This document shows, piece after piece, positions 1 to 64,000 of a stretch of 64,000 bases of DNA. Source of the stretch: Limnospira fusiformis SAG 85.79 (GTDB taxonomy: Bacteria > Cyanobacteriota > Cyanobacteriia > Cyanobacteriales > Microcoleaceae); NCBI RefSeq assembly GCF_012516315.1, contig NZ_CP051185.1, positions 5,275,363 through 5,339,362 of the forward strand, read 5' to 3'. The first letter of the stretch is position 1; every line of letters starts with the position of its first letter. The notes under the pieces are model-generated. The model was not told the DNA's origin and searched no databases. It worked only from the letters and a program-made list of their open reading frames with translations. The position numbers and the translations under genes are program-made.

Positions 1-522
1 CTGCCTCTTCCCTGATTTGAGGGCATGGAAGCGTTTTCCTTCCTCGCAGTAACCATAAGGGTAATCCGAGTCCTGACTATTCATGCCGGCTTCATCGAGG
101 TAGACCACTTCTTGTGGCTCCATCTGTTCAATCTGAGCCATAAACTCCTCTCGCTGTTGCTCATCACGTTCTTGGTAGCCGTAAGTTTTTTTTCTGGTGA
201 AGCCAATTTTCTTCAAGGCTCTGGATATGGTGCGAGGAGAGATGTCGTCATCCCAAAGTTCAGCCATTTGAGCGGAGGTTTGATCGCCATGCTCTTGGGC
301 AAAAGCCTTGAATTTTTGCCAGTCGGTAATTTTGTGGTTATTGCCAGGTCGGTGATGAGGTTTAGGGAGGAAGTCTCCGGTCTGTGCTTTTCTTTGCAGC
401 CAGAGATTAATGGTGTTCCTGCTGACATGGAAAACTTGACTGGCTTATGTTTTGGGCATACCGTCTAGTTCAATGGCATCAATAACTTTTTGTCTGAGGT
501 CATAACTATAGGGGGCTGGCAT
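1..522 (-). pseudogene. IS630-type transposase, N-terminal part with in-frame stop, cut by window edge
   Basis: Reading the minus strand from the ATG at 520-522 gives MPAPYSYDLRQKVIDAIEL, a typical start of an IS630-family transposase. A helix-turn-helix region (VSRNTINLWLQRK) follows, and then VYLDEAGMNSQDS, which carries the first Asp of the DDE catalytic triad. Codon 26 is TAA (445-447), where a CAA to TAA change would explain the stop (PKT*ASQVF). The frame is otherwise open to base 1, so the element continues outside the window. I infer a recently inactivated copy, since only one defect is visible. The end of the element probably lies near 560-590, but I could not define its inverted repeat. 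Confidence 0.8.
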
Positions 523-593
523 TTTTGGTCTTCTTAGTCATCTCGTCCTCTCCATTATACGTCCTAAGTGTTCTGTCTTATGCTATAGATACC

Positions 594-655
594 TGGTGCG
601 TCAGTTTATCAGTTCTCCGGTTCTTATCGGTGTCGCCTGGTCTGACGCACCCTAC
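594..655 (-). repeat. Dispersed palindromic repeat R1, copy 1
   Basis: The ends TGGTGCGTCAG and CTGACGCACC are inverted and frame about 40 bp. The same ends and a shared internal CCGATAA occur at 26199-26259 and 26465-26527. This copy is in the opposite orientation. It sits between the transposase remnant and the stop of the CHAT gene. Confidence 0.7.
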
Positions 656-664
656 TATATATTA

Positions 665-3600
665 TTACCAAGGGCTACCAATAAGAGTAAACCCAGCCCA
701 GTAAAAAGGATGAGATAAATCAACAGGGTTTTGTTTGGCTAATTCTTGGGGGACTGGAGTTGATATATCACCGCGACGAGTGTTCATGTTAGTCTGACTA
801 AGTAGGTAACCATTTTCTAAACGTACCTGACCATTTAACATCGCTAATTGAGACTGTCGGAGAGCTTCTGCTTTAATGGGAGTAGCAGTTAGAGCATTAT
901 AGAATGTCGTCATTAATCCCAAAGTTCCCGCATCACTAACATACCATAAACTAGCCATAGCCGACTTCACCCCAGCTTGAACAGCTAGTCCAGCAAATCC
1001 CAATTCCGCTTTTTCATCCCCCACAGCCGTAGTACAAGCACTCAATACCAATAATTCTACCGGAGGTTGATTTAGTCGTAACTCTCGCAGTTGATTTAAC
1101 CATAGCTTTTGGTCCCAAAATTGAATATAAGAACGGTCAGCACCCCCAGATACAAATTCTCCATGAGTTGCTAGGTGAACAATTTTATATTCTCCCTGTT
1201 CCCTTTGGGATTTCAGATTAGCTATGGTAAATTCCTCATTTAAAAAGGCTTGACCTGGCCAAATATTGCCAACAATCAAATCTAATTCTAGGGGAACTGC
1301 TGGTAAAGGATCTAGGTTAGAATTAGGAAACTTAGAAGCACCCATAGCCAAAACCCTAGCATTTTGCAGGTTAACATAACTGGTATCAGTTAGACTGAGG
1401 CTAGGAATCAGACTGAGGCTATAGTTTTCTATTAGGAACTGTTCCCCGTCATATAATGCGGCTAGGGGGAGGGTACGCAAACCAGCATCCATTGAGAAAA
1501 TTAGGATATCAATGCCATGTTTTTCTAACTCCTGTTTGATGGGTTCAATTAACCAATTATATAATTGTTGTCCTGATTCTTTATACTGAGTATCTTGGAA
1601 ATTTTGGGGGGTGCGAATTTGATGGCTAAATTGTCGCGCTACTTGTAGGAGTTCCTCACGATTAACCGCCACGCTTTTAAACACTGCTTCCCCATTGGGT
1701 AAAAGCAATCTTAATTCTAGTATTTCAGGTTGTATGGACACATAAATAATTGCGGGTTTGTAGTTGGTGATGCGGACAATATCGCTGAGGGTTTGACGGA
1801 TACTTTGGTCATCTACGGTGTTTTTACTGAGATTATAGCCGAAATAGTTGAGAAATTCCCGACCTCGGAATGAATCAATTTGCAACACTGAGGAAACTAA
1901 GGGAGAACGAGCCATTTGGTCAGTAGGTACGGTGGTTGGTTCTACCTGAACTACGAGGTTTCCAGCCTGGTCTATGTCGGGGTTGGCTTCGGTGTTGGAA
2001 TTGATTAGGGGTGACTCTGCATCATGATTGGAGTTACCGGAGATATTCTGATCACTGTCGGAGGTGTTAGAGTTACTGTTGCTTAAATTTTCGGGGATAC
2101 TAGAAACAGAATATCCGGTGGTTTCTACATCAGATAAATCTTGATTTTCAGTGGTAATTTCTGGTTGGTTAACGGTGGTTTGTCTAATTGAGTTTTGCTC
2201 AAAATTATTGCCGACAATTGTAGTATCTGCACCAGCGGTTAATTGACCATCAGTAATAGCTCCAGCGGTCCCATTTTGACTAGGATCACCAATAACTAGA
2301 GGGGTGGAAAAAGCGGGTAATCTAATTGTCCCGCTACCTGTTGAACCGATAGTAGAGATACTTGCTTCTACATCATTCATGGCTTCAAAGGTATCTGTAA
2401 CTCGGAAAAATCGAGAGGTGTCAATTATTAGGGAACCTCCCCGCAATTGGGCTTCGGTATTAATTAGGGAGACTTCAATATCATTCTCGCTCGTTAGCCT
2501 GACGGAACCCGCATTTCCCTCGGAGGAATTGGTGTTAATAGCACCTAGAAAAATCTGGTCTTGTGCTTGTACTACTATAGACCCTCCGGCGGTGGAACCG
2601 GAGGTGTTAAGATTACGGCTTTGTACTCCTCCTTGGCGGCTGGTAATGGTAATATTTGCGCCTGTTCCTGAGTCGGTAGCGGTGCTGATATCACCTGTGT
2701 TAATATTTCCCAAGGCGGTGATATTAATGCTACTGTCGAGGCTGTCAGGGGATGCTATTTGCAGATTTCCGGTGGTAATGGTTCCGCGATCGCTATTTAA
2801 ACTCATACCACGTCCGGCGGTGATATTTCCGGTTTGGATATCATCCCGACCTACGAGACTTAAAAAGGTTGCATCCCCCAAAATATTGCCATCAACTGTA
2901 ATTTGTCCCCGCTGACTGCTGAGGTCAATTGTCCGAAAAGCCAGATTATCTAAACTTGCATTAGAACGAAGTTCTCCGGTCTGAATATTCCCTTGAGACC
3001 GTATATTAATATTACCTCCCGACTGCAAATTCCCGGTAATCACCTCACCTCTAGCACTATTAATGTATATATTTAATCCACTGCTATTAATGTCACGAAT
3101 GCGGATATCACCATCAGCTTGTAAGGAGATGGAAGCATCACCAATTCCGGTAATATTTCCCTCAGCTATAATTTGACCTAAATCACTGGAAGATTGTAAT
3201 AAGACGGGACTGGTAAAGGTGATATCTTGAGCTATTTCTATGATACTATTTCCATCAGGACTACCAATAATAATCCTTTCAAACCCCGGCGCGAAAGCGT
3301 CTATATCTGATAACTTGATATCCAAACCAGTGGTATTTTCCTCACTTCCTAAAGTCATGATTTGACCGGAATGGCTGGATTCTAATCGTAAAGAACCGCT
3401 ACCACGAACTGAATGAGAACCACCGACTAAATTAATTTCGGAACCTCGTAATAAAATATTGCCTTGATTAGAGCCATTTGGGAGGGTGTGGATTCCCTCT
3501 ATTTGGATGATATCCGATTGACTAATTACGCTAATATCTCCACCTTCTGTCACGAGATTTCCGAGAATAATCTCATTTTCCGCCTCTAAGGTTAAGCTAG

Positions 3601-6229
3601 AATTCCCTACACCTCTAATGGTGGGTAAACTTTCATCACCAGTGGCGATAATTCTACCTTGAGGCGATCGCATCATCACGGGGTCTTGAAACCTGAGATC
3701 TCCCTCAATATAAATAGTCCCCTGAGAATCAGACCTACCAATAATAATCTCGGAAAACCCCCTAGTAATTTGTGACAATTCCAAGCTGTTAAAATTCAGA
3801 GATAAAGGGTCTCCTGTTGGCGAAGAGTTAGCAGAGAGTCCCGAGTTTCTACCTAACCTAATATCTTGGGTTGGTGAAGCAGGTTGTAATAAGAGAGACC
3901 CACTCCCGGAAAGACCACCATTAAGATTAATAGTATCTCCCGTCAACATAATATTACCCCCTGTAGTATCAGGAGATAGTAGACCATCCCAAACCCCGGT
4001 GGAGATAGCACCCACACTAATTTCTATACCAGCATCCAAAGTAATATTACCACCAGATTGCCGTCCGCGCGAGTCGATCGCACCTAAATCCATACTCTCG
4101 CTAGTGGTAATCAAGACATCGCCTCCCTCACCCCTAACGGAGGAGGTAATAATCCGAGATGGTCTCGTCCGATTATTAGTATCATCCATAATAATCCGAC
4201 TACCTTCGCTAATAATAGACACATCACCACCACCCCGAAAGCCAGAAGTATTGATACCCTCTAAAAAAATCTCCCGACTGGCTTCTAGTTGGATATTTCC
4301 CCCGACTCCGGTTGTATCAGTCGCCTGGGAAGATAGGGGACCGGTGAAAATTTGCCGACCACTATTAATAGTAATATTACCGCCGGAAAATCTCCCGTCT
4401 GTTTTCAGATTATTAGTAGTAATTGAACCCTGGCTACTACGGAGAGTAATATCACCGCCTGTATTGTCACTATTAGCAGTAGATATAACCCCGGTATTAA
4501 TCTGACCAATACCACTAGCAGTTAGATTAACATCTCCGCCACTGGTTCTAATATTCCCGGTAGCAATATTGACACCAAAAATATTGAGATTACCACCTCT
4601 AGTTAAGATAGTATCGCCACTGTGCATGATAAAAGAACCCTGACCATCTCCGTTAGCATCAGCGCGGAAAGTAACGGTTCCGGTGGTAGTTCTCAAGTCG
4701 AGTTTTTGGTTAGATAACTGGTCGATGCGAATATCATTTCGTGCTTCCAGAGTAATATCAGCATCAGCGGCTAAATTTTCCAAGGTAGTTTGGGAGAGGG
4801 TATATTCTGCTGGTCCTTGGTCAGCGGTGACTACACCATCAAAGTCGATATTATTATTGGGAGAGGCTTCGGAGTCTACAATCCTGATATTTAAAGGGTC
4901 TAAAAGTAGGGTTCCTAAGTTACCATCTCCGCCGCGCAAATTGACACTACCATCAACGCTGAGAGTTTCGAGACCGGAGATTTCTACAAACCCTCCCTGG
5001 TGTTGTCCTTGTGCGGAAATATTGCCGGAAAATTGGGTATGTCCGTCAGACCAAATAATAATCCTGCCGCCATCTCCGTTAGTGGTGGCGTTGGCTGCTA
5101 GGGTAGAATTATCATCGATGAGGGTATAGATGGCATTAGGAACAGTACCCTGTCCGAGGTAATCACCTCCAATTCTAATTGTACCGCCGTTATCTGGTGC
5201 GGAGGCGCTGATATTCGCACCCCAAATTCCGATGCGATCGCCAAAAATGTTAATCTGGGGGGAATGGTTAAAAATAGTGGAGTCGGTGTCGATGGTTCCC
5301 GACACAGCCACAACTCCAGGATTAGGAGTAATGGGGGTATTAGAACCAGTTAGTTGTATGCGACCATCAGCTAAAATATTGACTCCGGTGGCATAATTTT
5401 CGTCCCCTCCGGTGAGTAGTTCCGGCAAGGATAGGGGGGTAAGATTAGTTGATAATCCATCAGGGGAGGCGGCTGGACTAACTTCTAAACTGAGAAGGTG
5501 TCCGGCTTGGGAAATGCGGAGGATATTTTCACCTTCGACCGCCGCCATGGTAATTTCTCCCCCAGGAGCTACCAGTGACCCGGTATTGATGACAGTTCCC
5601 CCCAGTAGGGTGATTTGTTCTCCCTGGGTAACGGCGAGTTCTCCGGCGTTGACAATGCTACCAGGATTAGTCCCAAAGGCGAAGGCGTTGGGAGTGCCGA
5701 CTAGGGTGCTATAATCATTTGCACCGATCGCACTCATCCAGCGATCGCCAAAACCGATACCAGAAGCGGTAGTAGCGGTAAAGGAACCTGGAACATCTAA
5801 CCGCGCACCCGCACCGAATAAAATCCCGGCTGGGTTGATTAAAAACAGGTTAGAAGCGCCGCCTGTGACCTGCAAAAGTCCGTTAATGCGGGAAGCATCC
5901 CCACCCACCACACGGGTGAGGATGTTTTGGATTTCGGGAGTGGCAATAAAGTTAGCCACAGCGCCGGATTCTACGTTAAAGTGTGTAAAACTGTGGAACA
6001 GATTACTCCCATTTCCCGAAAGTTGTCCCCCAGTGATGTTGGTCTGGTTTCCCTGTTGATGGGTAATGGTGTTGGTGCTGTTGGGTTCGGGTACAATTGG
6101 TTGAGCGATCGCTCTGTTATACCGGATATCGAAAAAGTTTTGTGGTATAATGGAGAGGATATCCAGAACCATCAAACTGGCACAGGAAACCGGGATCAGC
6201 ACTAACTGCAGATGGTGTACTGGGTTCAT
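665..6229 (-). CDS. Two-partner-secretion haemagglutinin-type protein with C-terminal CHAT protease domain
   Basis: This is an 1854-residue exported protein. The N-terminus looks like a signal sequence ending near residues 40-43 (NRAIAQP). A filamentous-haemagglutinin TPS secretion domain follows at about 55-165, with motifs NGSNLFHSF, INPAGILFG and TTASGIGFGD. About 1100 residues of Gly/Asn/Thr-rich beta-helix-type repeats come next, then an acidic Ser/Asn-rich linker. The last 350 residues are a CHAT (caspase-like, clan CD) domain with the probable dyad His1689 (ATHGEF) and Cys1732 (SACTTA). TPS proteins are secreted by a TpsB outer-membrane porin, and no such gene is visible here. The protein is probably secreted or surface-bound with a protease head. 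The substrate is unknown. It is transcribed alone; the neighbouring coaE is divergent. Confidence 0.9.
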   Translation of the reverse strand: MNPVHHLQLVLIPVSCASLMVLDILSIIPQNFFDIRYNRAIAQPIVPEPNSTNTITHQQGNQTNITGGQLSGNGSNLFHSFTHFNVESGAVANFIATPEIQNILTRVVGGDASRINGLLQVTGGASNLFLINPAGILFGAGARLDVPGSFTATTASGIGFGDRWMSAIGANDYSTLVGTPNAFAFGTNPGSIVNAGELAVTQGEQITLLGGTVINTGSLVAPGGEITMAAVEGENILRISQAGHLLSLEVSPAASPDGLSTNLTPLSLPELLTGGDENYATGVNILADGRIQLTGSNTPITPNPGVVAVSGTIDTDSTIFNHSPQINIFGDRIGIWGANISASAPDNGGTIRIGGDYLGQGTVPNAIYTLIDDNSTLAANATTNGDGGRIIIWSDGHTQFSGNISAQGQHQGGFVEISGLETLSVDGSVNLRGGDGNLGTLLLDPLNIRIVDSEASPNNNIDFDGVVTADQGPAEYTLSQTTLENLAADADITLEARNDIRIDQLSNQKLDLRTTTGTVTFRADANGDGQGSFIMHSGDTILTRGGNLNIFGVNIATGNIRTSGGDVNLTASGIGQINTGVISTANSDNTGGDITLRSSQGSITTNNLKTDGRFSGGNITINSGRQIFTGPLSSQATDTTGVGGNIQLEASREIFLEGINTSGFRGGGDVSIISEGSRIIMDDTNNRTRPSRIITSSVRGEGGDVLITTSESMDLGAIDSRGRQSGGNITLDAGIEISVGAISTGVWDGLLSPDTTGGNIMLTGDTINLNGGLSGSGSLLLQPASPTQDIRLGRNSGLSANSSPTGDPLSLNFNSLELSQITRGFSEIIIGRSDSQGTIYIEGDLRFQDPVMMRSPQGRIIATGDESLPTIRGVGNSSLTLEAENEIILGNLVTEGGDISVISQSDIIQIEGIHTLPNGSNQGNILLRGSEINLVGGSHSVRGSGSLRLESSHSGQIMTLGSEENTTGLDIKLSDIDAFAPGFERIIIGSPDGNSIIEIAQDITFTSPVLLQSSSDLGQIIAEGNITGIGDASISLQADGDIRIRDINSSGLNIYINSARGEVITGNLQSGGNINIRSQGNIQTGELRSNASLDNLAFRTIDLSSQRGQITVDGNILGDATFLSLVGRDDIQTGNITAGRGMSLNSDRGTITTGNLQIASPDSLDSSINITALGNINTGDISTATDSGTGANITITSRQGGVQSRNLNTSGSTAGGSIVVQAQDQIFLGAINTNSSEGNAGSVRLTSENDIEVSLINTEAQLRGGSLIIDTSRFFRVTDTFEAMNDVEASISTIGSTGSGTIRLPAFSTPLVIGDPSQNGTAGAITDGQLTAGADTTIVGNNFEQNSIRQTTVNQPEITTENQDLSDVETTGYSVSSIPENLSNSNSNTSDSDQNISGNSNHDAESPLINSNTEANPDIDQAGNLVVQVEPTTVPTDQMARSPLVSSVLQIDSFRGREFLNYFGYNLSKNTVDDQSIRQTLSDIVRITNYKPAIIYVSIQPEILELRLLLPNGEAVFKSVAVNREELLQVARQFSHQIRTPQNFQDTQYKESGQQLYNWLIEPIKQELEKHGIDILIFSMDAGLRTLPLAALYDGEQFLIENYSLSLIPSLSLTDTSYVNLQNARVLAMGASKFPNSNLDPLPAVPLELDLIVGNIWPGQAFLNEEFTIANLKSQREQGEYKIVHLATHGEFVSGGADRSYIQFWDQKLWLNQLRELRLNQPPVELLVLSACTTAVGDEKAELGFAGLAVQAGVKSAMASLWYVSDAGTLGLMTTFYNALTATPIKAEALRQSQLAMLNGQVRLENGYLLSQTNMNTRRGDISTPVPQELAKQNPVDLSHPFYWAGFTLIGSPW

Positions 6230-6337
6230 AATTATCTCCTCCCCTTCCCTAACTGGTTACAAGTTTATGATATCCTCCCTTTTCGCACCCCATTTTCACT
6301 TCTGTAGTGGTAGTTGTAGTATTTGATTGGCTCACTC

Positions 6338-6949
6338 ATGCGGTTAATTGGCTTGACAGGCGGTATTGGTACGGGGAAAACCACTGTTTCTAACTATTTG
6401 GCTGCTACCCATAAACTACCGATATGGGATGCGGACATTTATTCTCGCCTAGCGGTAGAGCCTAACTCACCTGTTCTCAATACTTTGGCGGTTCGCTACG
6501 GCTCAGATTTACTATATCCCGATGGTAGCTTAAATCGAGGCAAGTTGGGGGATATTATCTTTAATAGCTTAACGGAAAGGCAATGGGTAGAAAGCCAAAT
6601 CCATCCTTTTGTGCGCGATCGCTTCCTGGAAAAACGCCAAGAACTAGAAAAACAGTCTCATTTACCAGAAGCTACGGCGGTTTTAGCCATTCCTCTGTTA
6701 TTTGAAGCGAATATGACTGATTTAGTCACGGAAATTTGGGTGGTGTACTGTTCACCGTCTACCCAAAAACAGCGACTTATCCAGCGACATGGATCTTCCC
6801 TAACTCCTACACAGATCCAAGCTAGAATTGATAGCCAAATGCCTTTGAGCGAAAAATGCGATCGCGCGGATGTGATCATATACAATGATGGTAGTCTACA
6901 GCACTTGTATCAACAGTGCGATCGAGCCTTAAAAGGGGAAGGGGTTTAA
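6338..6949 (+). CDS. coaE: Dephospho-CoA kinase
   Basis: CoaE phosphorylates the ribose 3'-OH of dephospho-CoA in the last step of coenzyme A synthesis, in the cytoplasm. The P-loop GGIGTGKT lies at residues 8-15. The family motif WDADIYSR follows, and LAIPLLFE and CSPSTQKQRLIQR are recognisable further on. I chose the ATG at 6338 (MRLIGLTGG), which gives 203 residues, close to the usual 200-206. An upstream TTG at 6323 would add five residues with no family support. The gene is divergent from the CHAT gene and convergent with ho1. Confidence 0.93.
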   Translation: MRLIGLTGGIGTGKTTVSNYLAATHKLPIWDADIYSRLAVEPNSPVLNTLAVRYGSDLLYPDGSLNRGKLGDIIFNSLTERQWVESQIHPFVRDRFLEKRQELEKQSHLPEATAVLAIPLLFEANMTDLVTEIWVVYCSPSTQKQRLIQRHGSSLTPTQIQARIDSQMPLSEKCDRADVIIYNDGSLQHLYQQCDRALKGEGV

Positions 6950-6980
6950 CTCAGAGTTGACCCCACCCCTGCTTATGGCG

Positions 6981-7709
6981 TTAGTTCACCGAGTCAGTAG
7001 CGGTCGCTAGTTCTGTGGAACCTTTACCGCGTCGGCGAGTTAAGCTATTAAATAGCATAATTCCGATCGCTTTTACCAAATTGCCTTCGAGTTCATTAAA
7101 CATTTTCATGTTCATTCCGAAAGCGGCGTTAGCTTCCTCCACAATGCGATCGGCTGTTTCCTGGTCAATCGGCAAATCATTCATGATCTGACGGTAATTG
7201 TTCTTAAATTCCTTCTCATCAGGAATTTCGTCAAACTCATAAAACTGAGTTCCTTGACCGTCCGATAAATTCATCGCTGTTTGAGCAATACCTTTCAGGA
7301 TTTGTCCCCCCGAAAGGTCTCCCAAATAACGGGTGTACAGGTGAGAAATCAACAAAACCGGATCTTGCTCAGAAATCTCTCTAATTCTAGCCACATAAGT
7401 CTGAGCCGCTTCGGAAGGCTGAACTTCCTCCCGCCAGTTGCTACCATAGTAGAACAATAAATCCTGCTCAATAGCAGACTTGCGGTTTAACTCAGGAAAA
7501 TATAGTTTCGAGAGGACGGGGTGATTTTTATGGCGATCCATTTCCTCTTCCATTGCCGTATAGACAAAGTAGAGATTCCCGGCTAATTTCCGATAGGAGG
7601 TTTTCTCAACTGTCCCTCTTAAAAAGCATTTGATAAAACCCACATTTTCCGCCATGGTGTGGGACTTTTTGGTTCCTTCCCGCAACTGGGTGGCTAGATT
7701 AACACTCAT
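6981..7709 (-). CDS. ho1: Heme oxygenase (biliverdin-producing)
   Basis: This enzyme opens heme with ferredoxin and O2 to biliverdin IXalpha, Fe2+ and CO, the first step to phycocyanobilin for phycobilisomes and phytochromes. The 242-residue sequence begins MSVNLATQLREGTKKSHTMA, with the proximal heme ligand at His17. The distal-helix glycine motif LGDLSGGQIL is present. Length and N-terminus match cyanobacterial HO1 (PbsA1). It is a single gene, convergent with coaE. The 170-bp upstream region is AT-rich and could hold its promoter, but I saw no definite element. Confidence 0.96.
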   Translation of the reverse strand: MSVNLATQLREGTKKSHTMAENVGFIKCFLRGTVEKTSYRKLAGNLYFVYTAMEEEMDRHKNHPVLSKLYFPELNRKSAIEQDLLFYYGSNWREEVQPSEAAQTYVARIREISEQDPVLLISHLYTRYLGDLSGGQILKGIAQTAMNLSDGQGTQFYEFDEIPDEKEFKNNYRQIMNDLPIDQETADRIVEEANAAFGMNMKMFNELEGNLVKAIGIMLFNSLTRRRGKGSTELATATDSVN

Positions 7710-7881
7710 AGTAAATTTATTTGATCTGTTAACGAGATTTTACAGCAGATGTATTATCTTGGGGAAACGGCTGATTATACCGCCCGATTTTCTACCTTAA
7801 ACCTATTTGCTTAAAAATAGTGTTAAGAATTGTCACAGATAGTAGACAGGAGAGATTGAGAGTACCAGAAACCGCTGTTGC

Positions 7882-8559
7882 TTAGAGGAAAATTTGACTA
7901 ATAGCAATTTTGCCGCTGAAACAAACATCTACATCTGTACCAGGGGTGCGATCGCGTTGACCATAATCTCCGATATATTGGTATTGTTCCCCATTCACCT
8001 GATATTTAGCCGGAAGCGGGTCACAGGAGGGAGTACAGAAGACCATTTCCGGGTCTGGTTCTTCTGGCTGTAGATAGGGGAGATTGACATTCCAGAAACT
8101 GCGCGGTAAACAAGGTTGATTAAGCAGGTTTTCCAAGACGGCTTGGGTGAGGCGAGTCGCGCGTTCCCAGTCGGCTGGTTTACCGCCTTTTCGATACTGA
8201 GAAATAGCAATAGCCGGAATGCCATGTATAGCGGCTTCTCTAACAGCGGCTACAGTCCCAGATATGTAGGTATCAACACCTAAATTACCCCCGGCATTAA
8301 TCCCTGAGAGAACCCAGGACAAATCTGGACATAAATGGCTAATGGCCAGGCGAACACAATCGGCAGGAGTTCCAGCGATCGCATAATGAGTGGGAGAACG
8401 GCGTGATATATTAATGGGGGTAGCGGTGGTGACTTGATGACCACAGCCGGAAAGGTGATCGCGGGGAGCGACCCAAAGGCAGGGACTCTTTACAGCGGCC
8501 GATAAGGCTTTAATTCCAGGTGCATCAATTCCATCATCATTAGTTAATATAATCGTCAT
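7882..8559 (-). CDS. surE: 5'/3'-nucleotidase SurE
   Basis: SurE is a metal-dependent phosphatase acting on nucleoside monophosphates. The N-terminal TNDDGIDAPG carries the metal ligands Asp8 and Asp9, and SGINAGGNLG supplies the conserved Asn. At 225 residues it is at the short end of the family, and the C-terminus (SGKIAISQIFL) departs from the common pattern. The core is complete. It is transcribed in the same direction as ho1 and the receiver-like gene, but gaps of 90-170 bp argue against one tight operon. Confidence 0.92.
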   Translation of the reverse strand: MTIILTNDDGIDAPGIKALSAAVKSPCLWVAPRDHLSGCGHQVTTATPINISRRSPTHYAIAGTPADCVRLAISHLCPDLSWVLSGINAGGNLGVDTYISGTVAAVREAAIHGIPAIAISQYRKGGKPADWERATRLTQAVLENLLNQPCLPRSFWNVNLPYLQPEEPDPEMVFCTPSCDPLPAKYQVNGEQYQYIGDYGQRDRTPGTDVDVCFSGKIAISQIFL

Positions 8560-8652
8560 ATTTAGGAAGTCCGGTTGCCGTCCCTACATTTTAACCGACA
8601 AGTGCCGATCCGGTTTCCGGTTTCCCGATTAAGATTTTTCTATAAAATGAGA

Positions 8653-9060
8653 TTAAGCAACGTATGGGATAAAAATTGAGCGATATGCAGATTTTCTGCT
8701 CAGGTCATTAAAGATGGTTTTAATCAAATTATTGACGTTTTTCGCAGTAGTCACATAATGATTTCGTGCTAATTGAAAACCGAGGGAGAGAGAACTAACC
8801 GCCGATTCTGATTGAATTAGGATGACGGGAATATCAGCGGTTTTCTGATTCTGCTGTAGCCGATGAATAAATCTATAGGTATTGCGATCGCTCAAATTTA
8901 AACTACTGATAATGAGATGCGGTTTGATTTCTTTAGCGATTTGCACCGCCCAGTTCCCGCCTTCTGCACAGATAATATTAAACTGCTCCAAGGCGATCGC
9001 ATCCTCTAAAGTTGAGTTAAAATCCTGGTTTTCTTCCACCCATAAAATATCAAATATCAT
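8653..9060 (-). CDS. Degenerate response-regulator receiver domain protein
   Basis: This 135-residue protein has the layout of a stand-alone receiver (REC) domain. ILWVEENQ gives the acidic pair at the N-terminus, and LIISSLNLSDRNTY and IPVILIQSES match beta3 and beta4. Two key residues are missing. The phospho-acceptor Asp is replaced by Ser in LIISSLN, and the Lys of the usual TKP motif is replaced in VTTAKN. I infer a pseudo-receiver working through protein contacts without His-Asp phosphotransfer. The partner is unknown. The nearest kinase gene is at 9506-12127 on the same strand. Confidence 0.7.
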   Translation of the reverse strand: MIFDILWVEENQDFNSTLEDAIALEQFNIICAEGGNWAVQIAKEIKPHLIISSLNLSDRNTYRFIHRLQQNQKTADIPVILIQSESAVSSLSLGFQLARNHYVTTAKNVNNLIKTIFNDLSRKSAYRSIFIPYVA

Positions 9061-9505
9061 AATTTTGTCCCCACAGTGTATTAACTAGGAATAGTGCGAC
9101 ACCGATTCAATCCGATAAATCTAGTTTGATAATTTCACACAATCCCATCAATGGAGGAAATCAAGAACAGGTGACAGGGAGAGGAGGATTAATGATCCAA
9201 TCATCAATTATCGACCCCACGACCCCAGGTTATTGACCAATGACTTTTTACTAACCAGTCCCATAACAGTCCGGTAACCAGCCATCAGACTTTTAGTTCC
9301 CCCAGAGTCCCTTACTGAATGACCTCCCGTACAACTACTTACCAAATATAAACAGCAATTGTGAAGATTATGTGATCAACAACCCAATTTTCCGATGAAT
9401 ATGTTAGAGTTGGGGCATCAGGCTTTTGTTTAAGATACTCTAGCCATTAGCCGGAGGGATGCGGAACTGCCCAAACTCCCCGGCTTGGCTATATTGATAC
9501 AGGTT
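9061..9505. other. 445-bp non-coding interval
   Basis: I see no ORF with coding character between the receiver-like gene and the histidine kinase gene. The only clear structure is the long inverted repeat at 9441-9491, listed separately. Confidence 0.6.
9441..9491 (-). ncRNA. Possible structured RNA or 3' hairpin behind the histidine kinase gene
   Basis: TAGCCA-tt-AGCCGG (9441-9454) pairs with CCGGCTTGGCTA (9480-9491), giving a 12-bp stem with a 2-nt bulge around a 25-nt loop. Outside it, GAGT near 9411 and ACTC near 9437 could pair as well. It lies 14 bp beyond the kinase stop codon. No U-tract follows on either strand, so it is not a standard intrinsic terminator. It may be a processed 3' end or a small RNA. 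I recognise no known RNA family. Confidence 0.35.
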
Positions 9506-12127
9506 CTAGGTGTTATATTCGCTATGTATGGGGATCTGAATACAGAACTCCGAACCCACACCTGGTTCTGATGTGCAGTTTAACTTCCCTTTGTGCAAAT
9601 CGACGACAATTTGATAGCTAACGGATAGACCCAACCCAGTCCCCTGACCCACAGGCTTAGTGGTAAAGAATGGGTCAAAAATGCGCGATCGCAACTCTTC
9701 AGGTATACCCACTCCATTATCAGCAATGCGAATAAATGCCAGGTTATTTTTAGTTAAACCAGTAGTAATTGTCAGTGTAGGTTCCTTAGCAGATTGCTGA
9801 CATTCGGAGCTTTTTAGGGCATCAATAGCATTATTAAAGATATGCAAAAACACCTGATTTATCTGGCCAGCATAGCATTCAACTTTAGGCAAATCACCGT
9901 AATTTTTAATCACCACAATTTCCCGCTCTCCAGGTAAGGGTCGGAGGCGACTTGTCAAGACCATCAAAGTGCTATCAATCCCCTGATGAAGGTCTATTTC
10001 CTTAATTGCCGACTCATTCAATCGGGAAAAACTTTGCAGGGAGTTAACAATTTCCTGAATCCTTTTAGCACCATTCTGAATGGAATTAATCAACTGAGGA
10101 ATATCAGTAATTAAAAAATTGAGATCAATCTCTTCGATTAATTCTGTAATTGCCAATGGTGGTTCTGTATAATATTGTCGATAGGATTCAATTAGCAACA
10201 GTAAATCCTGGGTATATTCTTCCAGGTGAGGCACATTACCAACAATAAATCCCACGGGATTATTAATTTCATGAGCCACCCCGGCCACCATTTGTCCCAA
10301 GCCAGACATTTTCTCGCTCTGAATTAGTTGGGTTTGGGTGCGTTTGAGTTTAGTTAAGGCTTTTTCTAGTTTCTCGGTCTGTTGTTGGAGGTGAATTTCC
10401 GCCCGTTTCCGCTCAGTAATATCCATAATCGTCCCAAACAGGCTGACAATTTGGTTATCGTGATTCAAAATGGCTTTAAACTTAATATGAACATAGCTAA
10501 CTGAGTTTTCATCCTTGATAATTCTGGCTTCTGCCTGACAAGTAGTTCCATTATTGCGAGTTTCTGCTAGGGCTTTCTCAACCAATGGTCTATCTTCGGG
10601 GTGATAGCATTGCAGACATTGCTCTACGGAAGGTATACCCAAGGTCTGGTCTAAGCCCAAAATCCTAAATACCTCATCAGACCAAGTAAGTTCCCCAGTA
10701 TCGATATCCAATTCCCAATTACCAATATGGGCTAATTCCTGGGCTTCCTGAAGATCGGAGGTGATTTCCCGCAGGCTGGCTTCGGCTTTTTTCCGGGATG
10801 TAATATCATTTAAAGATGCTACAGCACCCAAAACATTACCCCGACCATCTTTGATAGCACTAGCACGCAGTAACACCTGAAAGACACGGTTATTTTTAGC
10901 GCGGTGTTCGACTTCACCCACCCAGTTTTTGCCTTGGCTAATGACCGCAAAAATTTGTCGGGGAATTTGCGGGTCAGTATAAGCGCCAGATATCCCCCCA
11001 AATACTTGGTTAAATTCTTCTGGGGTTTCACACCCAAACATCTCAGAAAAGGCGGGATTTTGATAAAAGTGATTCCACTGTGCATCAGCCATAGCGATCG
11101 CATCACTAGAGCTTTCCACAGCCTGTTTATAAAGCATTAAGGTAGCTTCAGCCTGTTTGCGTTCGGTAACATCACGGCAAATACACACCACCCCAGCGGC
11201 ACTTTTAGTTACAGACATCTCCTGGATGAAGAAACTACCATCTTGGCGACGACTACGGAGTTCTCCTTGCCATTCATTTTCAGCAGCAAAGACGGGAGAG
11301 ACTTCTCGCCGGATATATTCTATCTCATCCCCATCATATAATTCCTGCCAAGTTTTGCCTAAAATCTCTTCAGCTTGGCTGTAGCCGAACATTTCTAAAT
11401 AAGCACGGTTAACATAGGTAAATACTCCCTCGGAATTTTGTAAGGCGATACCGTCGGTGCTGGCTTCAATGGCGGCGAGTCGCTGTTTGAGTAGTTCCTC
11501 TTGTTGTAGGCGATCGCTAATATCATCTAATATTCCCAACACTCCAACTATATTTCCCTGGTGATTATCAAGGGGAATTTTGGTAGTTTCGACCAGAATT
11601 TCTTTTCCTTGGACTAGGTGGCGGGTTCCTCTGACTTTGATTTGAGGCGATTTTGAGGATATAACTTGGCGATCGAATTCCTGATACAATTTAGCCTCTT
11701 GAGGAGTCCAAGGTAAATCATCATCAGTTTTACCCACAATTTCTCTGGGGTCTTGTAATCCGACTTTCTCCGCAAATTGACGGTTACATCCCAAGTAAAC
11801 AGAGTTACAGTCTTTCCAAAAAACGGCTTGAGGAACATAATCAATTACCATCTGTAACAGGTGGTCACAATTTATGGAATTGGAGTGATTGGCAATCACA
11901 TTAATTTTCTGCTGCTGTAATTTTTGCCTCAGACTGTGATTTTCCTGTTGCAGTTGGACTACATGACGACGTAATTCGGCAAGTTCCCCTTGCAGATGGT
12001 TGGTCGGTTCCACTTCTGAATAATCACAATCACAAGAATTATTGGATAAGCTATCGTTAACGGTCAAGTATACACCATTACTGGACCAATTTTCATTGTC
12101 GGACATTTGATTTTCCCTTGATGTCAT
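9506..12127 (-). CDS. Multi-PAS sensor histidine kinase
   Basis: This is an 873-residue soluble kinase with no membrane segment. A short coiled coil (about 50-75) is followed by four PAS domains, roughly at 85-205, 215-330, 335-450 and 460-575. A second coiled coil leads into the HisKA region, where GVAHEINNP holds the phospho-accepting His619. The ATPase domain has the N-box FNNAIDAL, the G1 box [19 protein letters not shown] and GTGLGLS. The HEINNP type of H-box is common in cyanobacterial PAS kinases. The ligands of the PAS domains cannot be read from sequence. No full response regulator is adjacent; the nearest is the degenerate receiver at 8653-9060. A start eight codons later (MSDNEN) is also possible. 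Confidence 0.9.
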
Positions 12128-12358
12128 CGGCGACTTAAATTTGCAACCACTTTCTCTAGCATCTGGTCTTGAGGAAATTATAGCTTGAGTCCTGAAAAAA
12201 TACAGTTTTTCTGAGATAAAACCAAAATATTTTTTTTGCCAAGTATCCCCTGGTGGGGCATCCCCAAATTAATGCCGAGATATACCCGCTAGTTTTAACC
12301 AAAACATCATCTTAATCGGACAACATTTAACTTTTATCTACCCTAGGAGGTAGGTAAT

Positions 12359-13048
12359 TTAACAATTGCTTCTAGCTTTCGGGAGTAGCAAAATGGGTAA
12401 GCTAGGGTGGCGTGGGGTTTGCACCCGGGCGGTCCGTAATGCTTCTGCTATCCATGTATTGCAATGTCTGAGGAGGGAATAAACACCTTGGGCTTCATAA
12501 AAACTGTCTCTGATACCATAACCATAGCCGATTCTGATGGGATTTCCGGCGGAGTCAAGTTTAAAGGAATTTTGCAGAAAATCGACCAATTTTAAGTAAT
12601 TATCCTCACTGATATTAAGGGGTTGTAAATCTTGTGCTACTGGGAGGGTCTGATATACTTGAACTCGCAAAACTGATGGAGTAGGTATAAATAATGCTTT
12701 CAGGGCGGTTGTTAATTGTAAATCCGCGAAGGTCGGAGATTCTAGGTAAACTTGGCGATCGCCCCAACCCATGGCTAGATATCGATAATTGCCAGAGGTT
12801 TGTCTCCCAACTTCTGATAAGTCGATAAACTGATGCCAGTCAAATACGGAGGTTTCCACTGGCACCAAGATATCTGTATGTAATATATTTCCGGTTATAT
12901 AAATGGTTATATCACAACTTTTTTGCGAGGGTAAAATCCAGAAATAAGGCAAAAATAATGGCATGATTAAACATATCAAAAATGCCAGGATGGTGATAAT
13001 TTTATATTTAGCTTTTGCGGGGAATTTTAGCTTAGATATAATCTTCAC
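12359..13048 (-). CDS. DUF2459/TIGR02117-like membrane-anchored protein
   Basis: This 229-residue protein has one N-terminal membrane segment (about residues 15-36). The following domain carries ILHTDILVPV, YLAMGWGDRQVYLESPT and HCNTWIAEAL. These resemble the DUF2459 (TIGR02117) family, which has HTDI and GWGDR motifs and has been noted near urease genes. Conserved His, Asp and Cys hint at an enzyme, but no activity is established to my knowledge. No urease genes are visible here. Confidence 0.65.
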   Translation of the reverse strand: MKIISKLKFPAKAKYKIITILAFLICLIMPLFLPYFWILPSQKSCDITIYITGNILHTDILVPVETSVFDWHQFIDLSEVGRQTSGNYRYLAMGWGDRQVYLESPTFADLQLTTALKALFIPTPSVLRVQVYQTLPVAQDLQPLNISEDNYLKLVDFLQNSFKLDSAGNPIRIGYGYGIRDSFYEAQGVYSLLRHCNTWIAEALRTARVQTPRHPSLPILLLPKARSNC

Positions 13049-13161
13049 TGTGAAGGGGTTGATTGAGGGGCAAGGTGATTAAGGATGGAGGGGCGCGAAA
13101 AAGGGGTGCGAGTAAATCACACCCCATAATTGTACTGTCCTAAACTGGAATTGAGGTCAAG

Positions 13162-13530
13162 TTATTTGACAGCAACCACTTCTGATTCGGTGGGCTGTTC
13201 GGCTTCGATCGCAGTATTTTCGGTAATGATGTCATCATTAAGATCCAGGGAACCGCCAGGGGCTTCTGGGTGTTGGGTAGAAATAGCCATCCGGCGATAG
13301 GCATAAGCCCCACCAGCGGCAGCCAACCCAGCGACACCAGCAATGGCTGCGATCGCTTTATAGTCGGATTTAAAAAGGCTCATATTATGCCAGAAAGAGG
13401 TCAACTTAGTAGTTGCAGCCCCTTCATTAGCTTGACCTTTGCTGCTGAACACACAAGCGGTAGTCGCAGTAGCAGTCAAGGAAATGGTGGCGATCGCCAT
13501 AGCAGATGCTAATACAGAAAGTCGCTTCAT
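13162..13530 (-). CDS. Small hypothetical membrane protein
   Basis: This 122-residue protein has an Ala/Thr-rich hydrophobic N-terminus (residues 4-26) that could be a signal sequence ending near Cys26. A second hydrophobic segment, AIAAIAGVAGLAAAGGAYAY, lies at about 59-78. The tail is acidic and Glu-rich. I recognise no family. The segment order suggests an inner-membrane protein with a charged tail, or an exported protein anchored at its middle. It lies upstream of DUF2459 on the same strand with a 113-bp gap. Confidence 0.55.
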   Translation of the reverse strand: MKRLSVLASAMAIATISLTATATTACVFSSKGQANEGAATTKLTSFWHNMSLFKSDYKAIAAIAGVAGLAAAGGAYAYRRMAISTQHPEAPGGSLDLNDDIITENTAIEAEQPTESEVVAVK

Positions 13531-13622
13531 GTTGAATCAGTATGATAATAGTGGTCTACAAAACATTAGATAGATATGTTAGCAGCTAATTTTGATTTTG
13601 GGTGGTATCAAATTTGGCAAAA

Positions 13623-14763
13623 TCAGAAAAAATCAGTAATTTTACCTTGTTCCACCATGAGAATTTGGCTTTGTTGCAACCACTGATGGTCAAAAGCGCC
13701 TAAATGGGTAGTAGTAATCAGAGTTTGAAATCGCTCAGAGATGGCTTGTAGAAGCTGATTTTGGCGATGGGGGTCAAGTTCTGCTAGTACATCGTCCAAC
13801 AGAAGTAAAGGGGGTTCACCGATGACGGACTCAATGAGTTGCAATTCCGCCAACTTGAGGGCTAAAACCAAAGTCCGCTGCTGACCGGATGATCCATATT
13901 GGCGGGCGGGAGTTTGGTTAATGGTAAAAATGACATCATCACGGTGTGGACCCACTAGAGTCAACCCTTGAGAACGTTCGGCGATCGCTCTGGTGCTAAT
14001 TTTGGTCAAAAATGCCTGTTGTACCTGTTCAGGAGGCCACCGAGACCACCTCTGTTGTTGTTTAGAAGGGGGTTCAATGTTAGGCTGATAGGTGATATTC
14101 AGGGTTTCCCTACTGCCACTAATACTTTGATGCCACATCCGCGCTAAAGGTTCGAGCCTTTCAATAACGCGATCAGCGGCGACGGAGTACCCGCGCCCCA
14201 GCCACTGCCAATTGAGCATCCCAAACGGCTAATTCTTCCGGGGTAGTTCCTGCCATGGGTCCCCGTTTTAACAAAGCATTACGTTGTCGCAACACCCGGT
14301 TATATTGATCTAACATATAGGCATAAACTGGTTCTAGTTGAATCAGAAGCCGATCAAGCCAGTGGCGGCGTTCAGCGGGACTACCGCGCACAAGATCCAA
14401 ATCCAGACTAGAAAACTGGACAACATTAAGGATACTGAGAAAATCAAGATGACGTTTGACCGATTGACCATTGATGGCAACTGTTCGGCGACCTTGACTC
14501 CTCAAAGTCAAAGCCAGGTCAAGTGTACCACTATCACGCTCAAGGGTAGCAGTAATTTGGGCGATCGCATGATTGTCCAAAACCAGATCGCGATCGCGGT
14601 TAACCCGATGACTTTTGAGGGTAGACAGCAATTCGACGGCTTCGAGTAGATTGGATTTGCCTTGAGCGTTGTTGCCCACTAAAATAGTTTTGGGAGCATC
14701 AAACGCCACGTCTTGAGCTTCGTAGTTGCGAAACTGTCGGAGATGTAGCGTTTTCAGATACAT
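13623..14763 (-). pseudogene. recF: recF, split by a one-base insertion
   Basis: RecF is an SMC-like ATPase that helps load RecA at gaps through RecOR. The N-terminal frame (14763 to 14173, 196 residues) has MYLKTLHLRQFRNY and the Walker A GNNAQGKSN. The C-terminal frame (to 13623) has the signature SGQQRTLVLALKLAE and the Walker B LLLLDDVLAELD. The frames cross near 14175. Removing the A at 14175 joins ...GARVLRRR to DRVIERLEPLA and gives a protein of about 378 residues, the normal RecF length. It also recreates a perfect GCGATCGC at that spot. This is either a real inactivating insertion or an assembly error. Confidence 0.88.
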
Positions 14764-14879
14764 AGAGTCAGGAGAAAAAAAGATCCGGTCTTAATTGTCT
14801 CATCTAACCAGATAAATTCTTTCTGCTGCCACATCAGGGACGATCTTCACTATGTTATCTTAACTAAACTTGAGCAAAC

Positions 14880-16502
14880 GTGCCATATCTAATCTATAAC
14901 CCCGATACATCGAGTCCGGTCACTTATGAGTTAATGCGCGGTGTCAATACCATCGGGCGTAGCCGGGATAATACTATCTGTATTACAGATATGAGTCTGT
15001 CCCGACAACACGCCGTGATTGAGGTTCAGGACAACCGGGTAACTGTGAGCGATCGCAACAGCAGTAATCATGTGTTTGTCAATGAAGCCATGATCCAAAA
15101 TTGTCAACTCAAAGATGGAGATGTACTCCGCTTAGGGAGGGTGGTGTTAAAATTTGTCGCCTCCGGTGTCACCTCCTCCCAAAAGTCTCCCCGTATTGAG
15201 CGATCGCCCACGGCTGTAGTTACCCAGTTTTCTCCCCGTTCAGATATGATTGGGATGCAGGATTTATTGGAACCCGAAGAACGAGATCGTCACTCAGTTC
15301 TTAATCTGCGGTCATCCGATACCCATTTACGAGCCGTAGATAAACTCAAAATATTATTAGATGTTAGCCAACAATTATCATCTCCAGAATCCACGAATAA
15401 ACTACTTGATAAAATCCTAGATTTACTGTTTAAAATTATGGGGGTTGACCGCGCGGCAATTTTATTAGTAAATAACAAAACTAAAGCAATCGAAGAAAAA
15501 GCAGTTCGTTATCGTTCTCAAGTGTTAGAGGATGAATATTTTTATAGTAAAAGTATTACTAATACAGTCCTAGAAACTGGGAACGCCATCTTAACTTCAG
15601 ATGCCCATGTAGACGAGCGTTTTCAGGATTGCGAGTCAATTATTTACCAGGGTATTCATGCTTCCGTGTGCGTTCCTCTCAAACCCAGAGACAAAGTAAT
15701 TGGGGTTTTATATGTAGATAATCTATCGATGTCTGATGTTTATTCTAATGAAGATGTGGAGTTTTTAAGCACTTTAGCCAATCAAGCGGCTATTGCGATC
15801 GACAACGCCGAACTGCGCAAAAAAATGCAGGAAGAAGCGGTAATGCGTAACAAACTAGAGCAATTTTTTGCTCCGGCGGTGAGTCGCAAACTACGGGAAG
15901 AAGGCAAACTAGAAATTATCGAAGCTGAAGTTACCGCCTTATTTTCTGATATTACTCGCTTTACGCAAATGTCTTCTCGCCTGGAACCCCGCCAAGTAAT
16001 ATCTATGTTGAATGAATACTTTAAAGTCATGGTAGAGGATATTGTTTTCCCCTATCAAGGAACCTTAGAAAAATATATCGGTGATGCTTTAGTAGCCGTT
16101 TGGGGCGCTCCCTACGCCCGCAAAGATGATGTGGAAAGAGCAGTTAAAGCAGCCATTGATATGCAATGGGCTGTCCGCCGCATGAACGATCGCTGGACTA
16201 AGGATTATGCGGAACCTTTGCAAATTCACATAGGCTTAAATACCGGACTCGTAGCGGCCGGAAATATAGGTTCTGAGCGATTAATTCAATACGCCCATAT
16301 TGGTGATACTATGAACGTTGCCAGCCGCATTTGTAGTGCCGCCCAAGCCGGAGAAATTATGATTTCGGCAAGTACATTTAAGCAACTGGGCGACCATAGT
16401 TTCCCCCTGGAAAAAATGCCCCATATTCGAGTGAAAGGTAAGGATCAAGCCCTCCAGCTTTACCGTCTTCATTGGGAAGAAGTTCATACCATTTCCCTAT
16501 AA
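14880..16502 (+). CDS. FHA-GAF-class III adenylate/guanylate cyclase
   Basis: This is a 540-residue soluble cyclase. An FHA phosphothreonine-binding domain (about 1-95) has IGRSRDNTI and SLSRQHAVIE. A GAF domain (about 145-300) has ASVCVPLKPRDKVIGVLYVDN. The C-terminal cyclase homology domain (about 345-520) has metal ligands Asp357 (FSDITRF) and Asp402 (YIGDALVAVWG), and base-selecting Lys398. The second base-selecting position, Asp in animal adenylyl cyclases and Thr in cyanobacterial CyaB1 as I recall, appears to be Ala472 (YAHIGDTMN). cAMP is the likely product. The start is GTG, because an in-frame TGA sits three codons upstream. Confidence 0.9.
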   Translation: MPYLIYNPDTSSPVTYELMRGVNTIGRSRDNTICITDMSLSRQHAVIEVQDNRVTVSDRNSSNHVFVNEAMIQNCQLKDGDVLRLGRVVLKFVASGVTSSQKSPRIERSPTAVVTQFSPRSDMIGMQDLLEPEERDRHSVLNLRSSDTHLRAVDKLKILLDVSQQLSSPESTNKLLDKILDLLFKIMGVDRAAILLVNNKTKAIEEKAVRYRSQVLEDEYFYSKSITNTVLETGNAILTSDAHVDERFQDCESIIYQGIHASVCVPLKPRDKVIGVLYVDNLSMSDVYSNEDVEFLSTLANQAAIAIDNAELRKKMQEEAVMRNKLEQFFAPAVSRKLREEGKLEIIEAEVTALFSDITRFTQMSSRLEPRQVISMLNEYFKVMVEDIVFPYQGTLEKYIGDALVAVWGAPYARKDDVERAVKAAIDMQWAVRRMNDRWTKDYAEPLQIHIGLNTGLVAAGNIGSERLIQYAHIGDTMNVASRICSAAQAGEIMISASTFKQLGDHSFPLEKMPHIRVKGKDQALQLYRLHWEEVHTISL

Positions 16503-16570
16503 TCTGGCGACTATTACCCGTTGATATGACCGGGGACGAACTCACAAAGCGCCTATATCCCCCCTATTAG

Positions 16571-18998
16571 GGCGATCGCTTTCAGTGGGCTGGTGGGAAT
16601 CGTGGGTTAGGGCGATCGCTTTCAGTGGGCTGGTGGGAATCGTGGGTTAGGGCGGGTGCAGCTAGTTGGCTGGTTTCTCCCGTGGCTGCTCTAGCACCCG
16701 CCCCTACTGGCGGTGGGAATCGTGGGTTAGGGCGATCGCTTTCAGTGGGCTGGTTTCTCCCGTGGCTGCTCTAGCACCCGCCCCTACTGGCCGTGGGAAT
16801 CGTGGGTTAGGGCGGGTGCAGCTAGTTGGCTGGTTTCTCCCGTGGCTGCTCTAGCACCCGCCCCTACTGGCCGTGGGAATCGTGGGTTAGGGCGATCGCT
16901 TTCAGTGGGCTGGTTTCTCCCGTGGCTGCTCTAGCACCCGCCCCTACTGGCCGTGGGAATCGTGGGTTAGGGCGGGTGCAGCTAGTTGGCTGGTTTCTCC
17001 CGTGGCTGCTCTAGCACCCGCCCCTACTGGCCGTGGGAATCGTGGGTTAGGGCGGGTGCAGCTAGTGGGCTGGTTTCTCCCGTGGCTGCTCTAGCACCCG
17101 CCCCTACTGGCGGTGGGAATCGTGGGTTAGGGCGATCGCTTTCAGTGGGCTGGTTTCTCCCGTGGCTGCTCTAGCACCCGCCCCTACTGGCCGTGGGAAT
17201 CGTGGGTTAGGGCGGGTGCAGCTAGTGGGCTGGTTTCTCCCGTGGCTGCTCTAGCACCCGCCCCTACTGGCGGTGGGAATCGTGGGTTAGGGCGGGTGCA
17301 GCTAGTGGGCTGGTTTCTCCCGTGGCTGCTCTAGCACCCGCCCCTACTGGCCGTGGGAATCGTGGGTTAGGGCGGGTGCAGCTAGTTGGCTGGTTTCTCC
17401 CGTGGCTGCTCTAGCACCCGCCCCTACTGGCGGTGGGAATCGTGGGTTAGGGCGGGTGCAGCTAGTTGGCTGGTTTCTCCCGTGGCTGCTCTAGCACCCG
17501 CCCCTACTGGCGGTGGGAATCGTGGGTTAGGGCGGGTGCAGCTAGTGGGCTGGTTTCTCCCGTGGCTGCTCTAGCACCCGCCCCTACTGGCGGTGGGAAT
17601 CGTGGGTTAGGGCGGGTGCAGCTAGTTGGCTGGTTTCTCCCGTGGCTGCTCTAGCACCCGCCCCTACTGGCCGTGGGAATCGTGGGTTAGGGTTAGGGTT
17701 AGGTTAGGGCGATCGCTTTCAGTGGGCTGGTTTCTCCCGTGGCTGCTCTAGCACCCGCCCCTACTGGCCGTGGGAATCGTGGGTTAGGGCGGGTGCAGCT
17801 AGTTGGCTGGTTTCTCCCGTGGCTGCTCTAGCACCCGCCCCTACTGGCGGTGGGAATCGTGGGTTAGGTTTAGGGTTAGGTTAGGGCGGGTGCAGCTAGT
17901 TGGCTGGTTTCTCCCGTGGCTGCTCTAGCACCCGCCCCTACTGGCCGTGGGAATCGTGGGTTAGGGCGGGTGCAGCTAGTGGGCTGGTTTCTCCCGTGGC
18001 TGCTCTAGCACCCGCCCCTACTGGTCGTGGGAATCGTGGGTTAGGGCGGGTGCAGCTAGTGGGCTGGTTTCTCCCGTGGCTGCTCTAGCACCCGCCCCTA
18101 CTGGCCGTGGGAATCGTGGGTTAGGGCGGGTGCAGCTAGTGGGCTGGTTTCTCCCGTGGCTGCTCTAGCACCCGCCCCTACTGGCGGTGGGAATCGTGGG
18201 TTAGGGCGGGTGCAGCTAGTGGGCTGGTTTCTCCCGTGGCTGCTCTAGCACCCGCCCCTACTGGCGGTGGGAATCGTGGGTTAGGGCGGGTGCAGCTAGT
18301 TGGCTGGTTTCTCCCGTGGCTGCTCTAGCACCCGCCCCTACTGGCGGTGGGAATCGTGGGTTAGGGCGATCGCTTTCAGTGGGCTGGTTTCTCCCGTGGC
18401 TGCTCTAGCACCCGCCCCTACTGGCGGTGGGAATCGTGGGTTAGGGCGGGTGCAGCTAGTTGGCTGGTTTCTCCCGTGGCTGCTCTAGCACCCGCCCCTA
18501 CTGGCGGTGGGAATCGTGGGTTAGGGCGGGTGCAGCTAGTTGGCTGGTTTCTCCCGTGGCTGCTCTAGCACCCGCCCCTACTGGCGGTGGGAATCGTGGG
18601 TTAGGGCGGGTGCAGCTAGTGGGCTGGTTTCTCCCGTGGCTGCTCTAGCACCCGCCCCTACTGGCCGTGGGAATCGTGGGTTAGGGCGGGTGCAGCTAGT
18701 GGGCTGGTTTCTCCCGTGGCTGCTCTAGCACCCGCCCCTACTGGCCGTGGGAATCGTGGGTTAGGGCGATCGCTTTCAGTGGGCTGGTTTCTCCCGTGGC
18801 TGCTCTAGCACCCGCCCCTACTGGCGGTGGGAATCGTGGGTTAGGGCGGGTGCAGCTAGTGGGCTGGTTTCTCCCGTGGCTGCTCTAGCACCCGCCCCTA
18901 CTGGCCGTGGGAATCGTGGGTTAGGGTTAGGGTTAGGTTAGGGCGATCGCTTTCAGTGGGCTGGTTTCTCCCGTGGCTGCTCTAGCACCCGCCCCTAC
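16571..18998. repeat. 2.4-kb tandem array of 80-bp units with two alternative 5' segments
   Basis: Two short 40-bp units (16571, 16611) are followed by 28 full 80-bp units and a final unit cut at about 57 bp. Most units start GGCGGGTGCAGCTAGT. Nine, including the two short ones, start GGCGATCGCTTTCAGT (HIP1) at the same place. All then share GGCTGG, and full-length units continue through TCTCCCGTGGCTGCTCTAGC, ACCCGCCCCTACTGG and GTGGGAATCGTGGGTTA. In the first type GGGCGGGTGC pairs with GCACCCGCCC to form a hairpin. Three 17-bp GGTTAGG-type insertions lie at 17691, 17868 and 18925. The 62-codon ORFs inside are by-products of the 80-bp period and should not be called genes. Confidence 0.97.
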
Positions 18999-19073
18999 AG
19001 AGTCGCGCCTACTCTATATTTGTGTCGCCTTCCCTGGTTAAAATAATTAATCCACTATACTCGGATAATCTTC

Positions 19074-20057
19074 ATGGCACAGACTCTACTTTTTAATGCA
19101 CTGCGTCAAGCCACTGACGAAGAAATGGCTCGCGATCCTGCTGTATTGGTTCTAGGGGAAGATGTAGGTCACTATGGTGGTTCCTACAAAGTGACCAAAG
19201 ACTTGCATAAGAAATATGGGGATCTGCGAGTTCTCGATACCCCCATTGCTGAAAATAGTTTCACAGGGATGGCAGTTGGTGCCGCTATGACCGGACTGCG
19301 ACCCATAATCGAAGGGATGAACATGGGATTCCTGCTGCTGGCTTTCAACCAAATTGCTAATAATGGTGGAATGCTGCGCTACACTTCCGGGGGTAACTTT
19401 AAAATGCCTTTGGTAATTCGTGGACCCGGCGGGGTGGGTCGTCAATTGGGAGCCGAACACTCTCAACGCCTAGAGTCCTATTTCCAAGCGGTTCCGGGTC
19501 TAAAAATTGTCGCCTGTTCTACGCCCTATAATGCTAAGGGTCTACTCAAATCGGCAATTCGGGATGATAACCCGGTTTTGTTCTTTGAGCACGTCCTGCT
19601 GTATAACCTCAAGGAAGATCTACCGGAAGAGGAATATTTGGTTCCTATTGACCAGGCGGAAATTGTGCGATCGGGTAAAGATGTCACGATTCTTACCTAC
19701 TCTCGGATGCGCCATCATGTAATGCAGGCGGTTCCGGCTATGGTGAAACAGGGTTTTGACCCAGAGGTGATTGATTTAATTTCCCTCAAGCCTTTAGACC
19801 TGAATACCATTGGCGAGTCGATTCGGAAAACTCACCGTGTGATTATTGTGGAAGAGTGCATGAAAACCGGGGGAATTGGGGCGGAACTGACGGCCTCGAT
19901 TAATGATAATTTCTTTGATGAACTTGATGCTCCTGTGTTGCGGCTTTCCTCCCAGGATATCCCTACCCCCTATAACGGGATGTTGGAAAGGTTGACGATT
20001 GTACAGCCGGAACAGGTTCTGGAGGCGGTTCAGAAGATGTTATCCCACCAGGTATAG
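19074..20057 (+). CDS. pdhB: Pyruvate dehydrogenase E1 component, beta subunit
   Basis: With PdhA this subunit forms the thiamine-diphosphate E1 enzyme that decarboxylates pyruvate and acetylates lipoyl-E2. The 327-residue protein starts [18 protein letters not shown]. It has [10 protein letters not shown], the conserved Glu in DTPIAENSF, and the C-terminal [11 protein letters not shown]. These match plastid and cyanobacterial PdhB. pdhA is not in the window. Its start is only 75 bp from the end of the repeat array, so array and promoter are close. secD follows after 127 bp. Confidence 0.95.
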
Positions 20058-20184
20058 CTTAATGGGTTCCGCGTCTGGACTTCTGGGTTGAGTTGGGGTG
20101 AAGTTCCATGGCTTTCCTGGTAGTTCGGCGTGGGATCGGATTTTAATGATAAAATGAGTCGTTATCCCTGATTTTGAATTCAGT

Positions 20185-21576
20185 ATGCGAAAACAGCGAT
20201 CGCTCCTTTTCCTGATCTTACTCCTGGTCATCACTTCCCTGATTATTTTGGTCCGGGTTCCTATTCGCCTGGGACTAGACTTGCGGGGTGGTTCTCAACT
20301 CACAATTCAGTTGCAAACCTCCGATGATGTGCCACGCATTGATGAGCGGGTTTTGGAGGGGGTTCAGAGTGTCATCGAAAACCGTGTCAACGGTTTGGGT
20401 GTTTCTGAGGCTGTGGTGCAAACTGTAGGAGATGATCAGATTCTGGTGCAACTCCCCGGTGTCAGTGACCCAGAACAAGCGGAACGGGTTTTGGGAGGGA
20501 CGGCTCAGTTGGATTTCCGGGAGCAAAGACCGGGGACTGAGGGAGAGCTTTTTGCGGAAATACAGGTTAATCGAGCATTAGATGCTGATTTAAGACAGGC
20601 GATCGCCACCGGAGACGATGATAGACTCGAACAACTCCTCCAACAACTCAATGAAAGTAATCAGGCGATCGCCTCATTCTATAAAGAACCCATAATTCGC
20701 GGCCAGCAGCTACAAGATGCCTTCCCCCAACCCACTCAAGGGGGGAATGGTTGGGAAATTGTCCTGCGCTTTAATAGTGAAGGCGGCAGAAATTTTGCTG
20801 AACTTACCAAAAACTTAGCCGGGACAGGACGCACCATTGGCATCTTTTTAGATGACAGTCTGTTAAGTTCTCCCACCGTTTCCGTGGAATTTGCCGATAC
20901 CGGAATTACCGGGGGAAGTGCCGTAATTACCGGCAATTTTAGCGCCGCCGAAGCTAATGATCTCGCCGTACAATTGCGAGGGGGAGCGCTTCCGGTTCCG
21001 GTGGAAATTGTCGAAAACCGCACCGTCGGTGCAACTCTGGGACGTGATAGCATTCAGCGCAGTATTTATGCCGGCAGTGGCGGCTTGATTTTGGTGCTAA
21101 TTTTTATGGTGGCTTATTATCGCCTACCAGGAGCGATCGCTGATGTGGCTTTGGTGGTTTACGCCTTATTTACCCTAGCCATTTTTGCCCTCTTGGGAGT
21201 TACCCTTACCCTACCGGGAATTGCTGGGTTTATCCTTAGTATCGGTATGGCTGTTGATGCTAACGTCCTGATTTTTGAACGCACCCGGGAAGAACTCCGA
21301 GCCGGAAAAACCCTCTATCGTTCCGTCGAGTCTGGTTTTTATCGGGCTTTTGGCAGTATCCTGGATGGAAATGTTACCACTGGTATTGCTTGTGCCGCTC
21401 TGTTCTGGCTGGGAACTGGACTGGTGAAGGGATTTGCCCTTACCCTCGGTTTGGGGGTGGCTGTGAGTATGTTTACCGCTGTTACCTTTAGCCGCACTCT
21501 CATGTTTACCGTGATTAGTTTACCTGAGTTCCGCAAGCCTGAATTGTTTTGTCCAAATCTCCCTAAGACTAATTAG
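20185..21576 (+). CDS. secD: Protein translocase subunit SecD
   Basis: SecD with SecF forms an RND-type complex that uses the proton gradient to pull exported proteins away from SecYEG. An N-terminal membrane helix (about 6-26) is followed by the D1 motif [11 protein letters not shown] large periplasmic or lumenal domain (about 40-290) comes next, then five membrane helices with motifs such as [18 protein letters not shown] (D4) near residue 355. The 463-residue length is normal for cyanobacteria. It forms a pair with secF, 57 bp downstream. Confidence 0.95.
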
Positions 21577-21633
21577 GTTTGATGGTTTTCTCAACTCTTG
21601 TGTTGCCCCTAAATTATGGCTTGATCTGAAACT

Positions 21634-22626
21634 ATGACTTTTAGTGTGACAAAACGGCGATCGCTTTGGTGGATGATTTCGGCGGCGGTTATCCTCGCCG
21701 GAATAGTGGCGATGTTAATTTCCTGGACTAATCCTGATATTGGCTCACCCATACGCCCCGGACTAGACTTTGTGGGAGGAACTCGCCTCCAGTTGGAACT
21801 TGATTGCACTGTTCCCGGTAATTGTGATGGCCCCATTGAGATTGACCAGGTGCGGGAAGTTTTGCAGGCTCAGGACTTGGGTAGCAGTTCCATTCAACTT
21901 TTGGATAAAGACCCCATTCAACGCGATCGCCAAATTGTTTCCGTTCGCACTAAAAACCTCAATGTTGATGAACGAACTCAGCTAGAAGCCGCCTTGCGAG
22001 AGGCGATCGGAGTTTTTGACCCCCTCGCTACCCAAATCGACACCGTGGGACCAACTCTCGGCCGTCAAATCTTTATTTCTGGACTCCAAGCCTTACTCGT
22101 CGCTTTCGCCGGAATTACCGTCTATCTAACTTTCCGGTTCCAGTTTGACTATGCAGTATTTGCATTTGTCGCCCTATTCCATGATGTTTTTCTGACTATG
22201 GGGATATTCTCCATTTTCGGTCTGGTTTTTGGCTTAGAAGCCGATACCCTATTTTTAGTAGCCCTCTTGACAATTATCGGGTTTTCTGTTAATGACACCG
22301 TGGTAATTTACGATCGCATCCGGGAAATCTTGAAACAAATGCCCGACGCTTCTACCGGGGAAGTCGTTGATAATGCCGTTAACCAAACCTTGGCGCGCTC
22401 TATCAATACCACAGTTACCACCATCCTACCCCTGTTTTGCATTTTCCTGTTTGGCGGGGAAACTCTCAAATATTTTGCCCTCACCCTGATTATAGGTTTT
22501 ATTGCAGGTTCCTACTCTAGTATTTTTATTGCTAGTACCCTCCTGGGTTGGTGGCGCGATCGCAAAGCGTCTAAGTCAACCATCGTCCCTAATGATGAAC
22601 CTCAGCCAGTGTCTAGGGAAAAATAA
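21634..22626 (+). CDS. secF: Protein translocase subunit SecF
   Basis: This is the partner of SecD in the SecDF translocation motor. The 330-residue protein has an N-terminal membrane helix and the D1 motif GLDFVGGTRLQLE. A short extracytoplasmic domain precedes five membrane helices, which carry GFSVNDTVVIYDRIRE (SecF D4) and a late LIIGFIAGSYSSIF. The order secD-secF is standard. The next gene starts 14 bp later and is probably co-transcribed. Confidence 0.95.
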   Translation: MTFSVTKRRSLWWMISAAVILAGIVAMLISWTNPDIGSPIRPGLDFVGGTRLQLELDCTVPGNCDGPIEIDQVREVLQAQDLGSSSIQLLDKDPIQRDRQIVSVRTKNLNVDERTQLEAALREAIGVFDPLATQIDTVGPTLGRQIFISGLQALLVAFAGITVYLTFRFQFDYAVFAFVALFHDVFLTMGIFSIFGLVFGLEADTLFLVALLTIIGFSVNDTVVIYDRIREILKQMPDASTGEVVDNAVNQTLARSINTTVTTILPLFCIFLFGGETLKYFALTLIIGFIAGSYSSIFIASTLLGWWRDRKASKSTIVPNDEPQPVSREK

Positions 22627-22640
22627 ATAATTACAGTCCC

Positions 22641-23039
22641 ATGTCCTATCCTGAACCCTCATTAGATGATCCAGTCCTGAAAACTCAAATGAAACGACTC
22701 CATGAGTTGATAATTTGGAGTCGCTGGCTGGTGATTATCCTATTATGGTTGGTTATTGGCTCACTGAGTTTGTGGGGAATGCGATCGGACATTTCCCTAC
22801 TCATGGAACATTTTACCTGGGCTACAGTCCGCCACGGCCTATTTCATAATCGCCTATCTGCGATCGGTTTAGGTATATGTGTAGGCATGACTACCAGCAC
22901 CTTACTTTGGCAAAGTCGCAACATTCTTATGGGTTTCCCCCTTCGTTATCGCCAACGCCTAGAAAGACAAGTCCTCAAAATTCGCCAACAGGGTTCGACT
23001 CATCCCCTGTGGCGGTGGGTAATTAATAATTATAAATAA
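22641..23039 (+). CDS. Hypothetical two-helix membrane protein behind secDF
   Basis: This 132-residue protein has two predicted membrane segments (about 29-47 and 71-90) and a basic C-terminus (RYRQRLERQVLKIRQQ). It starts 14 bp after secF, so it is likely in the same transcript. I recognise no family. A link to membrane protein export is inference from position only. Confidence 0.6.
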   Translation: MSYPEPSLDDPVLKTQMKRLHELIIWSRWLVIILLWLVIGSLSLWGMRSDISLLMEHFTWATVRHGLFHNRLSAIGLGICVGMTTSTLLWQSRNILMGFPLRYRQRLERQVLKIRQQGSTHPLWRWVINNYK

Positions 23040-23353
23040 TTAGCCTCCATAACTGAGCAGATCAGCTACCACTAGAAGACTCTCTGAGAATTATCTGCCA
23101 TAAGTTTGTATAAATTATTACAATTAACCCTTTATGTCAAGTTATGCTTCAGTTGGTTAAGAGATTTGTAAATCATGTGAAATCTTGTGTAATTTGATGT
23201 TTGATCAGGCGAATTTGAGTTATGGTTGAGACTATAAAGAAAAAATAAAGGCGGCCACCACAAATTTAAGATTAGTGTGAACAGGCTGCATATCTAAGAC
23301 GCTCACCCACTCCCGGCTTTGGGGAGAAAATGAACAAACCATAAGGAGGTCTT
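23040..23353. other. 314-bp intergenic leader region
   Basis: No coding sequence is seen. Just before the small gene at 23354 there is a short hairpin, CTCCC-ggctttg-GGGAG, around 23312-23328. A consensus-strength ribosome site, AAGGAGGT, follows at about 23343-23350. The 200 bp further upstream are AT-rich and could hold the promoter of that gene. Confidence 0.4.
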
Positions 23354-23584
23354 ATGACTCCAACAATGCTCCGTCAACTTTGGTCTTTAGTTGAAAATAC
23401 CCAACCTTCACATTTAGTTAGTCTGGATGATGATAGCCTGGTTCAGTGCTTGATGGGTCGCCTAAAGAGTCAGTCAAGCATCAATGGTCAGGAGGTGGAT
23501 ATGTTGGATGAGTATATCAACTCTCGTATATCTCTAATTCGTGACCTAGCCGAGGCTCGTCTGTCTGGGGAATCAATGGCTTAA
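23354..23584 (+). CDS. Small hypothetical protein with strong ribosome site
   Basis: This 76-residue soluble, acidic, helix-rich protein starts at an ATG preceded by AAGGAGGTCTT. That near-perfect Shine-Dalgarno is rare among its neighbours and supports real translation. No Cys cluster, membrane segment or known motif is seen. The C-terminus (YINSRISLIRDLAEARL) looks like an amphipathic helix. Function unknown. Confidence 0.6.
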   Translation: MTPTMLRQLWSLVENTQPSHLVSLDDDSLVQCLMGRLKSQSSINGQEVDMLDEYINSRISLIRDLAEARLSGESMA

Positions 23585-23896
23585 TATTCAATAGGGACGG
23601 AGTATAGTGTGCGATCGCTCTATATATTACCCCCCCACAATTTCCCCGAAGATCGCGATATATAGCCAATTTATGTCAAACTCCCTTGAAATTGTCCACG
23701 AACGATATCGCCAAATTAAGGTAAGTTTATGAAAATTGTCAACTCCCTTCTCAGGCTGTTGTAAGGTAGTCCTGTAGTAGGATGGCAAATTAATTGGGCT
23801 CTCCCTCTTCTCCTAAGTCTCCCTCATAGGTGCAAACCTTAATATTGGGTGGCTTAGTGGCGATATGTAAACCGATTCAAAGACAATTCAAAAACT
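23585..23896. other. 312-bp intergenic region upstream of the amino-acid-binding protein gene
   Basis: No gene is recognised. A near-direct repeat (GTCAAACTCCCTT around 23676 and GTCAACTCCCTT around 23738) is present, plus one HIP1 site. A 19-codon reading frame in the middle has no recognisable character. The interval probably carries the promoter of the gene at 23897. Confidence 0.4.
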
Positions 23897-24964
23897 ATGC
23901 GTAAACAGGGTTTTCTATTATTGGTAAGTTGCTTGTCAGCCTTATCACTCACAGCTTGTGAACCCGGAGGATCTCCAGGTTCTGACGGACCAGCCGCCGG
24001 AGGCAGCGGTCAAAGTCGCCTAAATGTTGTCAAAAACCGAGGAGTCCTCATTTGTGGGGTAGATGGTGGTATTCCTGGCTTCAGTTTTGTTGATCAGAGT
24101 GGCGAATACTCTGGCTTAGATGTAGATGTCTGTAAAGCCGTAGCAGCAGCCTTATTTGATGACCCTAATGCAGTTCAGTATCGGAACTTAGATTCCACAG
24201 AACGTTTTGAAGCCATGAGAGCCGGGGAAGTAGATATGCTTTCGCGCAATACTACCTGGACTCTCAGCCGTGATACATCTGTAGGGATGGAATTTGCCCC
24301 TACCACATTCCATGATGGTCAGGGTATGATGGTTCGCGCAGATAGTGGAATTACCAGCTTAGAAGATTTTCAGGATCGCGCCGTCTGTGTAGAAGCGGGA
24401 ACTACCACCGAACTTAATCTTACTGATAATATGCGCGAACGGGGTATCACCTTTGAGACCGTGACATTCCAACAGGCTGACCCCGCCTATGCGGCTTATG
24501 CTGAGGGTCGTTGTGAAGGTATGACCTCTGATAAATCTCAACTCCTCGCTCGTCGCAGCACCCTTCCCAACCCCAATGATCATATTATCCTGGATGTTAC
24601 TATGTCTAAGGAACCCCTCGGACCTGTAACCCTCAATAATGACTCAGCTTGGTTTGATACCGTCAAATGGGTGACATTTGCTTTGTTTGAAGCCGAAGAA
24701 CTAGGAATTACTCAAGCTAATGTCGAAGAAATTGCCCAAACTAGCGAGAATCCTACCATTCGCCGTTTTCTTGGCGTGGAAGGGGATTTAGGTACAGGAA
24801 TGGGTTTAACTAATGATTTTGCTGCTAGGGTGATTAGGCACGTCGGAAACTATGCGGAAGTTTACGATCGCAATTTAGGCGCAGGTTCCCAGTTTAATCT
24901 TCCTCGCAATGAAAATGAGCTATGGACTAATGGGGGTTTACTCTTTTCTCCACCATTCCGTTAA
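23897..24964 (+). CDS. ABC amino-acid transporter substrate-binding lipoprotein (AapJ/BztA type)
   Basis: This 355-residue periplasmic binding protein belongs to the general L-amino-acid group of SBP family 3. The signal sequence ends in a lipobox, LTAC with Cys21, so it is probably lipid-anchored. Motifs include NRGVLICGVDGGIPGFS, YSGLDVDVCKAVAAALF and DMLSRNTTWTLSRD. AapJ proteins deliver amino acids to AapQ/M/P; in cyanobacteria NatF plays this role. No permease or ATPase gene is adjacent, so it must use partners encoded elsewhere. No Shine-Dalgarno is evident at the ATG. Confidence 0.9.
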   Translation: MRKQGFLLLVSCLSALSLTACEPGGSPGSDGPAAGGSGQSRLNVVKNRGVLICGVDGGIPGFSFVDQSGEYSGLDVDVCKAVAAALFDDPNAVQYRNLDSTERFEAMRAGEVDMLSRNTTWTLSRDTSVGMEFAPTTFHDGQGMMVRADSGITSLEDFQDRAVCVEAGTTTELNLTDNMRERGITFETVTFQQADPAYAAYAEGRCEGMTSDKSQLLARRSTLPNPNDHIILDVTMSKEPLGPVTLNNDSAWFDTVKWVTFALFEAEELGITQANVEEIAQTSENPTIRRFLGVEGDLGTGMGLTNDFAARVIRHVGNYAEVYDRNLGAGSQFNLPRNENELWTNGGLLFSPPFR

Positions 24965-25094
24965 TGACAAAAATTAGGTGAAGGGTAGGATCTTATTAGT
25001 TGAGGCGGTTTTTTCGACTACCAAAACTGATCCACCTTTCATCTATCATGGTCAAGCTGAATAACATCACAGCAGCTTATGGGGACATATCAAG

Positions 25095-26201
25095 ATGAAA
25101 TTTGTGGATGAGTATCGGGATTTGGAATTGTCCCAAAAATACGCTCAGGCGATCGCATCTATTACTAGCCAACCCTGGACAATCATGGAAATTTGTGGGG
25201 GACAAACCCACTCCATTGTTAAATATGGCATTGACAAGTTATTACCTGAACAAATTACTTTAATTCATGGCCCTGGATGTCCCGTCTGTGTGACTCCCAT
25301 TCACATGATTGATCGCGCTGTTGAAATAGCCACCCTTCCTAATACTATTCTCTGTTCCTTTGGGGATATGTTACGAGTCCCTGGAACCGAAAAAGACTTG
25401 CTTTCAGTTAAGGCTATGGGGGGAGATATTCGCATCGTTTATTCCCCTTTAGATAGTTTAAAAATTGCTCAGAATAACCCCGACAAACAGGTGGTATTTT
25501 TGGCGGTCGGCTTTGAAACTACAGCACCCGCTACAGCTATGGCGGTTTATCAAGCCAAAGAACTCTCAATTGAGAATTTTTCGATGCTGGTTTCTCATGT
25601 GTTAGTTCCTCCGGCGATCGCGGCTATTTTATCTAGTTATAACTGTCTAGTACAGGGGTTTTTAGCGGCTGGTCATGTTTGCACAGTGATGGGATACACT
25701 GAATATGAGCCGATTGTAAAAAAATATAATATTCCCATTGTTGTGACTGGTTTTGAACCTGTAGATATTCTTCAGGGGATTTATCTATGTATTAAACAGC
25801 TAGAAGAGGGACAAGCTACATTAGAAAATCAATACACTCGTTCGGTACAAAGAGAGGGAAATAAGACGGCACAAACCATTATATCACAAGTATTTGAAGT
25901 AGTCAATCGTCAATGGCGCGGCATAGGAGAAATTTCCGAAAGTGGTTTAGGGTTGCGATCGCCCTACGCGGAATTTGACGCAGAAAATCGGTTTAATTTG
26001 TCACCGCCACAACCGGATAATTATAGCGAATGTATCAGCGGTGAAATTATGCAGGGAATCAAAAAACCCCATCAGTGTCCCGCCTTTGGAAGCCGCTGTA
26101 AACCAGAACATCCCCTCGGTGCGCCCATGGTTTCTTCGGAAGGCGCTTGCGCCGCCTATTATCGTTACCGCCACCAGGGAGAAACCGAGTTATTACAGTA
26201 G
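25095..26201 (+). CDS. hypD: Hydrogenase maturation factor HypD
   Basis: HypD is the iron-sulfur scaffold, with HypC, on which the Fe(CN)2CO group of [NiFe]-hydrogenase is built. The essential cysteines are present: Cys34 (EICGGQTH) and Cys62/Cys65 (GPGCPVC). The C-terminal cluster-binding part has [10 protein letters not shown] and [10 protein letters not shown]. Its 368 residues are normal for the family. hypE lies 1.3 kb downstream, and other hyp or hydrogenase structural genes are not in the window. The TAG stop (26199-26201) forms the first bases of a dispersed R1 repeat. Confidence 0.96.
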
Positions 26202-26259
26202 GGTGCGTCAGACACCAGAAACCATCAGAAAAACCCGATAATTTATTTCTGACGCACCA
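26199..26259 (+). repeat. Dispersed palindromic repeat R1, copy 2, starting at the hypD stop codon
   Basis: It begins TAGGGTGCGTCAGAC and ends CTGACGCACCA, with the internal CCCGATAAT also found in copy 3. The stem GGTGCGTCAG/CTGACGCACC could act as a transcript 3' hairpin for hypD. Confidence 0.75.
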
Positions 26260-26263
26260 GAAT

Positions 26264-26306
26264 ACTTGTTCGGAAATAGCTTAAAATATTACCCTCACCC
26301 TAAATC
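26264..26306 (-). repeat. Dispersed repeat R2, copy 1
   Basis: ACTTGTTCG...CTTAAAATATTACCCTCACC, then CTAAATC. The reverse complement is found at about 40685-40729 (TTTAGGGTGAGGGTAATGTT, TTAAG and CGAACAAGCT). The two copies are over 80% alike by eye. Confidence 0.6.
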
Positions 26307-26312
26307 AGAATT

Positions 26313-26347
26313 AATTAATAATTAATAATTAATAATTAATAATTAAT
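26313..26347. repeat. Microsatellite (AATTAAT)x5
   Basis: Five perfect copies of the 7-bp unit AATTAAT. The unit count may vary between strains through slippage. Confidence 0.9.
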
Positions 26348-26464
26348 TATTGTAGGGGCGCGTTCTGCTGTCAATTCTCAATTCCCCACGACGATATTAA
26401 TAAACCCGCCCTACCCCACGGGGGAATTACTTGGAAAGGTATTAGATTATTAGACCAATTATAT

Positions 26465-26527
26465 AGTAGGGTGCGTCAGACAGGGAAAACCAGGAGAAAA
26501 ACCCGATAATTGATGACTGACGCACCA
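26465..26527 (+). repeat. Dispersed palindromic repeat R1, copy 3
   Basis: AGTAGGGTGCGTCAGAC at the left and CTGACGCACCA at the right, with AAAAACCCGATAAT inside, as in copy 2. It lies 3' of the gene at 26556-26996. Confidence 0.75.
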
Positions 26528-26555
26528 GACCAATTATAAAGTGAGGATTAAAATT

Positions 26556-26996
26556 TTAATTGATAGGTAAAATGTCTATCAGGTGTTCCCCTGGAAATAA
26601 GTCAATTCCTAAAGCTGATTTGATTAAATATAGCAGCAGAAATATGATAGCACTAATCATCAGGTTTAAGCCGATGAGCAATAAGGAAGCGGCTATGATA
26701 TTAGCAATTTTATGGGCTTGGGTAAAGAAAGGCGATCGCTTTTTTTGTCGGCGTTCCTTACCCACGAAAACCACCACATAAAACCGATCTATAATCAAAT
26801 CGACAGTAAATCTCAGATCGACAATTTTCGAGGAAGGTTGGGGTATAGCTGCATCTAAAGTTTGCCGAATTTCTGCCAGTTGTTGGGGGTTAAAACTTGC
26901 CAAAACTTCGGGAGTCATTTTTTGTAAATATTCATCAGCATTTGGGGGTTGAATCCGAGGTAAATTTCTCGGATATTGTTGAGATTTCCTGTTCAT
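26556..26996 (-). CDS. Hypothetical membrane protein
   Basis: This 146-residue protein has a soluble N-terminal half with a short helical motif (TPEVLASFNPQQLAEIRQTL). The C-terminal half has one long or two short membrane segments (about 95-130). A basic stretch, GKERRQKKRSP, at about 80-90 fits a cytoplasmic loop. It begins one base after the stop of the upstream gene, so the two are almost certainly co-translated. Family not recognised. Confidence 0.6.
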   Translation of the reverse strand: MNRKSQQYPRNLPRIQPPNADEYLQKMTPEVLASFNPQQLAEIRQTLDAAIPQPSSKIVDLRFTVDLIIDRFYVVVFVGKERRQKKRSPFFTQAHKIANIIAASLLLIGLNLMISAIIFLLLYLIKSALGIDLFPGEHLIDILPIN

Positions 26997-26997
26997 A

Positions 26998-27519
26998 TTA
27001 AATCATCCAACCTAAGCGAAAAATTACCGAACCGACTATGAAAGCGACCCCCGGGATACCCAGTAGTATATAAAAAAGGCGATCGTCATTTAAACCCACC
27101 GTAGATAGGATAGTGCGACCCCATGCTAAAGCCATAATTAGCAGTATAGAAAAAGCCCATAATCCCATTAAAATCATCGCCCAAAGGGGTGCATTTTGGA
27201 ATGGTAAATCTGGCAGCCACACCGTTGGCCATGTCTTGAGAATAGTGCCAATAAACATAATCAACACTAGCCAAGCATTCGCCAAAACAATAGCTTCTTC
27301 CCCGACCTTAGCCAAATGTAGGATAACCGCGAAAGTGATTAACCACACCAACCAGGGAACCTCAAACGCCGCCAGGAACCACCCAGCCACAGTATAGCCC
27401 AAAAATAAAGTGATAGTATAGATCCAAAATCGGGGATAGCTGTAAAATTTATCAGCCACAGTGTCTTTAACAGTTATCACGATATTGTATATTATACAAG
27501 AACATCTGAGCAACAGCAA
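26998..27519 (-). CDS. Hypothetical multi-pass membrane protein
   Basis: This protein has up to 173 residues and four to five hydrophobic segments (for example residues 33-52, 56-72, 80-95, 113-130 and 150-170). The true start is uncertain; a GTG around residue 14 (VITVKDTVADKF) would remove an odd N-terminus. It forms a two-gene unit with the next gene and sits between hypD and hypE on the opposite strand. No known family recognised. Confidence 0.6.
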   Translation of the reverse strand: MLLLRCSCIIYNIVITVKDTVADKFYSYPRFWIYTITLFLGYTVAGWFLAAFEVPWLVWLITFAVILHLAKVGEEAIVLANAWLVLIMFIGTILKTWPTVWLPDLPFQNAPLWAMILMGLWAFSILLIMALAWGRTILSTVGLNDDRLFYILLGIPGVAFIVGSVIFRLGWMI

Positions 27520-27541
27520 ATTTCAGCCAATTAATTAACCC

Positions 27542-28588
27542 ATGGAAAGCAACCCCGACTTTAATTTAACCTGTCCTATTCCCATTGACAACTATCCCCA
27601 AGTTTTATTAGCCCACGGTGGTGGTGGACGATTAATGAATCAATTAATTGAGCAAATGTTTCGTCCCGCCTTCGGCACATCATCAGATATTCCCCATGAT
27701 GCAACCACCCTGACTTTAACGGGCAAAAAAATCGCAATGACCACAGATTCTTATGTGGTTAATCCCCTATTTTTTCCAGGGGGAGATATCGGTTCAATGG
27801 CAATTTATGGAACTGTGAATGATTTAGCTATGGCGGGGGCGCGTCCTTTATATCTTAGCGTGGGATTTATCCTCGAAGAAGGACTACCCATGACCACTTT
27901 ATGGCAAATCATTCAAAGGATGCAAATGGCAGCTAAAGGGGCTGATATTCAGATTGTTACCGGGGACACCAAAGTAGTAGATCGCGGCAAGGGAGATGGC
28001 ATATTTATTAATACAGCAGGAATTGGAATTATTGAACATGAATTAAGGATTTGTCCTGAGTCTGTACAGCCAGGTGATATCATCTTAGTTAGTGGTGATT
28101 TAGGTCGTCATGGTATTGCTATTATGGCAGTGCGTGAAGGGTTGGAATTTGAAACCACAATTGAGAGTGATTCTGCACCAGTGGCTGACCTGGTTTTAGA
28201 ATTATTAAATGCAGGGGTAGAAATTCACTGTTTGCGGGATTTAACTAGAGGTGGTTTAGCTAGTGCTTTACATGAAATAGCGACAGCCAGTAACTTACAA
28301 ATGGAAATAGACGAGAATCAACTACCCATCCGGGAAGATGTCCAAGGAGCCTGTGAAATTCTGGGTTTTGACCCTATTTATGTAGCGAATGAAGGTCGTT
28401 TTGTGGCTTTTATACCTGCTAAGGATGTTGAAAAAACCTGCTCAATTTTAACTGCCAAAAATCCCCAAGCGTCTGTGATTGGTCAAGTTCAAGACAAAGC
28501 TGGGGGATTAGTGACTATGCGAAGTAAAATCGGATCGACTCGCATTGTTGACTTACTCAGTGGGGAACAACTACCCCGCATCTGTTAA
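27542..28588 (+). CDS. hypE: Hydrogenase maturation factor HypE (carbamoyl dehydratase)
   Basis: HypE takes carbamoyl from HypF onto its C-terminal cysteine and dehydrates it with ATP to a thiocyanate, the source of the CN ligands of [NiFe]-hydrogenase. The 348-residue protein has [34 protein letters not shown] and [13 protein letters not shown]. It ends exactly in PRIC, with the required terminal Cys. The last 18 bases overlap the convergent narM-like gene. Confidence 0.96.
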
Positions 28589-29032
28589 GTTAAACTCTTT
28601 CATGGCTGGAATAAAGTTGGCGTTTTCATGGTTAGAACGACTGAGTTTAATCAATGCAAAACGCTGGATAGGTGTGAGTTTTTCCCACTGTTCTACAGAA
28701 ATTTGTAAATGGGTTTCGGCGGCTTTATTTTGGACGGCTTCAGGAACTTGACTAGCATCTAACCAAGCTGGCTGTGAATCAACTGGCAAATCTTTTAGGG
28801 GTATATCTGTATATTTACTCGCGAAATCTTGCAGTAAATTACGATAGGTATTAATATCGTCTTGGGTTTCGGTTGGCTGTTGTACTAATTGTTGACGCAC
28901 CGACAGGGGAAATTGATTCCAGTGGGCTAGTTTTAATTTAACCCCACAGGTATCGAGTTTGTAGCGAACCGCCATAGGAATACAGCGTAGAGAAGAGACA
29001 AAATCATCCTCAAATTTAAACAAGTGACTCAT
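28571..29032 (-). CDS. narM: Nitrate reductase-associated protein (NarM/TIGR02664 family)
   Basis: This 153-residue protein has the family pattern [29 protein letters not shown] near the start, and [10 protein letters not shown] and FIPAMKEF near the end. In cyanobacteria NarM is needed for active ferredoxin-nitrate reductase (NarB). narB is not in this window. The gene lies 22 bp behind the RecB-like nuclease and overlaps hypE tail-to-tail. Confidence 0.8.
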
Positions 29033-29054
29033 TATTTACCTATTAGAAGTTGAC

Positions 29055-30614
29055 CTACAAAAAATTGACTTCTGCGCCAACAGATTGACTTTGGATAAAA
29101 TCAGCTAACCACCGTCTAACGTGATAGGTAGCGCGACAATCATCTTCATTATAACGAACGATCGCATCTAATAAAGTGCGATCGCCTGTTTTTAACCATT
29201 CCTCATACCAACAAACACATTGCGCGCCATTAGCCTTAGCATCTCGCCACTCAAAACCCATCCAGCGTGCGATCGATTTTAAGGCGTAGCTTTCCACAGG
29301 TAATGTGACGGTTTCTACAATTTGATAATGAACATCAACTAAGCGTTTAATCAAAGGTCGCCACAAATAAGATGGAGTCTGATACAGTTTAGCCAAACGG
29401 CTAATAGTTTTGGCTTCATAGTCGCAAAAGTGGAAAATTGGCGCAATGGGATATCGCCACACGAGGGTTAAAAAATGCTCCCAGGCTATTTGTTCATCGG
29501 CGGTAGTTTCGGCTAATAAGGGATAGAATTTTTCCCTTTGCGATCGCCTATCAACTACCAACACACCATGAAGATAATCTAAGTTTAGATCCGGCTGTGC
29601 TTCAATATCAAAATATAGTTCTACAGGTGATTGTAACCAAAAGGGATCTGGCAGATATTTATGGCTGGTTTTTGTCGATAGTTTAACATTAATAATATCA
29701 TCAATATTTTGCTTGAGAATGGCTTGATTTTTCCAAACAGATTCAGCTTGCCTAATTACTTGGACAGCGACACCATTATCAAACTCTGGATAAGTTTGGA
29801 GGATTTCGGGTTGAGTTTGTGCGAGAGACTCAACACTGGTCAAATTTAAACTATTAAGGCGAGTTTGACGAATGGGGGTAATTCCTGGTAATAAACAGAT
29901 ATTTTTTTGGGATTTAGCAATATCATGGCAGTTAGTATACCATTGACAGAGACTGCATTTTTGGCGACTGATAAAAATATCCGGTTCCTGAGCGTTTTTG
30001 ATCAGAGTCAGATAATCCTGGACAATTTCCCGCATTTGAGGAAGTCGCTGTTTGAGGTCTACGGAATAAGCACCGCGATCGCGTAATAGTAGCACCACTT
30101 CTTCTGGCATTACCCCTTGAATCGCCGCCAATATTTCCCCATGAAATACGGCTACAATTTGATAATCAAGTTTCGGACGTTTTCCTAGGCGGATATCTTG
30201 GGGGATATATAGCCAATCACCAAACTGGGAAGCCCCAGGTTTTTTGACTAACAAATCTGGGCGACTGAGATAACTTACCTGTTCAGGGAGTTGGTCAAAA
30301 AAGGAGCGATCGCCATAAGCAGAATCGGAGGAATGGCTATGATATAATAACACCCCACGGTAAATATAATCTACTCCCTGCCGCATCAATTCTAGGGTAG
30401 CTTGCATTCCGGCTTCCCAGTCTTGTGGGGGATATTTAGGCTGTGAATAAATGCGATCGGCAATGAGAGTTTTTCGATAGGTGACGCTATCAGCTATCAA
30501 TTTCAGGAGAAAGTCGCTAGGGGGTTCTTTCAGGGTGCGATCGCCGTAGACATCTAAAAAGGCCCGTCGATCGCAACGTTGGTAAAATAGAAGCTGTTGA
30601 TCTTCGATCAGCAT
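29055..30614 (-). CDS. TM0106-type RecB-like nuclease with RNase H-like domain
   Basis: This 519-residue protein has an N-terminal PD-(D/E)XK RecB-like region (about 1-240), including GDWLYIPQDIRLGKRPK and DYQIVAVFHGEI. A cysteine cluster (CSLCQWYTNC) resembles the iron-sulfur site of Cas4/AddB nucleases. A helix-hairpin-helix-like segment (TSVESLAQTQP) follows. The C-terminal part (about 330-510) has YFDIEAQPDL and YNEDDCRATYHVRRWL, a 3'-5' exonuclease/RNase H fold pattern. The function is DNA or RNA processing, not precisely known. Confidence 0.78.
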   Translation of the reverse strand: MLIEDQQLLFYQRCDRRAFLDVYGDRTLKEPPSDFLLKLIADSVTYRKTLIADRIYSQPKYPPQDWEAGMQATLELMRQGVDYIYRGVLLYHSHSSDSAYGDRSFFDQLPEQVSYLSRPDLLVKKPGASQFGDWLYIPQDIRLGKRPKLDYQIVAVFHGEILAAIQGVMPEEVVLLLRDRGAYSVDLKQRLPQMREIVQDYLTLIKNAQEPDIFISRQKCSLCQWYTNCHDIAKSQKNICLLPGITPIRQTRLNSLNLTSVESLAQTQPEILQTYPEFDNGVAVQVIRQAESVWKNQAILKQNIDDIINVKLSTKTSHKYLPDPFWLQSPVELYFDIEAQPDLNLDYLHGVLVVDRRSQREKFYPLLAETTADEQIAWEHFLTLVWRYPIAPIFHFCDYEAKTISRLAKLYQTPSYLWRPLIKRLVDVHYQIVETVTLPVESYALKSIARWMGFEWRDAKANGAQCVCWYEEWLKTGDRTLLDAIVRYNEDDCRATYHVRRWLADFIQSQSVGAEVNFL

Positions 30615-30741
30615 TAATATTGTTGAGGATGGGCAAGGTAAATTTATGATTATAGGCTATGGTAGCACCAATTCTGATGTAGATGGGTTAGTTGTTGAAA
30701 ATTCGTGGTAAAAGTGGATCATAAGGCGATATCTGATACCC

Positions 30742-31917
30742 ATGAACAAGTCATTAGAAACCCACCGACAACATTTTCCAGCTTTGGAGAATAAGGCATA
30801 TTTTAACTATGGGGGACAGGGACCCTTGCCACAAGTCTCGATGGATAAGATTATCAAATCCTATCAGTTTGTCCAGGAGTGTGGTCCTTTTTCCCAAAAG
30901 GTAAATAGCTGGGTTCAGCAGGAGTTAGGCTTAACACGGGAGGCGATCGCCTCTGAGTTAGGGGTACAATCTGCAACTATTACCCTGACGGAAGATGTGA
31001 CCGTAGGCTGTAATATTGCCCTATGGGGGATTGATTGGCAACGAGGAGATCATCTATTAATCTCGGATTGTGAACACCCAGGGGTAGTGGCCACGGTGGG
31101 GGAATTGGTGCGGCGGTTTCAGATAGAGGTATCTGTCTGTCCCCTGTTAGAGACTTTAAATGAGGGTGATCCGGTAGAGGCGATCGCATCTCGAATCAAA
31201 TCCAACACTCGCCTGGTAGTAATTAGTCATATCTTATGGAATACAGGACAGGTTTTGCCTCTCACCGCGATTATGCAAGCCTGTAAAGCCGCTTCAGGAG
31301 GGGTTAGGGTATTGGTGGATGCGGCGCAGTCTGTAGGGGTTCTGCCGTTAAATTTAGCGGAATCTGGAGTAGATTTTTATGGTTTTACGGGTCATAAATG
31401 GTTATGTGGTCCAGAGGGTTTAGGGGGTTTATATGTCAGTCCTGATGCTGTATCAGATCTGAGTCCTACTTTTATCGGGTGGCGGGGTATTGAAGTTGAC
31501 GAAAGGGGAACACCGACTAATTGGAAATCTGACGGAAGACGCTATGAAATAGCCACCTCAGCTTATCCTTTGATGGTGGGTTTACGAGAGGCGATCGCTA
31601 TTCATAACCAATGGGGAACTGCCACCGAACGTTATCAACAAATTTGTAATCTTAGCCAATACCTATGGGAACGTTTATCAGAACTTCCCCAAATTGATTG
31701 TTTACGCACTTCTCCACCAGAATCGGGTTTAGTATCATTTAAAGTTACCCAAAGTCTCCCCCACCCACAGATAGTCAGAGCCTTAGAATCGGAAAATATT
31801 TTAGTGCGAACTATCCTCGACCCCGACTGTATTCGCGCCTGCGTTCATTATTTCACTCAGCCATCAGAAATTGATGAACTGATTACTTGTCTGGCTAAAA
31901 TATCGGGTGGCGGCTAA
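30742..31917 (+). CDS. Class V aminotransferase-fold PLP enzyme (cysteine/cystine lyase-like)
   Basis: This 391-residue PLP enzyme of the NifS/isopenicillin-epimerase group has VDAAQSVGVLPLNL for the cofactor Asp. The PLP lysine is in FTGHKWLCGPEGLGG. The C-terminal loop reads DCIRACVHYFTQPSEI and lacks the usual mobile-loop catalytic Cys of NifS. This resembles the cyanobacterial cystine C-S lyase (C-DES) more than SufS or IscS. The substrate is not certain. It is a stand-alone gene. Confidence 0.8.
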   Translation: MNKSLETHRQHFPALENKAYFNYGGQGPLPQVSMDKIIKSYQFVQECGPFSQKVNSWVQQELGLTREAIASELGVQSATITLTEDVTVGCNIALWGIDWQRGDHLLISDCEHPGVVATVGELVRRFQIEVSVCPLLETLNEGDPVEAIASRIKSNTRLVVISHILWNTGQVLPLTAIMQACKAASGGVRVLVDAAQSVGVLPLNLAESGVDFYGFTGHKWLCGPEGLGGLYVSPDAVSDLSPTFIGWRGIEVDERGTPTNWKSDGRRYEIATSAYPLMVGLREAIAIHNQWGTATERYQQICNLSQYLWERLSELPQIDCLRTSPPESGLVSFKVTQSLPHPQIVRALESENILVRTILDPDCIRACVHYFTQPSEIDELITCLAKISGGG

Positions 31918-31938
31918 TTTTAAAGGCGATATATCCTT

Positions 31939-32826
31939 ATGTTTCAACGGTATCAAGATGATAGAAATACTATATTTCATGGAGATGCAATTCAGATTTT
32001 ATCTAGTCAAATTGCAGCTAATTCTGTGAATCTGATTTTTGCAGATCCTCCCTACAATATAGGGAAGAAATTTTCCAAGTTTCATGACCAATGGAATTCC
32101 GAAGAAGATTATATCAATTGGTCATATCAATGGCTTGATGAATGTGTCAGGGTATTGAAACCTAACGGAACATTATATGTAATGACCAGCACTCAATCTA
32201 TGCCATACTTTGATATTTACTTGCGGCAAAAAATGTCAATTCTTAGTCGTATTGTCTGGCATTATGATAGTTCTGGAGTGCAAGCAAAGAAATATTTTGG
32301 GTCTATGTATGAACCCATACTTCATTGCGTGAAAGACCAGAAAAATTATATTTTCAATTCAGCCGATATTAAAGTGGAAGCCAAGACTGGCGCACAACGT
32401 AAATTAATTGATTATAGAAAACCAGTACCTACTCAATACAACAGTGAAAAAGTGCCTGGTAATGTCTGGTATTTTCCCCGTGTAAGGTATCGCATGGCAG
32501 AATATGAAAATCATCCAGCACAGAAACCAGAATCATTGTTAGAAAGAATTATTCTAGCAAGTACCAACACACATGATTTGGTACTTGATCCCTTTGCTGG
32601 AACTTTTACCACTGCAGCCGTAGCTAAACGCTTAGGACGAATTTCTATGAGTATAGAATCTCAAGAAGAATATCTTAAAATTGGTCTAAGGCGGGTTTTA
32701 GGATGGCAAGAATACCAAGGAGAAAAGCTACTACCACCCGCGAAAAATCAGACTAAACAAAATACCAATTTTCCTACAAATCAATTCATTCAACCCAGTA
32801 TTTTTGATGCCGATACTACAGCATGA
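31939..32826 (+). CDS. Adenine DNA methyltransferase, YhdJ/AvaIII-like (probable ATGCAT specificity)
   Basis: This 295-residue beta-type methyltransferase has motif IV DPPY (36-39) before motif I DPFAG (217-221). Long stretches such as SRIVWHYDSSGVQAKKYFGS, VEAKTG, KVPGNVW and ENHPAQKPE are those I recall for E. coli YhdJ, which methylates ATGCAT. AvaIII from Anabaena cuts the same site. It overlaps the next reading frame by 20 bp, as a modification-restriction pair would. The region is AT-richer and poorer in HIP1 than its neighbours, which suggests horizontal gain. Confidence 0.85.
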   Translation: MFQRYQDDRNTIFHGDAIQILSSQIAANSVNLIFADPPYNIGKKFSKFHDQWNSEEDYINWSYQWLDECVRVLKPNGTLYVMTSTQSMPYFDIYLRQKMSILSRIVWHYDSSGVQAKKYFGSMYEPILHCVKDQKNYIFNSADIKVEAKTGAQRKLIDYRKPVPTQYNSEKVPGNVWYFPRVRYRMAEYENHPAQKPESLLERIILASTNTHDLVLDPFAGTFTTAAVAKRLGRISMSIESQEEYLKIGLRRVLGWQEYQGEKLLPPAKNQTKQNTNFPTNQFIQPSIFDADTTA

Positions 32827-33959
32827 ATTCACTCTAAAGATTATCGAAATTCTCAATTCTCATTTTCCCAATCAGGGAGAGCAAGTTTTGATAAATAGTG
32901 AGTTATTGCAATATCTCAATATTAAAACCAAAGCTGCTAATCGAGGTTCTAAATCACGGGCTGGATTTGCTAACCACTATGCTATCTATGTATTAGTTGA
33001 AGACTATCTCAATAATAAATTTCACATTAGAGGTGGCTATGATGATTATGAAGGGGCTCAGTTTATTAATCTTTTACAGAGACAAAGACAACTTCCCTTT
33101 GGGAATAAACTGCAAAATCATGCCCTGAATCATCGACTAAATCAGGAGTTTAAAAAATACTTCCCCACTTTATCTTATGTACCGGTAATCAGAGATACAA
33201 AAACTAATAGATACTGGATAAATGAAAATCTGCTTCAGGTTTCTATCAATGGTAATCAAATCAACATTGCTGAGGCAATCATAGATATTATAGATGCTTT
33301 TGTGATAGCCAGAAGACAGTCTTTTAGTCAGTTTATTATCTATTGTAAACAGATGATTGAGATTCATAACCAAGACCCTTTACAAGCTATTGAGTTTATT
33401 CGCAGTTTTTTAAACAAGGATGTAGATGCCAGAGTGTTTGAAATTGTGAGTTATGCGATTTTAAAACAGTATTACGGAGAGCAAAAAATCTACTGGGTCT
33501 CCTAATAGTCTAAATACTGAATACTTAATTTTGTATAAAACTGGTAGAACTAATGCGAATGATGGTGGTATAGATTTTGTGATGAAACCCCTAGGTAAAT
33601 TCTTCCAAGTGACAGAAACTATTGATGCTGGTAAATATTTCTTAGATATCGATAAAGTACAGAGATACCCTATTACCTTTGTTGTGAAAACTGAACAGCC
33701 ACCGGAGGAAGTTTTAGATCAAGTTAAGAAACAAGCTACAGCTAAATATCATATAAAAGCTATTGTTCAAAGATATTTAGAGTCTATAGAAGAAGTCATC
33801 AATATCCCCGAACTGATGCACCGTTTTGATGCAGTTTTAACACAAGGAAAAGCACCAGATGTAATTGAGGAAATAGTTATACAAAGTCGTATTGAGTTTC
33901 ACCTGGAAACTGAGGAAAATGATCTGATTAATTATCAAGATGAGGGTAGACTAATTTAA
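32807..33959 (+). pseudogene. Probable cognate type II restriction endonuclease, frameshifted
   Basis: The first frame (ATG 32807 to 33505) ends ...YYGEQKIYW-VS-stop. The second (open from about 33495 to 33959) reads SPNSLNTEYLILYKTGRTN, ANDGGIDFVMKPLGKFFQVTE. Deleting one G from the GGG at 33495-33497 fuses them into one protein of about 383 residues. GGIDFV...FFQVTE resembles the D...(Q/E)xK core of Mrr-like nucleases. Its position after an ATGCAT-type methyltransferase suggests an AvaIII/NsiI-type enzyme. Both halves keep coding character, so the break looks recent or is a sequence error. The cleavage role is inference. Confidence 0.72.
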
Positions 33960-34017
33960 TCAAGTATCTGGGTAAAAACTGTGAGATGATGATAATTATT
34001 GCCTCCCATATCAAAAT

Positions 34018-34734
34018 CTAAGATAACCATTCTGTTTGCTGCTGAAGACAGGCGATCGCTATAGTAGTTTCCACCTGGTCAAATTCCTGATAAAAACGGC
34101 TAACACTCAGGAAAACTTCTGGTGTGGCTAGGATAATTAGTCGATCGCATAACTGTTGTAAAGAATTGACTAACTCGATAGGTGCGAGGGGAACACAAAT
34201 CCAAATAGCGCCGGGTTTTTGCGATCGCAAAGCCTTAATCGCCGCTACCATAGTCATACCCGTAGCAATACCATCATCAACTACTATAATTAAATTATCC
34301 TTAACCGAATTAGAAGGACAATAGGTGGCGAATTCCTGCCATTGACTATAGGCTTTTTCTTGTGCGTCACGCAGAATAGAATGGCTTTCCCAAAACTGGC
34401 TAGGACGACGGTTAGACCAAATCACATAACCATCAGCAGTAACAGCCCCTAATGCTAACTCGGGATTATCTGGCTGGGTGATTTTTTTAGCCACAATTAC
34501 ACTGAGGGGACAAGCCAAACGGCGGGCTATCGGTTCAGCCACGGGTAAACCCCCCCTCGGTAAAGCATACACCAACGGACTCATAGCCCCAGGGGAGTCG
34601 GTGGTAATCTTATCAATAACTACCTGAGCTAGTTCCTCCCCGGCATGGGTGCGATCGCGAAATAGTGGGTTAGGGAACATAATCGGTTCATCCTTAGCAG
34701 TCCCGTTAGATATATAATGACTGGTGTGGCTCAT
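34018..34734 (-). CDS. Phosphoribosyltransferase-domain protein
   Basis: This 238-residue type I PRTase fold has the PRPP loop VVDDGIATGMTMVAAI and an N-terminal YALPRGGLPVAEPIARRL. The pattern matches the PRTase group annotated as predicted phosphoribosyltransferases, often found as single genes. The substrate base is unknown, and hydrolase-like or regulatory roles are possible. It is divergent from the uracil-DNA glycosylase with 57 bp between starts. Confidence 0.85.
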   Translation of the reverse strand: MSHTSHYISNGTAKDEPIMFPNPLFRDRTHAGEELAQVVIDKITTDSPGAMSPLVYALPRGGLPVAEPIARRLACPLSVIVAKKITQPDNPELALGAVTADGYVIWSNRRPSQFWESHSILRDAQEKAYSQWQEFATYCPSNSVKDNLIIVVDDGIATGMTMVAAIKALRSQKPGAIWICVPLAPIELVNSLQQLCDRLIILATPEVFLSVSRFYQEFDQVETTIAIACLQQQTEWLS

Positions 34735-34791
34735 AGTTGCAACTATCCCAGTTCAGCATATACCAGGATTTGAACTTTTACTTAGAAATTC

Positions 34792-35496
34792 ATGTCTAAC
34801 CAAGACCAACAACTCAGCCTTTTCGATATTCCTAGTCTTAATCAAGACCCTGAGTCCGTAGATTTTGACCTAGAAGAAATTCCCAAAAATGCTCATACTC
34901 CCATACCGCCGGGAACCTATCAAACTCTTGCACAAATTGCTGATCATTGTAATAGGTGCTCGCGCTGTCAACTGGGAAAAAACCGCACTCATGCTGTGAT
35001 TGGTCGTGGGAACCCCACCGCCCCCATTATGATTATCGGAGAAGCACCAGGACAACATGAAGATGAACAAGGTCTTCCTTTTGTGGGTAGATCTGGACAG
35101 CTTCTTGATAAGATTTTAGACTCCGTAGGACTTAGTACAGATACCGAAGTTTATATTTCTAATGCTATCCGCTGTCGTCCCCCGGAAAATCGCACCCCAA
35201 CCGCTTCAGAACTCCAAGCCTGTAAGCCTTATCTATTAGAACAAATCCGCCTCATTAATCCTCAAATTATCCTCCTCACGGGGGCGACTGCAGTTAAGTC
35301 TCTTCTAGGAGATAAACGCCCGATTACTAAAATTCGCGGTCAGTGGTTTCAGTGGGAAGGTCGTCAATGTATGCCGATTTTTCACCCCGCATACCTACTC
35401 AGAAATTCCTCCCGAGATGTTGGTAAACCTAAATGGTTAATGTGGCAGGATATGCAAGCAGTACGTCAGAGGTTAAATGAGATCCAATCACATTAA
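34792..35496 (+). CDS. Family 4 (iron-sulfur) uracil-DNA glycosylase
   Basis: This enzyme removes uracil from DNA to start base-excision repair. The cluster cysteines begin at Cys53/Cys56/Cys59 (HCNRCSRC). GEAPGQHEDEQGLPFVG at 83-99 is the uracil-binding motif, SNAIRCRPPENR follows, and the catalytic-loop IFHPAYLLRN is near the C-terminus. The 234-residue length includes about 45 extra N-terminal residues (QLSLFDIP) common in cyanobacterial forms. Confidence 0.92.
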   Translation: MSNQDQQLSLFDIPSLNQDPESVDFDLEEIPKNAHTPIPPGTYQTLAQIADHCNRCSRCQLGKNRTHAVIGRGNPTAPIMIIGEAPGQHEDEQGLPFVGRSGQLLDKILDSVGLSTDTEVYISNAIRCRPPENRTPTASELQACKPYLLEQIRLINPQIILLTGATAVKSLLGDKRPITKIRGQWFQWEGRQCMPIFHPAYLLRNSSRDVGKPKWLMWQDMQAVRQRLNEIQSH

Positions 35497-35914
35497 TTTG
35501 AATATAAACCTCCCCACACCTACACCCTCTATTAATTGTTCTCAAATCTGAAAATTACATAAATTTTGCTAATTTATACGGCTAGATAAATTTGATTTTT
35601 AAAATATTGTTAAGAATTGATACAATTTTAGGGCAAATACCTCGCCAAAAGTTGACGAGATTATGGGGGTTATGCTATTCTCTAGGAAATCGCACCCAAG
35701 GGGTTCCTCTGTCTATTTCCCAAAATCAAGGCTACAACCCTGATTATGTGGCGGTTATAATTATTATCTGACCACAAAATAAAACTGGCGATGCACGAGT
35801 TTTGGGGTTGAAAGCGGGGTCGATTTTTAGACCTATTGACAAAAACGCCATTTTGTGCATAGACCGATCCAGAGACAGATCCCCCACCCTAGAGGAGAGG
35901 GGGGGGAATAGAAT
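35497..35914. other. 418-bp intergenic region with promoter-like and hairpin signals
   Basis: No coding frame is recognised. TTGACG (35652-35657) and TATTCT (35676-35681), 18 bp apart, look like a sigma-70-type promoter reading right, but the next gene on that side is on the other strand. Downstream are hairpins AATCA-AGG...CCC-TGATT (about 35728-35749) and ATGCAC...GTGCAT (about 35793-35861). A small RNA is possible. Confidence 0.35.
35652..35681 (+). promoter_or_regulatory. Orphan sigma-70-like promoter candidate
   Basis: TTGACG, 18-bp spacer, TATTCT. No protein gene follows in this direction before the tail of the flotillin gene. It could drive a small RNA or an antisense transcript. Confidence 0.3.
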
Positions 35915-37486
35915 CTAATCCTGTTCTAGCCACATTTGCAGCATAGCGGTAGGGATGTAGATAGTAGGGTGATTAAACATATTTCGGATCGCCTGAGTTC
36001 CCTGAGACTTGAAAACCATCTGTAAACGACGCTTGAGGTTAGGATACTGTCGCAAAGCCTGAGCGATCGCCTCTTCAGCCTCAGCATTATTCTTAGTATT
36101 TTGTGCGACATGATCAAGTAGTTGTTTAACCTCGGTCTGTAGGCTTTGTGTAGTATCTTCTGGCTTAGGTGCAGCGCCATTAGTGCGGCGTACAGCTTGA
36201 CCATTAGTGCGGGCAGATTTGAGATTTTTAGCTGTTGAAGCAGGTTGAGGTTGAGAAGAACCGCCGCCCCAATTTTGGACAGCCGTCGCCACATCAATAC
36301 CGGTAGTTTGGCGCAACTCTTCCAAAAACGCAGCCATTTTAGAAGCTGTATTCCCCTTATTAGCATCAACAATAGTAGCACTATCAACAGTAATTTCAGG
36401 AACAGTAGAAGCCATAGTTTTTAGTAAGACTTCCAACTTCTGATAAAGGAAAATTTCCCGAGCATTAGGACCGGCTGCTTTCCAGGACTCAGCCAGCCGT
36501 CGTGTACCTTCAGCTTGAGCTTTCCCATCTTCAATAATTTGGGCAGCATCCCCACGCGCCCTAGCGATCGCCTTTTTACATTCCGCTTCTGCTGGTGCGA
36601 CCACATCAGCTTGTAGTTGCTGTTCTACCTGCTTAATCCTTTCTTTTTGAACAGAGACCTCAGCCTGAGTCCTAGCGACCTCAGCGGCTGTTTCCGACTC
36701 CGACTCTGCGACCACCGCCGCCCGTTTAGTCATAGCATCAGCCACCCGGCGTTCAGCTTCCGCCTTAGATACCTCTACCTCAGTTTCCAACTTTTTCAAC
36801 TGAGTCATTTTATGATTTTCCGCAGTACGGATAGCAGCATCAGCCTTAGCTTGTGCTTCAGCAACACGAGAATCTCTAAACAATTCCGCCCGTTGTTGTC
36901 GTCCAATCGAGTCAAGATACCCCACCTCATCGGAAATATTTTGAATTTGGAGAGTATCCAAAATCAACCCCAGTTGTTGTAAATCATCTTCAGCTTCTTC
37001 GAGGAGACTTTTAGCAAAAGCCAATTTATCCCCATTGACCTGTTCAGGGGTAAGGCTGGCTAACACCCCGCGCAGGTTTCCTTCCAGAGTATCTTTAGCA
37101 ATGCGTTCAATTTCCTGGCGAGTTTTCCCCAATAAACGCTCGATCGCATTATGAATTGTGGGTTCTTCCCCAGCAATTTTAATATTCGCCACCCCATCAA
37201 CCTGTAAAGGAATGCCTCCTTTCGAGTAAGCATTAGCCACCTTTAACTCAATAATCATATTGGTTAAATCCATGTGAAAGGCTTGTTCTAACAGGGGTGT
37301 CCGAATGCTGCTACCACCTTTCACCAGGCGATATCCCACAGTGCGATCATTTTCTGTTGAGCGACGACTACCCGCAAAAATCAACACTTCGCTAGGCTGA
37401 CAAATATAGTAGAGATTGCGGATAATAAATACAGTGGCTCCGCTTCCTAAACCTAGGGCTGCTAATAAGGCGATGATAATTTCCAT
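35915..37486 (-). CDS. Flotillin-like SPFH protein, second copy
   Basis: Flotillins form membrane-associated oligomers that organise lipid domains. This 523-residue protein has an N-terminal membrane segment (about 2-22) and an SPFH/band-7 domain (about 30-210, with NAYSKGGIPLQVDGVANIKI). A long Ala/Glu-rich coiled coil (about 215-330) follows. An extra C-terminal part (about 400-523) is Pro/Ala-linked and ends in a helical segment; the first flotillin lacks it. It forms a three-gene cluster with the upstream flotillin and nfeD. Confidence 0.88.
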   Translation of the reverse strand: MEIIIALLAALGLGSGATVFIIRNLYYICQPSEVLIFAGSRRSTENDRTVGYRLVKGGSSIRTPLLEQAFHMDLTNMIIELKVANAYSKGGIPLQVDGVANIKIAGEEPTIHNAIERLLGKTRQEIERIAKDTLEGNLRGVLASLTPEQVNGDKLAFAKSLLEEAEDDLQQLGLILDTLQIQNISDEVGYLDSIGRQQRAELFRDSRVAEAQAKADAAIRTAENHKMTQLKKLETEVEVSKAEAERRVADAMTKRAAVVAESESETAAEVARTQAEVSVQKERIKQVEQQLQADVVAPAEAECKKAIARARGDAAQIIEDGKAQAEGTRRLAESWKAAGPNAREIFLYQKLEVLLKTMASTVPEITVDSATIVDANKGNTASKMAAFLEELRQTTGIDVATAVQNWGGGSSQPQPASTAKNLKSARTNGQAVRRTNGAAPKPEDTTQSLQTEVKQLLDHVAQNTKNNAEAEEAIAQALRQYPNLKRRLQMVFKSQGTQAIRNMFNHPTIYIPTAMLQMWLEQD

Positions 37487-37533
37487 AATTCCTATACCTG
37501 TGTTGGGCTGCCATGAAATTTACTGATTGTTAT

Positions 37534-38898
37534 TTAATTTCTGCTTGTGTTCCCCAAAGTCCTAGATACATTAATTCCCAAAGTGCGATCGACACTTTCG
37601 AGGAATTGACGGAAAATTTCCGGATAGGCGCGAACCAAACCAGCGATCGCTTCTCCGTCTCCACTATCAATCACATTGACATATTCCAGACCAACCCGGC
37701 GGGGAATTTGGGCAGCTTCCCGCAATACCATCTCGATTTGTTGTAAGTAGAACAGTTCCGAAGCATCCTCGCCCATTTCCTGCCAAACTGCGTTAATCAG
37801 GTCGTTTACTTCCGCCGCCGCGCGGGCATTTTCCGCTAAAGCAGCCGCATTACCTCTGGCTTGCAGTTCCCTAGCTTGTCGTTCCGCGTCCGCAGGTAGG
37901 ACGGTATCAGCTTCGAGTCGTAACCTTTCCAACTCAGCGCGGACAGTTTGCAGGAGTTGTTCAGCCCTAGCGCGGGCTTCTTTACCAGCAGCGATGGTGC
38001 GTTCTTCTTCGGACCTAGCTTGCTGTTCAAGTTCGGCGCGAATTTTCCGCAGTTCGTTTTCTTTCTTTTGGACAAAGGTTCTGGCTTGACTTAGGGCGAC
38101 TTCCGATTGGCGGCGACAGTCGGCTTCTACCTGTTCAGCTTCAGCGACAGCATTAGATTCGGCAATTTCGGCATCTCTGGCAATGAGAGCAATTTGGCGC
38201 CGACCGATGGAGTTAAGATAATCGACATCATCAGAGACGCTCTGAATTTTGAGGGTGTCTAATTGTAATCCTAATCTGGCTAAATCCCTGGAAACATCCT
38301 CAGCGATATGTTCAGCGAACCGTAGGCGGTCTTCGTTAAGCTGTTCGGGGGTGAGGGTGCTAACAACTCCCCGCAGGTTTCCTTCTAGGGTTTCGCGAGC
38401 AACGCGGGAAATTTCGGAGCGATCGCGGTCTAAAAATCTTTCGATCGCATTTCCGACGACTTCAGGATCGTTGGAGATTTTTACATTGGCGATCGCTTGA
38501 ATATTTAGGGGTGTTCCCCCTTTGGAGTAGGCGTTTTTGACTTCAACGGGAACTGGCATTGTCCGCAAGTCCATGGTTTTGACGGTTTCCAGAATGGGAA
38601 TACAAATAGCCCGTCCACCAAAAATCACCCGATAACCTACCTCCCGTCCGTCTTTGGTACGGTGTTTGCGACCAGACAAAATCAGGACCTCACTGGGTTT
38701 GCAAATCTGCATAAAGACATTGAGAAACCAGATTAAAACCAATACTCCAAAAATTGATAGGGCTATGGGTAGGGCAGTTATAATCTGATCACTTAGCTGA
38801 TTTGTGTTTCTTCCTTGAGTCGGAATTTGTGCCTGGGCTACCAAGACGACTATTTCTTGGTTCTGTTTGTCTAAAGATGCAACAAATTTCTGATTCAT
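37534..38898 (-). CDS. Flotillin-like SPFH protein, first copy
   Basis: This 454-residue protein has a longer N-terminus than its sister and a membrane segment at about 42-65. The SPFH domain (about 70-255) has NAYSKGGTPLNIQAIANVKI, and a charged coiled coil (about 255-375) follows. The two copies share the core TLEGNLRGV and LTPEQ motifs, so they look like an old duplication and may form mixed oligomers. It lies 47 bp upstream of the second copy and 89 bp behind nfeD. Confidence 0.88.
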   Translation of the reverse strand: MNQKFVASLDKQNQEIVVLVAQAQIPTQGRNTNQLSDQIITALPIALSIFGVLVLIWFLNVFMQICKPSEVLILSGRKHRTKDGREVGYRVIFGGRAICIPILETVKTMDLRTMPVPVEVKNAYSKGGTPLNIQAIANVKISNDPEVVGNAIERFLDRDRSEISRVARETLEGNLRGVVSTLTPEQLNEDRLRFAEHIAEDVSRDLARLGLQLDTLKIQSVSDDVDYLNSIGRRQIALIARDAEIAESNAVAEAEQVEADCRRQSEVALSQARTFVQKKENELRKIRAELEQQARSEEERTIAAGKEARARAEQLLQTVRAELERLRLEADTVLPADAERQARELQARGNAAALAENARAAAEVNDLINAVWQEMGEDASELFYLQQIEMVLREAAQIPRRVGLEYVNVIDSGDGEAIAGLVRAYPEIFRQFLESVDRTLGINVSRTLGNTSRN

Positions 38899-38987
38899 AG
38901 TTTTTCCCCCAAAAGGGTTTGAGCAAACATTTAAAAGGTGAAATGTCGGGTCATCCTATCCGCTTACCCTGACGTTGGACTTGTCGA

Positions 38988-39596
38988 TTATGCTTCTGAG
39001 ACACCGAAGGATGCTTCTGAGACCACCAAAACTTTATTTTTCTCCATTCCTACCACAAAAACGCGATCGCCCTGGGAAAATTCCTGATTTTCTTCAGTAA
39101 TTGCGCTCAAATACAGCACGGACCCTCCGGCGCTGAGGCGTACTTTTCCACGACTGTCTCTATTAAAGGGAATTTCCACGATGGCGGATAGACCAATGAA
39201 ATCATGGGATTGAACTAAACTGTTGGCTTGTTGCGATCGCAGAATATCAAAGACCCACACGACAGCAGTTCCGCAGGACACCCCAATAGCGATCGCTGCT
39301 GTAGCCACAAAAGCCGGGGTTAAGTCGGGGTTCAAAACTGACATAATTGTTCCGGTCAACCCAAAAAAGCACACCCCAAAAGTCCAGAAGCGCACACTCC
39401 CAAAAGGCAGCCTTAACCGGAGAGTTTTTCTTTTGGATCTATGGCTGGGCTGGTTTTCGGTATCATCCCTGCGATGTTCTAATTCTACATCGCTATCAAA
39501 TTCGCCCTCAAACTCTACACCGTCTAATCCCTCCACAGCGGCTAATATGACACATACTCCACCCACCGTTAGACAGACAATATATAGGGTTATCAT
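38988..39596 (-). CDS. NfeD-like membrane protein
   Basis: This 202-residue protein has an N-terminal membrane segment, an acidic/basic loop (residues 25-60), and two more membrane segments (about 72-92 and 95-115). The C-terminal OB-fold (about 130-200) has SHDFIGLSAIVEIPFN and FSQGDRVFVVGMEKNKVLVV. NfeD proteins are typical partners of flotillins, and the gene heads the flotillin cluster. It lacks the protease domain of the long NfeD1b forms. Confidence 0.82.
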   Translation of the reverse strand: MITLYIVCLTVGGVCVILAAVEGLDGVEFEGEFDSDVELEHRRDDTENQPSHRSKRKTLRLRLPFGSVRFWTFGVCFFGLTGTIMSVLNPDLTPAFVATAAIAIGVSCGTAVVWVFDILRSQQANSLVQSHDFIGLSAIVEIPFNRDSRGKVRLSAGGSVLYLSAITEENQEFSQGDRVFVVGMEKNKVLVVSEASFGVSEA

Positions 39597-39716
39597 AATT
39601 TTGTCCCCATTTACCTAAAAATACTTGCTAGGGTCTTAATCTGTCGGTACTACTGCACCATTCCCCAGGGGCAGGTTTTCCCACCGAAGAGCCGACCCGT
39701 CCCCTACCATTATAGC

Positions 39717-40577
39717 TCAATTATCGATGATTAAAGATTGACGCATTACTGAGATCGGGATGGGTTGTTGTAGCCAAATTTCCAGGGCGGCGGCTCCTTG
39801 TTGAATCAGCATTTCTAAGCCATCGATCGCCACAGCACCTTGATTTTTAGCCAGTTGTAAAAAGCGGGTAGGGCGGGGAGTGTAAATCAAATCGTAGGCG
39901 ATCGCCCCAGATTTTAAACCCTCAAAATTTTCGGCATCTACCGGAGAGCGATCGATATGGGGAGACATTCCCACCGGGGTAGTATTTACCAATAAATCGG
40001 CTTGTTTAATTAAGGGGTTTAATTCCTGCCAATCATGAACATTAACCTTAATAGGAAGGGGAGAATGTAGCCAACTTTGCCTAAATTCTTCTAACTTTTG
40101 GGGGTTTCTGCCGACGATATGAATTTCTGCCATTCCCAATTCAGCACAACCAGCGACTACGGCCCTAGACGCGCCGCCATTGCCTAAAATTACGGCGATT
40201 TTTTCATGCCAATTGGGGAAGTTTAAATCCTTGAGAGGAGCCAAGAAACCCGCTACATCTGTATTAGTACCACTCCAACCTTTATCACTGTACCAAACGG
40301 TATTAACTGCCCCTACTGCTGTGGCTAATTTAGACACATTATCTAGTAGGGGAATAATGGCTTGTTTGTGGGGAATGGTGAGATTAAATCCCTGAACACC
40401 GATAGCTTGAAAGCCTCGATAAGCTGATGCTAACTGGTCAGGAGCCACTGGAAAGGGTACATAGACATAATCAACGCCGAGATGAGCGATCGCGGCGTTG
40501 TGCATAATTGGGGACATAGAATGTTCCACAGGATAGCCAACAATTCCTAATAGTTTGGTTGTCCCTTTAATCATCAA
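39717..40577 (-). CDS. aroE: Shikimate dehydrogenase
   Basis: AroE reduces 3-dehydroshikimate with NADPH in aromatic amino-acid synthesis. The 286-residue protein has the shikimate-binding GYPVEHSMSPIMHNAA and the catalytic Lys in NLTIPHKQAI. It also has the nucleotide-binding ILGNGGASRAVVAG and the late DGLEMLIQQGAAALEIW. It is a single gene with no aro neighbours. Confidence 0.95.
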   Translation of the reverse strand: MMIKGTTKLLGIVGYPVEHSMSPIMHNAAIAHLGVDYVYVPFPVAPDQLASAYRGFQAIGVQGFNLTIPHKQAIIPLLDNVSKLATAVGAVNTVWYSDKGWSGTNTDVAGFLAPLKDLNFPNWHEKIAVILGNGGASRAVVAGCAELGMAEIHIVGRNPQKLEEFRQSWLHSPLPIKVNVHDWQELNPLIKQADLLVNTTPVGMSPHIDRSPVDAENFEGLKSGAIAYDLIYTPRPTRFLQLAKNQGAVAIDGLEMLIQQGAAALEIWLQQPIPISVMRQSLIIDN

Positions 40578-40662
40578 AGTTTACCGGTATTGACATCGGT
40601 AACATTTTACGATAAAATTGGTGTACAGCCCTTTCAGTAATCATGTAATACGATTTCAAAGT

Positions 40663-40729
40663 CCCTCTCCCTGCCTAGGAGAGGGATTTAGGGTGAGGGT
40701 AATGTTTTAAGTTACTTGCGAACAAGCTG
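40663..40729 (+). repeat. Hairpin plus dispersed repeat R2, copy 2
   Basis: CCCTCTCC (40663-40670) and GGAGAGGG (40678-40685) form an 8-bp stem with a 7-nt loop. It runs straight into ATTTAGGGTGAGGGTAATGT, then CGAACAAGCT. The second part is the reverse complement of 26264-26306. It lies between aroE and the ATPase gene. Confidence 0.6.
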
Positions 40730-40748
40730 TATTAATACTAACTAACTA

Positions 40749-42095
40749 TTAAAGGTCAATCAGATTAAATTGATGGGCTTCGGCGATAACTGGATTAATA
40801 TCAAACCAATATTCATCCTCATGGCGATATTCAAAGACCCATAAACTGCGTAAGAGGGTTTGATATTCCCTGAGACCCATAATTTTTTTAGTTTGGGCGA
40901 CCTGACGTAAGAGTTGCCATTCTTCTGATGATATAGCCAACAGTAACTGATGAGAACGTTGGCGGATGACATTTTCCAAGATACTCCTGACAATAGGTGG
41001 ATCTTCTTGTTGTAAACAACTATACAGGAGGGCGAGTAAAGTGCGGACATGACCACCACTCATAATACAGAGGCGATCGAGAGTTTCTGCACTATCAAAA
41101 ACCTTAGTAATTAAATGAGTATAATTATTGAGGTCAATAGCGGGAAAAGCTCGCACCATGACCATTTTTCGGAGATGTTCAATACCTTCTGGGTATGGTG
41201 TACCATCAGGAAATTTAACCGGAACCATGGGTAATGTTTTAGGTTCACTAGCAAATCGGCTGGTTAGTCGTCCCAAGTCGCTGGAGAAAATTAACCCGAT
41301 GGGAATAGTATAAACGACATGGCACTGAAGTTGATTGAGTTGGTCGCCGCGATCGATAAATAAATATTCTGGTTGTGGTCGTCCGGTGGCGCTTTTGGAA
41401 TTCATGATCCGGTCGAGGTTATCAATAATGACGACTAACCCGGCTTTTCCCTGTTGTTTGAGTTGTTGAATGGCTGGAAGTAGTAATTCTTGATTGATGG
41501 CTTCCAGGATATTATTAGTGCGCGGTTCGAGGTATTGTCGTAATAGCGATCGCAGGTCGCGGGAGTCTTTGGCTTTAGCGGTGAGTTTACCAATTCCGAC
41601 GGTGAGGGAAAATTCCCCCGGTTCCGAGAGTCCAGGGATGGCCAGTTCTGCTTTGACATTAATTTGGGTGTTAATGACATCAAGTAAACCCTGAATCAGG
41701 TTTTTAAAGCCTGTGGGGTTCAGTTTGATGTTCATTGATTCTACACTTTCGCTGACCTGACGGGCGATCGCCAACAGGATATCAGTAATATCTACATCAG
41801 CCATATCTAAGTCTTTAGAGGACTCGAAGTAGACTACATGAAATTCCTGCTGTTCTAATTCGGCTTTCAGGCGCAATAATTCTGTCGATTTTCCCGAGCC
41901 GATATGTCCGGTAAACAGTTGACAGGTTGGGCTATCGGGGGAGAGACGGGAAATGGTGCGAGCAATTTGTTCGATGAGTGTACCTCCGCGAACTTGGGAA
42001 AAATTGATATAATATTTTCGCTCTTCCGGGTTCCCTACGTCTATGGTTTTGGCGGGGTTACACGCCCGAAAAAATTGGCGTAAATCTAGTTTCAT
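40749..42095 (-). CDS. P-loop ATPase (AAA/STAND-like) of unknown role
   Basis: This 448-residue protein has Walker A GHIGSGKST (63-71) and Walker B GLVVIIDNLDR (about 217-227). A sensor-like region follows (HVVYTIPIGLIFSS), and the C-terminal winged-helix-like part has YRHEDEYWFDINPVI. The arrangement is that of KAP/ORC-like signalling or conflict ATPases found alone in cyanobacterial genomes. No effector domain is fused and none is adjacent. Function unknown. Confidence 0.75.
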   Translation of the reverse strand: MKLDLRQFFRACNPAKTIDVGNPEERKYYINFSQVRGGTLIEQIARTISRLSPDSPTCQLFTGHIGSGKSTELLRLKAELEQQEFHVVYFESSKDLDMADVDITDILLAIARQVSESVESMNIKLNPTGFKNLIQGLLDVINTQINVKAELAIPGLSEPGEFSLTVGIGKLTAKAKDSRDLRSLLRQYLEPRTNNILEAINQELLLPAIQQLKQQGKAGLVVIIDNLDRIMNSKSATGRPQPEYLFIDRGDQLNQLQCHVVYTIPIGLIFSSDLGRLTSRFASEPKTLPMVPVKFPDGTPYPEGIEHLRKMVMVRAFPAIDLNNYTHLITKVFDSAETLDRLCIMSGGHVRTLLALLYSCLQQEDPPIVRSILENVIRQRSHQLLLAISSEEWQLLRQVAQTKKIMGLREYQTLLRSLWVFEYRHEDEYWFDINPVIAEAHQFNLIDL

Positions 42096-42183
42096 TGTTG
42101 TCCACTCAATTTAAAGATTTTGACCCTAGTTGAATTTTCGGGTGTTGATTATACTAATCCGTAGGTTATGGAGAAAATTTACG

Positions 42184-43257
42184 TTAATTTGATAGAAGTT
42201 TACCTAATGTCAATCCTAAGCCGGAAATCGAAACTAATATCAAAGCGGTATAAAATTTGTTGAAGGAAACCAATAATTTTTCCCCGGCTACCATTTGCGC
42301 GACTACGCCAAAAATAATGGCAATGGCTCCCCAAGCGCCGACGATCGCATCAAGTCCGGTGTTGGCGATCGCCGCTCTGACTGCCCCAGACCCGGCTCCT
42401 GACCACGCTCCTAACCACGCTCCTAATTGAAATCCGAACCAACTACCAACGCCGCCGCGTTTTTTGACTTGAAACATAGCATCAGAAATAATGCCAATTA
42501 TCCACCCAGTCGAAGAACCAATTATTCCCCCAATTAGAGATCCTAAACCATTCCCGGTTTCAGCCCCGGCTACCCAACCAGCGATCGCTAAAATTCCGGT
42601 GAAGCTAAACCCCCAAATAATCGTGCGTGAGTTACTATCGGAACCGATAATTGACCCTAAAGCAGTTCCGGCTATAGCCCAGGCGATCGCGGTAATTAGC
42701 CCCCCCGCTTGACTTCCGGCGATCGCTCCCGCTATTCCTCCCGCTATCATCAGAGAAATTAACCAAGGATACTGGGTCTGGGAACCATAACTGGCTTCTA
42801 GGGATAGTCCTACCCAAACCAATGGGACTAATAACCACGTCCCTGGGTAAATGTCTAAATATCCTAAAATCCAACCTACTAGGGTATAGCTGAAAAATGC
42901 CCCGGTTAACCAACCCCAGGGGATGAGTTCGTCACTGGTTTCGGGTTCGCTAGGATTGACTTTCGGGGGTCTTGGTGGGCGCTGAATAGGTGTGGCGGTT
43001 ACTGGTGGGGTGGGTGGCGGCGGGGAGATGACTGGGTAAGGGGAGAAGTTGGGATCCCTTAATAGGGTCATGAGGCGATCGTAAGCATAGTTGATCTCTT
43101 TGAATTTTTCTGTGGCTTGATACTGAATATGGGAGTCGGCCGGATAGCGATCGGGATGCCATAATAATGCTAGAGTCCGATAAGCCTGTTTGATTTCCTC
43201 TAGGGAAGCACCAGGTTTGACGTTCAGAAGTTGATAGTAGCGATCGATATCGTCCAC
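42184..43257 (-). CDS. Membrane-bound J-domain protein
   Basis: This 357-residue protein has an N-terminal J domain (1-66) with intact HPD at 34-36 (LLWHPDRYPAD). A Pro/Thr-rich linker (about 74-108) leads to a glycine-rich region with about six to eight membrane segments (120-355; for example GIAGAIAGSQAGGLITAIAW). J domains stimulate Hsp70 ATPases. This one would recruit an Hsp70 to the membrane, possibly the divergent Hsp70 encoded at 48954. Confidence 0.85.
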   Translation of the reverse strand: MDDIDRYYQLLNVKPGASLEEIKQAYRTLALLWHPDRYPADSHIQYQATEKFKEINYAYDRLMTLLRDPNFSPYPVISPPPPTPPVTATPIQRPPRPPKVNPSEPETSDELIPWGWLTGAFFSYTLVGWILGYLDIYPGTWLLVPLVWVGLSLEASYGSQTQYPWLISLMIAGGIAGAIAGSQAGGLITAIAWAIAGTALGSIIGSDSNSRTIIWGFSFTGILAIAGWVAGAETGNGLGSLIGGIIGSSTGWIIGIISDAMFQVKKRGGVGSWFGFQLGAWLGAWSGAGSGAVRAAIANTGLDAIVGAWGAIAIIFGVVAQMVAGEKLLVSFNKFYTALILVSISGLGLTLGKLLSN

Positions 43258-43455
43258 AGTTAGGAATTTTAGGGCTTCGGTAGTGTATGGAATTCTGAGA
43301 ATATATTAGGACATTCCACTAATTTAGCACTCCCCCAGCCAGACACCCGCACAATGTTGGGTTCATCCCTGTAAGTTTGGCATTTCTGGTCAATCAGGGT
43401 TACAATTAACTCTCAGATTTTTTCCCTTTGATAACTAACTGCTAGAGTTCCCGTT

Positions 43456-43638
43456 ATGGCTTTTTTTCGTCAATATATCGCGCCACTGTTGGTGGTTATG
43501 ATTTTTCTGTTGGCTTTGGTCGCCGTTAGTGCGCGTATTTTCCTACCGGGTGATATGCAAGCACCAGCACCTATGGGAGTCATTAACTCTTCAGGGGAGA
43601 TGGCCCCCATTGTTCATAAATTAATGATCCGTGTCTGA
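43456..43638 (+). CDS. Small single-helix membrane protein
   Basis: This 60-residue protein has one membrane helix (about 9-31) and a short Pro/Met-rich tail. Its last eight bases overlap the GTG start of the acetyltransferase, which supports translational coupling. No family recognised. Confidence 0.5.
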   Translation: MAFFRQYIAPLLVVMIFLLALVAVSARIFLPGDMQAPAPMGVINSSGEMAPIVHKLMIRV

Positions 43639-44098
43639 AATTTTGGTCACCGGTTATACTATCCGTTCTGGATCTACTCGCGATCGCTCTTTGTTGGTTA
43701 AGTTCATGAATCGCACCTATCGGGAATTGTACCCCGATCAGGATTTCTCTCACCTGGCGAACACTGTAGAACAGTATTTCTCACCCCAAACCCCTCTCTG
43801 GTGGGTGGAAATGTCCGGCGGTCCAAATATCACCCCGATCGCCTGTTTATGGATGGGAACTGCTATTAATCAGGTGACAGGCGATCGGATTTCTCATATT
43901 TTTCTGGTTTATGTTCACCCAGAACATCGACGACGGGGAATTGGGGCGGCTTTGATGAATTATGGGGAACAATGGACTCAAACCAGAGGCGATCGCCAAA
44001 TCAGTTTACAGGTTTTTACTAACAATAAACCCGCTCTGAGTTTGTATGAAAAATTGGGCTATCAACCTCAATCTTTGGGTTTAGTTAAGCAGCTCTAA
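43631..44098 (+). CDS. GNAT-family N-acetyltransferase
   Basis: This 155-residue acyl-CoA-dependent acetyltransferase has the acetyl-CoA loop VHPEHRRRGIGAALMNYGEQ and a C-terminal LSLYEKLGYQPQ. The start is the GTG overlapping the previous gene. The substrate is unknown. Confidence 0.85.
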   Translation: MSEILVTGYTIRSGSTRDRSLLVKFMNRTYRELYPDQDFSHLANTVEQYFSPQTPLWWVEMSGGPNITPIACLWMGTAINQVTGDRISHIFLVYVHPEHRRRGIGAALMNYGEQWTQTRGDRQISLQVFTNNKPALSLYEKLGYQPQSLGLVKQL

Positions 44099-44370
44099 AT
44101 CCGATAAATGATATCCTCTACATTTTGGGAGGGCGCGTCACACCCAATAAATAATATAAATAATCACCCGACAATTGAACACTGAGGCATCTTAGTAAAT
44201 ATCAATTATAACTATCAATTGTAAATTCTCAGTCATGCTCTAGGGCGGGTGAGGATTAAGGCGGCGCTAACCTTGACCCGGAAAGAAGGGGCAAATGTTC
44301 ACCCCATGGCCCAGCTACTGTATGATAAACCCCCCACCCACCCGATCGCCAAACTAATTATCAATTTAGT

Positions 44371-45156
44371 ATGGGGGTTATAGAAAACCAATTTTTTGGT
44401 AGAATCGAAATTATGGAGGATCAAGATCTGAGTGTAGTTAATTTTGAGCAAACCGCTGATAGTCCCCTAGACCATTGGCAAGAGGAAGAAGCCCCTAAGC
44501 CAGATCCAGAGGAAATGTTGCCGTTGCTTGAGTCCCCGGAACCGCAACACCGGATGATTGCGGCGCGGGCTTTTTGTGAACTTCAAGACCAACGGGCGAT
44601 CGCACCTTTGATAAGTTTACTAGAGGACTCCTGCCCCCTCGTGCGGGTAAGCGTCGCCTATGCTTTGGGGCGTAATCCTAGCCCGGATGCCGTGGAAGCC
44701 CTAATTAAACAATATAATTCCGATTGGAATGGTTATGTCCGCAAGGGGTTGGTTTGGGCTTTGGGAAATTGTCGCGATCCGAGGGCTTTAGATACTCTCC
44801 TAGAGGCTATTAAAACTGATATTCCCGCCGTGAGACTCTGGGCGGCTAGTTCTTTGGGTCAAATGGCTAAGGTGGGATATGATGGGGTGGTCAAAGCTAT
44901 TCCCCCCGTGATTGAGGCTTTGCGTGGGGATGAGGTGGCTGCGGTTCGCAGTAACTGCGCTTGGTCTTTGGGACAGTTAAGCCGGGAATTACCTTCTAAT
45001 GTCGTCTATGCTGGGGCGATCGATGCCTTAATTGAAGCCCTAGAGGAGGATGAGGATTTGAGTGTCCGCGATGATGCTAAGTCTTCTCTGCTACGGGTTG
45101 GTGATCCGCGCGGGTTACAAATTATTGAAGAGTTAAAGATTGATGGCTTAATTTAG
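44371..45156 (+). CDS. HEAT-repeat (PBS lyase-type) protein
   Basis: This protein of up to 261 residues has about six HEAT/PBS-lyase repeats: RMIAARAFCELQDQRAIAPL, VRVSVAYALGRNPSPDAVEAL, VRKGLVWALGNCRDPRALDTL, and others. Such repeats occur in phycobilin lyases (CpcE type) and in general scaffold proteins. Without a partner lyase gene nearby I would not call it a bilin lyase. The ATG at 44413 (MEDQDLS) is a likely alternative start. mobA follows after 10 bp. Confidence 0.82.
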   Translation: MGVIENQFFGRIEIMEDQDLSVVNFEQTADSPLDHWQEEEAPKPDPEEMLPLLESPEPQHRMIAARAFCELQDQRAIAPLISLLEDSCPLVRVSVAYALGRNPSPDAVEALIKQYNSDWNGYVRKGLVWALGNCRDPRALDTLLEAIKTDIPAVRLWAASSLGQMAKVGYDGVVKAIPPVIEALRGDEVAAVRSNCAWSLGQLSRELPSNVVYAGAIDALIEALEEDEDLSVRDDAKSSLLRVGDPRGLQIIEELKIDGLI

Positions 45157-45166
45157 GTCTTTGGGA

Positions 45167-45775
45167 ATGGCTGATAATTTCCTGGCGGCTTTAATTCTGG
45201 CGGGGGGACGTAGTTCTCGCATGGGTCGGGATAAGGCTTTAATTCCCGTGGCGGGGGTTCCCCTACTGCGCCGGGTGGTTGAGGCGGCGGGGAGTTGTTC
45301 TCAGCAGGTCTATGTATTAACACCTTGGCCAGAACGTTACCAGGCTGTGGGGGCTAGTTATAATTTGCTGATGGAAACTAACCCCGGTCAGGGTCCAATG
45401 GTGGCTTTGGCTACTGGGTTGAGTCAAATTGACTGTCTTTGGCTATTGTTGCTGGCTTGCGATTTACCTCAACTACAACCCGATATTTTGCGAGGCTGGA
45501 AGGAGCAGTTAACTGTGGTCCCACCATCCCATTTGGCTATGATTCCCCGTCATGGGTCGCGGTGGGAACCTCTCTGTGGATTCTACCGCCACCAGGCTTT
45601 AGAATCTTTACAGGAATTTATGGCAACTGGAGAGCGATCGCTGCAACGGTGGCTAGATCAGGTTCCCGTAACACCCATATCAGTCGTAACTGTAGAATCC
45701 CAGATGCTCCTCAATTGTAACACCCCAGAAGATTTGAGGGCGATCGCATCTGAGGGAACATCTGCAGACCTTTGA
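45167..45775 (+). CDS. mobA: Molybdenum cofactor guanylyltransferase
   Basis: MobA attaches GMP to molybdopterin to make the guanine-dinucleotide cofactor used by enzymes such as nitrate reductase. LAGGRSSRMGRDKAL lies at residues 11-25, and LLACDLPQLQPDIL carries the metal Asp. The start at ATG 45167 gives 202 residues; a TTG two codons upstream is less likely. It probably shares a transcript with the HEAT-repeat gene. The narM-like gene in the same window belongs to the same nitrate theme but is 16 kb away. Confidence 0.92.
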   Translation: MADNFLAALILAGGRSSRMGRDKALIPVAGVPLLRRVVEAAGSCSQQVYVLTPWPERYQAVGASYNLLMETNPGQGPMVALATGLSQIDCLWLLLLACDLPQLQPDILRGWKEQLTVVPPSHLAMIPRHGSRWEPLCGFYRHQALESLQEFMATGERSLQRWLDQVPVTPISVVTVESQMLLNCNTPEDLRAIASEGTSADL

Positions 45776-45839
45776 TAATTTCTGATAAGATGACAGATAA
45801 TCGCTAATACCACTTAAATTAGGCAAGCAGAGTCATATT

Positions 45840-46040
45840 ATGAATGTCCTAATTCCGATCGCACTATTAATCGTCTATGTTGGTGGAGTCTGGAAGTTTT
45901 GGTCTGGGTTTGGGCGCACCAACTTTGAAAAGAGTTTTGGAAATCGTGTCTCATTATCATTATTATGGCCGATTTTGTTGATCGCTAATCGTTCCTATCG
46001 CCAAAACTTTTCTAAAGCTCTAAAAGGCTCGAAGCGCTAA
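45840..46040 (+). CDS. Small membrane protein
   Basis: This 66-residue protein has an N-terminal helix (about 3-22), a second hydrophobic stretch (about 36-48) and a basic tail (RSYRQNFSKALKGSKR). It lies 15 bp upstream of the methyltransferase, probably in the same unit. Function unknown. Confidence 0.55.
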   Translation: MNVLIPIALLIVYVGGVWKFWSGFGRTNFEKSFGNRVSLSLLWPILLIANRSYRQNFSKALKGSKR

Positions 46041-46055
46041 TTTGTATCAGCTATA

Positions 46056-46790
46056 ATGTCTAAAAAACCAGACTCTAACCCTTCCTTGGGATTTTTCGGA
46101 TTATCAACTGGCGGGACTGCTGACCAGTGGCAGTCCCAAATTACTTCCGTAGCCCGCCGTTTTAACCAGGAATATCAAGGCGAACCTTTTGAACTCCCCG
46201 AAGAAGTCGAAAATATGCCGATTTTTCGCGATCGCATTTCGGGAACTCTCCAACAAAAACTCACTTCCCCATTTTGGGAGTTAGCCAAACCTCAGAAAAA
46301 TCAATATTGTTTAGATATTGGTTGCGGAGTAAGTTTTTTAATTTATCCCTGGCGAGAATGGAATGCTTTATTTCATGGTCAAGAAATTAGTTCCGTGGCT
46401 AGAGATGGTTTGAATTCCCGAAGTCCTCAGTTAAATTCTAAGTTATTTAAGGGGGTTGAACTAGCCCCCGCTCACCAGTTACAGTACGAAACTGGAAAGT
46501 TTGATTTAGCTATAGCCACTGGCTTTAGTTGTTACTATCCCCAGGAATATTGGCTAGAAGTTATGGCGGAGGTTAAACGAGTCTTAAAACCACAGGGAAT
46601 TTTGGTATTTGATATCCTCAATGGGGAACTACCCCTAGCAGAAGATTGGGCGATTTTAGAGACTTATTTGGGAACGGAGGTTTATTTAGAATCTCTGGAA
46701 AATTGGGAAAGTTTGATTAAAAAAGCTGGGGCTAAGATTGTTAAAAAACAGTCGGGGGAATTGTGGGAAATGTATAAGGTCAGATTTTAG
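46056..46790 (+). CDS. Class I SAM-dependent methyltransferase
   Basis: This 244-residue protein has the SAM-binding motif I CLDIGCGVSFLIYP, a motif II-like FDLAIATGFSCYYP and EVKRVLKPQGILVFDILNGE. The substrate cannot be told. The N-terminal 60 residues (GLSTGGTADQW) are outside the core and may define a cyanobacterial subfamily. Confidence 0.8.
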   Translation: MSKKPDSNPSLGFFGLSTGGTADQWQSQITSVARRFNQEYQGEPFELPEEVENMPIFRDRISGTLQQKLTSPFWELAKPQKNQYCLDIGCGVSFLIYPWREWNALFHGQEISSVARDGLNSRSPQLNSKLFKGVELAPAHQLQYETGKFDLAIATGFSCYYPQEYWLEVMAEVKRVLKPQGILVFDILNGELPLAEDWAILETYLGTEVYLESLENWESLIKKAGAKIVKKQSGELWEMYKVRF

Positions 46791-47027
46791 TTATTCCGTA
46801 AGTTAGTGGCTGCTATGCCATCACTAAGTTAACAGATTTGCCCAAATTGGGGGATAAGGGGTTTTGGGGTGATTGACCTCTGCGGCGATCGCTCAGTTTG
46901 TAAAGAAATATGACGATTGCGTAAAACCTGCGAAATTTGTCGATAACTCCATAGAACATTCGAGCAAAGGTGAGCAATGGTCTATTCCAGTTGGCGCGCG
47001 CGACCACATCTCCCAGGTGACCAGGAG

Positions 47028-47282
47028 ATGAAAACCATCAGCCACAGGACGATTTTGGGTCTGATACTATCGGCGATCGCATTTTCGGCGATCGTCAAAA
47101 GTGGCGAATATCTCCTCTGTGAAAATTCCCCCGCTTCTGATGATTCACCTCCCCTCGGTCAGTTGTGTGATCAATTCACCAAACTTGGCGATCTGATCGG
47201 GGAGGTTTTTCTATTCAGCCAAACGCCACGACACAACAGCTTTTTAGATTCGCAGGACCAAGGAAACAATTATTTTATTTGA
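47028..47282 (+). CDS. Small membrane-anchored hypothetical protein at the head of the Hsp70 cluster
   Basis: From ATG 47028 this frame gives 84 residues, with one hydrophobic segment (about 8-23) followed by a polar tail with two Cys. It ends 8 bp before the next gene, so it may be the first gene of the chaperone cluster. The start is uncertain, since GGAG sits right next to the ATG. No family recognised. Confidence 0.4.
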   Translation: MKTISHRTILGLILSAIAFSAIVKSGEYLLCENSPASDDSPPLGQLCDQFTKLGDLIGEVFLFSQTPRHNSFLDSQDQGNNYFI

Positions 47283-47290
47283 GGGTTTGA

Positions 47291-48859
47291 ATGGTGTTTA
47301 AAGAGCAATATGCACTACAACCAGGGGGACCCGAAAGATTGGTTGTTTCCTGGGAGAAGGGATGGCAAAATTTTACCATTTATTTAGATGGACGGGAACT
47401 CGGTAAATTTGTCAATCCTCAAGCTATCAAAGACGGACAATGCTTTGATTTGAAAGACGGCACGCAAATTAAAGTTAAGCTGATTCGTGACTTTATTTTT
47501 TGGTATTTACAAATTCTGTGGCGCGATCGACCGGTTCCCGGTTCCGAAACCGATCCTGAAACTCAACTCAAAAAGGCTTATAACATCTTTACGAACATCT
47601 GGAAAATTGGGGCTGGTATTGTTGGCTTAGTATTCCTTCTGTCTTTATTCGCCATCAATGAGGTAGGTGCTGGGGTAATTCTTCTGCCTTTATTTTTACT
47701 ATCGAATATATCACCATATTTTCTAACTGCTTATTTTCTGAAACGGAAAGCAAAACTAGCAGCTTATTTCGCCATCTGGTTTGTGTTTGTCTTATATATT
47801 TATGCTTGGCTCGCATTTTGGATGTCAGTATTGATGAGCATTTTCTGGGTATTAGCGAGTTTAATGAATGGATTCGGGACTTTTATAGCTGTAATCATAT
47901 CAGTTTCACTATTAAATATATTTTTACGTTGGGTATTGCATTTATTTTATACTGCCTTCAAAAGGGTATGGGCTGCGCCGTTCGCCATTTATCAACTCGA
48001 TGAAAAATGGGGATTAAATTCTGGGGTTCATCCTAATTACCAATATCAAGATAATGTCAATAATCCCATTCCCATTCAATCAAATTCGGCTATTTTGACC
48101 AATCTTTCCAATCTTACAAATAGACCACCTGCACCACCACCTGCACCACCTGCACCTGCACCACCACCTGCACCACCACCACCGAAACCACCAAAACCAC
48201 CAAAACCGATGACTCCCCCTATACCGAGGAGGGTAAATAATGCAGCGATCGCCAAAATGCAAACCTTGAATCCAGAGGGTTATAAACTTTATCAAAAAGC
48301 CGAACAATCCCAAGATCCTCACATCTTTTTTCAAGCCGGAGAAATGTACGATCGCAGCTATAGTTCATTCTGGGGAGATGGCATTTTTTCTGGCAACTAT
48401 GATCGCCATTTTATCAAAATGTTGGGGATATCAATTGATGTGGTGGGAATGGAAACCGCCAAACAGGAAGCCACAACGATTATCAAAAATTCCCGCGATT
48501 CTTTAGTGATTAGTTGCTTGTGTTATCTGAAAGCCATAAAACTCGATTCTAATCACTACTGGTCAACCTTAAAATTAGCAACAGCCCTGACAGCAGCATT
48601 ACAAATTGAGGCATCGCTAACCTATTGGCGACAAGCCTTAAATCTTGAAAAACAGGACACTTTATCAGCCCTAACTGCGGACTCGATGGGATTTGATAAT
48701 CGTTCGACTGCCGCCAAAGAAGTGATGTATAAGTTAGGACTAGGCAGCAACCCGCAAGACTTCGACTCCCATTTTCTCAAACAGCAGGCGATCGCCAAAA
48801 AACTGCTCTGTGATCACCCTTACTTGAGCGACAATATTCCTAAATTAAGAACTGGATAA
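47291..48859 (+). CDS. Multi-pass membrane protein with proline-rich linker, Hsp70 cluster gene 1
   Basis: This 522-residue protein has a beta-rich N-terminal domain (about 10-80; VVSWEKGWQNFTIYLDGREL). Four or five membrane segments lie between about 105 and 225. A Pro/Ala/Lys linker spans 279-314. The helical C-terminal domain (about 325-520) has TPR-like character (YKLYQKAEQSQDPHIFFQAG, WSTLKLATALTAALQIEASL). It probably anchors the downstream chaperone set to the cytoplasmic or thylakoid membrane. Hsp70 follows after 94 bp on the same strand. No family recognised. Confidence 0.7.
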   Translation: MVFKEQYALQPGGPERLVVSWEKGWQNFTIYLDGRELGKFVNPQAIKDGQCFDLKDGTQIKVKLIRDFIFWYLQILWRDRPVPGSETDPETQLKKAYNIFTNIWKIGAGIVGLVFLLSLFAINEVGAGVILLPLFLLSNISPYFLTAYFLKRKAKLAAYFAIWFVFVLYIYAWLAFWMSVLMSIFWVLASLMNGFGTFIAVIISVSLLNIFLRWVLHLFYTAFKRVWAAPFAIYQLDEKWGLNSGVHPNYQYQDNVNNPIPIQSNSAILTNLSNLTNRPPAPPPAPPAPAPPPAPPPPKPPKPPKPMTPPIPRRVNNAAIAKMQTLNPEGYKLYQKAEQSQDPHIFFQAGEMYDRSYSSFWGDGIFSGNYDRHFIKMLGISIDVVGMETAKQEATTIIKNSRDSLVISCLCYLKAIKLDSNHYWSTLKLATALTAALQIEASLTYWRQALNLEKQDTLSALTADSMGFDNRSTAAKEVMYKLGLGSNPQDFDSHFLKQQAIAKKLLCDHPYLSDNIPKLRTG

Positions 48860-48953
48860 ATCATGATAGTTAAGATTTGTTAAAATTTTCGGATAAAACT
48901 TGCCAAAATAGCGGAAGACAATTAAAGTATAAATAATCAAGGTTAAATTAATC

Positions 48954-51167
48954 ATGGGAAATATAGTTGGGATAGATTTGGGGACTACCAATTCAGTAGC
49001 AGCTTTTAAGTGGGCTGAGGTCAATGTAGTGACTGCTGCTGAGAACTCACCGCCCGATCGCAAATTAACCCGGTCAGTGGTGGCGGCGGATCGCAATGGG
49101 TTAATCGTGGGTGAACAAGCCTATCGCCAACTGGGCGATGGAGATACCGAAAATGTGATAATTTCCATCAAGCGACTAATCGGAAGAGGCTTTAATGATC
49201 CGGTTGTGCAACAACAATTATCTCGCTTCAATTATAAGATTGATAAATCCAGCCAAGGGACGGAAAATAGCCTATCGGTTTGGTTGGGGGGACGGGAATA
49301 TCTACCGGAAGATATATCGGCGGAAATTCTTAAAAAAGTTGTCAGTAATGCCCAAACTTATCAGGAGCGATCGGGGCAAACTAGCCGCATTACAGAAGCT
49401 GTAATTACCGTTCCCGCTTATTTCAATGATAAGCAGCGATACGCCACGGAAATCGCCACGCAAAAAGCCGGATTAAAACTCCGGGAACTTCTCCCAGAAC
49501 CGACAGCAGCAGCTATTTCCTATGGTTATCGTCCGGACTCAGATGAGGTGAGTACCATCTTAGTTTATGACTTTGGTGGGGGTACTTTGGACTGTTCGAT
49601 TATTACTTCGGTTGGTAATCAATTTATTGAGTCAGCCAAATCGGGGGATTTGTGGTTAGGTGGGGACGATTTTGATAACTGTATTGTGGAATTTGCCAAA
49701 CAGGAAATCGCCCGGATTGAAAACCTCGATAATGTCGATCGCTTAATTAAAAAAATGCCGCATTATCAACGAGTGCGGCTGCTGGCGGAATTGAAAATTC
49801 AGGCGGAACAGGCGAAAATTAGACTGAGTACCCAAGGTGCAGCGGAAATTATTACCTCGGCACATTTAATTGATGAAATGGGAATGGCAATTCCGATTCA
49901 AGTTACCATCAGTCGCCAAGAGTTTGAAAAACGCATCGAACCGTTAATCGATCGCTCAGTAAAAATTGCTCAGGACGCGATTAAATATTCAGATTATCCC
50001 CTCGATCAAATTGATGCAATTCTGTTAGTTGGCGGTTCCGCGCAGGTGCCGATCGTGCAACAAAAAATCCGCCAAGCCTTCCCCCAACATCAAGTTGTGG
50101 TTCACGATCGCCCCATGTATGCGGTGGCGGAAGGGGCGGCGATCGTGGCGGCGGGACTTACGGAAAAAGTCACGACTGTTTCCCGTGATTATTGCATTGA
50201 ATTGGTGGATGAGCCGCGATTTGTAATCATTAGTCAGGGCGATATTCTTCCGGTGCAAAAGTTCCATACTTTTAAAACTGAAGCGGACGGACAATCGCTA
50301 ATTCACTTTAAATTTTTTAGCCCAGATCGCGTCCGCCAGGAACTCGATCGCCGATTTCAAGACGAGCGGATCGGGGATATGTGGTTAGCGCTCGATCGCC
50401 CCTATCCAAAAGGTACGGAAATTTTAGTGACGGTGGAACTTGACGAGGAAAATAACTCGCTGCAAATGACGGCGGCTCTCAAGAATAATCCTCAGGTTAA
50501 AGTTAGTTGTTCATTCTCGCGGGGGGGAGTTAATGAGGAGATTTCTCGCCAGGTTGAGGAACGAATTAAACAACTGAATGCGGCGGGTAACTTAACGGAA
50601 ATCGGTGTGAAACGTGCTAATGAAATCGCCGGGGAAGTGGTGCGATCGGCTAACCAAATTTATTATAATGGTCAAGTGCAGCGCGATCGCCTTAACCAAG
50701 CTGAAAGCAAACTCAAGGAATTAGAAGAATTTGCTAATGATGAGTTAGATATTGCCAAGATTTTCATAATGCGATTTGAATTAGCGCTGGAAGTGTGCGA
50801 TCAGCTAATCCATGAAGATCAAAAATATCGGTTGCGGAATTTAGTAGATCAACTGCAACAAGCCTTGAATAGCAAGAATATTGCCAGCTTGCAAAAATTA
50901 ATAGAAGATAGCAAACGAGAGTTTGATAACCTTCCCGATAGCGTCAAACTGATTGTGGTAATTCGGGAGGAGATCGGCCGCATTCACCATCTTAACCCCA
51001 GTCAAGCGGGAGGTATGGAGGTCAAATTTAATCAATTGTTGAACGCATTACAGCAAGGAAATGGCAGCCAAGCTAATAGCCTGCTGCAAGAACTCCAGGC
51101 TGAGATTATTCCCTATTTAGATCGGGAATTACCCACAGGAACTATTGCTACAGGATTGACACGATGA
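48954..51167 (+). CDS. Divergent Hsp70 (DnaK-like) chaperone, cluster gene 2
   Basis: This 737-residue protein has a complete Hsp70 nucleotide-binding domain: phosphate 1 GIDLGTTNSVAAF (5-17), connect 1 and phosphate 2 VYDFGGGTLDCSI (about 203-215), and adenosine motif LLVGGSAQVPIVQ (about 355-368). Normal DnaK has GGGTFDVS. After the linker near 390 the substrate-binding half is strongly altered and longer (KTEADGQSLIHFKFFSPDR), and a long charged helical C-terminus follows. It differs from housekeeping DnaK, which should be encoded elsewhere. The ATGA overlap with the next gene shows translational coupling. Confidence 0.88.
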   Translation: MGNIVGIDLGTTNSVAAFKWAEVNVVTAAENSPPDRKLTRSVVAADRNGLIVGEQAYRQLGDGDTENVIISIKRLIGRGFNDPVVQQQLSRFNYKIDKSSQGTENSLSVWLGGREYLPEDISAEILKKVVSNAQTYQERSGQTSRITEAVITVPAYFNDKQRYATEIATQKAGLKLRELLPEPTAAAISYGYRPDSDEVSTILVYDFGGGTLDCSIITSVGNQFIESAKSGDLWLGGDDFDNCIVEFAKQEIARIENLDNVDRLIKKMPHYQRVRLLAELKIQAEQAKIRLSTQGAAEIITSAHLIDEMGMAIPIQVTISRQEFEKRIEPLIDRSVKIAQDAIKYSDYPLDQIDAILLVGGSAQVPIVQQKIRQAFPQHQVVVHDRPMYAVAEGAAIVAAGLTEKVTTVSRDYCIELVDEPRFVIISQGDILPVQKFHTFKTEADGQSLIHFKFFSPDRVRQELDRRFQDERIGDMWLALDRPYPKGTEILVTVELDEENNSLQMTAALKNNPQVKVSCSFSRGGVNEEISRQVEERIKQLNAAGNLTEIGVKRANEIAGEVVRSANQIYYNGQVQRDRLNQAESKLKELEEFANDELDIAKIFIMRFELALEVCDQLIHEDQKYRLRNLVDQLQQALNSKNIASLQKLIEDSKREFDNLPDSVKLIVVIREEIGRIHHLNPSQAGGMEVKFNQLLNALQQGNGSQANSLLQELQAEIIPYLDRELPTGTIATGLTR

Positions 51168-51694
51168 CGATTAAACTCACCTGTCCGGTGTGCGGTCGCG
51201 CCGAAATTGAGGGCAATATTTGCCCCAACTGCGAAACTGATCTCACCCTCATTCGGCAACTGCAAGAACTCCCCCAATTGGCGGTTGAACCTGCGGTTAT
51301 TGCCGCCCCTAAATCCTCTCAAAATATCCAACAGTTGTTGTTGGTAATGGGCATCATAATTTTACTTTTGGGAATTGCCTTGGGAAGATTTATCAGGGGT
51401 GAATCTGATGTGCAAACTGCCTCGGTTTATCCTACAGAAGTTATAGAAACTGCTCGATTTCTTCCCTCCCTGAATAAACCGAAAATCGATAAAAATAGCC
51501 CGGCATCCTGTGGGGGATTTTACTACTCGGTTCAACGGGGAGATTCCCTGTCGAGAATTGCGCGCAAGTTTTATGGGGAGGGGTCGCGCTGGCCACAATT
51601 AATCGAAACGAACCCGAATTTAAAAGGTAGAGAAAATCAGATCGAAGTTGGGGAAGTGATTTTGATCCAAAACTTACCAGAATACTGCCTATGA
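51164..51694 (+). CDS. Zinc-ribbon, membrane-helix and LysM protein, cluster gene 3
   Basis: This 176-residue protein has an N-terminal zinc ribbon (Cys7, Cys10, Cys20, Cys23: CPVC...CPNC) and one membrane helix (about 54-73). The C-terminal LysM domain (about 119-168) has SVQRGDSLSRIARKFYG and LKGRENQIEVGEVILI. The ribbon would be cytoplasmic and the peptidoglycan-binding LysM periplasmic, so it could tie a cytoplasmic chaperone to the wall. It overlaps Hsp70 and the TPR gene by ATGA at both ends. Confidence 0.82.
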   Translation: MTIKLTCPVCGRAEIEGNICPNCETDLTLIRQLQELPQLAVEPAVIAAPKSSQNIQQLLLVMGIIILLLGIALGRFIRGESDVQTASVYPTEVIETARFLPSLNKPKIDKNSPASCGGFYYSVQRGDSLSRIARKFYGEGSRWPQLIETNPNLKGRENQIEVGEVILIQNLPEYCL

Positions 51695-54204
51695 ATGCAA
51701 TTATTAATTGGGTTGATGCTCTGACATACGCACTGTTTAAGGTAGAAATTGTTGATTTCTTTAAGAAAGTTTCTGTTACTAAGCAGGACATCAAAACCGC
51801 CCACAAACTTGCTGCCAAAAAAAAGCTAATTGAGGCTACTAAAAAGGGGCAATCTACTCTTAGCAAATGGTCAAATTCCCCGGCTTTGGTTGAGCAAAAA
51901 CTGCGACAGCTATTGATGGGAAATTTGTTAACTGATTTTAAGTCAGAGATTAATTCGTGGAAACAGAAAATCAAATTTGCTAAAAGCATGATCGCTTCGG
52001 CTCAGGCTTTAGAAAAATCTGATGCTGGCGATCCGCTGGATACGACAAATTTATCAAAGGCTTTGTCAACATATAAAAAATGTCGAACAATTATTGATAT
52101 AAGTCTTGTCAATCAGGCGATCGCTCGCTGTGAACACAAAATGATGAAATATAATCAATTTAGGACATTATTTACAGAAGGTCAAAAATATTGCCAAGAA
52201 AAAGATTATAAAAAAGGGAAACTGAGTTTTGAGCGAGCGAAAACATTATTTCCCATTCCACTGCTAGAAGAAGCGATCGCCGATTGTTCAGGATATATTC
52301 AGGGACAAAATCAGTATGAATTAGCATTAGAAAAAGCGGTAAATTTAGCGAAAAATGGTGAATTTAAGGCCGCCCTAAATGTGATTAATTTAGCCTTAGA
52401 TAAGTTCGAGCGCGAAGATGGTCAAACATTGCGGGGGACACTAAACCGGGTGATGCAAGGAAAAGACTATTATAGTCAAGGACTTGGGGCGGAAAAGTCG
52501 GGAAATTTAGGACAGGCTATATCATTTTACCAAAAATCATATCAGTTACTCCCGGAATTAACAGAAACCCAAATTCGCTTGGCAATTGTTTCCCTAAAAA
52601 CAGCAAATTGGCAACAGGCGATCGCACATTTGCAGGGACATTCAGGAGAAAAAATTAAATATCTGCGTGGTTTTGCTTACCTCCAACAGGGTGATTTTCA
52701 ACAGGCTGAAGTGGAATGGCGATCGCTATCCCATCCCCAAGTTAAAAGTCAATTGGAAATTGTCCGCACATTAAGGGGGCGCGATCGCTTAAAATTGATG
52801 TTGTCTATTCAACAGTTGGTTGATGATAATAACCTGGACAATGCTGGTGCTATGAGCCGTCAATTTTTACATAGTTACGGCTCAGATACGGTGGTTGAAG
52901 CTAATCTCAATAACCATATTTTGCCGCGCCTAGAAGCTAAAATTTGGGAGGGTCAAGATTGGCCAAAAATTGCCCAAATCACGGAACAAGTTTGGCTAAA
53001 AAACGGAGATTGTAAATCTCTGCATAATTGGGCGATCGCTACCTATTATAATGCTCAAATTAACAGCCACACCCGCCGGGATTGGGTGGTGGCTGCTACC
53101 ACGGCTTTAGCGAATTTAGAGCGCGATCCGGCTTGGCAAAATATTCCTTGGCTGCCGAAAATTTCCATTGATATTGAGGAAATTTTTAGTCATTTTCTGG
53201 CTACCCTAGAAACGGCGATCGATAGCTTAAAAGACGATAACTTAGCCGAGTATCTGAAACTGCGAGATCAATTTCGTCTGGATGCGATCGCCCTGAAATT
53301 AGTTAAAAAGTTCCCCCATCAAGCAGCCCAAATTAATCACCTAATTTTATTGCCGGGATGTTACCATCGCTATCGACATCAATTTAGCAATATTAAGATT
53401 CCTCAAACTTCCAATTCTGCATCAACAGAAACCAATATTTTGCCCGCGCTTTATACCTCCTGGGGTTTGGCTGTGGCGGCGGCATTTGACGGAGATGGAG
53501 AACGCGCTATCCAACTTAAACCTTCTCGGAGTTACCAATTTAACTCTTCTCAAAAAAACGAATATTTTGCCCAAAAATTTTTAGCTTATTCCGAGGGAAT
53601 TCACTATCTGCAAAAACAACGCTGGCGAGAGTCAATCGCGGCTTTAAATGCTCTCAAAAATGAATGGCGATCGCACCCAGAATGGCATCGAGAACTTGAG
53701 CGCTTATGTGAGTCTCAGCGTCAGGCGTTAAACAGTTTATCAGACCATCTGGCTTTTAGCGATTTTTGGTATCAACTATTGGGAACTGAAGCCTCCTGTA
53801 GCTATTGGGTTGAATCTCGTATTCAAGAAATTTGCGAAAATTTACAGCATCATAAAATTGATAAAAATCGAGCTTTATCTCAGCTTCGAGAACTGCAAAA
53901 AACCGATAGTAAAAACCCCCGTTTAATTTATGTCATTGAAACCTTAGAATTTGAGATTGAGGTTAATGAAATTATTGGTTTGATGCCATCTAATTTAAAT
54001 GATGCGGTACGTCGCGCCAAAAACTGCCATAATCAGAAAGTGAAGCGACATATTGCTGCTATGTTAATAGAAATTTTAATTGCGGGAGTTAATGAAGGTA
54101 AAATGAACGGGGAAACTGCCGTACAATTTGCCCGTTGGGCGCATCAAATTTGCCCCAATGACCCCGAATTTGTGGATATTTATCGTCAATGTGGAATTTA
54201 TTAA
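51691..54204 (+). CDS. Large TPR-like helical protein, cluster gene 4
   Basis: This 837-residue, almost wholly alpha-helical protein has TPR-type repeats (for example GQKYCQEKDYKKGKLSFERA, GLGAEKSGNLGQAISFYQKS, RGFAYLQQGDFQQAEVEWRS, ALKNEWRSHPEWHRELERLC). No catalytic motif or membrane helix is seen. TPR proteins often scaffold Hsp70 systems. Its start overlaps the LysM gene stop, and the J-like gene starts 3 bp after its own stop. Confidence 0.75.
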   Translation: MNAIINWVDALTYALFKVEIVDFFKKVSVTKQDIKTAHKLAAKKKLIEATKKGQSTLSKWSNSPALVEQKLRQLLMGNLLTDFKSEINSWKQKIKFAKSMIASAQALEKSDAGDPLDTTNLSKALSTYKKCRTIIDISLVNQAIARCEHKMMKYNQFRTLFTEGQKYCQEKDYKKGKLSFERAKTLFPIPLLEEAIADCSGYIQGQNQYELALEKAVNLAKNGEFKAALNVINLALDKFEREDGQTLRGTLNRVMQGKDYYSQGLGAEKSGNLGQAISFYQKSYQLLPELTETQIRLAIVSLKTANWQQAIAHLQGHSGEKIKYLRGFAYLQQGDFQQAEVEWRSLSHPQVKSQLEIVRTLRGRDRLKLMLSIQQLVDDNNLDNAGAMSRQFLHSYGSDTVVEANLNNHILPRLEAKIWEGQDWPKIAQITEQVWLKNGDCKSLHNWAIATYYNAQINSHTRRDWVVAATTALANLERDPAWQNIPWLPKISIDIEEIFSHFLATLETAIDSLKDDNLAEYLKLRDQFRLDAIALKLVKKFPHQAAQINHLILLPGCYHRYRHQFSNIKIPQTSNSASTETNILPALYTSWGLAVAAAFDGDGERAIQLKPSRSYQFNSSQKNEYFAQKFLAYSEGIHYLQKQRWRESIAALNALKNEWRSHPEWHRELERLCESQRQALNSLSDHLAFSDFWYQLLGTEASCSYWVESRIQEICENLQHHKIDKNRALSQLRELQKTDSKNPRLIYVIETLEFEIEVNEIIGLMPSNLNDAVRRAKNCHNQKVKRHIAAMLIEILIAGVNEGKMNGETAVQFARWAHQICPNDPEFVDIYRQCGIY

Positions 54205-54207
54205 ATT

Positions 54208-54579
54208 ATGTCAAATCAACTACCCAATCCTAACCCTTATCAGGTTTTAGAGGTTTCTCCTTCGGCATCTAAGGCTGAAATTACCAAGGCTTTTGCGATG
54301 GCAATGAAGCGGAAAAAATACTCCCCCGATTTAATTGCTAGGGCGAGAAAAGCCTTGATGGATGACAAAGAACGTTTAATTGCTGATTATTTGCATCCGG
54401 TTTTACCACCCATTCAGCGGTTTAAGCGACAGGATTTCTCGGAACTTGAAAAACCGATTCCAGTTTTCGAGATGATTTCCGAATTTGATGATCTATCGTC
54501 AGCCATTGGCGCGGAAAAATCCGGCGAGGTGGCTCAACAATTAGGACAAAAAATCTTTATTCAATTTTTGAGTATTTAA
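54208..54579 (+). CDS. J-like protein without HPD, cluster gene 5
   Basis: This 123-residue protein has an N-terminal region (9-60) that follows the J-domain pattern: NPYQVLEVSPSASKAEITKA, then helix III with RARKALMDDKERLIADYL. The catalytic tripeptide HPD is replaced by Ser39-Pro40-Asp41. Without the His a J domain normally cannot trigger ATP hydrolysis in Hsp70, so this may bind the neighbouring Hsp70 as an inhibitor or adaptor. Alternatively the divergent Hsp70 may not need the His. Confidence 0.65.
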   Translation: MSNQLPNPNPYQVLEVSPSASKAEITKAFAMAMKRKKYSPDLIARARKALMDDKERLIADYLHPVLPPIQRFKRQDFSELEKPIPVFEMISEFDDLSSAIGAEKSGEVAQQLGQKIFIQFLSI

Positions 54580-54583
54580 GATT

Positions 54584-55060
54584 ATGAATCATGCAAGCAA
54601 ACTCGAAATTCCTGCCGAACTTCGTGACGAGATTCAACAAAAAATAGGGCAGCTTCTCCAAGAAAAAACTTTAATGCAACAAGCATTAATGGGTAAAGAA
54701 CAGGAAGAATTTGCCCGGCTAGAAATGCTTTTTTTAGAACTACTAGAGGTTGTGGATTCTCTCGATTTTTTGATGGAATATTTGCACAATAACCCCCAAC
54801 CCGATCCCAAAGCGATCGCCCGTTTTCCCCAATTAATCGGCAGCATTCATAAAAAATTACTCAATACCCTGGAAAAACGAGAGGTGCTCACTATTGATTT
54901 TCAGGGCGAAAAACCGGATTTTGATGTGTGTAAAATTATCGATCGCGAAGTTAATCCCGACCTCGAAAATGAAACGATCACCAAAATTGTCCGGCGAGGA
55001 TTTCAATATGGCGATCGCCTTTTGCGTCCGGTGGAAGTGATTGTTTCCAAGTCCGAATAA
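54584..55060 (+). CDS. Divergent GrpE-like nucleotide exchange factor, cluster gene 6
   Basis: This 158-residue protein has an N-terminal coiled coil (about 10-45) and a central ELLEVVDSLDFLMEYL, like the LLPVLDNLERA region of GrpE. The C-terminal ITKIVRRGFQYGDRLLRPVE is nearly the GrpE signature. GrpE releases ADP from Hsp70. It starts 4 bp after the J-like gene and closes the cluster, which fits a private exchange factor for the Hsp70 at 48954. Confidence 0.8.
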   Translation: MNHASKLEIPAELRDEIQQKIGQLLQEKTLMQQALMGKEQEEFARLEMLFLELLEVVDSLDFLMEYLHNNPQPDPKAIARFPQLIGSIHKKLLNTLEKREVLTIDFQGEKPDFDVCKIIDREVNPDLENETITKIVRRGFQYGDRLLRPVEVIVSKSE

Positions 55061-55083
55061 TACTGGCTGGTTGAGTGGGAATT

Positions 55084-57141
55084 TTAATTAATGTCTAAAA
55101 CTCGCACTAAAAAAGCAAACTGATCAGCAATTTCTTCGATGATTTTAGCCATCGGTTTTCCCGCCCCATGTCCGGCTTTAGTTTCAATCCGAATTAACAC
55201 AGGGTTGTCGCCACTGTGGGCGGCTTGTAAGGCTGAGATAAACTTAAAACTGTGGGCGGGAACTACGCGATCGTCATGGTCTCCCGTGGTGATTAAAGTA
55301 GCAGGATAGGCTGTTCCTGGCTGTAAATTATGCAGGGGAGAATAACGATAAAGAACTTGGAATTCTTCCTCATTTTCAGGGGAACCATATTCAGAAGTCC
55401 AAGCCCAGCCAATGGTAAACTTATGGAAGCGTAACATATCCATTACCGCCACTGCTGGTAGTGCCGCCCCAAACAATTCTGGGCGTTGGGTCATACAAGC
55501 ACCCACTAATAAACCGCCATTACTACCACCAGATATAGCTAGTTTATTTACCTGGGTATAATTGTGGTGAATTAACCATTCAGCCGCTGCTATAAAGTCA
55601 TCAAAAACATTTTGTTTTTTCAGTTTCATTCCGGCTTGATGCCATTGTTGACCATACTCGCCACCCCCCCGCAGGTTAGCCACAGCATACAGGCCTCCCA
55701 TTTCCATCCATACTAAACGACTTACCGAAAAATTGGGGGTTAAGGAGATAGAAAAACCACCATATCCATAAAGAATTGTCGGGTTATTGCCGTCCAATTT
55801 TAAGCCCTTTTTATGGGTGATAAACATGGGAACCATTGCGCCATCAGGACTGCTATAAAAAACCTGATTGGTCTGGTAATCTTCCGGGTTAAAATCGACA
55901 GTTGGCTGTCGATAAAGTTGACTTTCTCCTGTGACTATATTATACTTATAAATGGTGGGAGGAGTCGTGAAACTGGTAAAAGAATAAAAGGTTTCTGTGT
56001 CCTCTCGTTTACCATCAAATCCCCCCACTGAACCAATACCCGGCAACTCTACTTCCCGGACTAAGGTTCCATCTAGGTGAAAAATATTCACCTGGGAACG
56101 GGCATCTTTGAGGTACAGGGCAACAAACTGATTATTTAGGGTGCTGACTCCTTCCAGGGTTTCTATGGCTTCTGGGATGATTTGATAGCGATTTCCGGTG
56201 TTAATATCAATGGCGATAACTCGACCCATTGGGGCATCTAAATCCGTCTTAAACCAAAAGGTTTCTCCTTGGTTATCAATGAAGCTATATTCTGCTTCAA
56301 ATTCGGATATTAATTCGACTACGGGGCTATCAGGTTTAGTTAAATCGCGATAAAAGACTAGGTTTTTGGGGTCGGTTCCTCGCCATACAGAAATAATCAG
56401 ATATTGACCATCTTCGGTGACAAATCCATTGAAACCCCATTCTTTTTGATCAGGACGTTCGTAGATTAAAACATCTTCTGATTGAGAGGTTCCTAGGCGA
56501 TGGTAAAACAGTTTTTGGTAATAGTTAATATCCTCAAATTGAGTTTCTTCGTTTGGTTCATCATAGCGACTATAAAAGAATCCTTGATTGTCATGAGTCC
56601 AAGATGCACCGGAAAATTTAATCCACTTGAGATGATCTTCGAGTGGTTTGAGGGTGTTAATATCCATAACTTTCCATTCTTGCCAGTCGGAACCTGATGC
56701 GGAAAGACCATAGGCGATTAAATTCCCATCTTCACTAATGGCAATTCCTGATAAGGCAACGGTTCCATCTTCTGACAGTTGGTTTGGGTCTAATAAAACT
56801 CTGGGTTCGCCTTCCCATGAGTCCATTACATAGAGAACACTTTGGTTTTGTAAGCCATCATTTTTAAAGTAAAAATAGCGTTGACCTTCTCGAAAAGGGA
56901 TGCTATATCTTTCATAATTCCATAATTGGGTCAAGCGATCGCTTAATTTTTGGCGGCTGGGAATGGTGGAGAGGTAATCAAATGTTACCTGATTTTGGGC
57001 TGTTACCCAAGCCTTGGTTTCGTCAGAGTCCAGATCTTCTAACCACCGATAGGGGTCAGTTACTTGGATGCCATGATATTCGTCTACTTGATCACTTTGG
57101 CGGGTATGAGGATAAATCAGGGGTTGATTGAGATCAGACAT
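55084..57141 (-). CDS. Prolyl oligopeptidase family serine peptidase (S9A)
   Basis: This 685-residue cytoplasmic peptidase has an N-terminal hairpin and a seven-bladed propeller (about 75-410), followed by an alpha/beta hydrolase domain. The nucleophile is Ser540 in SGGSNGGLL, Asp is in TGDHDDRVVPAHS, and His is in TKAGHGAGKP. It cleaves after proline in short peptides. No signal sequence is seen. It is convergent with the Hsp70 cluster. Confidence 0.94.
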   Translation of the reverse strand: MSDLNQPLIYPHTRQSDQVDEYHGIQVTDPYRWLEDLDSDETKAWVTAQNQVTFDYLSTIPSRQKLSDRLTQLWNYERYSIPFREGQRYFYFKNDGLQNQSVLYVMDSWEGEPRVLLDPNQLSEDGTVALSGIAISEDGNLIAYGLSASGSDWQEWKVMDINTLKPLEDHLKWIKFSGASWTHDNQGFFYSRYDEPNEETQFEDINYYQKLFYHRLGTSQSEDVLIYERPDQKEWGFNGFVTEDGQYLIISVWRGTDPKNLVFYRDLTKPDSPVVELISEFEAEYSFIDNQGETFWFKTDLDAPMGRVIAIDINTGNRYQIIPEAIETLEGVSTLNNQFVALYLKDARSQVNIFHLDGTLVREVELPGIGSVGGFDGKREDTETFYSFTSFTTPPTIYKYNIVTGESQLYRQPTVDFNPEDYQTNQVFYSSPDGAMVPMFITHKKGLKLDGNNPTILYGYGGFSISLTPNFSVSRLVWMEMGGLYAVANLRGGGEYGQQWHQAGMKLKKQNVFDDFIAAAEWLIHHNYTQVNKLAISGGSNGGLLVGACMTQRPELFGAALPAVAVMDMLRFHKFTIGWAWTSEYGSPENEEEFQVLYRYSPLHNLQPGTAYPATLITTGDHDDRVVPAHSFKFISALQAAHSGDNPVLIRIETKAGHGAGKPMAKIIEEIADQFAFLVRVLDIN

Positions 57142-57272
57142 AACTAATGAATTTTACAACAATATTCTAGTTTAACCTATGATTTCTCTTTTCGGTATAG
57201 GTAACTTTTGGACATAACAATATGAGAGATGCTGGGGTAATCATCTACTGTATAATATACTGAGTTGATGGG

Positions 57273-58001
57273 CTATTGACTAACGGGAATCACCCAAGAT
57301 TTTTTGAGAGAAGAACCCGCCGGACATTTAATTCTGTTTTCGCCGGTTTCGGGAGGGGCGATCGCATCTGCTCTGGGCGGTTTACGCAACTGATTAGATG
57401 AATGATCTACTAGACAAACTCCTCCGAAATTTTGAGTAACATTTTCATCAGTAACTGCCAATAAAGCACTAGCCAAAGAAATGATTAACTCGGAATCATC
57501 AGGACATTCAACCACGGGAGAGTTACCCCGTGATAATTGAATCGGCGCTGATAATTTATCCTGACTTTTACACATTCCCGCCACTGTTTGTATGAGGTTA
57601 TCTCCAGGAATAATAAATACAGCACCAGCAAAATTAGGCAGACGTGAATTGGTAGGTATAGCATCAATTAAAACCAGGTTTTCATTAACATTCATCGCAA
57701 AGTTATACCCAGGTCTACCCTCAGATGTTGTGCGATATAAAGCATCTAAATTGTCGGTGAATCGATTGTAATGAAAAAGCTGTTGGCTTTGGTTTTGCAG
57801 TAAGTCGGTTAAGACTTCTCTGGCGACTTTTTCATTTTTTCTATCTCGTCTCTCGAGCAATGAGGACCATATCGCAGCTATTATTCCCAAACAACTAATT
57901 AGGAAGACCAAGGCAAAAAATGAAAAATAGATGCGCTTAGGATGCCGTTTAATCCAACTTTTAATCATGGCATAAAATTGGGGTAACACTGTCAACTTCA
58001 A
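57273..58001 (-). CDS. Membrane-anchored pilin-like (type IV pilin G/H-like) protein
   Basis: This 242-residue protein has one N-terminal membrane helix (about 24-48). A long helix and a domain starting HYNRFTDNLDALYRTTSEGR follow. This recalls cyanobacterial PilG/H-type proteins, which have F..S.D.L..G...E. The prepilin cleavage motif (GFTLIE) is absent, so assembly into pili is doubtful. Four Cys in the C-terminal half could pair. A start at Met12 (MIKSWIK) is also possible. Confidence 0.55.
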   Translation of the reverse strand: MKLTVLPQFYAMIKSWIKRHPKRIYFSFFALVFLISCLGIIAAIWSSLLERRDRKNEKVAREVLTDLLQNQSQQLFHYNRFTDNLDALYRTTSEGRPGYNFAMNVNENLVLIDAIPTNSRLPNFAGAVFIIPGDNLIQTVAGMCKSQDKLSAPIQLSRGNSPVVECPDDSELIISLASALLAVTDENVTQNFGGVCLVDHSSNQLRKPPRADAIAPPETGENRIKCPAGSSLKKSWVIPVSQ

Positions 58002-58035
58002 TTATAGCATTAATAGATTGACGATCGCCACTAAT

Positions 58036-59496
58036 TTAAGACCCATGGCGATCGCAGTTGTCACAATGACCACAGCGAAATGATTGTGCTTCTGTCCCCA
58101 AGCCAAACGCCTCTAGTATAAATTTCCAGCGACAGTCACGGGTAGCAAAATAGCGAGTCATTTGGCGAATCGCAACTGTGTTAGAATTTTCAGTTAAAGA
58201 TAGTGATGTATCTTTAATTTGATAATTAAACAAATCAACCCACTCTAATTTTCCCTGAGAATGCAAAAGAGACAAGGCGATCGCACTGTCGGGAAAACGA
58301 CTGATCACTGTTTCTAAATGGCCTTTTTGGGGAAGTTTTTTAATCAAGGGTTTAGCGGTCATCATTTGTTGGCGAAAATTATCTTGTAAAAACGACAGCC
58401 TTTGTCTATCTTCAGGGTACAGCAAGCCCGTCGGTTCACAGAGAATAGTCAAGGCTTCTGCTGGTTTTCCGTCTCGTCCAGCCCTTCCTACTTCTTGGAT
58501 ATATTCTGATAGTAATAGGGGCGGTTGAAACTGAACCACCCACCGGACATTGGGCTTGTTAATTCCCATCCCAAAAGCAGAAGTACACACCACAAATTGC
58601 AGCTTGCCTTCTAACCATTGAGATTCAATTTTTCGCCTTTTTTCCGCCGATAGTCCAGCATGATAAGGGGCAGTTTTATAGCCAAATGTCTCCAGCCAGG
58701 CTGTCAATTCTTGACTATCTCGACGGGTGCGAACATAAATTAAACCGGTTTGCTTTTGATGTTGTTTCATCAAACTTAGCAAGCATTTTCGCCGTCCCAT
58801 GGGAGTAAAAACTCGGCGAATTTTAAGGTGTAAATTATCTCGATATGGACTCAGTATAAATTCTTGAGGATCTTGTAACTGTAACACCGTTTTAATAGTG
58901 TTTTGGGCAGTGGGGTCAGCGGTAGCGGTAAAGGCAGCGATCGCTATTTTGCTACCTGGTGGTTTATGTTTTAATAAAGTGGGACGCACCGCCCCCAAAC
59001 GGCGATAATCAGGTCTAAATGTATCCCCCCATTGAACTAAACAGTGAGATTCATCTAAAATCAAACCATTAATAGAAACCTGGGGTTTATTGATTAAATT
59101 CCACACAGGTTTACTTAATAAAGTTTCCGGGGATAAATATAGCAATCGTAGGCTGTTGTTTTGCAATTGATGTAAAGTTTGCCGCCGTTGTATGGGGGAC
59201 ATTTGACTATGAATAATACCCGCACTTAAATGGCGATCGTGTAATTCTTTTACCTGATTTTCCATCAAGGCTACCAGCGGCGAAACTATTATGGTTAAGC
59301 CATTTTTTAATAACGCTGGCAGTTGAAAACAGATAGATTTACCGCCTCCAGTGGGCAGAACAATCAACGCATCTTGACCCCTGATAATAGCCTCAACAAT
59401 TTCCTGCTGAGGGGGGCGAAAATCATCATAACCCCAAAAACGTTTTAGGGCGTTTTTTACTTGTTCAGTTGTGTTAGAATCAGAAGGTGGAATCAT
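58036..59496 (-). CDS. recQ: RecQ-type ATP-dependent DNA helicase, short form
   Basis: This 486-residue 3'-5' helicase has Walker A LPTGGGKS (47-54) and a DEAH-box variant, DESH (LDESHCLVQWG). Motif V/VI is FGMGINKPNVRWVVQ and QEVGRAGRDG. The zinc-binding C-terminus has CRWKFILEAFG and CGHCDNC. It lacks the HRDC domain of E. coli RecQ, as many cyanobacterial copies do. It is a single gene, divergent from the hydrolase. Confidence 0.93.
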   Translation of the reverse strand: MIPPSDSNTTEQVKNALKRFWGYDDFRPPQQEIVEAIIRGQDALIVLPTGGGKSICFQLPALLKNGLTIIVSPLVALMENQVKELHDRHLSAGIIHSQMSPIQRRQTLHQLQNNSLRLLYLSPETLLSKPVWNLINKPQVSINGLILDESHCLVQWGDTFRPDYRRLGAVRPTLLKHKPPGSKIAIAAFTATADPTAQNTIKTVLQLQDPQEFILSPYRDNLHLKIRRVFTPMGRRKCLLSLMKQHQKQTGLIYVRTRRDSQELTAWLETFGYKTAPYHAGLSAEKRRKIESQWLEGKLQFVVCTSAFGMGINKPNVRWVVQFQPPLLLSEYIQEVGRAGRDGKPAEALTILCEPTGLLYPEDRQRLSFLQDNFRQQMMTAKPLIKKLPQKGHLETVISRFPDSAIALSLLHSQGKLEWVDLFNYQIKDTSLSLTENSNTVAIRQMTRYFATRDCRWKFILEAFGLGTEAQSFRCGHCDNCDRHGS

Positions 59497-59688
59497 GGGT
59501 TAAATTAGGGGTAAAGCGCGAAAACATAACCAAACTGTTGTCAATTTTAGCTCATCGAAAAATTATCAGTCCCAGATTAGGCAGTCAGCCTAGTTGCCAA
59601 AATTGATGATTTCATTTAAGATTACCATTAATCTTGTTCACCAGTAGGGGCAATTCCCAATCCTTAATCAAAATTTGTGATTTCTGCT

Positions 59689-60531
59689 ATGTCACCGACT
59701 CGCCAAACCCTAGAATTAAAAACCCTGAAACTTTCCTATTTAGAGTGGAACCCTAACGGTCAACAGCCGTTGTTGCTTCTACATGGACTAGCCGATCATG
59801 CCCTAGTTTGGACAAGTTTAGCAGAAGATCTGGGCGATCGCTATCATATCATCGCCCCTGACATGAGAGGTCACGGAGACAGCGACAAACCAGATCACGG
59901 TTATACATTCGATGACGCGATCGCCGATCTCGAAGAGTTAATGGATCACCATCACTGGTCAAACGCCCACATTTTAGGTCATTCTTGGACGGGTAAATTA
60001 CTACCTATTTGGGCAAAAAAACACCCCGAACGTTTCCGCTGTATGATTTTAGTCGATCCTATTTTCATCACTAAAATGCCCGGGCTGCTAAAATTAACCC
60101 TTCCCATAGTGTATCGTAAATTAGACTCATTAAAATGTATGGGACCTTTTGAGAGTTTCACCGCCGCCGAAACCCTAGCTAAAGAATTGAGTCAGTTTTC
60201 CGGTTGGAGTCCTCAGCAACAGCAAGTTTTTGCCGCCGCCATGGAAGCCAAACCCGATGGAAAATGGGGGAGTAAGTTTAGCATTAGCGCGCGCAATGAA
60301 ATATTTTTAGAAGTGATGAAAGTTCCGGGATTAACAGAAGCGATCGCCTTACCGACCCTGCTGGTTAAACCGGAAAGGGGAGTTAATCGTATGGAATGGC
60401 AATTAAAACCCTATCAAAAGTATCTCACCAATCTAACTATTAAACAAGTGCCGGGAAATCACTGGCCGTTTTTAGTTGCATCAGAATCCTTCAATCAAAC
60501 CATTTCCGAATTTTTAAATCAGCACAATTAG
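59689..60531 (+). CDS. Alpha/beta hydrolase
   Basis: From ATG 59689 this is a 280-residue fold with the oxyanion motif LLHGLADHALVW and DMRGHGDSDKP. The nucleophile Ser99 is in GHSWTG, and a late His is in PGNHWPF. Substrate unknown. A GTG at 59677 would add four residues. The GDPD gene follows after 17 bp, so the two may form a lipid-related operon. Confidence 0.87.
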   Translation: MSPTRQTLELKTLKLSYLEWNPNGQQPLLLLHGLADHALVWTSLAEDLGDRYHIIAPDMRGHGDSDKPDHGYTFDDAIADLEELMDHHHWSNAHILGHSWTGKLLPIWAKKHPERFRCMILVDPIFITKMPGLLKLTLPIVYRKLDSLKCMGPFESFTAAETLAKELSQFSGWSPQQQQVFAAAMEAKPDGKWGSKFSISARNEIFLEVMKVPGLTEAIALPTLLVKPERGVNRMEWQLKPYQKYLTNLTIKQVPGNHWPFLVASESFNQTISEFLNQHN

Positions 60532-60548
60532 ACCGTGAGGATGTCACC

Positions 60549-61292
60549 TTGAGCGTAGAAATAATTGCCCATCGAGGATTTTCTAGTATCGCCCCGGAAA
60601 ATACCTTAACCGCTTTACTCGCCGCCATTTATAATCAGGCAAATTCCATAGAATTTGATGTACAGATTACCGCAGATAGTGTCCCTGTGGTTTTTCATGA
60701 CAAAAGCCTAAATCGAATTACTGGAACCCCCGGAACTATCCGCGAAAAAACCATTTCCGAACTGAAAGAATTAGACGCTGGGACGTGGTTTGCGGAGTCT
60801 TATAGGGGAGAACGTATCCCCACCTTAGAGGAGGCATTAGCTGCCCTAAAATCGATTAAAGGATGGCTGTATTTTGATATTAAACCCCATGCTATATGGT
60901 CGGACTTAGAAATCAAAACTCTCCTGGGTCTGATTCAGGAAGCCAATTTGGGCGATCGCACTATTTTAACATCCTTTGACGAAGATTTACTATGGCAATG
61001 TCGCCAGTCAGATCCTCAAATAAAACTGGGATATTTTGTAGTGAATGCTTCACAACTACCCCAACAAATTAGCAAAGCAGAAGCCGCCGGTAATGCCATT
61101 TTAAGTAGTCAATATCAAGTGATATTAGACCAACCTAGTATAATTCAGGAAACTCGGAATAAAGGAGTTGATATAGTAGTCTGGACTGTAGACAAGATTA
61201 TAGACTTTGAGAGATTAGTAGATTTAGGAATTGAGCGGATTATAACTAACTGTTTAATCGGTGATAATGTCATCAAAAATATCACTTATTAG
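60549..61292 (+). CDS. Glycerophosphodiester phosphodiesterase
   Basis: This enzyme splits glycerophosphodiesters to glycerol-3-phosphate and an alcohol. The 247-residue TIM barrel has the catalytic HRG at 8-10, PENT (16-19), metal ligands Glu35/Asp37 (EFDVQ) and His50 (VVFHD). The start must be TTG 60549: no ATG or GTG lies in frame close upstream, and the family motif HRG begins at residue 8. No signal peptide is seen, so it probably works in the cytoplasm. Confidence 0.9.
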   Translation: MSVEIIAHRGFSSIAPENTLTALLAAIYNQANSIEFDVQITADSVPVVFHDKSLNRITGTPGTIREKTISELKELDAGTWFAESYRGERIPTLEEALAALKSIKGWLYFDIKPHAIWSDLEIKTLLGLIQEANLGDRTILTSFDEDLLWQCRQSDPQIKLGYFVVNASQLPQQISKAEAAGNAILSSQYQVILDQPSIIQETRNKGVDIVVWTVDKIIDFERLVDLGIERIITNCLIGDNVIKNITY

Positions 61293-61561
61293 TTAGGTTT
61301 ACTATGTCGATAATCTGTCCTGGCTACGCCTACTTATTCCAGCAGATATAAGCCAAGTTGGGTGATGGTTATTTTTAGTAAGTAACCTAACAAAACTAGG
61401 TCATCGGGTAGCTTCTTACTTAGTCATTCCCTCATCATCATTGGGGCAGTTTTTGAGGTCAATATGCTGGTCATAATCCCCTACAGCGTCTGATTTCAGC
61501 CACCTAATGGTCGATTTGACTAGGTTAAGCCGACCACATAGAGCAGGCGATCGCCTCAAGT

Positions 61562-62017
61562 TTAGTTAGTTGGTCTGTACCAACTTTCCACAGTCAAATC
61601 CCGCACCGTTTGGATTCGTTGAAAGTCACTATCTGCTGAAACTAAAATCAGATTGTGTTGCCATGCAATTGAAGCAATCCATAGGTCATTATCATCAAAA
61701 CCAATATCTCTAATTTTAGTTTTTCGTCTTTGGCTTTTTTCTTTCGGAGCAAACTGATCGAACAACGCTGCTTTAATTTGCCCATAAATAACCGCTGTCG
61801 TTTCATCAGTCAGATCAATCCGCAAGTATTGTAGAAAATCATTGACATTAGCTAAGTTTTGTGTCTTTTGTGCCGACTTTTCAGCCATCAAAATAAGTTC
61901 CCCCTGAACTATCACACAAGTAGCCAAGTTTTCTGTACCGATCGCCAGCGCTTTTTCCCATACGGTCGCTTCTTTTTTGATTAGATAACTACAATGATTC
62001 GTGTCTAGTAAATACAT
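61562..62017 (-). CDS. vapC: PIN-domain ribonuclease toxin (VapC type), copy 1
   Basis: This 151-residue PIN nuclease toxin has the N-terminal acid in MYLLDTNHCS (Asp5), Glu in VQGELILMAE, and late acids in NDLWIASIAW and VSADSDFQR. VapC toxins cut tRNA or rRNA until bound by antitoxin. The last 41 residues are identical to copy 2, while the first 107 are only about half identical. The antitoxin gene lies 3 bp upstream. Confidence 0.88.
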   Translation of the reverse strand: MYLLDTNHCSYLIKKEATVWEKALAIGTENLATCVIVQGELILMAEKSAQKTQNLANVNDFLQYLRIDLTDETTAVIYGQIKAALFDQFAPKEKSQRRKTKIRDIGFDDNDLWIASIAWQHNLILVSADSDFQRIQTVRDLTVESWYRPTN

Positions 62018-62020
62018 ACT

Positions 62021-62374
62021 TTAAAATGGCTGATGGTTGGATAAATTGACCTGGCTACGGCTATCTAAAACCAGTCGCAGACATTCTTCAAAATCATCTC
62101 CTACCCATTCTCCTTGGTAATCTACTAGAGATTTTCCGGACGCTTGACGATAAGGTAATTGAGACAGTTTGTTAGATGTTTCTGATGCGTCCTTTGTCGT
62201 TTTTGCCGTTGATGAATCCGAGGCGCGAGACCTCATAAATAGTAGAAATTCTAAAGCGATCGCTAAAATTTCATCGGGGGTTTGTTCAATTTCTTGATGG
62301 AATTGTTCTTGAATCGAAACCTGATTAGCTTCCCGATTCGATTCAGGATTGTTGAGAATTTTATGAGTATCCAT
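62021..62374 (-). CDS. Antitoxin of the PIN toxin, copy 1
   Basis: This 117-residue protein lies just before the toxin. Residues 1-55 (MDTHKILNNPESNRE..., EQTPDEILAIALEFLLFM) are nearly the same as in copy 2. The C-terminal half (KTTKDASETSNKLSQLPYRQ, VGDDFEECLRL) differs strongly. By analogy with VapB proteins the variable tail should bind the toxin. The ribosome site is GGAGTAA, weaker than the GGAGGAA of copy 2. Confidence 0.75.
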   Translation of the reverse strand: MDTHKILNNPESNREANQVSIQEQFHQEIEQTPDEILAIALEFLLFMRSRASDSSTAKTTKDASETSNKLSQLPYRQASGKSLVDYQGEWVGDDFEECLRLVLDSRSQVNLSNHQPF

Positions 62375-62401
62375 AAAAAATTACTCCGTGGGGTTGATAG
62401 T

Positions 62402-62422
62402 GGTTGATATTTAACCATTATA
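62402..62422 (-). promoter_or_regulatory. Toxin-antitoxin promoter and operator candidate, copy 1
   Basis: On the minus strand TATAAT (62417-62422) is followed at once by the palindrome GGTTAAATATCAACC (62402-62416), a likely autorepressor site. The same pair is found in copy 2. Confidence 0.5.
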
Positions 62423-62471
62423 GCAACGACAATTGGAGGTCGATCACCTCTGGTCTGCGAGCCACCGATAT

Positions 62472-62532
62472 AGTTTAAATCTAGGGTGACTGGAATGCGA
62501 TCGCCATGACGCACACACAGGGGGAAGCCATG
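62472..62532 (-). pseudogene. Stray 3' fragment of the MalK/UgpC-type ABC ATPase gene
   Basis: TTTAAATCTAGGGTGACTGG and the following bases encode GDRIPVTLDLNY on the minus strand, matching the end of the gene at 63670-64000. This marks the edge of the tandem duplication and has no function by itself. Confidence 0.8.
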
Positions 62533-62780
62533 AATTACTTATTCCAGCAGATATAAGCCAAGTTGGGTGATGGTTATTTTTAGTAAGTCACCTAACAAAA
62601 CTAGGTCATCGGGTAGCTTATTACTTAGTCATTCCCTCATCATCATTGGGGCAGTTTTTGATGTCAATATGCTGGTCATAATCCCCTATAATCCCCTATT
62701 TACAGCGTCTTATTTCAGCCACCTAATGGTCGATTTTAGTAGGTTAAGCCGACCACATAGAGCAGGCGATCGCCTCAAGT

Positions 62781-63236
62781 TTAGTTAGTTGGTCTGTACC
62801 AACTTTCCACAGTCAAATCCCGCACCGTTTGGATTCGTTGAAAGTCACTATCTGCTGAAACTAAAATCAGATTGTGTTGCCATGCAATTGAAGCAATCCA
62901 TAAGTCGTGTTGACTGACTCCAATATCAATCAGTCGAGTTTTACGGCGTTTATTTTTCTCTTTTGGTCCAAAATTGTTCATCAAATCTGCTTGAAATGAG
63001 CCATAAATTTCGGCAGTCTTTGAATCAATTTCGTAAATCAAAATATTTTGCAAAAACTCGATTACCCGATTCAGATTATTGTCTCGCTGTCGAGAATTCT
63101 CCGCCATATAAATTAACTCGGCTTGTACAATCACACAAGTACAAATTTGGGACTGATAAAGTTCTGCTAACCTAGCCATAATATCCGGTTGATGATTCAT
63201 GGCTAAACTACAGTGATTGGTATCTAATAAATACAT
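62781..63236 (-). CDS. vapC: PIN-domain ribonuclease toxin (VapC type), copy 2
   Basis: This 151-residue PIN nuclease has the same length as copy 1, with Asp5 (LLDTNHCS), Glu in VQAELIYMAE and the acidic pair in HDLWIASIAW/SADSDF. Its C-terminal 41 residues and 3' flank are the same as copy 1, and the N-terminal part is diverged. It lies 8 bp after its antitoxin gene. Confidence 0.88.
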   Translation of the reverse strand: MYLLDTNHCSLAMNHQPDIMARLAELYQSQICTCVIVQAELIYMAENSRQRDNNLNRVIEFLQNILIYEIDSKTAEIYGSFQADLMNNFGPKEKNKRRKTRLIDIGVSQHDLWIASIAWQHNLILVSADSDFQRIQTVRDLTVESWYRPTN

Positions 63237-63244
63237 ATAATCTG

Positions 63245-63565
63245 TTAGTCTGCTTTCAATGCTTGAGTATCTGTGTCATCAGTGGAAATATATAATTGAC
63301 CACGAGATGTATGGACTAACTCTAAACATTCCTCCAAGTCATCTCCTTCCCATTGACCAATTTTTTCCAGAGTTTTAAGGATTGATGCTGCTGTCGATCG
63401 CGATGAATCCGAGGCGCGAGACTTCATAAATAGTAGAAATTCTAAAGCGATCGCTAAAATTTCATCGGGGGTTTGTTCAATTTCTTGATGGAATTGTTCT
63501 TGAATCGAAACCTGATTAGCTTCCCGATTCGATTCAGGATTGTTGAGAATTTTCTGAGTATCCAT
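63245..63565 (-). CDS. Antitoxin of the PIN toxin, copy 2
   Basis: This 106-residue protein has the shared N-terminal 55 residues and a different C-terminus (RSTAASILKTLEKIGQWEGD, DLEECLELVHTSRGQLYIST). A strong ribosome site, GGAGGAA, lies before the ATG. It would neutralise the toxin at 62781-63236. Confidence 0.75.
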   Translation of the reverse strand: MDTQKILNNPESNREANQVSIQEQFHQEIEQTPDEILAIALEFLLFMKSRASDSSRSTAASILKTLEKIGQWEGDDLEECLELVHTSRGQLYISTDDTDTQALKAD

Positions 63566-63592
63566 AAAAAATTCCTCCGTGGGGTTGATAGT

Positions 63593-63613
63593 GGTTGATA
63601 TTTAACCATTATA
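63593..63613 (-). promoter_or_regulatory. Toxin-antitoxin promoter and operator candidate, copy 2
   Basis: TATAAT (minus strand, 63608-63613) followed by the palindrome GGTTAAATATCAACC (63593-63607). Same layout as copy 1. No good -35 box is seen at 17 bp. Confidence 0.5.
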
Positions 63614-63669
63614 GCAACGACAATTGGAGGTCGATCGCCTCTGGTCTGCGAGCCACCGATGATGATTGA

Positions 63670-64000
63670 TTATAAAACTTTCCCAGTAGCCGGGTCAAAA
63701 ATCATTAAATAGTTTAAATCTAGGGTAACTGGAATGCGATCGCCAGGACGCACACGCACACTGGGGGAAGCCATCAATTGTAATATGTTTCCCTGTACAG
63801 TTTTCGGGTCATTTGATGGCCAGGTAGCCCTCACTAAAGTTTCCCGTCCTAGGGGTTCAACCACACTAACTTCTAATTCCAGAGGGACTTTATCCAAAGC
63901 CCAAACATCTTTTTCAACCGGATCAGTCTCCGACTCGCTGAGGTTTAATTGTAAATGTTCCGGTCTAATTCCTAACTCAAATCTCTGTCCTTCCTGGGGG
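63670..64000 (-). CDS. ABC transporter ATP-binding protein (MalK/UgpC type), C-terminal part, cut by window edge
   Basis: The frame is open from the window end to the TAA at 63670. It encodes QRFELGIRPEHLQLNLSES, an ELEVSVVEPLGRETLVRATW stretch and RVRPGDRIPVTLDLNYLMIF. This is the TOBE/OB-fold tail of sugar- or glycerophosphate-type ABC ATPases (MalK, UgpC, SugC), with the diagnostic GIRPEHL. The ATPase domain lies outside the window. The transported substrate cannot be told. Confidence 0.88.
   Translation of the reverse strand, partial: PQEGQRFELGIRPEHLQLNLSESETDPVEKDVWALDKVPLELEVSVVEPLGRETLVRATWPSNDPKTVQGNILQLMASPSVRVRPGDRIPVTLDLNYLMIFDPATGKVL

Follow-up and report, generated by a model that had tools for sequence, protein, structure and literature searches.

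Around a divergent Hsp70 gene of Limnospira fusiformis a run of genes raises the question of whether this cyanobacterium has an Hsp70 machine dedicated to the cell envelope, and whether such a machine would work by the usual Hsp70 cycle. We analysed a 64,000-nucleotide stretch (the window), positions 5275363-5339362 of the 6.42-Mb single-contig genome. The sequence-only reading of this DNA had described a unit of six or seven co-directional genes with tight junctions. Every ORF of the run is present in one direction, and the junctions were seen as two 4-bp ATGA overlaps (Hsp70/ZR-LysM and ZR-LysM/TPR) and gaps of 3 bp (TPR/J-like) and 4 bp (J-like/GrpE-like), a close spacing that would suit co-transcription. 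The unit is smaller than described: five genes, from Hsp70 on, belong to it (Table 1), but the first two genes of the run are non-core. Among the claimed domains, Hsp70, LysM, TPR and GrpE pass Pfam profiles, but the J domain is under the bit cut-off.

Table 1. Features of the Hsp70 locus in the window
Feature	Positions	Strand	Remarks
Conserved unit	48954-55060	+	Hsp70, zinc-ribbon/TM/LysM (ZR-LysM), TPR solenoid, J-like, GrpE-like
Hsp70 of separate clade	48954..51167	+	737 aa; Pfam HSP70 E=7e-93
Protein with Cys4 zinc ribbon, one TM and LysM	51164..51694	+	176 aa; LysM E=9e-9
Large TPR-type alpha-solenoid	51691..54204	+	837 aa; TPR_2 E=4e-11
HPD-less J-like protein	54208..54579	+	123 aa; Pfam DnaJ 23.7 bits
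GrpE-like, predicted nucleotide exchange factor	54584..55060	+	158 aa; Pfam GrpE 70.5 bits
Accessory multi-TM protein, proline-rich linker	47291..48859	+	lineage-specific, outside core
Intergenic gap 5' of Hsp70	48860..48953	+	94 bp

Conservation and distribution of the five-gene set

Recurrence of the neighbours elsewhere had been proposed as a check, and we detected the core set together in other cyanobacterial genomes. The exact single-copy order Hsp70, ZR-LysM, TPR, J-like, GrpE-like was found in 43 of 65 loci (the window and 64 named cyanobacterial loci), with median gaps of -4, -4, 14 and 2 bp. No intact locus has a rearranged order, and the remaining loci are mostly contig-end fragments, frameshift splits or loci with one gene missing. 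This arrangement far exceeds chance. All 64 module loci from a scanned collection of bacteria and archaea are cyanobacterial; the scan used short patterns, so distant relatives may have escaped it.

Strong matches in 291 cyanobacterial genomes were obtained for the GrpE-like protein in 27, the J-like protein in 22 and the TPR protein in 22. The genomes with the J-like protein all have the GrpE-like protein as well (22/22) and nearly all have the TPR protein (21/22), the locus of the 22nd ending at a contig end.

The module is patchy and open to loss. Only the ZR-LysM and GrpE-like genes are left in five Nostocales-type loci (L044, L045, L049, L052, L067), where the TPR and J-like genes are gone; two of the five have an Hsp70 remnant, and the L067 GrpE is a partial match. 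The Hsp70 frame of Arthrospira sp. PCC 9108 (L074, 4742-6954) is split by a 1-bp deletion, representing a pseudogene or a sequencing error. Because of the partial losses in the five genomes and this frameshift, the module is not essential.

Partial loss or a broken frame, seen in several genomes, could be taken to mean that these are decaying or low-value genes held by linkage, forming no machine, with the HPD and linker changes described below being degeneration. We regard this as very improbable, given dN/dS values of 0.09-0.40 across the five genes (two Arthrospira strains: Hsp70 0.09, J-like 0.10, GrpE-like 0.20, ZR-LysM 0.38, TPR 0.40), which indicate purifying selection between these strains, and Hsp70 substitutions that are fixed and uniform in 56 orthologues with invariant ATPase motifs. 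The distance matrices of Hsp70, TPR, J-like and GrpE-like proteins correlate at 0.81-0.95, to which shared ancestry also contributes.

A separate Hsp70 clade and the lost HPD contacts

The module Hsp70 scores 312 bits with Pfam HSP70, and the GIDLGTTNSV, DFGGGT and GGS motifs are invariant or almost invariant in the orthologue alignment. The window protein is 47-58% identical to 16 aligned members. In a tree with the three DnaKs of the same genome, E. coli DnaK, HscA and HscC, and viral DnaKs, 19 module Hsp70s formed one group (support 100/99) on a long stem, outside DnaK, HscA and HscC; the precise placement of this clade is unsure because of long branches elsewhere in the tree. The viral Hsp70s from the profile search are ordinary DnaKs, and R167 and the linker are intact in the five examined.

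We aligned 56 distinct Hsp70 orthologues to E. coli DnaK. R167 is replaced in all 56 (by Glu in 54), N170 is replaced in 56/56 and Q378 is Val in 56/56. The VKDVLLLD linker is absent from every one of them, and a conserved stretch with SRDY or ARDY is present instead; P419 is retained. The three DnaKs of the same genome, HscA and HscC keep R167, N170, Q378 and a recognisable linker. In the DnaK-DnaJ pair, H33 touches L391 of the linker, and D35 touches R167 and Q378 (PMC8215388; cf. PMC7289447).

The partner side was changed as well. HPD is found between helices II and III in none of the 64 distinct J-like sequences; the helix II-III loop is short, about 4 residues, and the window protein has KKYSPD where HPD would sit. 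The identification as a J-like protein holds in part: Pfam DnaJ gave E=5e-5 and 23.7 bits, below the 27.8 cut-off, and HPD is absent, but in the AlphaFold model the helices follow the pattern of a J domain, with helices II and III packed accordingly (pLDDT 92-95 for the J core). The top PDB matches in the fold search were J domains (probability 1.00, E 0.016, none below 0.001), which we regard as supportive only of a J fold. The nearest named relative is from Arthrospira sp. PCC 9108 (95% identity). The GrpE-like identification passed the Pfam profile clearly, at E=2e-19 and 70.5 bits versus a cut-off of 25.8, over residues 15-156 including the C-terminal beta domain, with PDB profile matches to GrpE (4ani, 1dkg).

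Since the H33/D35 contact sites are gone on both sides, the Hsp70 and the J-like protein have lost the same interface. The loss is apparent in the alignments, and from it we infer a consequence for the ATPase. The normal Hsp70-J-GrpE cycle that had been expected is not supported, because HPD is absent from the J-like protein and the residues it contacts are absent from the Hsp70.

A canonical cycle would still run if a J protein with HPD from elsewhere partnered the module and the J-like protein were a recruiter or restrainer of the Pam16 type. Pam16/Magmas is HPD-less and exerts its effect through pairing with a J protein, being itself unable to stimulate mtHsp70 (PMC8605242), and 11 matches to the J domain lie above cut-off in the genome, including an HPD-bearing membrane J protein (42184-43257). 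We consider this arrangement unlikely, since the module Hsp70 is also without R167, Q378 and the linker, which are the target sites of HPD, and no HPD-bearing J gene recurs within the module loci.

Membrane and cell wall components

Full-length ZR-LysM orthologues all have CxxC..CxxC and one TM (59/59, by motif and hydropathy), and in 51 of the 59 the part that follows the TM contains exactly two cysteines. Two cysteines at this place fit a periplasmic disulphide. From hydropathy and the paired cysteines the LysM domain is predicted to be periplasmic, with ZR-LysM as a predicted inner-membrane tether.

The AlphaFold model of the TPR protein (mean pLDDT 90.4) is almost wholly helical, and Foldseek with this model returned generic solenoids only (TM-scores <0.2 by query length) and no specific relative. 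Some TPR orthologues start with a TM or with TM-LysM-TM; the Pseudanabaena protein has an N-terminal TM, a LysM, which is under the Pfam cut-off, and a second TM. Most of the Hsp70 orthologues end in TG(L/I)xR or a near variant (TGLTR in the window). The eukaryotic Hsp70 tail EEVD docks to TPR proteins, and by analogy one could guess that the module Hsp70 tail docks on the TPR protein.

In three lineages (L054, L059, L115/L116) the J-like protein has an extension made up of a TM, a linker and a pair of SPOR-like repeats, scored by Pfam SPOR above cut-off in L054, at cut-off in L059 and below in L115. The repeats form a separate gene between J-like and GrpE-like in L079; they are 47% identical to those of L059, on which their assignment rests, as Pfam makes no SPOR call on them. 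We treat the SPOR assignment of the repeats as weak.

That three of the five components carry wall-binding parts is the strongest argument for placing the machine at the envelope. The earlier proposal of a dedicated envelope Hsp70 set is strengthened by this recurrence of TM and LysM or SPOR-like domains on the components.

Flanking genes and regulation

The genes 5' of Hsp70 and 3' of GrpE change between lineages. A conserved upstream partner was ruled out, as the upstream genes are unrelated between loci; several are housekeeping genes, e.g. transketolase and urease (named from sequence only). The proline-rich membrane protein had been counted as a module part and was found to be lineage-specific: among the loci compared its gene adjoins the module in none but those of Arthrospira and Planktothrix, its N-terminal half was matched in 3/116 genomes, and its dN/dS of 0.61 is the weakest constraint of the set. 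For the 101-aa ORF (46977 or 47029 to 47282) no homologue was detected among the loci compared.

Because the upstream genes vary elsewhere, a promoter belonging to the module itself probably lies in the 94-bp gap 5' of Hsp70. This gap has a single weak sigma-70-like match, at 48900-48928, with 19 matches in the region versus 18.1 expected. Heat-shock regulation was rejected, as nothing resembling CIRCE was detected (the closest match had 5 mismatches in 18 positions), and no structured RNA was found within the window.

Two gene neighbourhoods may be recorded here. The HPD-bearing membrane J-domain protein (42184-43257, minus strand) is encoded 5.7 kb upstream of the module on the opposite strand, and is not a neighbour that is conserved. 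Pseudanabaena-type loci (L057, L061, L063, L064, L065) have, between the TPR and J-like genes, a DUF433/DUF5615 pair that probably represents a toxin and its antitoxin.

Comparison with described systems

The five-gene set was not found described in the literature searched, whose coverage took in few subscription papers. The claim that no described system has such a composition was too strong: the GAP1-N2 neighbourhoods of Kaur et al. 2020 come close to it, combining Hsp70, GrpE, DnaJ or TPR with zinc ribbons, TMs and wall-binding domains around a GTPase, which the module does not have (PMC7159879). By gene composition, this Hsp70/GrpE theme is the nearest described one, and both are membrane-proximal, but GAP1-N2 has a GTPase, GAP1 and FNIII core and is mostly of actinobacteria and firmicutes, while the cyanobacterial unit is without these.

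The shared parts and the patchy distribution would suit a conflict or defence system akin to the GAP1-N2 theme, which would sense envelope damage or invasion. We hold this to be more doubtful still than a J partner from elsewhere, since GTPase, GAP1, FNIII and effector genes are all missing from the conserved unit, which has no hypervariable component either. PADLOC models gave no convincing match, and no match to the module was found in plasmid and phage searches. None of these searches supports the phage response suggested earlier.

The same genome has a second private Hsp70 set at another locus (L071, C1:4112000-4130000; 4831-11772), made up of a 1076-aa ORF that fuses a UvrD helicase with an Hsp70, a GrpE-like protein of 589 aa and a fusion of an Hsp70 ATPase domain to S1 domains. 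The Hsp70-S1 fusion is without a substrate-binding domain, a likeness to the SBD-less GAP1-N2 Hsp70, and R167 is lost in both Hsp70 proteins of this set.

The mitochondrial PAM (Hsp70, Pam18, Pam16, Tim44, Mge1) likewise combines a membrane-tethered Hsp70 with a GrpE and a J-like protein that has no HPD, but it has the HPD-bearing Pam18, a canonical Hsp70 and no LysM/SPOR; it is an analogy, not a homology. E. coli HscC with tail-anchored DjlB/DjlC is a specialised Hsp70, probably at the inner membrane as in the module. Unlike the module Hsp70, HscC retains the contact residues and linker, is thought to be GrpE-independent, and its set has no TPR, LysM or GrpE gene. The DnaK1/DnaJ3/GrpE type IV pilus system of Nostoc is similar as a cyanobacterial Hsp70 serving an envelope machine; the module Hsp70 differs from its dnaK1, which is canonical and lies between grpE and dnaJ (PMC9239167). 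The canonical grpE-dnaK-dnaJ locus of the genome studied here (L073) is away from the module. The chloroplast proteins CJD1 and ARC6 are HPD-less J-like membrane proteins of the cyanobacterial/plastid lineage, like the module J-like protein, but have no known co-encoding with Hsp70 or GrpE (PMC3196505).

Proposed machine and its meaning

Taking these data together, we think that the module probably encodes a membrane- and cell-wall-tethered Hsp70 machine, working without HPD at the cytosolic face of the envelope. The genomes contain the conserved module, the loss of HPD and of its contacts, the TM segments and the wall domains; the topology, complex, nucleotide cycle and client would be as follows. 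ZR-LysM would span the inner membrane once, with its LysM on peptidoglycan and its zinc ribbon facing the cytosol. On this same side would lie the TPR solenoid and the J-like protein without HPD. These two would have a TM and a LysM or SPOR-like part of their own in some lineages, and would form a scaffold positioning the Hsp70 on an envelope client, as a first guess a wall- or septum-associated complex.

The Hsp70 would keep ATP binding and hydrolysis and be reset by its own GrpE. Hydrolysis would be triggered otherwise than by HPD acting on R167 and the linker, and the J-like protein would be an adaptor or non-canonical regulator comparable to mitochondrial Pam16. A housekeeping J protein with HPD could potentially serve the module Hsp70.

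A bolder version, which we put forward only tentatively and judge less likely than not to be right, is that this is a fourth, cyanobacterial type of bacterial Hsp70, in which a wall-anchored scaffold without HPD controls the ATPase and relays the peptidoglycan state across the inner membrane.

The Hsp70 clade, the paired loss of the HPD contact and the recurrent wall-binding domains, all read from sequence comparison, are new. HPD has been described as essential to J-protein action in all Hsp70 systems tested (PMC8215388). In the module, a conserved set that occurs naturally, the HPD contact is gone on both sides and the GrpE and J-like proteins are retained; because such a set exists, the J-protein role beyond HPD becomes directly testable. 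It also hints at how a chaperone in the cytosol might be coupled to the wall.
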